A stretch of DNA of 34,454 bases from Candidatus Azambacteria bacterium (GTDB taxonomy: Bacteria > Patescibacteriota > Minisyncoccia > GWC2-36-17 > M10-OD1-4): assembly GCA_027048495.1 (NCBI GenBank), contig JALTWS010000041.1:1-34454 (forward strand), given 5' to 3'. Below the pieces are notes generated by a model. It saw nothing but the letters and a program-made list of their open reading frames with translations. It did no database searches and had not been told where the DNA came from. The translations under genes were made by a program, and so were the position numbers. This document shows positions 1-34,454 of this stretch, piece by piece (positions within the stretch are counted from its first letter, which is position 1; every line of letters starts with the position of its first letter).

Positions 1-857
1 TTTACAGTAATTTTTTGGACTTATCATGTGCAAAATTGATAGATGGTTATATAGTAAAAAATGCAGATTTAAAAACCTATTTTGAGTTTTTTATGACTCA
101 TACAAAAAATAAGTTAATACAAATAAGAGACAACATAAAATATCCTATTTGTATAAACATCGAGGAAGATATAAATAAAATAAGAGTCAAAACTACAAAA
201 AAATATAAAGATGGATGGGAGGAACTTGGTTTTTATTCAAATATTTTTTCTAAACTAAAAGGTGGAGAAAGGAATGAGGTTTTAAACTCTTTGAAAGATT
301 TTATAAAAAAAGAATCATTTTTAGATTATTCAATGAAGGTACAAAATTATAAAAGTGCTCTTGCTTCTAATATGGCTGGTATAGTTAATTTTTTGTCAGA
401 AAAATTTAATAATAATGTCATAATTTGTTTGGAAAATTTGGACAGTGACCAAGTATCAGATCAGAGCAGAAAATTTGGAATACATAGATATATTGAATGG
501 GTCCTGCTTAATAAATTTAAGAAAAAATGTTTAATACCTGAAAAAATAAGTAAACAAATTATTTTAAGAGCAGATTTTTCTGATAATAAAAATTCTAAGG
601 ATGAAAGATTTTATCAGATGGGTAATTTTATCTTTGCTCCAGAAAAAAATACTAGTAAAGAATGTCCTTATTGTGAAGAATTGATGCTTGGTTATAAAAG
701 CGATGAATTTAAAAAATATAAATTTTCTCCTCAAAGATATATAAAATGTAAAAAATGTAATGAGAAATTTGGTTTTGACGAGATTGCTTCAATAAACATA
801 GCTAAAAAAGCAAATGAATATATTATCAATAAAATAAAAAATAACCTTGACAAATAG
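1..857 (+). CDS. Type V CRISPR effector, C-terminal part (Cas12a2-like; 5' end outside window)
   Basis: Frame is open to the window start (reads ..YSNFLDLSCAK). RuvC-II-like 'NNVIICLENLD', zinc ribbon 'NTSKECPYCE...YIKCKKCNEKFGFDEIASINIAKKA' with RuvC-III Asp, no Nuc-domain-length insertion. Directly upstream of cas4-cas1-cas2 and an array with Cas12a-type repeats. Motifs LDLS and NMAGIVNFL resemble Cas12a2 as I remember it. Confidence 0.75.
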   Translation, partial: YSNFLDLSCAKLIDGYIVKNADLKTYFEFFMTHTKNKLIQIRDNIKYPICINIEEDINKIRVKTTKKYKDGWEELGFYSNIFSKLKGGERNEVLNSLKDFIKKESFLDYSMKVQNYKSALASNMAGIVNFLSEKFNNNVIICLENLDSDQVSDQSRKFGIHRYIEWVLLNKFKKKCLIPEKISKQIILRADFSDNKNSKDERFYQMGNFIFAPEKNTSKECPYCEELMLGYKSDEFKKYKFSPQRYIKCKKCNEKFGFDEIASINIAKKANEYIINKIKNNLDK

Positions 858-868
858 TCAAGTTTGTG

Positions 869-908
869 ATAACAAAAACCTACTTTTTAAAAAGTAGGTT
901 TTTGTTAT
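869..908. repeat. 40-bp perfect palindrome between effector gene and cas4, overlapping the cas4 start codon
   Basis: ATAACAAAAACCTACTTTTT|AAAAAGTAGGTTTTTGTTAT; cas4 ATG begins at 907. U-rich 3' arm could act as a terminator/attenuator. Confidence 0.9.
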
Positions 909-1449
909 GGAAGAATATATTCAAATATCAAAACTGAATGACTTTGTTTTTTGCCCTAAATCTATGTATCTTAAGAGCATTTTTGAATCTTTTGATACAA
1001 AAACTTATCATTCAGAATATCAAACAAGGGGAAAGCTAGCGCATGAAAATATTGAGCTTAAAAAATACACAACAGCAAAAAAATCTGTTTTACAGGGAAT
1101 TGAGGTGTATTCTCAAAAATATAATTTAGTTGGAAAAATTGATCTTTATTTTAAAGACAAAAAAGAGCTAGTTGAAAGAAAATATAAGATTAATAAGATT
1201 TACGATGGTCAAAAATTTCAACTTTATGCTCAATATTTTTGCCTTTTGGAAGAGGGTTATGAAGTAGAAAGATTGTCAATTTATTCTTTGTCTGATAACA
1301 AAAAATATAAAATTGATTTGCCAAATGAATATGAAATTAAAAAATTTGAAAAATTAATTGAGAAAATAAAAAGCATAAATATTGAAAGTCAGAATTTTAA
1401 AGTTAATAAAAACAAATGCGATAAATGCATATATAATACTTTGTGTTAA
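907..1449 (+). CDS. cas4: CRISPR-associated Cas4 exonuclease
   Basis: 180 aa; N-terminal 'FVFCPKSMYL', central 'LVGKIDLYFKDKKELVERKYK' (D..ExK nuclease core) and C-terminal 'CDKCIYNTLC' Fe-S cysteines; followed by cas1 and cas2. Confidence 0.93.
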   Translation: MEEYIQISKLNDFVFCPKSMYLKSIFESFDTKTYHSEYQTRGKLAHENIELKKYTTAKKSVLQGIEVYSQKYNLVGKIDLYFKDKKELVERKYKINKIYDGQKFQLYAQYFCLLEEGYEVERLSIYSLSDNKKYKIDLPNEYEIKKFEKLIEKIKSINIESQNFKVNKNKCDKCIYNTLC

Positions 1450-1464
1450 ATTAATTCAAAGCTT

Positions 1465-2436
1465 ATGATGTCACTTCCTGATTTTAAAGAAAAGCAGATT
1501 TTGGTTGTGAAATCAGACCTAGGAGACAGGGCTTTTTTGAGAGTGGATAATGATAATATAGTATTTTATAAAAACGGAGAGTTAAAAAACAAAATTCCGA
1601 GTTTTAAAATATTTGTTTTGTTTGTTATTGGTGATGTTGCTATTACCGGATATTTGCTAAGAAAATTAGCAAGTTATGGCGCAAGTGTGGTTTTTATGAG
1701 TAGAAATTTAAATGCTTATAGCGTTATAAATGCCTTTGGGGAAGGAAATTATATTTTAAGAAATATTCAATATAAGTTGGGAAATTTAAAGGAGCTTGAA
1801 ATGGCAAAACATCTTGTGAAAAATAAAATTTACAATCAGAAATTACTTTTAAAATATAAGGCTGGTGTTGATTTGTCTTTGAGCAAAAGTAAAAAAGAAT
1901 TAGATGAGAAAATTGATCCTATTTTCAATGAAAAAGAGTTGCTTGGGGTAGAAGGGAATTTTTCAAAAGATTTTTTTCAAGTGTTTTTTAAAGAAAATGG
2001 AATAAACTGGCACAAAAGAGCTCCAAGGTCAAAGTACGATGAATACAACTTGCTTTTGGATATGGGCTATACTTTTTTGTTTAATTTCATTGATTCAATT
2101 TTAAAAATTTATGGATTTGATACTTACAAAGGTTTTTATCATAAATTATTTTTTCAAAGAAAATCATTGTCTTGCGATATTATGGAGCCTTTTCGTTGTA
2201 TAATTGATAAGCAAATTGTCAAATCATTTAACTTAGGACAAATAGACAAAGATGATTTTGGTGTTTCAAATGGAAGATATTTTTTAAAAATAGACAAGCA
2301 GGAAAAATATATAAAAATTTTTATTGAAGCGATTTTAAAACATAAAGAAGACATCTTTGTTTATATAAAAGATTTTTATAGATATTTAATGTCAGATGAT
2401 AAAACATTTCCAGAATTTTACTTAAAATTAAAATGA
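1465..2436 (+). CDS. cas1: CRISPR-associated endonuclease Cas1
   Basis: 323 aa; Cas1 pattern 'VGDVAITGYLLRKLASYGASVVFMSRNLNAYSVI..GEGNYILRNIQYK'; between cas4 and cas2. Confidence 0.95.
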   Translation: MMSLPDFKEKQILVVKSDLGDRAFLRVDNDNIVFYKNGELKNKIPSFKIFVLFVIGDVAITGYLLRKLASYGASVVFMSRNLNAYSVINAFGEGNYILRNIQYKLGNLKELEMAKHLVKNKIYNQKLLLKYKAGVDLSLSKSKKELDEKIDPIFNEKELLGVEGNFSKDFFQVFFKENGINWHKRAPRSKYDEYNLLLDMGYTFLFNFIDSILKIYGFDTYKGFYHKLFFQRKSLSCDIMEPFRCIIDKQIVKSFNLGQIDKDDFGVSNGRYFLKIDKQEKYIKIFIEAILKHKEDIFVYIKDFYRYLMSDDKTFPEFYLKLK

Positions 2437-2723
2437 AATATATGATAATACTTTCTTATGACATATCAAATGACAAAACAAGAGCAAGATTTTCTAAGTT
2501 TATTCAAAAGTACGGCAGAAGGCTCCAATACTCTGTTTATGAGATTAAAAACTCAAAAAGAGTTTTAAATAATATAATTTATGAAATTGATTTTAAATTT
2601 AAAAAAGAATTTGAAGATACAGATAGTGTGCTTATTTTGGATATGTGTGCATTATGTGATAGAAAGATAAAAAGATATGGATTTGCTGTGCATGAAGAAA
2701 AAGATCTTGTGTTTTTTAATTAA
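2433..2723 (+). CDS. cas2: CRISPR-associated endoribonuclease Cas2
   Basis: 96 aa; 'MIILSYDISNDKTRARFSKFIQKYGRRLQYSVYEI'; overlaps the cas1 stop by 4 bp. Confidence 0.95.
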   Translation: MKYMIILSYDISNDKTRARFSKFIQKYGRRLQYSVYEIKNSKRVLNNIIYEIDFKFKKEFEDTDSVLILDMCALCDRKIKRYGFAVHEEKDLVFFN

Positions 2724-2938
2724 TGTTGTTATAATAAAAATATAATTCAGTTGTGGCTTTTGAGAGATGCTTTGACAATTTTATAGTAGCAAAGGTGGAA
2801 GTTTACATGTATGTATTTGAATGGAAAACCGAGGTTTTTATTTTTTGAGTATTGAAAAAATCTTTTATTTATGCGGGTTTGCTTTTTGTTGTAAAAAAAT
2901 ACAACGGCGAAAACCCGCATAAATAAAAGAAATTCAGA
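2724..2938 (+). promoter_or_regulatory. CRISPR leader region
   Basis: AT-rich non-coding region between cas2 and the first repeat, on the side with the consensus repeats; contains the inverted repeat at 2861-2930. Confidence 0.75.
2861..2930. repeat. Inverted repeat with 20-bp perfect arms in the leader
   Basis: TCTTTTATTTATGCGGGTTT (2861-2880) and AAACCCGCATAAATAAAAGA (2911-2930); inner GTTGTA/TACAAC stem at 2888-2893/2900-2905. Confidence 0.9.
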
Positions 2939-4790
2939 CTTAAATACATATATTAAATTTCTACTTTTGTAGATAAATTTTATCGCAACTTCTGGGTCTA
3001 CATCTTAAATACATATATTAAATTTCTACTTTTGTAGATAAATTGAAACTTTTTCAAGCATTTTTCTTAAATACATATATTAAATTTCTACTTTTGTAGA
3101 TCTTAATTTCCTCTGCTCTTTTTTCTCCTTAAATACATATATTAAATTTCTACTTTTGTAGATATCGGGTCAAACTTATCACTTAAAGCTTAAATACATA
3201 TATTAAATTTCTACTTTTGTAGATCTGTTGAAATGGCTTCAGCGGCAGACTTAAATACATATATTAAATTTCTACTTTTGTAGATACAGCAAGCATACGA
3301 AGACTTTATGAACCTTAAATACATATATTAAATTTCTACTTTTGTAGATTTGTTGTTTTCCGCATCTAGGATTTCTTAAATACATATATTAAATTTCTAC
3401 TTTTGTAGATCCCAAACTTGCCATATAAGCTATTAAGCTTAAATACATATATTAAATTTCTACTTTTGTAGATGCCGCTTGGGCTTGTGTATATTGCTCC
3501 TTAAATACATATATTAAATTTCTACTTTTGTAGATTAATATGGATAATAAAGTCATAAATATCTTAAATACATATATTAAATTTCTACTTTTGTAGATTC
3601 AACCCCTAGAGGAGCTAAAGGTTCCTTAAATACATATATTAAATTTCTACTTTTGTAGATGTGTCAACATCTGTGACAGCTCCTTCCTTAAATACATATA
3701 TTAAATTTCTACTTTTGTAGATAAATCAGCTGGCAATGTAAAATCATATACTTAAATACATATATTAAATTTCTACTTTTGTAGATCTCAATCTCTTTTT
3801 CGTATTTTTCAGCCTTAAATACATATATTAAATTTCTACTTTTGTAGATCTCACAAGATATCCACAAACCTGCATAACTTAAATACATATATTAAATTTC
3901 TACTTTTGTAGATCCTGTTGCAAGTGCGTATGTTGTAACCTTAAATACATATATTAAATTTCTACTTTTGTAGATTAAAGTATTGATGGTGCCAGAAGGA
4001 TTTACTTAAATACATATATTAAATTTCTACTTTTGTAGATGAAGGTAAACAATATGAGGAGTATCATCCTTAAATACATATATTAAATTTCTACTTTTGT
4101 AGATAGTCAAAGATTTTTATCTTGTTATATCTTAAATACATATATTAAATTTCTACTTTTGTAGATATAGCTTCCTCTAACTTAGGTTTTTCCTTAAATA
4201 CATATATTAAATTTCTACTTTTGTAGATTCATTGTAGAAGTTAACCAACCGCCAGCTTAAATACATATATTAAATTTCTACTTTTGTAGATTGATCCAAA
4301 CAGCTATGATTGTTTACTTAAATACATATATTAAATTTCTACTTTTGTAGATAACCATAACTTTGTTAGATTTTAAATCCTTAAATACATATATTAAATT
4401 TCTACTTTTGTAGATTGTATACTTCAATATGGTGATCAAGCTCTTAAATACATATATTAAATTTCTACTTTTGTAGATAAAAATTAAGCTAGTGCATACC
4501 AGTACTCAAATACATATATTAAATTTCTACTTTTGTAGATCGAAGATATGTCTGTATGCCAGTATTACTCAAATACATATATTAAATTTCTACTTTTGTA
4601 GATAATTATATGTCTAAAAATATAAAAGACTCAAATACATATATTAAATTTCTACTTTTGTAGATGAAATCTTGTTGTGTTTTGTAAATATTCTCAAATA
4701 CATATATTAAATTTCTACTTTTGTAGATAGTTTTTACCTCTGGCCTTGGGCGTCCTCAAATACATATATTAAATTTCTACTTTTGTAGAT
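2939..4790 (+). CRISPR. Type V CRISPR array, 31 repeats / 30 spacers
   Basis: 36-nt repeat CTTAAATACATATATTAAATTTCTACTTTTGTAGAT; spacers 25-29 nt by hand count. Last five repeats (starting 4505, 4568, 4630, 4693, 4755) read CTCAAAT... at the 5' end. Handle orientation indicates + strand transcription. Confidence 0.98.
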
Positions 4791-4887
4791 CTTCCTGCTT
4801 GGTGTCCGTCAAAAATTGTATAACATTACATTAAGCGAAGATGAATACAAAAGTTTAAAATAATTTATTATTAATAATGAAAAGTTT

Positions 4888-5834
4888 ATGAGTAATAAAC
4901 TAGGAAAAATAAATAGAGTTGATTTAAGGAAAGTTTGGAATCATGAAGCTCGTCATTTTACAAATTGGCTGGCTGAAAATCTTGATATTTTAGGCAATGA
5001 GCTTGGTGTAAATATAAATTTAATAGAAACTGAAGCATCTGTTGGAAAGTTCAGTGTAGATATTTTGGCAGAAGAGGAAATTTCAGGCAAAAAAATAGTA
5101 ATTGAAAATCAATTGGAACCTACAGATCATGAGCATTTGGGAAAGATAATAACTTATGCTGCTGGTTTAGATGCTGGGTTTGTTGTTTGGGTTGTAAGAG
5201 AGGAAAGAGAAGAGTTTAGGAGGGCTATTGATTGGTTAAATGAGCATACAGATGATGAAATATCATTTTTTCTTGTGAGGGTAGAATTGTGGAAAATAGA
5301 TAATTCTTTACCTGCTCCAAAATTTGAAGTTTTGTCAAAGCCAAATGATTGGGCAAAATTTGTTAAATCGTCTCTTATGGGTAGTACTTCCGAGACAAAA
5401 ATTAAGCAAAAAGAGTTTTGGAATGGATTTAAAAAATACGCGCAAGAACATAACACAATTTTAAAACTAGGCAGAACTCCAAGACCACAACAGTGGTATG
5501 ATATAAGCATTGGTTTTTCTAGTTTAGCTCATATAGCGTTAACTATAAATTCTTTAGATGGTTCATTAAGAGTTGAATTGTATATAAAAAAGATAAGTCA
5601 TTATTTGATTTTTTAGAAAAACACAAAGTTGGTATAGAATCTAAAACAGGAAAACTTATTTGGAATAGATTAGATAATAGAAAAGTAAGTTATATAAGAA
5701 CAGAAAGAAAATTTGATATAGATGATCAGAAAAAAAGAGAAGAATATTTTGATTGGTTGCAGAAAAATTCAGAAAATTTCTATAAAATCTTTACAAAATA
5801 TATTGAAAAATATAAATCAAAAAATAATAAATAA
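4888..5834 (+). pseudogene. DUF4268-family protein with PD-(D/E)XK-like N-terminal region, apparently frameshifted
   Basis: First frame 4888-5616 ends abruptly at '..LRVELYIKKISHYLIF*'. Shifting frame at the A6 run near 5590 continues as 'DKSLFDFLEKHKVGIESKTGKLIWNRLDNRKVSYIRTERKFDIDDQKKREEYFDWLQKNSENFYKIF..' to TAA at 5832-5834, which fits the DUF4268 C-terminus. N-terminal 'FSVDILAEE..KKIVIENQLE' resembles a D..ExQ nuclease core. Confidence 0.75.
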
Positions 5835-5898
5835 GTAATTTTTAAAAAATAATCAAATAAATTTATTATGCCATATTAATTTATGTTAAAATTAAGTT

Positions 5899-6465
5899 AT
5901 GCAAACAAAAATAATAAAAACAATAAAATTCATAACATCAAACAAAGGAAAGTTTGAAGAGCTAAAAAAGATGTTTGAGAACAGGGGAATTAAGCTTAAA
6001 ATGCTTTCTTTGGATTTGCCGGAAATTCAAGAGGTTGATGCAAAAAAGATAATTGAAGAAAAGCTCTTGGTTGCAAAAAAGATGGGCTATAGAAATATTA
6101 TTGTTGAGGATACATCTTTGTATATATCTGCGCTTAAAAATTTGCCCGGTCCTTTGATTAAATGGTTTTTGCGGGCGCTTGGTCCAGGGGGTATTTTTAA
6201 TTTGGTAAAAGATGCGAAAAATAAAAACGCAAAGGCAAAAACTATGATTGGATTTTTAGATTCAAAAGGCAAGGCTTATTTTTTTGAAGGAGTTGTTTTG
6301 GGAAAGGTGGTTTCTCCAAAAGGAAAAAGCGGCTTTGGCTGGGATTTTATATTTGCGCCAAAAGGGTCAAAGAAGACTTTTGCTCAGATGACAAAGGAGG
6401 AGAAAAACAAAATTTCAATGAGAAAAAAAGCATTTTTAAAATTAATTAAATTTTTAAAATCATGA
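5899..6465 (+). CDS. Non-canonical purine NTP pyrophosphatase (HAM1/RdgB family)
   Basis: 'FITSNKGKFEELKKMF', 'IVEDTSLYISALKNLPGP', 'GFGWDFIFAPKGSKKTFAQMTKEEKNKISMRKKA'. Confidence 0.9.
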   Translation: MQTKIIKTIKFITSNKGKFEELKKMFENRGIKLKMLSLDLPEIQEVDAKKIIEEKLLVAKKMGYRNIIVEDTSLYISALKNLPGPLIKWFLRALGPGGIFNLVKDAKNKNAKAKTMIGFLDSKGKAYFFEGVVLGKVVSPKGKSGFGWDFIFAPKGSKKTFAQMTKEEKNKISMRKKAFLKLIKFLKS

Positions 6466-6659
6466 AGTTGGAAATCATTATATTTTTTGTTTTGCTTGTT
6501 GATAGTATCGGAGCGATGATCATCTCTTTTTTTGGAGATGATAAATGGTACAAAAAATATCTTGGGGTTTTTGCAAAATATTTTCCACAAGCAAAAGGCT
6601 GGAGTGTTTATTATTTTTTGCTTGTTTTGTGGATAGGGTATCTTACTTTTTTAACTTAA
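6462..6659 (+). CDS. Small hypothetical membrane protein
   Basis: 65 aa with two hydrophobic segments; ATG overlaps the stop of the upstream gene. Confidence 0.5.
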   Translation: MKLEIIIFFVLLVDSIGAMIISFFGDDKWYKKYLGVFAKYFPQAKGWSVYYFLLVLWIGYLTFLT

Positions 6660-6755
6660 TTTTCAAATATAATAAATTTGTTTTTTATCTAACTTGCATT
6701 TACAAGTGAAATAAAAAGTTTTGAAAGTTAAAACAACAAAACATATACATAAAAT

Positions 6756-6795
6756 TTTACTTAACTATCTCACGATCGTGAGATAGTTAAGTAAA
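6756..6795. repeat. 40-bp perfect palindrome with CACGATCGTG core
   Basis: TTTACTTAACTATCTCACGA|TCGTGAGATAGTTAAGTAAA. Confidence 0.93.
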
Positions 6796-6801
6796 GTTGT
6801 T

Positions 6802-6850
6802 TTTGGTTTGATTTTGTTTGGTTTGATTTTGTTTGGTTTAGTTTGGTTTG
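6802..6850. repeat. 15-bp tandem repeat (TTTGGTTTGATTTTG)
   Basis: Two exact units (6802-6816, 6817-6831) and degenerate third/partial copies. Confidence 0.85.
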
Positions 6851-6854
6851 GGGA

Positions 6855-6925
6855 GTATTCCTAGTGTTATCCCTAGGATTATCCCTAGGATTATCCCTAG
6901 GATTATCCCTAGGATTATTCCTAGG
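6855..6925. repeat. 12-bp tandem repeat (ATTATCCCTAGG)
   Basis: Five consecutive units 6866-6925 (three exact), each with a CCTAGG palindrome, plus a degenerate copy at 6855-6865. Confidence 0.92.
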
Positions 6926-6943
6926 AATGATTATAGGGAAAGA

Positions 6944-6976
6944 AAAAACCGCCGAGTATTTTTACTGGCGGTTTTT
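6944..6976 (-). terminator. Hairpin terminator at the end of the GATase gene
   Basis: AAAAACCGCC (6944-6953) / GGCGGTTTTT (6967-6976); the gene's stop codon lies in the loop. Confidence 0.75.
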
Positions 6977-7696
6977 GTATTTTGTAACAAAGTTTTTTAG
7001 TATTTTGAACGGGTGGACTATATGCACATATTTATTTCTTTCTTTAAGCTCGTGAGCTTCTTCAGGATCAAAATATCCATAGTGTTTGTAGATATCTATT
7101 CTTACGCAAAGTCCGTCATAGTCAAGTTCCGGATGAAATTGTGTAGCGTAGATGTTGTTTTTTATCTTAAACATTTGCACAGGGCAGGCATCTGAGCTTG
7201 CAAGTAAAACAGCATCTTCTGCGAGTTCTTCGCATGCTTCTTTGTGTCCGCCAAATGCGGAAAATTCATCAGGAACTTCTTTTAAAAGGTCGTCCTCTTT
7301 GCCTTTTTGTGTGAGCTTTACTTTTATTTCTCCGACATCTTCTCCGTATTTTGTTGATATTTTGCATCCTGCGCTTTTTCCAACTATACCGATGCCAAGG
7401 CAGGCTCCCAAAAAAGGAAGGTCATGTTTTTTGACAACTTCAAGCGTAGATAAAAGGAAGTCTTCCAAAGCTTTTTCGCTTTCCTCTTTGTCTTGTTTGT
7501 TGACACACAAAGGACCCCCACCTAATATTATTCCGGAATATTCCGGTAATTTTTCCAAAGAACAAGTCTCTCCCAAGCTTGCGTTTATAACATCAACATC
7601 AGAAGGAGAAAGTCCTGAGAACTTCAAAAAAGCCTCAAGTTCATTTTCTGCTGCCGGCTTTTCCGGCCTTGCCTGGATTATTAAAAATTTACCCAT
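6962..7696 (-). CDS. Class I glutamine amidotransferase (GMP synthase GATase-like)
   Basis: 'GIILGGGPLCVN', 'LPFLGACLGIGIVGKSAG' (catalytic Cys), 'ATQFHPELD' (His/Glu). Confidence 0.88.
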   Translation of the reverse strand: MGKFLIIQARPEKPAAENELEAFLKFSGLSPSDVDVINASLGETCSLEKLPEYSGIILGGGPLCVNKQDKEESEKALEDFLLSTLEVVKKHDLPFLGACLGIGIVGKSAGCKISTKYGEDVGEIKVKLTQKGKEDDLLKEVPDEFSAFGGHKEACEELAEDAVLLASSDACPVQMFKIKNNIYATQFHPELDYDGLCVRIDIYKHYGYFDPEEAHELKERNKYVHIVHPFKILKNFVTKYKNRQ

Positions 7697-7951
7697 TTTT
7701 TTCTCCTTGTGTTTTTTAAGGTTTTGTCTTTATAATACTTATTTTTCCAAAAAAATCAAATTTTCGTTTGCAATTTTTATTGTTTTGTGATATTATAAAA
7801 ATGGCGCAACGATGGAAACATCGTTTTTGAGTTACTCTTCAAAGAAATTTAATATTTGGCAAGCCAAAATTGTTGGTCGGCGGTTTTTGTTGGTTTGCTT
7901 TGTTTTATTTCTCTTTTTAAGTTGTAATAATTAACAATTAACTTTAAAAAT

Positions 7952-8482
7952 ATGATAGACAACAAAGTACCAAATGTAACTTTCAAAACAAGAGTTCGCG
8001 ATGAAAGTGTAGGCGGAGAAAATCCTTTCGTTTGGAAGGATCTAACAACAGATGAAATTTTCAAAGGCAAAAAGATAGTTTTATTTGCCTTGCCGGGGGC
8101 GTTTACTCCAACTTGCTCCTCAACTCATCTTCCAGGATATGAAGAGAAATATGACCAATTCAAAGAATTGGGAGTGGATGAAGTGATATGTCTTTCTGTA
8201 AATGATGCGTTTGTAATGTACAAATGGGGAAAAGATCTGGGAGTAAATAAAGTCTTTTTGCTTCCAGATGGAAATGCAGATTTTACAAGGAAGATGGGCA
8301 TGCTTGTTAAAAAAGAAAATCTTGGTTTTGGAATGAGGTCTTGGAGATACAGCATGTATGTTGAGGACGGAGAGATAAAAAAGATGTTTGTTGAGCCTGG
8401 ATATTCTGACAATTGCGAAACTGATCCGTTTGAGGTTTCAGATGCAGACACAATGCTATCTTACTTAAAAGGGCAGAACTAA
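7952..8482 (+). CDS. Peroxiredoxin (Prx5-like redoxin)
   Basis: '[57 protein letters not shown]'. Confidence 0.93.
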
Positions 8483-8485
8483 TAT

Positions 8486-8521
8486 AAACAAAAAGGAGGT
8501 CTTAAGACCTCCTTTTTGTTT
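8486..8521 (+). terminator. Rho-independent terminator formed by a 36-bp perfect palindrome
   Basis: AAACAAAAAGGAGGTCTT|AAGACCTCCTTTTTGTTT, immediately after the peroxiredoxin stop. Confidence 0.85.
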
Positions 8522-8553
8522 TATAAATTTTAAAAAAATGTTATTATTTTTTT

Positions 8554-9414
8554 ATGGAAGATATTATTTTAAAAAATGAAGCGACAATAAGGCTTTCTTT
8601 TTTTGTTGGTGTTTTGTTTTTAATGGCTTTGTGGGAGGTTTTTTTGCCAAAAAGAAAACTTTTAGTTTCTAAAGCATTTCGTTGGGCAAATAACCTTTCC
8701 TTGGTATTTTTAAATACTTTTTTGCTGAGGCTTTTGTTTCCTGCGGCAGCAGTTGGGGTTGCAGTCTTTGCAGAGAATACGGGCTGGGGAATATTTAACT
8801 ATTTTGATTTTCCTTTTTGGGTTGCTGTGATTTTTTCTGTTGTTTTTTTGGATTTGGTTATATATTTGCAACATGTTATGTTCCATGCTGTTCCTTTGCT
8901 TTGGCGTTTGCATAGGGTACATCATGCGGATCTGGATATTGATGTTACAACTGGAGCAAGATTTCATCCATTTGAAATAATACTTTCTATGCTTATTAAA
9001 TTTTCTGCTATAGTTATTTTAGGAGCTCCTGCTTTGGCTGTTGTTATTTTTGAGATTATTTTAAATGCTATGGCTATGTTTAACCATAGCAATGTGAGAA
9101 TGTTTTTTTGGTTGGATTCTTTTTTAAGGCTTTTTGTTGTAACTCCAGATATGCACAGGGTGCATCACTCAATAAAAACACAAGAAACAAACAGCAATTT
9201 TGGGTTTAATCTTTCTTTGTGGGATAGGATATTTGGAACTTACAAAGCGCAACCAGATGAGGGGCATACCGGCATGACCATCGGCATAAGTGCTTTCAGA
9301 GACAAAAAAATATGCGATCGTTTGGATAATATGCTTTTTTTGCCTTTTTTTGGAAAAGGAGTAGAGGATTATGCAATAAACCGTAGAAAATTTTCAAATG
9401 GAAAAGAAAACTAA
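8554..9414 (+). CDS. Sterol desaturase / fatty acid hydroxylase family membrane protein
   Basis: Histidine boxes 'QHVMFHAVPLLWRLHRVHHAD' and 'PDMHRVHHS' with multiple TM segments. Confidence 0.92.
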   Translation: MEDIILKNEATIRLSFFVGVLFLMALWEVFLPKRKLLVSKAFRWANNLSLVFLNTFLLRLLFPAAAVGVAVFAENTGWGIFNYFDFPFWVAVIFSVVFLDLVIYLQHVMFHAVPLLWRLHRVHHADLDIDVTTGARFHPFEIILSMLIKFSAIVILGAPALAVVIFEIILNAMAMFNHSNVRMFFWLDSFLRLFVVTPDMHRVHHSIKTQETNSNFGFNLSLWDRIFGTYKAQPDEGHTGMTIGISAFRDKKICDRLDNMLFLPFFGKGVEDYAINRRKFSNGKEN

Positions 9415-10036
9415 AAATAGAGTAAAAATTTTTATAGCTTTAGCTTTAGGAACGGCGGCTTTTATTTTTATTTCCCAACTTTCTCAAAAGTATAACGAGG
9501 AATTAAAATATATTGTTGATATGGGAGGCATCTGGGGGATGTTAGCCTATGTTTTTTTGATTTTTTTGGCTATTGTTATTGCTCCTTTGGGAATGGGGTT
9601 TTTACTTCCTGTTGCTTCCAATGTATGGGGGCCTTTTGTTACAGGTACTCTAAGTATAATTGGTTGGATACTTGGCGCTGTGGTTGCTTTTTTTCTGGCA
9701 AGAAAATACGGAAGACCTTTGGTTGAAAAATTTTTTTCAAAAGAACAGCTTGAAAAAGTGGAAAAATTGCTTCCTGAAAGCTATACTTTCCTTACCATGG
9801 TTTTTTTAAGAATTGCTCTTCCAGTGGATATTTTAAGTTATATTTTAGGACTTTTTCGTTTTATAAAGTTTAGAACTTATTTTTTTGCTACTTTGATAGG
9901 AATATCTCCTTTCAGCTACATATTTGCTTATTCTGCTGTTTTACCTTTGGAACTTCAAATTGCAATTGGTGTTTTGGGGACAGTGGTTCTTGTTTGGGGG
10001 GTTTATTTTTTAAAAAAGCATTATTTTAAAAAGTAG
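9398..10036 (+). CDS. VTT-domain (TVP38/DedA-like) membrane protein
   Basis: 'LPVASNVWGPFVTGTLSIIGWILGAVVAFFLARKYGRPLVEKFF' and 'FLRIALPVDILSYILGLF'. Confidence 0.88.
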   Translation: MEKKTKNRVKIFIALALGTAAFIFISQLSQKYNEELKYIVDMGGIWGMLAYVFLIFLAIVIAPLGMGFLLPVASNVWGPFVTGTLSIIGWILGAVVAFFLARKYGRPLVEKFFSKEQLEKVEKLLPESYTFLTMVFLRIALPVDILSYILGLFRFIKFRTYFFATLIGISPFSYIFAYSAVLPLELQIAIGVLGTVVLVWGVYFLKKHYFKK

Positions 10037-10058
10037 TTTATTTTGTTACAATAAGAGC

Positions 10059-10436
10059 ATGATAAGTTTTTTGGGAAAAAATAAATTAGCTTTTGTTGCT
10101 TTGTTTTTGGTTTTTATTTCTGTTTTTTTGTCTTTGCTTTGCGGGCATCTTATGGTTTTTGACAGGTTTGGGTGTGTTTCAAAAAGCCTTGGCGGAGCGT
10201 TTTATAACAGCAAGCACACAAGTGAGGTTGATATTTTTGCCGTTGCTTCGCCGTTTTTTATGTTTTTTGTATTTTTTGCAAAGGTTTTTCTGCAAAAGCA
10301 AAACAAAAAGCCAACACGACCTATTTTTTTCTTTTTTGTTAAATTTTCAGATTTTTTGTTTAAAATAAATTATCATTTGATTTTAGCTTTCAGAAAAGGG
10401 AGGCTAAACCCAAGAATTTATAACATAGTTTTTTAG
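10059..10436 (+). CDS. Hypothetical membrane protein
   Basis: 125 aa, two predicted hydrophobic segments; in operon order. Confidence 0.5.
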   Translation: MISFLGKNKLAFVALFLVFISVFLSLLCGHLMVFDRFGCVSKSLGGAFYNSKHTSEVDIFAVASPFFMFFVFFAKVFLQKQNKKPTRPIFFFFVKFSDFLFKINYHLILAFRKGRLNPRIYNIVF

Positions 10437-10472
10437 GTAAGGATTTGTTAATAATTAGCCTAAAAAACTATG
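10424..10472. repeat. Inverted repeat bridging a stop codon and the next start codon
   Basis: CATAGTTTTTTAGG (10424-10437) / CCTAAAAAACTATG (10459-10472); left arm contains the TAG of the upstream ORF, right arm contains the ATG at 10470. Confidence 0.85.
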
Positions 10473-11033
10473 GACAATATAGATGAGGAGATCAAAAAGA
10501 CAGAAGAGAAAATAAAATCTCTTAAAAAAGAACACAAAAAAATAGACGAAAAAGTAGATTTTAAAACAACGGTATTTTCTTTGGTTTTTGTGGTGTTGCT
10601 TGTTTTTGGAGTAATCTATTTTTTAGATGATCAAAGCGGCAGTGAAAATAAAAAGGCAGATACTAAAACTTCAGAGCTTGTTTCAAAAAGAGGCGTGCAT
10701 CTTCATCCTAATGTGAAAATAACTATAAAAGGAGAAAATGTCATAATACCGCCAAACACAGGAATAAGGCCAGACGGCTTTCATGAACCGATGCATACTC
10801 ATGATGCTTCAGGAACAATTCATATTGAAATACCAGGAAGAGTATCGTCTGATGATTTAGTTTTGGAAAGGTTTTTTAAGATTTGGGGAAAAACCTTCAA
10901 TGAAAACTGCATATTTGAGAATTGCAATGGAGAAAAAGGAACTTTAAAGATGCTGGTAAATGGCAAAGAAAATACGGAGTTTGAAAAGTATTCATTAAGG
11001 GACAAAGACAAAATAGAAATAATATTTGAGTAA
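10470..11033 (+). CDS. Membrane-anchored hypothetical protein with His-rich extracytoplasmic domain
   Basis: N-terminal coiled coil, one TM segment, then 'GVHLHPNVKITIKGENVIIPPNTGIRPDGFHEPMHTHDASGTIHIEIP'. Confidence 0.7.
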   Translation: MDNIDEEIKKTEEKIKSLKKEHKKIDEKVDFKTTVFSLVFVVLLVFGVIYFLDDQSGSENKKADTKTSELVSKRGVHLHPNVKITIKGENVIIPPNTGIRPDGFHEPMHTHDASGTIHIEIPGRVSSDDLVLERFFKIWGKTFNENCIFENCNGEKGTLKMLVNGKENTEFEKYSLRDKDKIEIIFE

Positions 11034-11091
11034 GCTTTGCTTTTGTCTTTATTTTTGTTACAATAATTGTGTAATAATTTAATCAAAAACA

Positions 11092-11931
11092 ATGAACGAT
11101 ATAGACAAACAAATAAAAGAAGCAGAAGAAAGGTTAAAGGAGCTGAAAGCCCAAAAAATTGCCGCTTCTGAGAATGCAGAAGGCGCTTCTGTTTCTTCAC
11201 AGCAAAATCCTTATGCTGTGCCTGTAGCTATTTTAGTGGCTGGGCTTTTAATAGCCGGAGCTGTGTTTTATTCTGGCGGTTCTGGAGGACAACAGGCAGG
11301 AAATGTTGTAGACCCAACAAACCCTACAACTCCAACTCCAAGGCCATCTAGTGGTAATGTGGATAATATAAGGCCAATTACCGAAAAAGACCACATAAGA
11401 GGGGACAGAAATGCTCCGATTAAAATAGTTGAGTTTTCTGATTTTGAATGTCCTTTTTGCAAGAGGTTTCATTCCACTATGCAAAGGGTTATGGACGAAT
11501 ATGGAAAAGACGGAAAAGTTGCTTGGGTTTATAGGCACTTTCCTTTAGATTCTATTCACCCGTTCAAAGCAAGAAATGAAGCAAAAGCATCAGAATGCGC
11601 AAATGAACTTGGTGGAAATGAAGCGTTTTGGAAGTATGCGGATAAAATATTTGAAATAACTCCGTCAAACAATCAGCTTGACCAGTCTTTGCTTCCTCAA
11701 ATAGCAGAGGACATAGGGCTTGACAGAGCAAAGTTTGAAGAATGTATGAAAAGCACAAAATATGATCAGCATATAGAAGAGGACTTGCAAGATGCTATTG
11801 CATCTGGAGGCACAGGAACTCCTTATAGTGTTTTGATAGCTGAAGATGGTAAAAAATATCCAATATCAGGCGCTCAACCTTACTCTGCTGTTAAAGCTGT
11901 TATTGATATAGCTTTAAAATCTTCTCAATAA
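11092..11931 (+). CDS. DsbA-family thioredoxin-fold protein, membrane anchored
   Basis: 'RGDRNAPIKIVEFSDFECPFCKRFHSTMQRVMDEYGKDGKVAWVYRHFPL'; C-terminal cis-Pro region 'GTGTPYSVLIAEDGK'. Confidence 0.93.
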   Translation: MNDIDKQIKEAEERLKELKAQKIAASENAEGASVSSQQNPYAVPVAILVAGLLIAGAVFYSGGSGGQQAGNVVDPTNPTTPTPRPSSGNVDNIRPITEKDHIRGDRNAPIKIVEFSDFECPFCKRFHSTMQRVMDEYGKDGKVAWVYRHFPLDSIHPFKARNEAKASECANELGGNEAFWKYADKIFEITPSNNQLDQSLLPQIAEDIGLDRAKFEECMKSTKYDQHIEEDLQDAIASGGTGTPYSVLIAEDGKKYPISGAQPYSAVKAVIDIALKSSQ

Positions 11932-11949
11932 AAAACTAAAGCTTTAAAA

Positions 11950-12510
11950 ATGAATATAGTTAAAAATGCTGTTCAAATTGTCCTGAAAGAAAAAAAGTAT
12001 ATATTTTCTACTGTTTTTGTAGGTTTGTTTTTGTTTGTTTTGGCAACGTGGCTTGCAAATATAAGACTTATATTTACTGTTTTTGCTGATTCTGGAGCTC
12101 CTTTTTTTGACAAGCTAAAGCTTTTGGTTGCTCTTTTTGGTTCTTTGGCAACTAACTTTACAGTGCTTGCGGCTTCTTACACTTTTTTGATAGCTGTTTT
12201 GTTTGGGCTTAATGTTTCCATGCTTGCTTTTTATATTTCAAAAAACAAAAAAATAGCTGAAAAAAGCGGAGTGGTAGGCTTTGGTGGTTTGGTAAGCGGA
12301 GTGTTTGGAGTAGGATGTGCCACTTGTGGAACGCTTATAGTTGGTTCTTTGCTTGCTATGATTGGAGTTGGAGGAGTGCTTGCTTATTTTCCTTTTGGCG
12401 GACAAGAGTTTGGCATATTGGGGGTCATTTTACTTTTGTTTTCAATTTATTTGATTTCAAAAAAAATAAGCAAGCCGGCAGTGTGCAAGGCGCCTTCCAA
12501 AAAGCAGTAA
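11950..12510 (+). CDS. Hypothetical membrane protein with conserved CATC motif
   Basis: 186 aa polytopic; 'GLVSGVFGVGCATCGTLIVGSLLAMIGVGG'. Confidence 0.65.
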   Translation: MNIVKNAVQIVLKEKKYIFSTVFVGLFLFVLATWLANIRLIFTVFADSGAPFFDKLKLLVALFGSLATNFTVLAASYTFLIAVLFGLNVSMLAFYISKNKKIAEKSGVVGFGGLVSGVFGVGCATCGTLIVGSLLAMIGVGGVLAYFPFGGQEFGILGVILLLFSIYLISKKISKPAVCKAPSKKQ

Positions 12511-12535
12511 TTTATAATTAAACTAATATAGTGTT

Positions 12536-12934
12536 ATGAATCAGACAACATTAGCATCTTTGACAATAGCGGTTGGACTTGTTGTTGCGGCGTTTATTTT
12601 TGCAGATAAAAAGAACATTGATAGCGCAACTCCAAAAACAAGAACTTTCAATGTTGTTATGGAAAATAACAGATACAACCCATCAACTATAAGGGTAAAT
12701 CTTGGAGATACTGTTGTTTTGAAGCTTGAAAACAGAGATACTGTTGCTCATGCTGTTGAGATACCAGATTTTGGAGTTTCTTTGCCCGGAGGACATCTTC
12801 AGCCCGGACAGAAAGCAACTTTGACTTTTTTGGCAAACAAAAAAACAAAGGTTGATGCGGCTGTATGTGGAGGACTAAATCCAACGGACAAAACAGATGA
12901 TCATGGAGAAGAGTTAATAATAGAGGTTTTGTAG
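12536..12934 (+). CDS. Cupredoxin-domain protein (plastocyanin-like)
   Basis: 'VVMENNRYNPSTIRVNLGDTVVLKLENRDTVAHAVEIPDFG...'; His, Cys and second His present, no obvious Met ligand. Confidence 0.82.
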   Translation: MNQTTLASLTIAVGLVVAAFIFADKKNIDSATPKTRTFNVVMENNRYNPSTIRVNLGDTVVLKLENRDTVAHAVEIPDFGVSLPGGHLQPGQKATLTFLANKKTKVDAAVCGGLNPTDKTDDHGEELIIEVL

Positions 12935-12992
12935 TTTGACTTAAAAATAATTTTTGATTAAACTTAAGCTAATAATAATTAAATAAAAAATT

Positions 12993-13814
12993 ATGAATAA
13001 CAAATACATAATAGCTATAATTTCAATTATAATAGTTGTTGGAGTTGTTTGGGTCATAGCAGGGAAAGACAAAGACGATATAACAGTTAACGCTCCTGCT
13101 CCAGCTGATGTTTCTACTCATTCAGAAGAAAAAGGAAATGGAGCTAATTTTTCCAATACTCCAGTATCTGAGGATTATGTATCTGTGAAAAATCAAGCTT
13201 TAAGTGGAAACACAATAACAGTAAGCGAAGTTAGCTTGTCAGAGCCGGGGTTTGTTGCAATTCATATGGATAACAACGGCAAACCGGGAAGAGTTATAGG
13301 AAAAAGCGGCGTTTTGACTGCGGGAATAATAAATGATCTTAACATAACTTTAGAAGAAACTGTAAGTGGAGGAGTTGTGCTTTATGCAATGTTGCACAAA
13401 GATGCAAACAACAACGGAATTTTTGACTTTCCGGGGGCAGACACTCCTGTGAAGAGCAATAACTTTATTGCTAAGTTTAAGATTTTAGGAGATGAGCAAA
13501 GCCAACCTGAGCAACAACAAGGAGCACAACAAAATGATTCTTCTAGTGTAAAAGAGTTAAATATGGTTTCTGGAAATTTGTTTTTTACTCCTGACAATTT
13601 AGAATTAAAAAAAGGACAGCCGGTTAGGATAACTTTTCAAAATACAGGTATCCATACATTTACAATAGATGAGCTTGGTGTTGACGTTCCTTTAAGAGGA
13701 CCTTCAGCTGTGGTTGATTTTACTCCAAACAAAGAAGGGCAGTTTGAATATTATTGTGCAATACCAGGACATAGGGAAGGAGGAATGTTGGGTGACTTGA
13801 CCGTTGTAAACTAA
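12993..13814 (+). CDS. Membrane-anchored DUF7282-like plus cupredoxin protein
   Basis: 'VSLSEPGFVAIHMDNNGKPGRVIGKSGVLTAG...' followed by a cupredoxin domain ending 'YYCAIPGHREGGMLGDLTVV' (complete type-1 Cu ligand pattern C..H....M). Confidence 0.85.
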   Translation: MNNKYIIAIISIIIVVGVVWVIAGKDKDDITVNAPAPADVSTHSEEKGNGANFSNTPVSEDYVSVKNQALSGNTITVSEVSLSEPGFVAIHMDNNGKPGRVIGKSGVLTAGIINDLNITLEETVSGGVVLYAMLHKDANNNGIFDFPGADTPVKSNNFIAKFKILGDEQSQPEQQQGAQQNDSSSVKELNMVSGNLFFTPDNLELKKGQPVRITFQNTGIHTFTIDELGVDVPLRGPSAVVDFTPNKEGQFEYYCAIPGHREGGMLGDLTVVN

Positions 13815-13821
13815 CTTTGCA

Positions 13822-13857
13822 AAAAACAAAAACGCCTAAAAAGGCGTTTTTGTTTTT
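13822..13857 (+). terminator. Rho-independent terminator
   Basis: AAAAACAAAAACGCCT aaaa AGGCGTTTTTGTTTTT, 16-bp stem. Confidence 0.9.
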
Positions 13858-13911
13858 GATGCTTTTGTATTATACTTACAAATAAGATAAATTAATATTA
13901 AATTTAAAAAT

Positions 13912-14295
13912 ATGAGCTATGGTTATAAAAAACAGCTGGACATTCCATTTGAAGAGGCTGTAGAAAAAACAAAAAAAGCGTTGGCAGAAGAAGGTTTTGG
14001 TATATTAACTGAAATAGATGTAAAGACAACTCTTAAAAACAAAATTAATGTTGATTATGAAGAGTATGTAATATTGGGCGCTTGCAACCCTCCTTTTGCG
14101 TATAAGGCTTTGCAGGCTGAAAAAGAAATTGGTCTTCTTTTGCCTTGTAATGTTATCGTTTACAAAGAAGGCGACAGCGTATTTGTTTCTGCTGTTGTTC
14201 CAACAGTTGCTATGGGTATGATAAAAAACGACGAGCTTGCTAAAATAGCAATAGAAGTGGAAGAGAAATTAAAAAGGGCAATAGACAATATATGA
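13912..14295 (+). CDS. DUF302 domain protein
   Basis: 'FEEAVEKTKKALAEEGFGILTEIDVKTTLKNKINVDYEEYVILGACNPPFAYKALQAEKEIGLLLPCNVIVYKEGDSVFVSAV'. Confidence 0.93.
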   Translation: MSYGYKKQLDIPFEEAVEKTKKALAEEGFGILTEIDVKTTLKNKINVDYEEYVILGACNPPFAYKALQAEKEIGLLLPCNVIVYKEGDSVFVSAVVPTVAMGMIKNDELAKIAIEVEEKLKRAIDNI

Positions 14296-15254
14296 TAGAC
14301 AACAATAAATTAAAAATCTGGCTTGTTACTTCTGCGTTCTTTTTGTTTTCTATTATCTTAATAGGCTTATTTAGCTTATGGACATCTCCACAGTTTACTC
14401 CCGGATTTGCTTTGGCATTTTTAGCGGGGCTTTCTATGATCTTTCTGCCTTGTACATTTCCTTTGGTTTTTATTATAGTTCCGCTTGCATTATCAAGAAA
14501 AACAGGTAAAGGGCTTGGTATGGCATTGTTTTTTGGTCTTGGCTTAATACTAACATTTTCAATTTATGGAATGGCTTTGGGCTGGCTGGGAGGCTTTGTT
14601 GAGCTTTACAAGGTGATAAGTTATATGCTTCTTTTGGGAGGAATTGCGGCTATTGTGTTTGGTCTTTCAGAGCTTGGGCTTATAAAATTTAAGCTTCCGT
14701 TTAAGCAAACTATTTTACCTCAGTCTTTGCAAGGAAAAAACGATTATGTCAGAAGTTTCTTTTTGGGATTTTTCCTTGGCAATGCAGGGGTTGGGTGTCC
14801 AAACCCAGCTTTTTATATTCTTTTTGGATATGTTGCAACTTTGGGCATACCAACTGTTGGAGCTTCTTTGGGGGCTATACATGGCATAGGAAGAATGGTT
14901 CCTTTGTTGTTTTTGGTTGTTTTGGCCGTTTTGGGCATAAACGCTATGAATAAGCTAACTGCTTACAAAGAAAAAGTTCAAAGATGGGTTGCGTGGGCAC
15001 TTTTGGGCCTTGGAGCGTTTATTTTAAACTATGGAATATTCGGTATGGCTTGGTTTGAAGATTCTATAATTCACAAATCGTGGAACAAGTTTTTAGAATT
15101 TGTTGTTCCTACTATTGCAGAATCTGGAGCTATTGAGTCTTCTTTGCAAATACCTCCGGGAACGGGAGGTGTTGTGCCTTGGCTTGTTTTTGCCGGGATT
15201 ATAAGCATAGTTGTTTTATGGGACGCATTTAAAAGTAAGAAGAAAATGATATGA
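14292..15254 (+). CDS. CcdA/DsbD-type cytochrome c biogenesis transmembrane protein
   Basis: Polytopic; paired Cys motifs 'LPCTFPL' and 'GNAGVGCPNPAFYILFGYVA'. Confidence 0.85.
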   Translation: MIDNNKLKIWLVTSAFFLFSIILIGLFSLWTSPQFTPGFALAFLAGLSMIFLPCTFPLVFIIVPLALSRKTGKGLGMALFFGLGLILTFSIYGMALGWLGGFVELYKVISYMLLLGGIAAIVFGLSELGLIKFKLPFKQTILPQSLQGKNDYVRSFFLGFFLGNAGVGCPNPAFYILFGYVATLGIPTVGASLGAIHGIGRMVPLLFLVVLAVLGINAMNKLTAYKEKVQRWVAWALLGLGAFILNYGIFGMAWFEDSIIHKSWNKFLEFVVPTIAESGAIESSLQIPPGTGGVVPWLVFAGIISIVVLWDAFKSKKKMI

Positions 15255-15445
15255 GATTTTTAATCTATTTTTTGGGTATATTGTTTTTATTTTCAAATAA
15301 TGTTTTAGCTCATGGGATAGAAGAAAATGAAGCTGCAGAAAAGACAACTTCTTGGTTGGATTCTGATTGGATTGGTCCGGTGATCGCTGTTGTTGTTATA
15401 GTAATTGCGGTGTGGATTTCTCGTATTATCAAAAAAAGCAAATAG
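15251..15445 (+). CDS. Small membrane protein
   Basis: 64 aa with signal-like N-terminus and C-terminal TM; overlaps upstream stop by 4 bp. Confidence 0.55.
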   Translation: MRFLIYFLGILFLFSNNVLAHGIEENEAAEKTTSWLDSDWIGPVIAVVVIVIAVWISRIIKKSK

Positions 15446-15485
15446 TGATATAATTATTAATAGTAATAAAATAATAAACAAAGCT

Positions 15486-15737
15486 ATGATAAAAGTTACA
15501 CTTATTCGCCCTAATGGATGCCAGCATTGCGTTGCTGTCAAAGAGGTTTTAGAAAAATTAAAGTCTGAATATGACTTGACTGTTGAAGATATTGATATGG
15601 CAACAGAAGAAGGACAGGCGCTTGTTCAAAAGTACGGAATATTGTCCAGTCCTGGGATTTTGATAAACGATGAATTTTTTGCTATGGGCGGGGCAACAGA
15701 AGAGCAATTCAGAGAAAAATTTGAATCTTTAAAATAA
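15486..15737 (+). CDS. Glutaredoxin/thioredoxin-like protein
   Basis: ATG at 15486: 'MIKVTLIRPNGCQHCVAVKEVLEKL...LSSPGILINDEFFAMG' (CxxC and cis-Pro). The ORF track start at 15405 is probably too early. Confidence 0.85.
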   Translation: MIKVTLIRPNGCQHCVAVKEVLEKLKSEYDLTVEDIDMATEEGQALVQKYGILSSPGILINDEFFAMGGATEEQFREKFESLK

Positions 15738-15752
15738 TTATTAAAAAATAAA

Positions 15753-16043
15753 ATGGTAAAAAATAAAAAACTCTCAAGAATCTGTTGGAGCGTTGGGGTT
15801 TTTGCTGTTGCTTTTTATTTGCTTTCTATTTCGTGGAGACTGTTTTTAGTTTTGCCTGCTCAAAAAGTTTTTCATGTTCAGTTGCTTGAGGTGGTTTTAC
15901 CGGGCTTTGTTTGGATATCTTTTGGTTCGTTTTTGTGGGGAGCTTTTTTAAGCTTTCTTTATGGTTTTGTAGGGGCTAAAATATTTTGTTTTATCTACTC
16001 TTTTTTTGACAAACTTTTTAGCAAGTTTGAATCTAAAAAATAA
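15753..16043 (+). CDS. Hypothetical membrane protein
   Basis: 96 aa with two TM-like segments. Confidence 0.55.
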   Translation: MVKNKKLSRICWSVGVFAVAFYLLSISWRLFLVLPAQKVFHVQLLEVVLPGFVWISFGSFLWGAFLSFLYGFVGAKIFCFIYSFFDKLFSKFESKK

Positions 16044-16045
16044 TT

Positions 16046-16573
16046 ATGCAAAATAAAGTTTTAGACAAAAGCTTTTTTAAAAAAGACGCTTTTTTTGTTG
16101 CTGAAAATTTACTTGGCAAATATCTTGTAAGGAGATATCGTAAAAAAGAAATTGCTTTGAAAATAAATGAAGTTGAAATATACGATGGATTTGAGGATAA
16201 AGCTTCTCATGCAAGCAAAGGAAAGACAAAAAGAAATGCGCCAATGTTTAACGAAGGAGGAGTATTTTATGTATATTTAATATATGGTATGTATGATATG
16301 TTAAATGTTGTTTGTGGAAAAAAAGGACATCCTTCGGCTATTTTAATAAGAGGAGCAGGGAAGTTAAATGGTCCGGGAAAACTTACTAAATTTTTAAAAA
16401 TTAACAGATCATTTAACGGAAAAAAAATAAAGAAAAAAACAAAGCTTTGGATAGAAGATAGGGGAGAAGTTGTCTCCAAAAAAGATATTAAAAAAACACC
16501 GCGCATTGGTGTTGGCTATGCAGGAGAGATCTGGTCAAAAAAGCTTCTCAGGTATGTTTTAGAAAAAGAATAA
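16046..16573 (+). CDS. 3-methyladenine DNA glycosylase (AAG/MPG family)
   Basis: 'AENLLGKYLVRRY', 'INEVEIYDGFEDKASHASKGKTKRNAPMFNEGGVFYVYLIYGMYDMLNVV', 'AILIRGAGKLNGPGKLTK'. Confidence 0.93.
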   Translation: MQNKVLDKSFFKKDAFFVAENLLGKYLVRRYRKKEIALKINEVEIYDGFEDKASHASKGKTKRNAPMFNEGGVFYVYLIYGMYDMLNVVCGKKGHPSAILIRGAGKLNGPGKLTKFLKINRSFNGKKIKKKTKLWIEDRGEVVSKKDIKKTPRIGVGYAGEIWSKKLLRYVLEKE

Positions 16574-16670
16574 AAACTCTTTATTTTTTTGAAAAAATAT
16601 GCTACTATTTAAAACAAAGCTTTCAAGAAAGCTTTTTAGTTTTGTTTTTTGTTAATATTACAACTTATGC

Positions 16671-16743
16671 GCGCCCATAGCTCAGTTGGTAGAGCAACTG
16701 CCTTTTAAGCAGATGGTCCTAGGTTCGAGTCCTAGTGGGCGCA
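16671..16743 (+). tRNA. tRNA-Lys (anticodon TTT)
   Basis: Cloverleaf: acceptor GCGCCCA/TGGGCGC, D-arm GCTCAGTTGGTAGAGC, anticodon arm CTGCCTTTTAAGCAG, T-arm CTAGGTTCGAGTCCTAG; CCA not encoded. Confidence 0.96.
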
Positions 16744-16759
16744 CATACTATATTTCAGG

Positions 16760-16794
16760 ACAAAAAAGACGCTCAGGTAAAGCGTCTTTTTTGT
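16760..16794 (+). terminator. Terminator after tRNA-Lys
   Basis: ACAAAAAAGACGCT (16760-16773) / AGCGTCTTTTTTGT (16781-16794). Confidence 0.85.
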
Positions 16795-16828
16795 TTTGTT
16801 ATTATTTTGTGTTATTATTATAATTGTT

Positions 16829-17974
16829 ATGAGAAAAGTTTTATTTTTTATTGTAATATTGTCATTATTTTTTGCTGGTTATTATTTTTATAACACCAAA
16901 CAAAAAAGCAGTGTACAAAAAAGCACGGAGGTTTTTGAATTTGACAGCAAAAAAGAAGAAGAGAAAGTTACAAAAGAAAACAACAAAAAAGACGATTTTG
17001 TTTATGAGGTTGTAGCAGAAAATCTTAATATACCTTGGGAATTAGCGTTTTTACCATCGGGGGATATTTTAGTTACAGAAAGGCCAGGAACATTAAGAAA
17101 AATAGGTAATGGAGAAAAAATTAAAATAAAAGGAGTTGTTCATAAAGGAGAAGGGGGGCTTTTGGGTATGGCTTTACATCCGAATTTTTCAGAGAATAAT
17201 TTTATCTATTTTTATTTAACATCAAAAATAGACGGGAAGCTGATAAATAGAGTAGAAAGGTATAAATTAAACGGAAACATTTTAAGCGACAGAAAGGTTA
17301 TTTTAGACAATATTCCCGGAGCGATTTATCATGATGGAGGAAGAATAAAATTTGGTCCTGACGGATATCTTTATATAACTGTTGGAGATGCAAGAATGCC
17401 AAAATCTGCTCAAGATATAAATTCTTTGGCTGGAAAAATATTAAGAATAAAAGATGATGGAGGCGTGCCAGAAGACAATCCCTTTTCAAATTTTGTCTAT
17501 TCTTATGGACATAGAAATCCTCAAGGAATAACTTGGGACGACAAAGGACAGCTTTGGTCAACCGAGCATGGAAGATCGGGGATTTTATCTGGATATGATG
17601 AGTTAAATTTAATTAAAAAAGGCAAAAATTATGGTTGGCCAGATATACAAGGAGATGAAAAAAAGCCGGGTATGGAGGCGCCAATATTGCATTCGGGACC
17701 AGATGTTACTTGGGCTCCTGCATCGGCTGTATTTTTAAATGGATCCATATTTTTTGGCGGGTTAAGAGGGGAGTCTTTGTATGAAGCAAAAATAAAAGAC
17801 AACAAAGTGGTGTATTTTAAGTCGCATTTTAAAGGAAAATTTGGAAGAATAAGAAATGTCTCTTTGGGTCCTGACGGATATTTATATATTACAACATCAA
17901 ACACAGATGGAAGGGGAGATCCCAAAAAAGGAGATGATAAGATTATAAAAATAAATCCAAAAAAGTTATTTTAG
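16829..17974 (+). CDS. PQQ-dependent sugar dehydrogenase-like (sorbosone dehydrogenase/GSDH beta-propeller)
   Basis: N-terminal TM anchor then 'VVAENLNIPWELAFLPSGDILVTERPGTLRKI', 'GGLLGMALHPNFSENNFIYFY', 'HDGGRIKFGPDGYLYITVGDA', 'YGHRNPQGITWDDKGQLWSTEHGRSG'. ATG at 16829 preferred. Confidence 0.92.
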   Translation: MRKVLFFIVILSLFFAGYYFYNTKQKSSVQKSTEVFEFDSKKEEEKVTKENNKKDDFVYEVVAENLNIPWELAFLPSGDILVTERPGTLRKIGNGEKIKIKGVVHKGEGGLLGMALHPNFSENNFIYFYLTSKIDGKLINRVERYKLNGNILSDRKVILDNIPGAIYHDGGRIKFGPDGYLYITVGDARMPKSAQDINSLAGKILRIKDDGGVPEDNPFSNFVYSYGHRNPQGITWDDKGQLWSTEHGRSGILSGYDELNLIKKGKNYGWPDIQGDEKKPGMEAPILHSGPDVTWAPASAVFLNGSIFFGGLRGESLYEAKIKDNKVVYFKSHFKGKFGRIRNVSLGPDGYLYITTSNTDGRGDPKKGDDKIIKINPKKLF

Positions 17975-18879
17975 TTTTGTTTTAAAAATTCTTTTGTTAA
18001 TTTTTCAGCTTCTTTTTTTGTTGTTATCCAGTTTATTTTTTTGTTTTTTGAAAACCAAGTCATTTGCCTTTTTGCGTATTGGTTTATTTTTGTTGCAAGT
18101 TCTTCTTTCATTTTTTCTTTTGTAATCTTTCCTTTCAGAAAAAGCGCCATATATTTGTATTCAAGCCCTAAAAGCTCCATTTTTTTATAAGATAATCCTT
18201 TTTTATGAAGATTTTCTGCTTCTTTTATCATTCCCATTTTTAATCGCTTCTCCAAGCGGTTTTTTATTTTTTCTTTCAACCTTTCTTTTGGTAAAGTTAT
18301 TCCTATATACAAAACATCATATTTTGGATTTTGTTTTGTTGGTTTTACTTCTCCTAGCTCTTTTGCTATTTCAATTGATCTTATCAGTCTTCTTTTGTTG
18401 TGTTTGTCTATTGTTTTTGCTCTTTTTGGATCCAGTTTTTTTAACATTTCAAAAAGCTCTTTTTCATTTTTATTATCAAGTTTTTTTCGCAAATCCCAGT
18501 TTGCTTTTGTTTTTGGAAACTGTATATTTTTTGCAACAGCATCAATATAAAGTCCAGTTCCTCCACATAAAATCGGAATTTTTTTTCTTTTTAATATTTC
18601 TTCTATTTTTTTGTCTGCCAGTTTTTTAAAAGAAACCACATCAAAAAATTTTTTTGGATTTGCAACATCCAAAAGATGGTGAGGGACGCCTTTCATTTCT
18701 TTTTTGGTTATTTTTCCGGTTCCGATATCAAGTCCTTTGTAAACCTGCCTTGAATCGCATGATATAACCTCTCCTTTGTATTTTTTTGCTAAAAAAACAG
18801 CTAAATCCGATTTTCCTGATGCTGTTGGCCCTACTATTGCTATTATTTTTGGCTTATTATTTCTCCTTTTTGAGCCCAT
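17971..18879 (-). CDS. miaA: tRNA dimethylallyltransferase
   Basis: 'KIIAIVGPTASGKSDLAVFLAKKYKGEVISCDSRQVYKGLDIGTGKIT..GVPHHLLDV', 'PILCGGTGLYIDAV'. Confidence 0.97.
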   Translation of the reverse strand: MGSKRRNNKPKIIAIVGPTASGKSDLAVFLAKKYKGEVISCDSRQVYKGLDIGTGKITKKEMKGVPHHLLDVANPKKFFDVVSFKKLADKKIEEILKRKKIPILCGGTGLYIDAVAKNIQFPKTKANWDLRKKLDNKNEKELFEMLKKLDPKRAKTIDKHNKRRLIRSIEIAKELGEVKPTKQNPKYDVLYIGITLPKERLKEKIKNRLEKRLKMGMIKEAENLHKKGLSYKKMELLGLEYKYMALFLKGKITKEKMKEELATKINQYAKRQMTWFSKNKKINWITTKKEAEKLTKEFLKQN

Positions 18880-20198
18880 GCTCCGGTTTGTGTTATTTTT
18901 ACATCAACAAATTCTCCAATTTTTGCTTTTTGTGGATTTTGGATTTCAACCAATTTCATTCCTTCGGTTCTTCCATAGGCTTTTCCTTTTTTCTTCTCAT
19001 CAACAAGCACTCTTAAAATCTTGCCCAAAAGTTGTTTGTTTTTTTTCAATAGTCCTTTTTCTAAAACTTTAGTAAGTTCTTTATGCCTTCTTTCTTTTTC
19101 TTGTTGGGAGACTGTGTCTTTTAAGGCAATAGCAGAAGCAGTATTTGGGCGAGGAGAGTATTTGGCAATAAACGCCATATCAAATCCTATTTTTCTGTAT
19201 AGTTTTTTTGTGTTTTCAAACTGTTTTTTTGTTTCTTGAGGAAATCCGACTATTGTATCTGTTGATATTGCTATGTCTGGTATTTTTTTTCGTATTCTTT
19301 GAACAAGTTGTTCGTAATGAGCAACAGTGTAGGTTCTGTTCATTTTTTTTAAAATTTCATCATCTCCTGCTTGAACAGGTAAATTTATATAGTTAGTTAT
19401 TTTTTTTGAGTTTGCTATGGTGTCTATAAGCTCGTCTGTAAAATCTTTTGGGTGAGGAGAAGTAAATCTTATCCAAAAGTCTCCTTTTATTTTATCTATT
19501 TCTTTTAAAAGATCAGAAAAAGTGCAACAACCTTTTTTGATTATTGGTTTTTCTCCTTTGCGAGTTTTTCCATCCCAGATTGTTTTGTTTGAGTAGTTTT
19601 CTATGCCATAAGAGTTAACATTCTGTCCCAAAAGCCAGATTTCTTTGTAGCCTTTTTTTATTAGTTCTTTTGCTTCTTTTATAATTTCTTTTTTTGGTCT
19701 TGAATATTCTTTTCCTCTTGAGAAAGGAACAATACAATAAGTGCAGAAGTTGTTGCATCCGTAAGATATTGGAATATATGCTCTGAAATTTGACTCATGC
19801 TTTGCTTCAAAGGAAAGATATTCTTTTGGTTTTATTTTTAAAGTTTCTCCCAAAAGAGAAGGTAGGGTATATAAATCTTTTATGTGCAGGAATATGTCAA
19901 CAAAAGGCATTTTTTCTTGAAGATATTCTTTTTTATGATGCATCATACATCCGGTAAGTATCACTTTTAAGTTTTTGTTTTGCTTTTTTATCTTTGTTAT
20001 ATTTTTTGCTTGGCCAAAGACTCTGTCTTCTGCTGATTTTCTAACGGAGCAGGTGTTAAATACCAAAACATCAGCGTTTTTTTCATCTGCTGTTTTTTTA
20101 TATCCGGAAGATTCCAAAACATAAGCTATCCTTTCTGAATCGGATTTATTTGCTTGGCATCCGAAGGTTATTATTTTGTATTTTTTAGTTTTTTTCAT
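18843..20198 (-). CDS. miaB: tRNA-2-methylthio-N6-dimethylallyladenosine synthase
   Basis: 'TFGCQANKSDSERIAYVLESSGY', radical-SAM 'YGCNNFCTYCIVPFSRGKEYSR', 'HLPVQAGD'-type region and C-terminal TRAM. Confidence 0.97.
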   Translation of the reverse strand: MKKTKKYKIITFGCQANKSDSERIAYVLESSGYKKTADEKNADVLVFNTCSVRKSAEDRVFGQAKNITKIKKQNKNLKVILTGCMMHHKKEYLQEKMPFVDIFLHIKDLYTLPSLLGETLKIKPKEYLSFEAKHESNFRAYIPISYGCNNFCTYCIVPFSRGKEYSRPKKEIIKEAKELIKKGYKEIWLLGQNVNSYGIENYSNKTIWDGKTRKGEKPIIKKGCCTFSDLLKEIDKIKGDFWIRFTSPHPKDFTDELIDTIANSKKITNYINLPVQAGDDEILKKMNRTYTVAHYEQLVQRIRKKIPDIAISTDTIVGFPQETKKQFENTKKLYRKIGFDMAFIAKYSPRPNTASAIALKDTVSQQEKERRHKELTKVLEKGLLKKNKQLLGKILRVLVDEKKKGKAYGRTEGMKLVEIQNPQKAKIGEFVDVKITQTGAWAQKGEIISQK

Positions 20199-20274
20199 AG
20201 GTATAAAGTATATACCAGAACAAAATAAAAATCCACCCTTAAAATTAAGTCAAGAGTGGATTTTTATTTTTATT

Positions 20275-22608
20275 TTATCTTTTTAAATCAACAGAAGGCT
20301 TAGGTATTTTACATATTCCTTCGTATGCTATTTTAACCCCATTTTGTTTTGTTGCTACACATGCATTTGGATAGGTTTTGCCGTCAACTCCACATACTGG
20401 TTTGTATTGTTGAGTGCAGAGTACATTGCTTTGTGGTGGAAATGTTTTATTAAATTCTTTTTCTTCTTCCATCATTTCTTCTTCCATCATTTCTTCTTCC
20501 ATCATTTCTTCTTTCATCGTTTTTTCTCTTTCTTCCATCATTTCTCTTTTTTTCTTAAAAGCGTCTCTTATTTCATCTTCTCTTATTATTCTTGGTTTTG
20601 TGCCTTTTTCTGAATTATCTTTTAACTCTCTTCTTAACTCTCTTTTTTCTCCAAGTCTTTTTTCAAACTCTTCGTTTATAACTTTTTTGGGTTTTAAAGA
20701 AGACGGGGTTTTATTTGTCTCTGGTTGTATTTGGGAAGATTTTATTATTCTTATTACATTTCTTGATATTCTTAAAGAAGCATTAGCTTTTCCAAATGCT
20801 TCGCCAAAATCTTCTTCATTAAACGCTTCTTGTGCGTCTTTTAGTTTTTCTGCTGATTCTTTTATCATTCTTTCTATAAGAGTCCTTCTTGCTGTATTTT
20901 CAAATGATTTTGCTGTTCTTTTTGCATCTTCCAAAGAGCTTTTTGCCATTCTTATAGTTCTTTCTGCTCTTTCTCTCATAAAAGAGTCTTTGTTTTTTAT
21001 TTTATTTATAACTTCAGGATCTATTTTTTCAAAAGCTTCTTTTAATTCTTTTTGTCTTTCTATTTTTTCTTTTAATAGCCTTATTCTTTTTGAATCATCT
21101 GACATATCTATTCTATTTTTTATTCTTTCCAATTGGTATTCTCTTAGCTCTTTAAGCCTTTCTCTCTCTTCTTCTGATGCGTCTTCTAATATTTTTTCAA
21201 GGACTCTTATTGTTGTTGGGTCATCACTGGTTATTCTTTTTAATATAGCTTTTTTTTGTTGTGGATCAGAAGTGCTGTTTAACGCTCGTAGTATATTTTC
21301 TCTTGCTTGTCTTTTTGCTTCTCTTATGAAAACTTTGTCTTTTTCTGGAAGTTCCATCTCAAGCTCTTCTAAAGCTTCTAGGGATTCTATGTCTTTTGCT
21401 TTTTTTAGGATAGCAGCTCTTCTTTCAGGATTTTGAATCAATCTTTTAGCATTGTTTTTTGCTATTTTTTTAATTTTTTGAATTTCTTGTGCAGTCTGTT
21501 GGTCTACATTGTTTTCTATTTTCTTTAAGATTTTTAAGTCTTCAACATCTCCATCTTCAAGGTGTTTTAGTATAGCTCTTCTTGCCTGAGGATTTTTTAC
21601 TTGCTTTAGTTCTTTTTCTATTTTTCTGAAGAGTCTATCTTGAGATTTTACCATTATTTCTTTTAAGTATTCTGGGGAGTCATCTTCTAACTCTTCAATT
21701 AAAGCCAACTGTCTTGCTGGGTTTCCTGATATTTTGCTTAAATAATCAACAAACCTTTCTCTATCTTCAGGATTTGCTTTTGACAATCTTTCATTTAATC
21801 TTTTTAATGTATTTTCTCTTGCTCTTTTTATAGCTTCTTTAGCTTCTTCTGGAGCTTTTTGTTCTATCATTTCTAAAACTTCCAAATTTTTAAAATCTTT
21901 AAATTTGCTTCCTTTTTGGTTTTGTAGTATTTTTGCTAGTCTTTTTTCTAGTTTTTGCGGATCATCAACAGTTGTTATTGTTTTTACAAATCTTTCTAAG
22001 GCTTTTTCTCTTCTTTGCTCTATTTTTTCTTTAGCTTCTTCAGGAAGGTTATTTTCCAGTTTTTCTAGAAGCTTTTGATGCTTTATTTCTTTATCAGCAA
22101 GCCTGTCCAATATTTTTTCTATTTTATCTGCTTTTTTTGGGTCGTTTCTTACAGCCTCTATTCTTTTTAGTATCTTTTCTTTTTCTTTTTCATATTTTTC
22201 AAGAGCTCTTTCTACTTTTTTGGGATCTTTTGTTTTTTCTGCCAATTTTTTTAACTCAATAATCCTTTCATCTGCATATCGCAAACCTAGTTCAGCTTTT
22301 TTTACTGGATCAAAAGTTAAAGAATATTTTATAATTCTTCCTATATTTTTAAAAAAATACAGACCGCTGTCAGGAAGTAGGATAGGTTCTTGTATTTGCA
22401 AGTCTTCTGAAGTAACATCTTCATCTTGTTTTACAAGATCATCTGCAGAAATGTCTATTGCTTCAGGCTCTTGAAATGTCCCCAAAGAAGCGTCTGGTAT
22501 TGCGTCTTGTGTTGTTTGCGGGGTAGTTGTTTGAGCAGATGCATAATCAAAAAAAACAAACATGCAAAAAACTAAAACACTAAGAAAAAAAAGCTTATTT
22601 TTTATCAT
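20275..22608 (-). CDS. Secreted DUF5667 protein with helical repeats, EEEMM repeat and C-terminal Kazal-type domain
   Basis: Signal peptide; 'PDSGLYFFKNIGRIIKYSLTFDPVKKAELGLRYADERI' (DUF5667); C-terminal 'LCTQQYKPVCGVDGKTYPNACVATKQNGVKIAYEGIC' (Kazal). Confidence 0.88.
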   Translation of the reverse strand: MIKNKLFFLSVLVFCMFVFFDYASAQTTTPQTTQDAIPDASLGTFQEPEAIDISADDLVKQDEDVTSEDLQIQEPILLPDSGLYFFKNIGRIIKYSLTFDPVKKAELGLRYADERIIELKKLAEKTKDPKKVERALEKYEKEKEKILKRIEAVRNDPKKADKIEKILDRLADKEIKHQKLLEKLENNLPEEAKEKIEQRREKALERFVKTITTVDDPQKLEKRLAKILQNQKGSKFKDFKNLEVLEMIEQKAPEEAKEAIKRARENTLKRLNERLSKANPEDRERFVDYLSKISGNPARQLALIEELEDDSPEYLKEIMVKSQDRLFRKIEKELKQVKNPQARRAILKHLEDGDVEDLKILKKIENNVDQQTAQEIQKIKKIAKNNAKRLIQNPERRAAILKKAKDIESLEALEELEMELPEKDKVFIREAKRQARENILRALNSTSDPQQKKAILKRITSDDPTTIRVLEKILEDASEEERERLKELREYQLERIKNRIDMSDDSKRIRLLKEKIERQKELKEAFEKIDPEVINKIKNKDSFMRERAERTIRMAKSSLEDAKRTAKSFENTARRTLIERMIKESAEKLKDAQEAFNEEDFGEAFGKANASLRISRNVIRIIKSSQIQPETNKTPSSLKPKKVINEEFEKRLGEKRELRRELKDNSEKGTKPRIIREDEIRDAFKKKREMMEEREKTMKEEMMEEEMMEEEMMEEEKEFNKTFPPQSNVLCTQQYKPVCGVDGKTYPNACVATKQNGVKIAYEGICKIPKPSVDLKR
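20461..20519. repeat. 15-bp in-frame tandem repeat (TTCTTCTTCCATCAT)
   Basis: Three exact units 20461-20505 plus a degenerate fourth; encodes EEEMM repeats on the minus strand. Confidence 0.93.
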
Positions 22609-22670
22609 ATTTTTGAAATGAATTATTATCCTTTTTATGTATTTATTATATCAAAATAAAAGAATAACAA

Positions 22671-22692
22671 CAAAAATTGTCCACAATTTTTG
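22671..22692 (-). terminator. Hairpin downstream of the minus-strand MFS gene
   Basis: CAAAAATTGT cc ACAATTTTTG next to the stop at 22696. Confidence 0.6.
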
Positions 22693-22695
22693 CTT

Positions 22696-23859
22696 TTATA
22701 CTTTTACTATTTTTGCATAAAGAAGGCTTAATACCGCAGCAAGCATAAAAGATAAGGTAAACGGCATTAAGTTAATATTAAAAAGTAAAATTAATATTGG
22801 TAAAAAAAGCATTCTTGATATGTTAAATGTTACTTCTCTTGACACTATAAATCTAAAATAATCTTGCTTTTTAGCAATGTCGTATGTATATGTAGTCCAT
22901 GGGACGCTTAAAAGCCGAAATGCTATTTTTTTGTAAAAATCAACCAAAAACGCCAAAAACATTGAATCAGCAAACATTCTTCCTATCCATCCTAATGTAT
23001 GCAGGAAAGTTCTTTTTTTAATTTCTTTTTCTTTGAGTTCTTTTTCCTTTTTTTCTTCAATAAAATAAAAAATTATCAATGTTAAAATTGCGGAGAACGA
23101 TATTATCATTCCTATATATTTTGTTGATATGTCCAGTGTTGTTAAAAATATCGGCCACACGACCATTCCTATTGTTGCCGCAGATGCATATCCGATAAAA
23201 CTCAAAGAAATGTTTCTTCTTTTTTTATTAATTATGTCTTTGAATATGTCTATTTTTTTAAATTTCATTTTTTCTTTTTGGTCTTTTGTTAAAAGAAGTG
23301 GGATTGTTGATACAGACAACAAAATAGATCCAACAGCATAAAGATAAGAATATCCAAATGCTGATATTACAAGACCTCCGAAAAACGGCGCCAACAAACT
23401 TGCCAGAACTGGTATAGCAAGCAGTATGGAAACCTGTTTTTCTCTGTGCTTTGCATCTTCATGCTCCAGATAGTTAAGATGGTAGCTTGTGTTGTAAAGA
23501 GCAAGCCTTACAGCTATAACTGCAGGAAGTATGTAAAAAAGCCAAGGAGAAGAGTCCAAAATACTTAATCCTAAAAAATATATTATGTAAAATGGTATGC
23601 TTATGCTTATTGAATGCTTTACTCCTATTTTTGATATGAGTTGTGCCAAATACGGCATAAACAACACAACAAAAAAAGATATTAAAAAAAAATAAAAAAG
23701 TATTTGTTCAATTGAATATCCTAAAAAGTAAAGATATATTGGAACGAATATAGATATTATGCTTTGGGCAAGGGACATCAAAAAAACAGAGAGATACATT
23801 TCGTTCATCTCCTTGTTTTGCAGAAAGTGGTGCAGATGAGTTTCATCATGAAGTGACAT
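22696..23859 (-). CDS. MFS-type transporter
   Basis: 387 aa polytopic; 'SLAQSIISIFVPIYLYFLGYSIEQILFYFFLISFFVVLF'; similar to the 27515-28636 product. Confidence 0.78.
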   Translation of the reverse strand: MSLHDETHLHHFLQNKEMNEMYLSVFLMSLAQSIISIFVPIYLYFLGYSIEQILFYFFLISFFVVLFMPYLAQLISKIGVKHSISISIPFYIIYFLGLSILDSSPWLFYILPAVIAVRLALYNTSYHLNYLEHEDAKHREKQVSILLAIPVLASLLAPFFGGLVISAFGYSYLYAVGSILLSVSTIPLLLTKDQKEKMKFKKIDIFKDIINKKRRNISLSFIGYASAATIGMVVWPIFLTTLDISTKYIGMIISFSAILTLIIFYFIEEKKEKELKEKEIKKRTFLHTLGWIGRMFADSMFLAFLVDFYKKIAFRLLSVPWTTYTYDIAKKQDYFRFIVSREVTFNISRMLFLPILILLFNINLMPFTLSFMLAAVLSLLYAKIVKV

Positions 23860-23861
23860 GT

Positions 23862-24686
23862 CTATTTTTTAGTTTTTCTTTTAGTTTTTTTTGTGTTGTT
23901 TGTCTCCATTTTTTCTTCTTTTGCTATTTCTTTTATTATTTCTTTTTTTTCTCTTTCCAGCTCTTTTAACTCTTCTTTTATCTTTTTTTCTTCTACCTTT
24001 CTTACAGTGAAAAATCCAAAAAGGGAGAAAATAGTTAAGCTGGCCAAAATAGTTATTATTATATTTGAAAAAAACAATTGAAACGCCCCCCAAAAAATAT
24101 CTTTTTGAAAATATGCAAGACCTATACCAGAAACCACCAATGGAGGCAAGACTGATGCAGCAACAGCAACTCCTGGCAATGCCGCGGACATTTTTGGCCT
24201 TGCCCAAGCAAATGCTGCTGCAAGCCCTGCTATCAAAGCAATAAACAAAGATATCATATCAGTTGTGGTTCTTGATGCTATCTCTGAGCTTTTTTGCAAA
24301 ATTGTTTCAGGAAAATTAAAAAACAATGTTGTCACAAAAGAAACGGCAAGCACAAGCAAAACAGATTTTGCTATTATGTTAAAAGACCTTCTTAAAGAGT
24401 CTTCTTGAGTTGTTGCCATTGCCATTCCTAGGCTTAATATGGGGGTAAGCAAAGGAGCAACAAGCATGCCTCCCAAAACAACAACAATATTATCTGTTAA
24501 AAGTCCCGATGCGGTTATTAGCGTTGATAAAAAAAGCATTATATAAAAAGCGTTATCTGCCTTTGATTCTTCTATAAGTCGGTTTATCGTTTCTTTTCTT
24601 TCTTCTGGAGTTATATTAAAGTCAAAAAATGAGCGTAACGCTACTTTTATTGGATTTGGGCTGTTGTCTTGGTTTTTTGTTGGCAT
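23862..24686 (-). CDS. DUF389 / TIGR00341 family membrane protein
   Basis: 'NAFYIMLFLSTLITASGLLTDNIVVVLGGMLVAPLLTPILSLGMAMATTQ', 'LPGVAVAASVLPPLVVSGIGLA'. Confidence 0.92.
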   Translation of the reverse strand: MPTKNQDNSPNPIKVALRSFFDFNITPEERKETINRLIEESKADNAFYIMLFLSTLITASGLLTDNIVVVLGGMLVAPLLTPILSLGMAMATTQEDSLRRSFNIIAKSVLLVLAVSFVTTLFFNFPETILQKSSEIASRTTTDMISLFIALIAGLAAAFAWARPKMSAALPGVAVAASVLPPLVVSGIGLAYFQKDIFWGAFQLFFSNIIITILASLTIFSLFGFFTVRKVEEKKIKEELKELEREKKEIIKEIAKEEKMETNNTKKTKRKTKK

Positions 24687-24796
24687 AAGAGTTGAAATTT
24701 AATTTTTCTACTATAATTTTACCTTATTTTTTCTTTGTTGCAAACTCTATTTTTTTGATTTAAAATAAATTCAATTTAACTAATTAAATTTTATTT

Positions 24797-25591
24797 ATGA
24801 AAATGAATATAACAATGTGTCCCCCTGACTATTTTGGAATAGATTATGAGATAAATCCGTGGATGCATAAAAAAAATCAGCCTGATATTGTTTTGGCAAA
24901 AAAACAATGGGAGAACTTGAAAAATATTTTTAAAAGTATAGGCGTAAATGTTAGTGAACTAACTCCTCAGAAGGGGTGTCCAGATATGGTTTTTGTGGCA
25001 AATGCTGGGCTTCCTATAAATGGAAAGTTTATATTGAGTAATTTTGCTTTCAAAGAAAGAATGCCGGAAGTTAAGCATTTTGAAAAGTTTTTCTCTGAAA
25101 AATTTGAAATAATAAAACTGCCAAAGGATGTAAAATTTGAAGGGCAGGGAGATGCTTTTTTTGCAAAAGGCAAACTATTTTTAGGGTATGGATTTAGAAG
25201 TTCAAAAAAAGCAAAAGATGAGTTAAAAAAACATTTAAAACAAGGCCAAGATATTGTTCATTTAAAGCTTAAAAATCCAAACTTTTACCATTTAGATACT
25301 GCGCTTGCATATATAGGAGATGATAATTTTTTGACTGTCAAAGGCGCTTTTTCTGAAGAGGCAGAAAAAAAATTAAAAAAGGAGGGAAATATAATATATC
25401 TTTCTGATGATGATGCAAAAAACTTTGCCGCAAACTGTATTGTATTTGAAAGGAATATTATTTTAAACAAAGCGTCAAAAAATTTAAAAAATACGTTAAA
25501 AAAACTTAACTTTAATGTCATAGAGTCAAAAACATCTGAATTTATAAAATCAGGAGGTTCAGTAAGGTGCCTTAGTTTAGTCTGGCAATAA
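24797..25591 (+). CDS. Amidinotransferase / dimethylarginine dimethylaminohydrolase-like
   Basis: 'MCPPDYFGIDYEINPWM', 'KGCPDMVFVANAGLPINGKFILSNF', 'FEGQGDAFF', 'FYHLDTALAYI', C-terminal 'KSGGSVRCLSL' catalytic Cys. Confidence 0.92.
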   Translation: MKMNITMCPPDYFGIDYEINPWMHKKNQPDIVLAKKQWENLKNIFKSIGVNVSELTPQKGCPDMVFVANAGLPINGKFILSNFAFKERMPEVKHFEKFFSEKFEIIKLPKDVKFEGQGDAFFAKGKLFLGYGFRSSKKAKDELKKHLKQGQDIVHLKLKNPNFYHLDTALAYIGDDNFLTVKGAFSEEAEKKLKKEGNIIYLSDDDAKNFAANCIVFERNIILNKASKNLKNTLKKLNFNVIESKTSEFIKSGGSVRCLSLVWQ

Positions 25592-25603
25592 AGCGCTAAG
25601 CAC

Positions 25604-25643
25604 TTATATTACATTCTTCGCGATCGCGAATAATGTAATATAA
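25604..25643. repeat. 40-bp palindrome (one mismatched pair), CGCGATCGCG core, upstream of the PaaX/Cas2-like gene
   Basis: TTATATTACATTCTTCGCGA|TCGCGAATAATGTAATATAA. Confidence 0.92.
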
Positions 25644-25680
25644 TGGTATAAAATAATAGTTGATAATTAAAAATAAAAAT

Positions 25681-26265
25681 ATGAAAGAAAGTATAACTTT
25701 AAATATTTTAGAAAGAATAAAACAAAATAATGCTTTTGCAAAAGATCTTCTTAAGGAATTTTTATTAGGAAAATTAACAATTGACAGGATAATAGATAAA
25801 GCATTTTCTTATGATGAAATGAAAAAACACTTTAGTGAAAATGAATGGAAAAGATACAGTAATAATTTTTATGTCACATTAAAACGTTTAGAACAAGATA
25901 ATTTAATAGACAAAAAAAGAGTTAAAGAGGGGGTTATTATAAAAATAACAGAAAAAGGCATAGAAAAAATAAAAGCTTTAAAAGAAAAACAAAAAAATGC
26001 GCTTCCAAGTTATAAATACAAAAAAGAAAAATCAAACAGAGCAACTATTATAATATTTGATATACCAGAAACAGAGAAAAGAAAAAGAGATTGGTTAAGA
26101 ATTGCTATTTTAAACTTGGGATTTAAAATGGTTCAAAAAAGCGTTTGGATTGGAAATGTAAAAATACCAGAAGATTTTTTATTATCTTTGAAGCATTTAA
26201 ATATACTAAAATATGTGGAGATATTTCAAGTAACAAAACAGGGAACTTTAGAGTCTTTAAAATAA
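25681..26265 (+). CDS. PaaX-like transcriptional regulator: winged-helix domain plus Cas2-like ferredoxin-fold domain
   Basis: N-terminal wHTH-like 'YVTLKRLEQDNLIDKKRVKEGVIIKITEKGIEKIKAL'; C-terminal 'TIIIFDIPETEKRKRDWLRIAILNLGFKMVQKSVWIG'. ATG at 25681 preferred. Confidence 0.82.
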   Translation: MKESITLNILERIKQNNAFAKDLLKEFLLGKLTIDRIIDKAFSYDEMKKHFSENEWKRYSNNFYVTLKRLEQDNLIDKKRVKEGVIIKITEKGIEKIKALKEKQKNALPSYKYKKEKSNRATIIIFDIPETEKRKRDWLRIAILNLGFKMVQKSVWIGNVKIPEDFLLSLKHLNILKYVEIFQVTKQGTLESLK

Positions 26266-26287
26266 ACTTACATACTATTTTATTCTC

Positions 26288-26325
26288 TACATTACACTTT
26301 ACGCGATCGCGTAAAGTGTAATGTA
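26288..26325. repeat. 38-bp perfect palindrome, CGCGATCGCG core, downstream of the PaaX/Cas2-like gene
   Basis: TACATTACACTTTACGCGA|TCGCGTAAAGTGTAATGTA. Confidence 0.95.
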
Positions 26326-26341
26326 ATGAGAATTGCGGGGG

Positions 26342-27457
26342 TTAGGAGTAAACTTCTTTGGTTTTTTGGACCATATTTTTTAAAGTAAATTTTTCAGAAA
26401 CATCTTTGTATAAGTTTTCAGATATTATTTTTTGTATGTCTTTTTTGTTCAAAAGGTTCAGTATCGCTTCTTTTAGTTGTTTTGGGTCTCTTGACATTAC
26501 AGATACCGCGTTTGTTTCGTTTATAAGATCTGGTATTCCTCCGACATTGGTTGTAATAACAGGAAGTTTTGCAAGTCCAGCTTCAAGAAGGGTATAGGGA
26601 AATCCTTCTTTTTGAGAGGGCAAGACAAAAATATCAAATGCCTTCATATATAAAAATGCATCTTTTTTTGCTCCCAGAAGCAAAAATTCTTTTTCTATAT
26701 TAAGTTTTTTTATCTGTTTTTTTAAATTTTCTTTTTCTGGTCCATCTCCTAAAACGACAAATATAATATCATCTTTTTGTTTTAATAGTTCTCCTGCAGA
26801 TTCAATCAAATGCTTTATTCCTTTGTTCTCATAAAGGTTGGCAACTGTTCCAATAATAATCTTTTTTTGTGGAAGGTTTAATTTTTCTCTTGCTTTTTGT
26901 TTGCTTAAAAAGTGAATTTTTTCTTTATCTATTCCGTTGTTTATAACAACAATATCTTTTTCATTTTTTATTTTATATTTTAAGGATGTGTATTTATCAT
27001 AACTTGAGACACAAATTATTTTATCTTCAAAAAGCGCGGCAAGCTGGCTGGCAAAAATATAAAATGCTTTTTTCCAAAAAGGCAGAAGCTCGTTAAACAC
27101 CCAGCCGTGCGCTGTAAACACTACTTTTTTTACTCCAGCCAGTTTTCCGGCAAAAGATCCAAGCACGCCAATTTTTGAGCTGTTTAAATGGACAATGTCA
27201 GGTTTTTTTGATTTAATTAGTTTGTATATTTCAAAAAAAGCTAAAAAGTCTGATATTGGATTTATGCTTCTTTTAATATACTTTAATTCATAAAATTTAA
27301 CGTCATTTTCAAGTAGTTTCTCTTCAAAAAAGTCATTTTTTTCACTTGCAACAGCTGTCTTGAATCCTTCTTTTTTCAAAGCAGAAGCAAGCTCCAAAAC
27401 GTATTTTTGTGCTCCTCCCATTTCTGCTTGAGTTATTAAAAATAGTATTTTTTTCAT
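26342..27457 (-). CDS. Glycosyltransferase family 4
   Basis: 'EMGGAQKYVLELASAL', 'HGWVFNEL', 'IIGTVANLYENKGIKHLIES', 'FVLPSQKEGFPYTLLEAGLAKLPVITTNVGGIPDLI'. Confidence 0.95.
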   Translation of the reverse strand: MKKILFLITQAEMGGAQKYVLELASALKKEGFKTAVASEKNDFFEEKLLENDVKFYELKYIKRSINPISDFLAFFEIYKLIKSKKPDIVHLNSSKIGVLGSFAGKLAGVKKVVFTAHGWVFNELLPFWKKAFYIFASQLAALFEDKIICVSSYDKYTSLKYKIKNEKDIVVINNGIDKEKIHFLSKQKAREKLNLPQKKIIIGTVANLYENKGIKHLIESAGELLKQKDDIIFVVLGDGPEKENLKKQIKKLNIEKEFLLLGAKKDAFLYMKAFDIFVLPSQKEGFPYTLLEAGLAKLPVITTNVGGIPDLINETNAVSVMSRDPKQLKEAILNLLNKKDIQKIISENLYKDVSEKFTLKNMVQKTKEVYS

Positions 27458-27514
27458 TTTTTTAATGCTTGCTTGTATAATAGTAAAATAGGCAAAATAA
27501 GTAAACAGTCCACG

Positions 27515-28636
27515 ATGAAAGTAGTAATCTCATTTTTAAAAAACAAAGAGCTTGATGAGCTTTACATAGCAACAGCGATAAGGTCGTTTGCTTTGTCTAT
27601 GCTTTCTATATTTATTCCTGTTTTTTTGATAAAAGAAGGATATTCTTTTTCTGAGGTTGTTTATTTTTTTGCAATAATGAATTTTGTAAATGTTTTGCTT
27701 ATTTTTCCTAGCACAAAGTTTGCTTTAAAATATGGTTTTAAGCATAGCATGTTTTTTAGCATTCCTTTTTTAATACTTTTTTATTTTTTGCTTTACTCTT
27801 TGGATAACATAAAAATACCTTTGTATATTATTGCTGTTGTTTATGCTATAAACAATGCTTTGTTTTGGATGGGGTATCATCTGGATTTTGCTAAATTTAG
27901 TGATGGAAAAGATAGAGGAAAAGAAGTTGGAGTTGCTACTATAGTTAAGCTTTCTTTCAGCGCCATTGGCCCTGCAATAGGGGGAGTTATATTAACATTT
28001 TTTAATTTTCCGGTCTTGTTTGTTGTTGTTTCAGTTTTGCTTTTGGCATCAACCATACCTTTGTTTTATTCAAAAGATGTTCATTATCAATATGCAACAT
28101 TTTCATTTAAAAAATTTCTCCAGTTTTTAAAAAGAAAAAAAAGAGATTTTATTGCTATGTCAGCTTACGGCTTTGAGTTGATGTTGTCTTTGTTTGCTTG
28201 GTCTGTTTTTGTGTTTTTTTATATTTTAGATGAAAGTTTTTCTTCTTTGGGATTTCTTTCTTCTATATCATTTGTTGCTGGGATTTTGTTTGTTATTTTT
28301 GGCGCTTATTTTTCTGACATAAAAAGGCACATTGCTTTAAAAATAGGGGCTTTTTTGAATTTTTTGGTCTGGGTTTTTAGAGTGTCTGTTACTACTCCTG
28401 TGCAGGCATTTACAATTGATTTTTTCAGGGGTGTTGCAAGAAGTTTTTTAGATACTCCATTTGATGCTTTGTCGTACGATAAGGCAAACAAAGAAAAACT
28501 AGTTAATTATATAGCATTAAGAGAGGTTGCCATTCAGTTAGGAAAAGCGTTTATTATTGTCCTTTTGTTGTTTTCTTCTTTGAAGGCAGGTTTTATCATT
28601 GGCGCTTTAACTTCTTTAATTTTGTTTTTCTTTTGA
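27515..28636 (+). CDS. MFS-type transporter
   Basis: ATG at 27515 (MKVVISFLKNKELDELYIA...); polytopic; similar to the 22696-23859 product. Confidence 0.75.
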   Translation: MKVVISFLKNKELDELYIATAIRSFALSMLSIFIPVFLIKEGYSFSEVVYFFAIMNFVNVLLIFPSTKFALKYGFKHSMFFSIPFLILFYFLLYSLDNIKIPLYIIAVVYAINNALFWMGYHLDFAKFSDGKDRGKEVGVATIVKLSFSAIGPAIGGVILTFFNFPVLFVVVSVLLLASTIPLFYSKDVHYQYATFSFKKFLQFLKRKKRDFIAMSAYGFELMLSLFAWSVFVFFYILDESFSSLGFLSSISFVAGILFVIFGAYFSDIKRHIALKIGAFLNFLVWVFRVSVTTPVQAFTIDFFRGVARSFLDTPFDALSYDKANKEKLVNYIALREVAIQLGKAFIIVLLLFSSLKAGFIIGALTSLILFFF

Positions 28637-28642
28637 TGTTTT

Positions 28643-29680
28643 ATGGCTTTTAAGAAAAAAAAGATAATAATAGCAACGGGTATCTATCCTCCTGATATAG
28701 GGGGGCCGGCAATTTATGCAAAAAAAATTAAAGAATGTCTTGAAAATAAAAAAATAAATGTGAAGGTAATCAAATATGGTATAGAAAAAAATCTTCCTTT
28801 GGGAATAAGGCACTTTATCTTTTTTTTAAAAACTTTGTTCAATATTAAAAATACAGATTTAATAATTGCTTTTGATACTTTTAGCGTAGGCTTTCCATCT
28901 GTTTGCGTTGCATTATTATTCAAAAAAAAGATAATTATTAGAGTGGGGGGGGATTTTTTATGGGAATCTTACATTCAAAGAACAAACGATAAAGTTTTAT
29001 TGTCTGAATTTTACAAGAGAAAAGATGTTGTGTTGTCTTTAAAAGAAAAAATAATATATAACATTACGAGCTTTGTTTTAAGAAATTCCAGTGCTGTTGT
29101 TTTTACTTCCGAGTGGCAAAAGAATATTTTTAAGAATGCATATAATATAAAAAAAGATAATTTTTACATAATTGAAAATTACTGCAACAAAAAGAAGAGG
29201 GGGCCAATAAAATATTCAAGTAAAAATAATATAAAAGTATTTTTATGGGCTGGCAGAAATATAAATATAAAAAATTTAGATTTATTAAAAGATGCATTTT
29301 GTGAATTAGAGAAACATAATAAAAATATAAAATTGAAAATCATTCCAAGGGTTGGACACAACAAATTAAAAAAAGAAATAAAAAATTCCTATGCGGTAAT
29401 TTTGCCTTCATTGAGTGATATAACTCCAAATTTTATACTTGATGCCATAAGTTTAAATAAGCCATTTATATTAACAAAAGAAACTGGGTTTTATGATAAG
29501 TTAAGAGATTTGGGTGTTTTTGTGAATCCTTTAGATAAAGAAGATATAAAAAACAAAGTTTTGTTTTTATCAGATGAAAAAAATTATACAAAACATTTAA
29601 CTTTGATATCTAAGTTTGAATTTCTACATTCATGGGATCAAATAGCAGATGAATTTTTAACTTTGTATAAAAAGATATGA
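28643..29680 (+). CDS. Glycosyltransferase (GT4-like)
   Basis: 'IIIATGIYPPDIGGPAIYAKKIKECL', 'VFTSEWQKNIF', 'VFLWAGRNINIKNLDLLKDAF'. Confidence 0.9.
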   Translation: MAFKKKKIIIATGIYPPDIGGPAIYAKKIKECLENKKINVKVIKYGIEKNLPLGIRHFIFFLKTLFNIKNTDLIIAFDTFSVGFPSVCVALLFKKKIIIRVGGDFLWESYIQRTNDKVLLSEFYKRKDVVLSLKEKIIYNITSFVLRNSSAVVFTSEWQKNIFKNAYNIKKDNFYIIENYCNKKKRGPIKYSSKNNIKVFLWAGRNINIKNLDLLKDAFCELEKHNKNIKLKIIPRVGHNKLKKEIKNSYAVILPSLSDITPNFILDAISLNKPFILTKETGFYDKLRDLGVFVNPLDKEDIKNKVLFLSDEKNYTKHLTLISKFEFLHSWDQIADEFLTLYKKI

Positions 29681-30774
29681 GAATATTAAGTATAGGCGGT
29701 GATAAGAATTTATTTAAAAAAAACTCTGATGTAAGAGAGAGAATGATTGAATATGGAAAATTGTTTAATGAGATTCATATAATTGTTTTTTCTAAGAAAA
29801 AATTTGGATTTTTAAAGGAAAAAATATCAGATAATGTATGGCTATATCCCACAAATTCAAAAAGTAAGATTTGTTATATTTTTGATTCTATAAAATTAGC
29901 AAAAAGAATAATTAGAAACAGGAAAATAGATGTTACAACAACCCAAGATCCTTATGAGAGTGGTTTGGTGGGTTATATAATATCTAGAATGATAAAATCT
30001 AAATTTCATATTCAAATTCACATAGATTATTTTTCTAAATTTTTTATAAGAGAATCATTATTAAATAGGATAAGATTTTATATATCAAACATTCTTGTAA
30101 AAAAAGCAGATAAGATAAGAGTTGTTTCTGTTGGTATACAAAAATATTTAATAACTAAACTTAACATAGATAGTAAAAAAATTATTTTGTTGCCTATATA
30201 TACTGATGTGGACAAAATAAAAAAAAGTAAAGTTGCAGAAAGTCAAAATTTACATAAATTATATCCAAAGTTTAGTCCATTGATTTTAATGGCTTCTAGA
30301 TTTGTCAAACAAAAGAATGTTTTTCTAGCTTTTAATTTTTTGCTAAAAGCTAAGAAAACATATCCTTCAATTGGCATTGTTTTAGTAGGTTCTGGTCCAG
30401 AAAAAGATAAATATGAATTATATATAAAAAATAAGGGGTTAGAGGATGTTGTTATTATAAAGGACTGGGTAAGCGATTTATCTTCTTACTATAAAACCTG
30501 TGATATATTTTTGCTTACTTCAAATTATGAAGGTTATGGCAGAACTATAATTGAAGCTCTTGCTTCTGGGACGCCAGTTGTTTCTACAGATGTTGGATCT
30601 GCAAAAGAATTAGGAGCTGTAATATTTGATGGGAGCGTTGATGATCTTATAAAAAAAGTTAAAGAGGTTCTAAATTTAAAAAACAAGAAAGTAATTCTTA
30701 ATAATCCTTATAAGTCAAAACAAGAATATTTACAGATGTTCAAAAAACAATTCCTTGACATATTAGAAAAATAG
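29677..30774 (+). CDS. Glycosyltransferase family 4
   Basis: 'LILMASRFVKQKNVFLAFNFL', 'IVLVGSGPEKDKYE', 'IFLLTSNYEGYGRTIIEALASGTPVVSTDVGSAKEL'. Confidence 0.95.
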   Translation: MRILSIGGDKNLFKKNSDVRERMIEYGKLFNEIHIIVFSKKKFGFLKEKISDNVWLYPTNSKSKICYIFDSIKLAKRIIRNRKIDVTTTQDPYESGLVGYIISRMIKSKFHIQIHIDYFSKFFIRESLLNRIRFYISNILVKKADKIRVVSVGIQKYLITKLNIDSKKIILLPIYTDVDKIKKSKVAESQNLHKLYPKFSPLILMASRFVKQKNVFLAFNFLLKAKKTYPSIGIVLVGSGPEKDKYELYIKNKGLEDVVIIKDWVSDLSSYYKTCDIFLLTSNYEGYGRTIIEALASGTPVVSTDVGSAKELGAVIFDGSVDDLIKKVKEVLNLKNKKVILNNPYKSKQEYLQMFKKQFLDILEK

Positions 30775-30818
30775 TGTAATTATATAAATATATTCTGCGC
30801 AACAAAGGAGGCAGAAAG

Positions 30819-31478
30819 ATGAAGAGTTTTTTGAAGTTGTTTTTTAAAAAAAGAGTTTCAAGGCCAGAAAGATTTGAAATTTCAGACGGAGTTTTTTTGG
30901 TTTTTTCTCCTCCTTCAGTTATGTACTTTGAAAAAAACGGGAAAAATATTCTTGATGTTTTTTCTCTTTTCCCAAAAATTTTTGAAAGTGTAACTATGGA
31001 GTGGGGAAGCAAGTTTTCCGCATACCCTTGCCTTCGCACAAAAAGAGGTTATATAACAATAAAAAAAATTGAAAACGGGATTGACATTGCGTCTTTACTC
31101 CATGAAGTCGCTCATATTATAAATTACAACGACATTTGTTTGGTTATGGACAGCCAAACTAAAAGATTTTTGGAAGCAAAAAAAGATCCGCAAAACGCCT
31201 ATCCCAACAGCAGGGTAAAGGCAATTTATATGGAATACAAAAACGACATACTGTGCGAAAAAAATGCTTGGCTTTTGGCATGGAAGCTTATATGCAAAAT
31301 GAAGTTCAAGCACGGTGTGTTCGTAATTTCAAAAAGGGATTTTAGGCAACTTTGCAAAAAAAGTATAGCATCTTATGCAAGGCAGTATTTGCATGAGGCA
31401 TATCAAATATGTGAAGACATTAAAACGGAAAAGGATTTTGAGGATTATATTAAATCTTTTATTATAAAGCCCGCTTAA
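30819..31478 (+). CDS. Hypothetical protein with HExxH motif
   Basis: 219 aa, strong SD-like AAAGGAGG upstream; 'IASLLHEVAHIINYND'. Confidence 0.65.
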   Translation: MKSFLKLFFKKRVSRPERFEISDGVFLVFSPPSVMYFEKNGKNILDVFSLFPKIFESVTMEWGSKFSAYPCLRTKRGYITIKKIENGIDIASLLHEVAHIINYNDICLVMDSQTKRFLEAKKDPQNAYPNSRVKAIYMEYKNDILCEKNAWLLAWKLICKMKFKHGVFVISKRDFRQLCKKSIASYARQYLHEAYQICEDIKTEKDFEDYIKSFIIKPA

Positions 31479-31500
31479 TGAATAAGTCGGGCTAAATTTT
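31468..31500 (+). terminator. Hairpin terminator after the HExxH gene
   Basis: AGCCCG cttaatgaataagt CGGGCT followed by AAATTTTT. Confidence 0.7.
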
Positions 31501-31509
31501 TAGCAGTCT

Positions 31510-32877
31510 ATGAAAAAAATATTGTTTTTAATTTTAATTTTATTTTTTATTCCTAAGTCTTCTTTTGCAGAAGGTGTTTTGGGTGATGGGTTTTTAGCAA
31601 AAGGAAGTTCGTATAAGGTTTATATAATTGAAAATGGCATAAAAAGATGGATAAAGGATCAAGAAACTTTTTTTGGCTTTGGGTTTTTATGGAAAAACAT
31701 AAGGTATGTTTCAGATGATATTTTGGATTTGTATCCTGAGGGGCTTCCGATAGATAATACATTGCGTTATCCGGATGGAGTCTTGATAAGACAAGAAGGA
31801 GATTTTAAAGTTTATATTATAAAAAACGGCTATAAAAGCTGGATAAAAAATCCTGAAACCTTCAACAATCTTGGGCTTCATTGGGATAATATCTTTGAAT
31901 TAAAAAAAGAATTTTTTATAAAAATAAGAGAAACCGTCCCAACAATACAAAAAGAAAAAATAAAAAGACCAAACACGGTTTTTTTAAAAACTCCAGAGCC
32001 TGTTATAGAAAATATATACGCTGATTTTGAGTTTTCCGCATTTTATGAGGACGGAGATATTGTTTTTGATACTTTTTTGGAAGGTATAGATAAGACTTGG
32101 AAAAGCACCCGTTCCCAAAAAAGAAGCTTTACTTTACCAAAAAAAAGCCAAAAGTACAGGTTTTTTGTCAGGGCAAGAGATACAAAAGCAGGAGTTGATC
32201 TTACTCCAGCAAAATTTGAATTTATTGTCAAAATATCTCCTTTGTTTTCTGATGTTTCAATATATTCTGTGAGACTGGATAAAAAAGATGTAAAAAAACA
32301 GTATCTGATTTTAAGAAATAATTCCAAAATACCGATAGACATAACCGGCTGGAGCATACAAAGCGAAAAAGAAAAATCAAAATATGTAATACCAAAAGCA
32401 AAGAAAATACCAAACCATCCGTACTTTCAAGAAGAAGTTAATATTAAACTTGCTCCAAGACAAAGGGCTATTTTGAGTTTTTCAAAAAGCCCGATTGGAG
32501 AAAGTTTTCTGACAAATAAATGCATCGGATATTTGCAAAATAACTTTGACTTTTATCCTTATTTGCAAAGACAATGCCCTTTGCCTGATAGAAACGAGGC
32601 AGAAAAAATAAGTCCATATTGCAGAAAGGTTGTATCGTCGCTTTACTCTTGCCAAGAACCAAACTTAAATGACTTTTTGCTTGATAACCAATGCAGGGAA
32701 TATTTAAGAGACTTTAATTACACGCAGTGTGTGAACAAAAATAAAAATTTCTATGACTTTTACAAAGACGAATGGAGAGTGTATCTTGGGCTTTCAAGTT
32801 CTGTGTTTTTGCAGAATCATGATAAAATACTGTTAAGAGACAGAAACGGGCTAGTTGTTTCAATTTACAAGTATTAA
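31510..32877 (+). CDS. Secreted protein with two N-terminal repeats and a lamin-tail-like domain
   Basis: Signal peptide; repeats 'SYKVYIIENGIKRWIKDQETFFGFGFLWKNI' / 'DFKVYIIKNGYKSWIKNPETFNNLGLHWDNI'; 'QYLILRNNSKIPIDITGWSIQSE' LTD-like. Confidence 0.75.
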   Translation: MKKILFLILILFFIPKSSFAEGVLGDGFLAKGSSYKVYIIENGIKRWIKDQETFFGFGFLWKNIRYVSDDILDLYPEGLPIDNTLRYPDGVLIRQEGDFKVYIIKNGYKSWIKNPETFNNLGLHWDNIFELKKEFFIKIRETVPTIQKEKIKRPNTVFLKTPEPVIENIYADFEFSAFYEDGDIVFDTFLEGIDKTWKSTRSQKRSFTLPKKSQKYRFFVRARDTKAGVDLTPAKFEFIVKISPLFSDVSIYSVRLDKKDVKKQYLILRNNSKIPIDITGWSIQSEKEKSKYVIPKAKKIPNHPYFQEEVNIKLAPRQRAILSFSKSPIGESFLTNKCIGYLQNNFDFYPYLQRQCPLPDRNEAEKISPYCRKVVSSLYSCQEPNLNDFLLDNQCREYLRDFNYTQCVNKNKNFYDFYKDEWRVYLGLSSSVFLQNHDKILLRDRNGLVVSIYKY

Positions 32878-32946
32878 AAATAGGTGATTTCTAATAATAA
32901 AAATGTATATTATTGAAATGAATTTGTATGTAAAGTTCACAAGCCA

Positions 32947-34038
32947 ATGCCAAATATGAAGATATTGATATTAACTCAAAAAATAGATAAAAACGATGAC
33001 GTTTTAGGATTTTTCCACCGATGGGTCTTGGAATTTGCAAAATATTGTGAAAAGGTTACTGTAATTTGCCTGCAAAAAGGAGAGTATGATTTACCAAAAA
33101 ATGTAAAAGTTTTATCTTTAGGGAAAGAAAAAAACTTTAAAGTTAACTCTATAATTAACTCTAGAGTTAATTATAGAGTTAAATATGTATTTAATTTTTA
33201 CAAATATATTTTCAAAGAAAGGAAAAATTATGATGCTGTTTTTGTGCATATGAATCCAGAGTATGTTGTGCTTGGCGGGATTTTTTGGAGGCTTATGGGC
33301 AAAAAAGTGGGGATTTGGTATGCACATGGTTATGTTTCTTTATTTTTAAAAACATCATTAATATTTTCTGATTTTATTTTTACATCTAGTAAAAAGGGGT
33401 GTAGGTTAAATAGTGATAAAGTTAAAGTGGTTAGACAAGGAATAGATGTTGATTATTTTAAACCGCTCCAAAAAGAAATTAATAACAAAATATTTACAAT
33501 CACTACTATAGGAAGAATATCTCCTATAAAAGATTATGAGACGCTCATAGAAGCTGCTTATATTTTAAAAAAAGAAGGTTTTGATTTTAAAATTATAATA
33601 ATAGGAGGAGCTGATACTTTTGATCAAAAGAAATATTTTGATAAATTGAATAATTTGGTTATAGAAAAAAATCTTGGTGATGTTATATACTTTAATGGTC
33701 CAGTTGCAAACAAGGATATATTAAATTATTTACATAATACTAATTTATTTGTTAATATGAGTCGTACTGGTAGTTTAGATAAAGCTGTTCTGGAAGCAAT
33801 GGCATGCGGTATTCCTATTATTACTTCAAATGAGGCATTTTATGAAGAGATTGATAAATTTAAGCAGTATCTTCTTTTTAAAGAGGGAGATTCATTTGTT
33901 TTAGCTAAGAAGATCAAAAGCATTTATTGCTTAAAAAAAGAAGAACTATCCAAAATCTCCCATTATGTATGTAAATTAGTAAAACAAAGACATTCTCTTG
34001 GTAATTTTATTAGTTCTATAATGGAGTTTTATGTATAA
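32947..34038 (+). CDS. Glycosyltransferase family 4
   Basis: 'FTITTIGRISPIKDYETLIEAAYIL', 'LFVNMSRTGSLDKAVLEAMACGIPIITSNEAFYEEI'. Confidence 0.93.
   Translation: MPNMKILILTQKIDKNDDVLGFFHRWVLEFAKYCEKVTVICLQKGEYDLPKNVKVLSLGKEKNFKVNSIINSRVNYRVKYVFNFYKYIFKERKNYDAVFVHMNPEYVVLGGIFWRLMGKKVGIWYAHGYVSLFLKTSLIFSDFIFTSSKKGCRLNSDKVKVVRQGIDVDYFKPLQKEINNKIFTITTIGRISPIKDYETLIEAAYILKKEGFDFKIIIIGGADTFDQKKYFDKLNNLVIEKNLGDVIYFNGPVANKDILNYLHNTNLFVNMSRTGSLDKAVLEAMACGIPIITSNEAFYEEIDKFKQYLLFKEGDSFVLAKKIKSIYCLKKEELSKISHYVCKLVKQRHSLGNFISSIMEFYV
33143..33182. repeat. 40-bp perfect palindrome inside the glycosyltransferase ORF
   Basis: TTAACTCTATAATTAACTCT|AGAGTTAATTATAGAGTTAA; encodes 'NSIINSRVNYRVK'. Confidence 0.97.
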
Positions 34039-34454
34039 TAGAAAGCAAAGGAAGCTCAATATACTTATAATTAGTTATGACGGAAAAGATATCTTTAATG
34101 ATGATTTTGAGTTATTAATTTCTAAACTAGAACGAGATAATCTTAATACAAAATTAAATGATTTTTTCTTATTTAGTTGGTCTTGTAAAAATTATTATAA
34201 AAAACGAAAATTAAACAAAAATTTCATTGAAACAACTCACAAAAAAATTTGGTCTAAAAAATTATTATTTTTATATGATTTGTTAGGTATATTTATTATT
34301 CCATATTATTTAAAAAAGTTTAAATTTAAGCCAGATATTATATTAATATATAGCACAACTTTTATTTTTTCTGCTTTTTTTGTTAAAAAATTTGTTAGTG
34401 GAAAAGTTTTCTTTATTTTAACAAATGAACCTATTTTGCTTCTATCTACAAGAG
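34031..34454 (+). CDS. Partial ORF, probable glycosyltransferase N-terminus (runs off window)
   Basis: ATG overlaps the upstream stop; reads MYNRKQRKLNILIISYDGKDIFNDDFELLISKLERDNLNTKLNDF... open to the window end. Confidence 0.6.
   Translation, partial: MYNRKQRKLNILIISYDGKDIFNDDFELLISKLERDNLNTKLNDFFLFSWSCKNYYKKRKLNKNFIETTHKKIWSKKLLFLYDLLGIFIIPYYLKKFKFKPDIILIYSTTFIFSAFFVKKFVSGKVFFILTNEPILLLSTR

What the first reader, a model, noticed from the sequence alone, without database searches (positions are those of the whole stretch)
1..857. Type V effector looks Cas12a2-like, with a zinc ribbon in place of the Cas12a Nuc domain
Seen in sequence: between the RuvC-II-like 'IICLENLD' and the C-terminus there are only about 145 aa, containing CPYC...CKKC and ending with a RuvC-III-like 'FDEIASINIAKKA'. 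Canonical Cas12a has a long Nuc insertion here and no CxxC pairs. Established: Cas12a2 shares the Cas12a repeat handle but carries a zinc-ribbon domain instead of Nuc, and acts by RNA-triggered collateral nucleic acid cleavage. The motifs 'LDLS' and 'NMAGIVNFL' resemble Cas12a2 from memory. If confirmed, this is a divergent Cas12a2-type effector with its own cas4-cas1-cas2 and a long array. No canonical Cas12a is visible here, though the upstream side is not shown.
Basis: partly seen in the sequence, partly recalled or inferred. Interest (0 to 1): 0.88.

Follow-up and report, generated by a model that had tools for sequence, protein, structure and literature searches.

The report
RNA-activated Cas12a relative beside Cas12a
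A small-genome bacterium carries, next to its immune-memory array, the tail part of a CRISPR enzyme that most resembles a recently described group which probably senses viral RNA and then cuts RNA to halt the infected cell, seemingly paired with an ordinary DNA-cutting Cas12a that uses the same memory.

Summary
Window 3-857 is the last 284 aa of a type V effector, cut by the contig start, with RuvC-II Glu144, RuvC-III Asp259 and a CPYC/CKKC zinc ribbon; only 24 aa separate the cysteine pairs, so there is no Nuc domain. It is not strict Cas12a2 either: its closest solved relatives are Cas12a3, and the RuvC-II segment that carries three of four aromatic-clamp residues of SuCas12a2 is missing (21 aa against 47). 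It is not Cas12a3: the tRNA-loading domain (tRLD) is absent (insertion 117 aa against 190-204). It fits tRLD-less relatives found in six other genomes, perhaps Cas12a4, but on a long branch whose exact place is unresolved. The genome holds one readable array (30 repeats), one cas1 and, on another contig, an intact Cas12a; an ORF that overlaps that cas12a's stop codon and runs off the contig is probably this effector's N-terminus. Most likely function: crRNA-guided, RNA-activated RNA cleavage causing growth arrest, paired with DNA-cutting Cas12a on a shared array. Activity, RuvC-I and the middle of the protein could not be tested.

The parts
3..857 (+). C-terminal 284 aa of a tRLD-less Cas12a3/Cas12a4-type effector; 5' end cut by the contig edge
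   Evidence: phmmer to Cas12a3 21we E 1e-13 and 9hlx E 1e-11; PADLOC PDLC01232/01230 E 1e-31 over profile positions 702-949; tree
15..134 (+). LDLSCAKLIDGYIVKNAD... segment that opens the insertion domain standing in for the Cas12a bridge helix
   Evidence: L5 D6 L7 A10 K11 I13 I17 D22 invariant in 10 homologues; aligned
135..368 (+). short remainder of the insertion; tRNA-loading domain absent
   Evidence: LDL-to-NxxG distance 117 aa here, 107-140 in tRLD-less relatives, 190-204 in Cas12a3
420..443 (+). RuvC-II, IICLENLD, catalytic Glu144 (nt 432-434)
   Evidence: invariant column
435..497 (+). RuvC-II loop that lacks the Cas12a2 segment carrying Y1069, Y1080 and F1092
   Evidence: Glu144 to Glu165 is 21 aa here, 22-24 in all relatives, 47 in SuCas12a2; clamp residues from PMC9849127
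663..758 (+). zinc ribbon CPYC...CKKC, 24 aa between the pairs, no Nuc insertion
   Evidence: Pfam PF07282 above cut-off; Cys221/224/249/252 invariant; spacing
774..812 (+). RuvC-III, FDEIASINIAKKA, Asp259 (nt 777-779)
   Evidence: invariant column
907..1449 (+). cas4, PREFRAN/type V-A kind
   Evidence: TIGR04328 E 3e-66
1465..2436 (+). cas1, PREFRAN/type V-A kind; the only cas1 found in the genome
   Evidence: TIGR04329 E 2e-96
2433..2723 (+). cas2
   Evidence: PF09827 E 6e-14, TIGR01573
2861..2930 (+). long hairpin (20-nt perfect arms plus inner stem) between cas2 and the first repeat; role unknown
   Evidence: inverted repeat; -35.3 kcal/mol, z -7.8 for window 2840-2935
2939..4790 (+). CRISPR array: 30 repeats of 36 nt ending AATTTCTACTTTTGTAGAT (Cas12a-type handle), 29 spacers of 25-29 nt

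Best explanation
This is the C-terminal quarter of a divergent effector of the Cas12a3/Cas12a4 side of the Cas12a2/a3/a4 radiation, with neither the C-terminal Cas12a2 aromatic-clamp segment nor the Cas12a3 tRNA-loading domain. It is probably the second gene of a cas12a - effector - cas4 - cas1 - cas2 - array operon. Most likely mechanism: it processes and binds crRNAs from the shared array; pairing with a complementary phage transcript beside a suitable 3' flank opens the RuvC site; the enzyme then cleaves RNA broadly rather than dsDNA or only tRNA tails, giving growth arrest that backs up DNA cleavage by Cas12a. Shown here: homology, RuvC-II and RuvC-III residues, zinc ribbon, absence of Nuc, of the tRLD and of the C-terminal clamp segment, cas4-cas1-cas2, the array handle, and the presence of Cas12a in the same genome. 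Inferred: the join to contig C39, crRNA processing, RNA activation, RNA-only substrate, growth arrest.
For: Nearest solved proteins are Cas12a3, with no Cas12a among the hits; the five best Foldseek matches are Cas12a3 entries (from a model of only pLDDT 61). Tree: window with the Cas12a3 and tRLD-less effectors at 100/98, apart from 14 Cas12a and SuCas12a2; window with Cas12a rejected at p 0.037. RuvC-II spacing 21 aa as in the relatives (22-24), not 47 as in SuCas12a2. Insertion 117 aa, in the tRLD-less range. Cas1 groups with Cas1 of three tRLD-less systems and of patescibacterial Cas12a loci, 100/99, away from the Cas1 of the Cas12a3 systems tested. In six relatives the effector starts -7 to +31 nt from the cas12a stop; the ORF after the genome's own cas12a starts at -4 nt, ranks first of 877 ORFs against an N-terminal effector profile (E 0.047, 2 of 2000 shuffles higher), and its model's best PDB match is Cas12a3 (prob 0.41). 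Published Cas12a3 and Cas12a4, which lack the clamp, cleave RNA and not DNA, and ApCas12a4 does not show the tRNA-tail pattern (PMC12851939).
Against: Only 284 aa are readable: RuvC-I, the crRNA-processing and flank-reading residues and the Y465-side clamp are missing. The window is a long branch (2.4-3.8 changes per column) and its place among the three subgroups is not resolved; one analysis does not reject pairing with SuCas12a2 (p 0.15). No reference Cas12a4 sequence could be compared. Other RNA-selective features could replace the tRLD. The match of the C39 ORF is not significant on its own, and its fold model used an alignment that contains Cas12a3. The Cas1 of one tRLD-less system (L085) falls with the Cas12a3 systems. 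No protospacer was found and spacers show no strand bias.
Confidence: 0.62

Rival explanations
1. A true Cas12a2: RNA-activated, shreds RNA, ssDNA and dsDNA.
For: Zinc ribbon, insertion in place of the bridge helix, and a profile of the family reaches SuCas12a2 (E 3e-12); pairing with SuCas12a2 not rejected in the effector-only tree (p 0.15).
Against: The segment holding Y1069, Y1080 and F1092 is missing; Cas12a3 is clearly nearer; window+SuCas12a2 rejected at p 0.038 in the larger tree.
Confidence: 0.12
2. A Cas12a3 that removes tRNA 3' tails.
For: Best database matches are Cas12a3; a window+Cas12a3 clade is not rejected (p 0.27-0.41) and appears in one tree with weak support (76/67).
Against: An insertion of 117 aa leaves no room for the roughly 105-aa tRNA-loading domain seen as a 190-204 aa insertion in every Cas12a3 here, and removing that domain cripples Ba1Cas12a3 (PMC12851939); Cas1 lies apart from the Cas12a3 systems tested.
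Confidence: 0.12
3. A divergent DNA-targeting Cas12a that lost its Nuc domain.
For: Same array handle, same adaptation genes, and PADLOC files the matching models under the name Cas12a.
Against: No PF18516 match, grouping with 14 Cas12a rejected at p 0.037, and the genome already has an intact Cas12a. The PADLOC models that match score Cas12a3 highest, up to 1105 bits, so their label is loose.
Confidence: 0.05
4. A truncated, dead effector: the gene really ends at or near the contig edge.
For: The 5' part is not readable and the gene sits at a contig end.
Against: 284 aa without a stop, catalytic and zinc residues all kept, intact cas4-cas1-cas2 and 30 nearly identical repeats; ten contigs of 1.8-2.9 kb are withheld, so a missing middle is expected.
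Confidence: 0.07

Closest known systems
Cas12a4 (ApCas12a4; Dmytrenko et al. 2026, PMC12851939)
   Same: Radiation related to Cas12a2, RuvC and zinc ribbon kept, aromatic clamp poorly kept or absent, RNA-activated RNA cleavage without tRNA-tail preference reported
   Different: No Cas12a4 sequence could be compared here; the window is on its own long branch and highest identity to any relative found is 33-37% over the C-terminal part
Cas12a3 (Ba1Cas12a3, PDB 9hlx; 21we)
   Same: Best sequence and fold matches; same zinc ribbon, RuvC-II loop length and LDL...AK motif
   Different: Lacks the tRNA-loading domain: insertion 117 against 190-204 aa
Cas12a2 (SuCas12a2, PDB 8d49)
   Same: Zinc ribbon in place of Nuc, insertion in place of bridge helix, ANMIGIVNY-like motif
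   Different: Lacks the roughly 26-aa RuvC-II segment that carries Y1069, Y1080 and F1092; far weaker similarity
Cas12a (the genome's own, contig C39, and LbCas12a)
   Same: Array handle and PREFRAN-type cas4 and cas1
   Different: Cas12a has a Nuc domain (155 aa between the cysteine pairs in the genome's own copy) and PF18516; the window protein has neither

Membership tests
Cas12a2 | Zinc ribbon in place of the Nuc domain | tested here: met
   24 aa between the CxxC pairs; PF07282
Cas12a2 | Aromatic clamp residues Y1069, Y1080, F1092 in the RuvC-II loop | tested here: not met
   Segment absent: 21 against 47 aa between conserved glutamates
Cas12a2 | Aromatic clamp residue Y465 | not testable with these tools
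   That part of the protein is not in readable sequence
Cas12a2 | Groups with Cas12a2 in a tree | tested here: inconclusive
   Rejected p 0.038, not rejected p 0.15; only one Cas12a2 available
Cas12a3 | tRNA-loading domain in the insertion | tested here: not met
   117 against 190-204 aa
Cas12a3 | RuvC-II and RuvC-III residues, zinc ribbon, no C-terminal aromatic clamp | tested here: met
Cas12a3 | Groups with Cas12a3 in a tree | tested here: inconclusive
   Not rejected, weakly joined; Cas1 tree puts it elsewhere
Cas12a4 | Retained RuvC and zinc ribbon with limited or no aromatic clamp | tested here: met
   definition from PMC12851939. RuvC-I and the Y465 side are not readable
Cas12a4 | Falls in the Cas12a4 clade | not testable with these tools
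   The ApCas12a4 sequence is only in supplementary files that cannot be read here; which of the tRLD-less groups is Cas12a4 is therefore unknown
Cas12a4 | RNA-activated RNA cleavage without DNA cleavage | not testable with these tools
   Needs an experiment
Cas12a | Nuc domain before RuvC-III; PF18516 | tested here: not met
Cas12a | Groups with Cas12a in a tree | tested here: not met
   p 0.037, marginal
Cas12a2/a3/a4 radiation as a whole | RuvC-I catalytic Asp | not testable with these tools
   Lies upstream of the contig start
Cas12a2/a3/a4 radiation as a whole | Array with Cas12a-type handle and cas4-cas1-cas2 | tested here: met

The most novel reading that the evidence does not exclude
A separate clade beside Cas12a2, Cas12a3 and Cas12a4, so far seen in one small-genome (probably patescibacterial) lineage, with a very compact zinc-ribbon/RuvC-III end and its own collateral substrate, working from one array together with a DNA-cutting Cas12a.
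Probability: 0.25. Interest if true: 0.65.

Novelty: new member of a known kind. Interest (0 to 1): 0.5.

Why it matters
The Cas12a2/a3/a4 radiation changes collateral substrate by gaining or losing small domains. A member with neither the C-terminal dsDNA-clamp segment nor the tRNA-loading domain shows what the stripped-down scaffold looks like and asks what it cuts. The locus also makes a general point testable: in 12 of 18 relatives' genomes, and here, such an effector shares its genome with a strong Cas12a match, usually as the next gene and with one adaptation module, suggesting that DNA cleavage and RNA-triggered arrest run from the same memory.

Tried and rejected
Single-sequence scans of genome and viral collections found nothing, as did profile scans of viral contigs, plasmids and phages. 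Only the profile scan of genome contigs worked. In 380 genomes of the same phylum no second copy was found, by protein or by PADLOC model. End-overlap of C39 and C41 with other contigs gave only chance 14-mers. A first statistical test of the C39 ORF reread old score tables because of incompatible options and was replaced. Protospacer searches and spacer strand bias gave nothing. Reading CxxC pairs as proof against Cas12a was rejected because the genome's own Cas12a has them. The hairpin before the array has no other copy in the loci held and no Rfam match.

Full report
What is there. The window is one whole contig (G000:C41) of a 0.80-Mb, 46-contig genome estimated 98.6% complete. ORF 3-857 is open at the contig start and codes for the last 284 aa of a type V effector. 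RuvC-II Glu144, RuvC-III Asp259 and the four cysteines 221, 224, 249 and 252 are invariant in an alignment with ten homologues. The two cysteine pairs are 24 aa apart, so no Nuc domain fits between them. Cas4 and Cas1 are of the PREFRAN (type V-A) kind, followed by Cas2. The array has 30 repeats of 36 nt with the Cas12a handle and 29 spacers.

What it is related to. By single-sequence search the only convincing solved relatives are two Cas12a3 proteins. A small profile reaches SuCas12a2 at 1e-6 and a larger one at 3e-12. PADLOC models PDLC01232 and PDLC01230, filed as Cas12a, match at 1e-31; they score Ba1Cas12a3 at over 1000 bits, so the label hides the a3/a4 group. A profile scan of GTDB genomes returned 18 relatives. 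L077 matches the 21we Cas12a3 sequence and L082 matches Ba1Cas12a3 over the stretches shown.

Two length features sort the family. The insertion between the LDL motif and the NxxG motif is 190-204 aa in Cas12a3, where it holds the tRNA-loading domain, tRLD (PMC12851939), but 107-140 aa in six other relatives (L075, L076, L078, L079, L085, L091) and 117 aa in the window. The stretch from the RuvC-II glutamate to the next conserved glutamate is 47 aa in SuCas12a2 and carries Y1069, Y1080 and F1092, residues required for dsDNA cleavage (PMC9849127). It is 22-24 aa in all relatives and 21 aa in the window. The window protein therefore has neither special segment.

Trees. On 155 RuvC-II to RuvC-III columns the window joins the Cas12a3 and tRLD-less effectors with 100/98 support, away from 14 Cas12a and SuCas12a2. 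Forcing it into Cas12a or next to SuCas12a2 is rejected only marginally (p 0.037 and 0.038), and the second is not rejected in an effector-only tree (p 0.15). Its branch is very long and its place among the three subgroups is open. Cas1 is an independent marker: the window's Cas1 groups with those of three tRLD-less systems and of patescibacterial Cas12a loci (100/99), apart from the Cas1 of the Cas12a3 systems tested; the Cas1 of one tRLD-less system, L085, falls on the Cas12a3 side. A fold model of the fragment is weak (pLDDT 61), but its five best PDB matches are all Cas12a3.

The partner. The same genome has an intact 1272-aa Cas12a at the end of contig C39, matching Cas12a models at 1e-221. 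The window array is the only one found with this handle and the window cas1 the only cas1; withheld short contigs could hide more. In 12 of 18 relatives' genomes a strong Cas12a match is present, and a 13th has a broken remnant; the usual order is cas12a - effector - cas4 - cas1 - cas2 - array. In six loci the effector starts within -7 to +31 nt of the cas12a stop. Here an ORF of at least 138 aa starts 4 nt before the cas12a stop and runs off the contig. It is the best of 877 ORFs against a profile of effector N-termini, though only at E 0.047 with 2 of 2000 shuffles higher. A model of it, built with relatives' N-termini and so partly circular, matches Cas12a3 best, weakly. I take C39 and C41 to be neighbours with about 1.8-2.0 kb missing; ten contigs of 1.8-2.9 kb are withheld as N. 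This join is inference.

How it probably works. Established for the family (PMC9811890, PMC9849127, PMC12851939): crRNA pairing with an RNA beside a suitable 3' flank exposes the RuvC site. With the clamp, dsDNA is shredded (Cas12a2); without it, RNA alone is cut (Cas12a3, Cas12a4); the tRNA-loading domain aims Cas12a3 at tRNA tails. Having neither, the window protein most likely cuts RNA broadly, as reported for ApCas12a4. The step from anatomy to activity is inference.

Verdict. It is a divergent new member of a known radiation; a separate clade is possible but not shown.

Noticed in passing
window 4888-5834: A DUF4268 gene matching PADLOC candidate defence family PDC-S11 (E 8e-99) lies right after the array and is split by a frameshift near 5600: residues 1-235 of the model are in one frame and the rest in another.
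   Followed up: partly
window 2861-2930: A very stable hairpin with 20-nt perfect arms (z -7.8) sits between cas2 and the first repeat; no other copy in the loci held and no Rfam match.
   Followed up: partly
L003:5459-9277 (contig C39): The genome's own Cas12a is a deep-branching one that keeps both zinc-ribbon cysteine pairs on either side of the Nuc region; patescibacterial L065 and L066 do too.
   Followed up: partly
L075, L076, L078, L079, L085, L091: Six tRLD-less relatives from Bdellovibrionales, Elusimicrobia, Gastranaerophilales, Campylobacter and Haliotispira fall into two groups; whether one or both are Cas12a4 could not be checked.
   Followed up: partly
L090 genome (G397): A broken Cas12a remnant with three stops lies in the genome of this Cas12a3 locus, suggesting that the Cas12a partner can be lost.
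   Followed up: no
PADLOC PDLC01230 and PDLC01232: These models are labelled Cas12a but fit Cas12a3 and tRLD-less effectors far better than canonical Cas12a, so annotation based on them will hide such systems.
   Followed up: partly
window 20275-22608 (-): A long charged helical protein ends in a cysteine pattern that looks like a Kazal-type inhibitor domain; seen by eye only.
   Followed up: no
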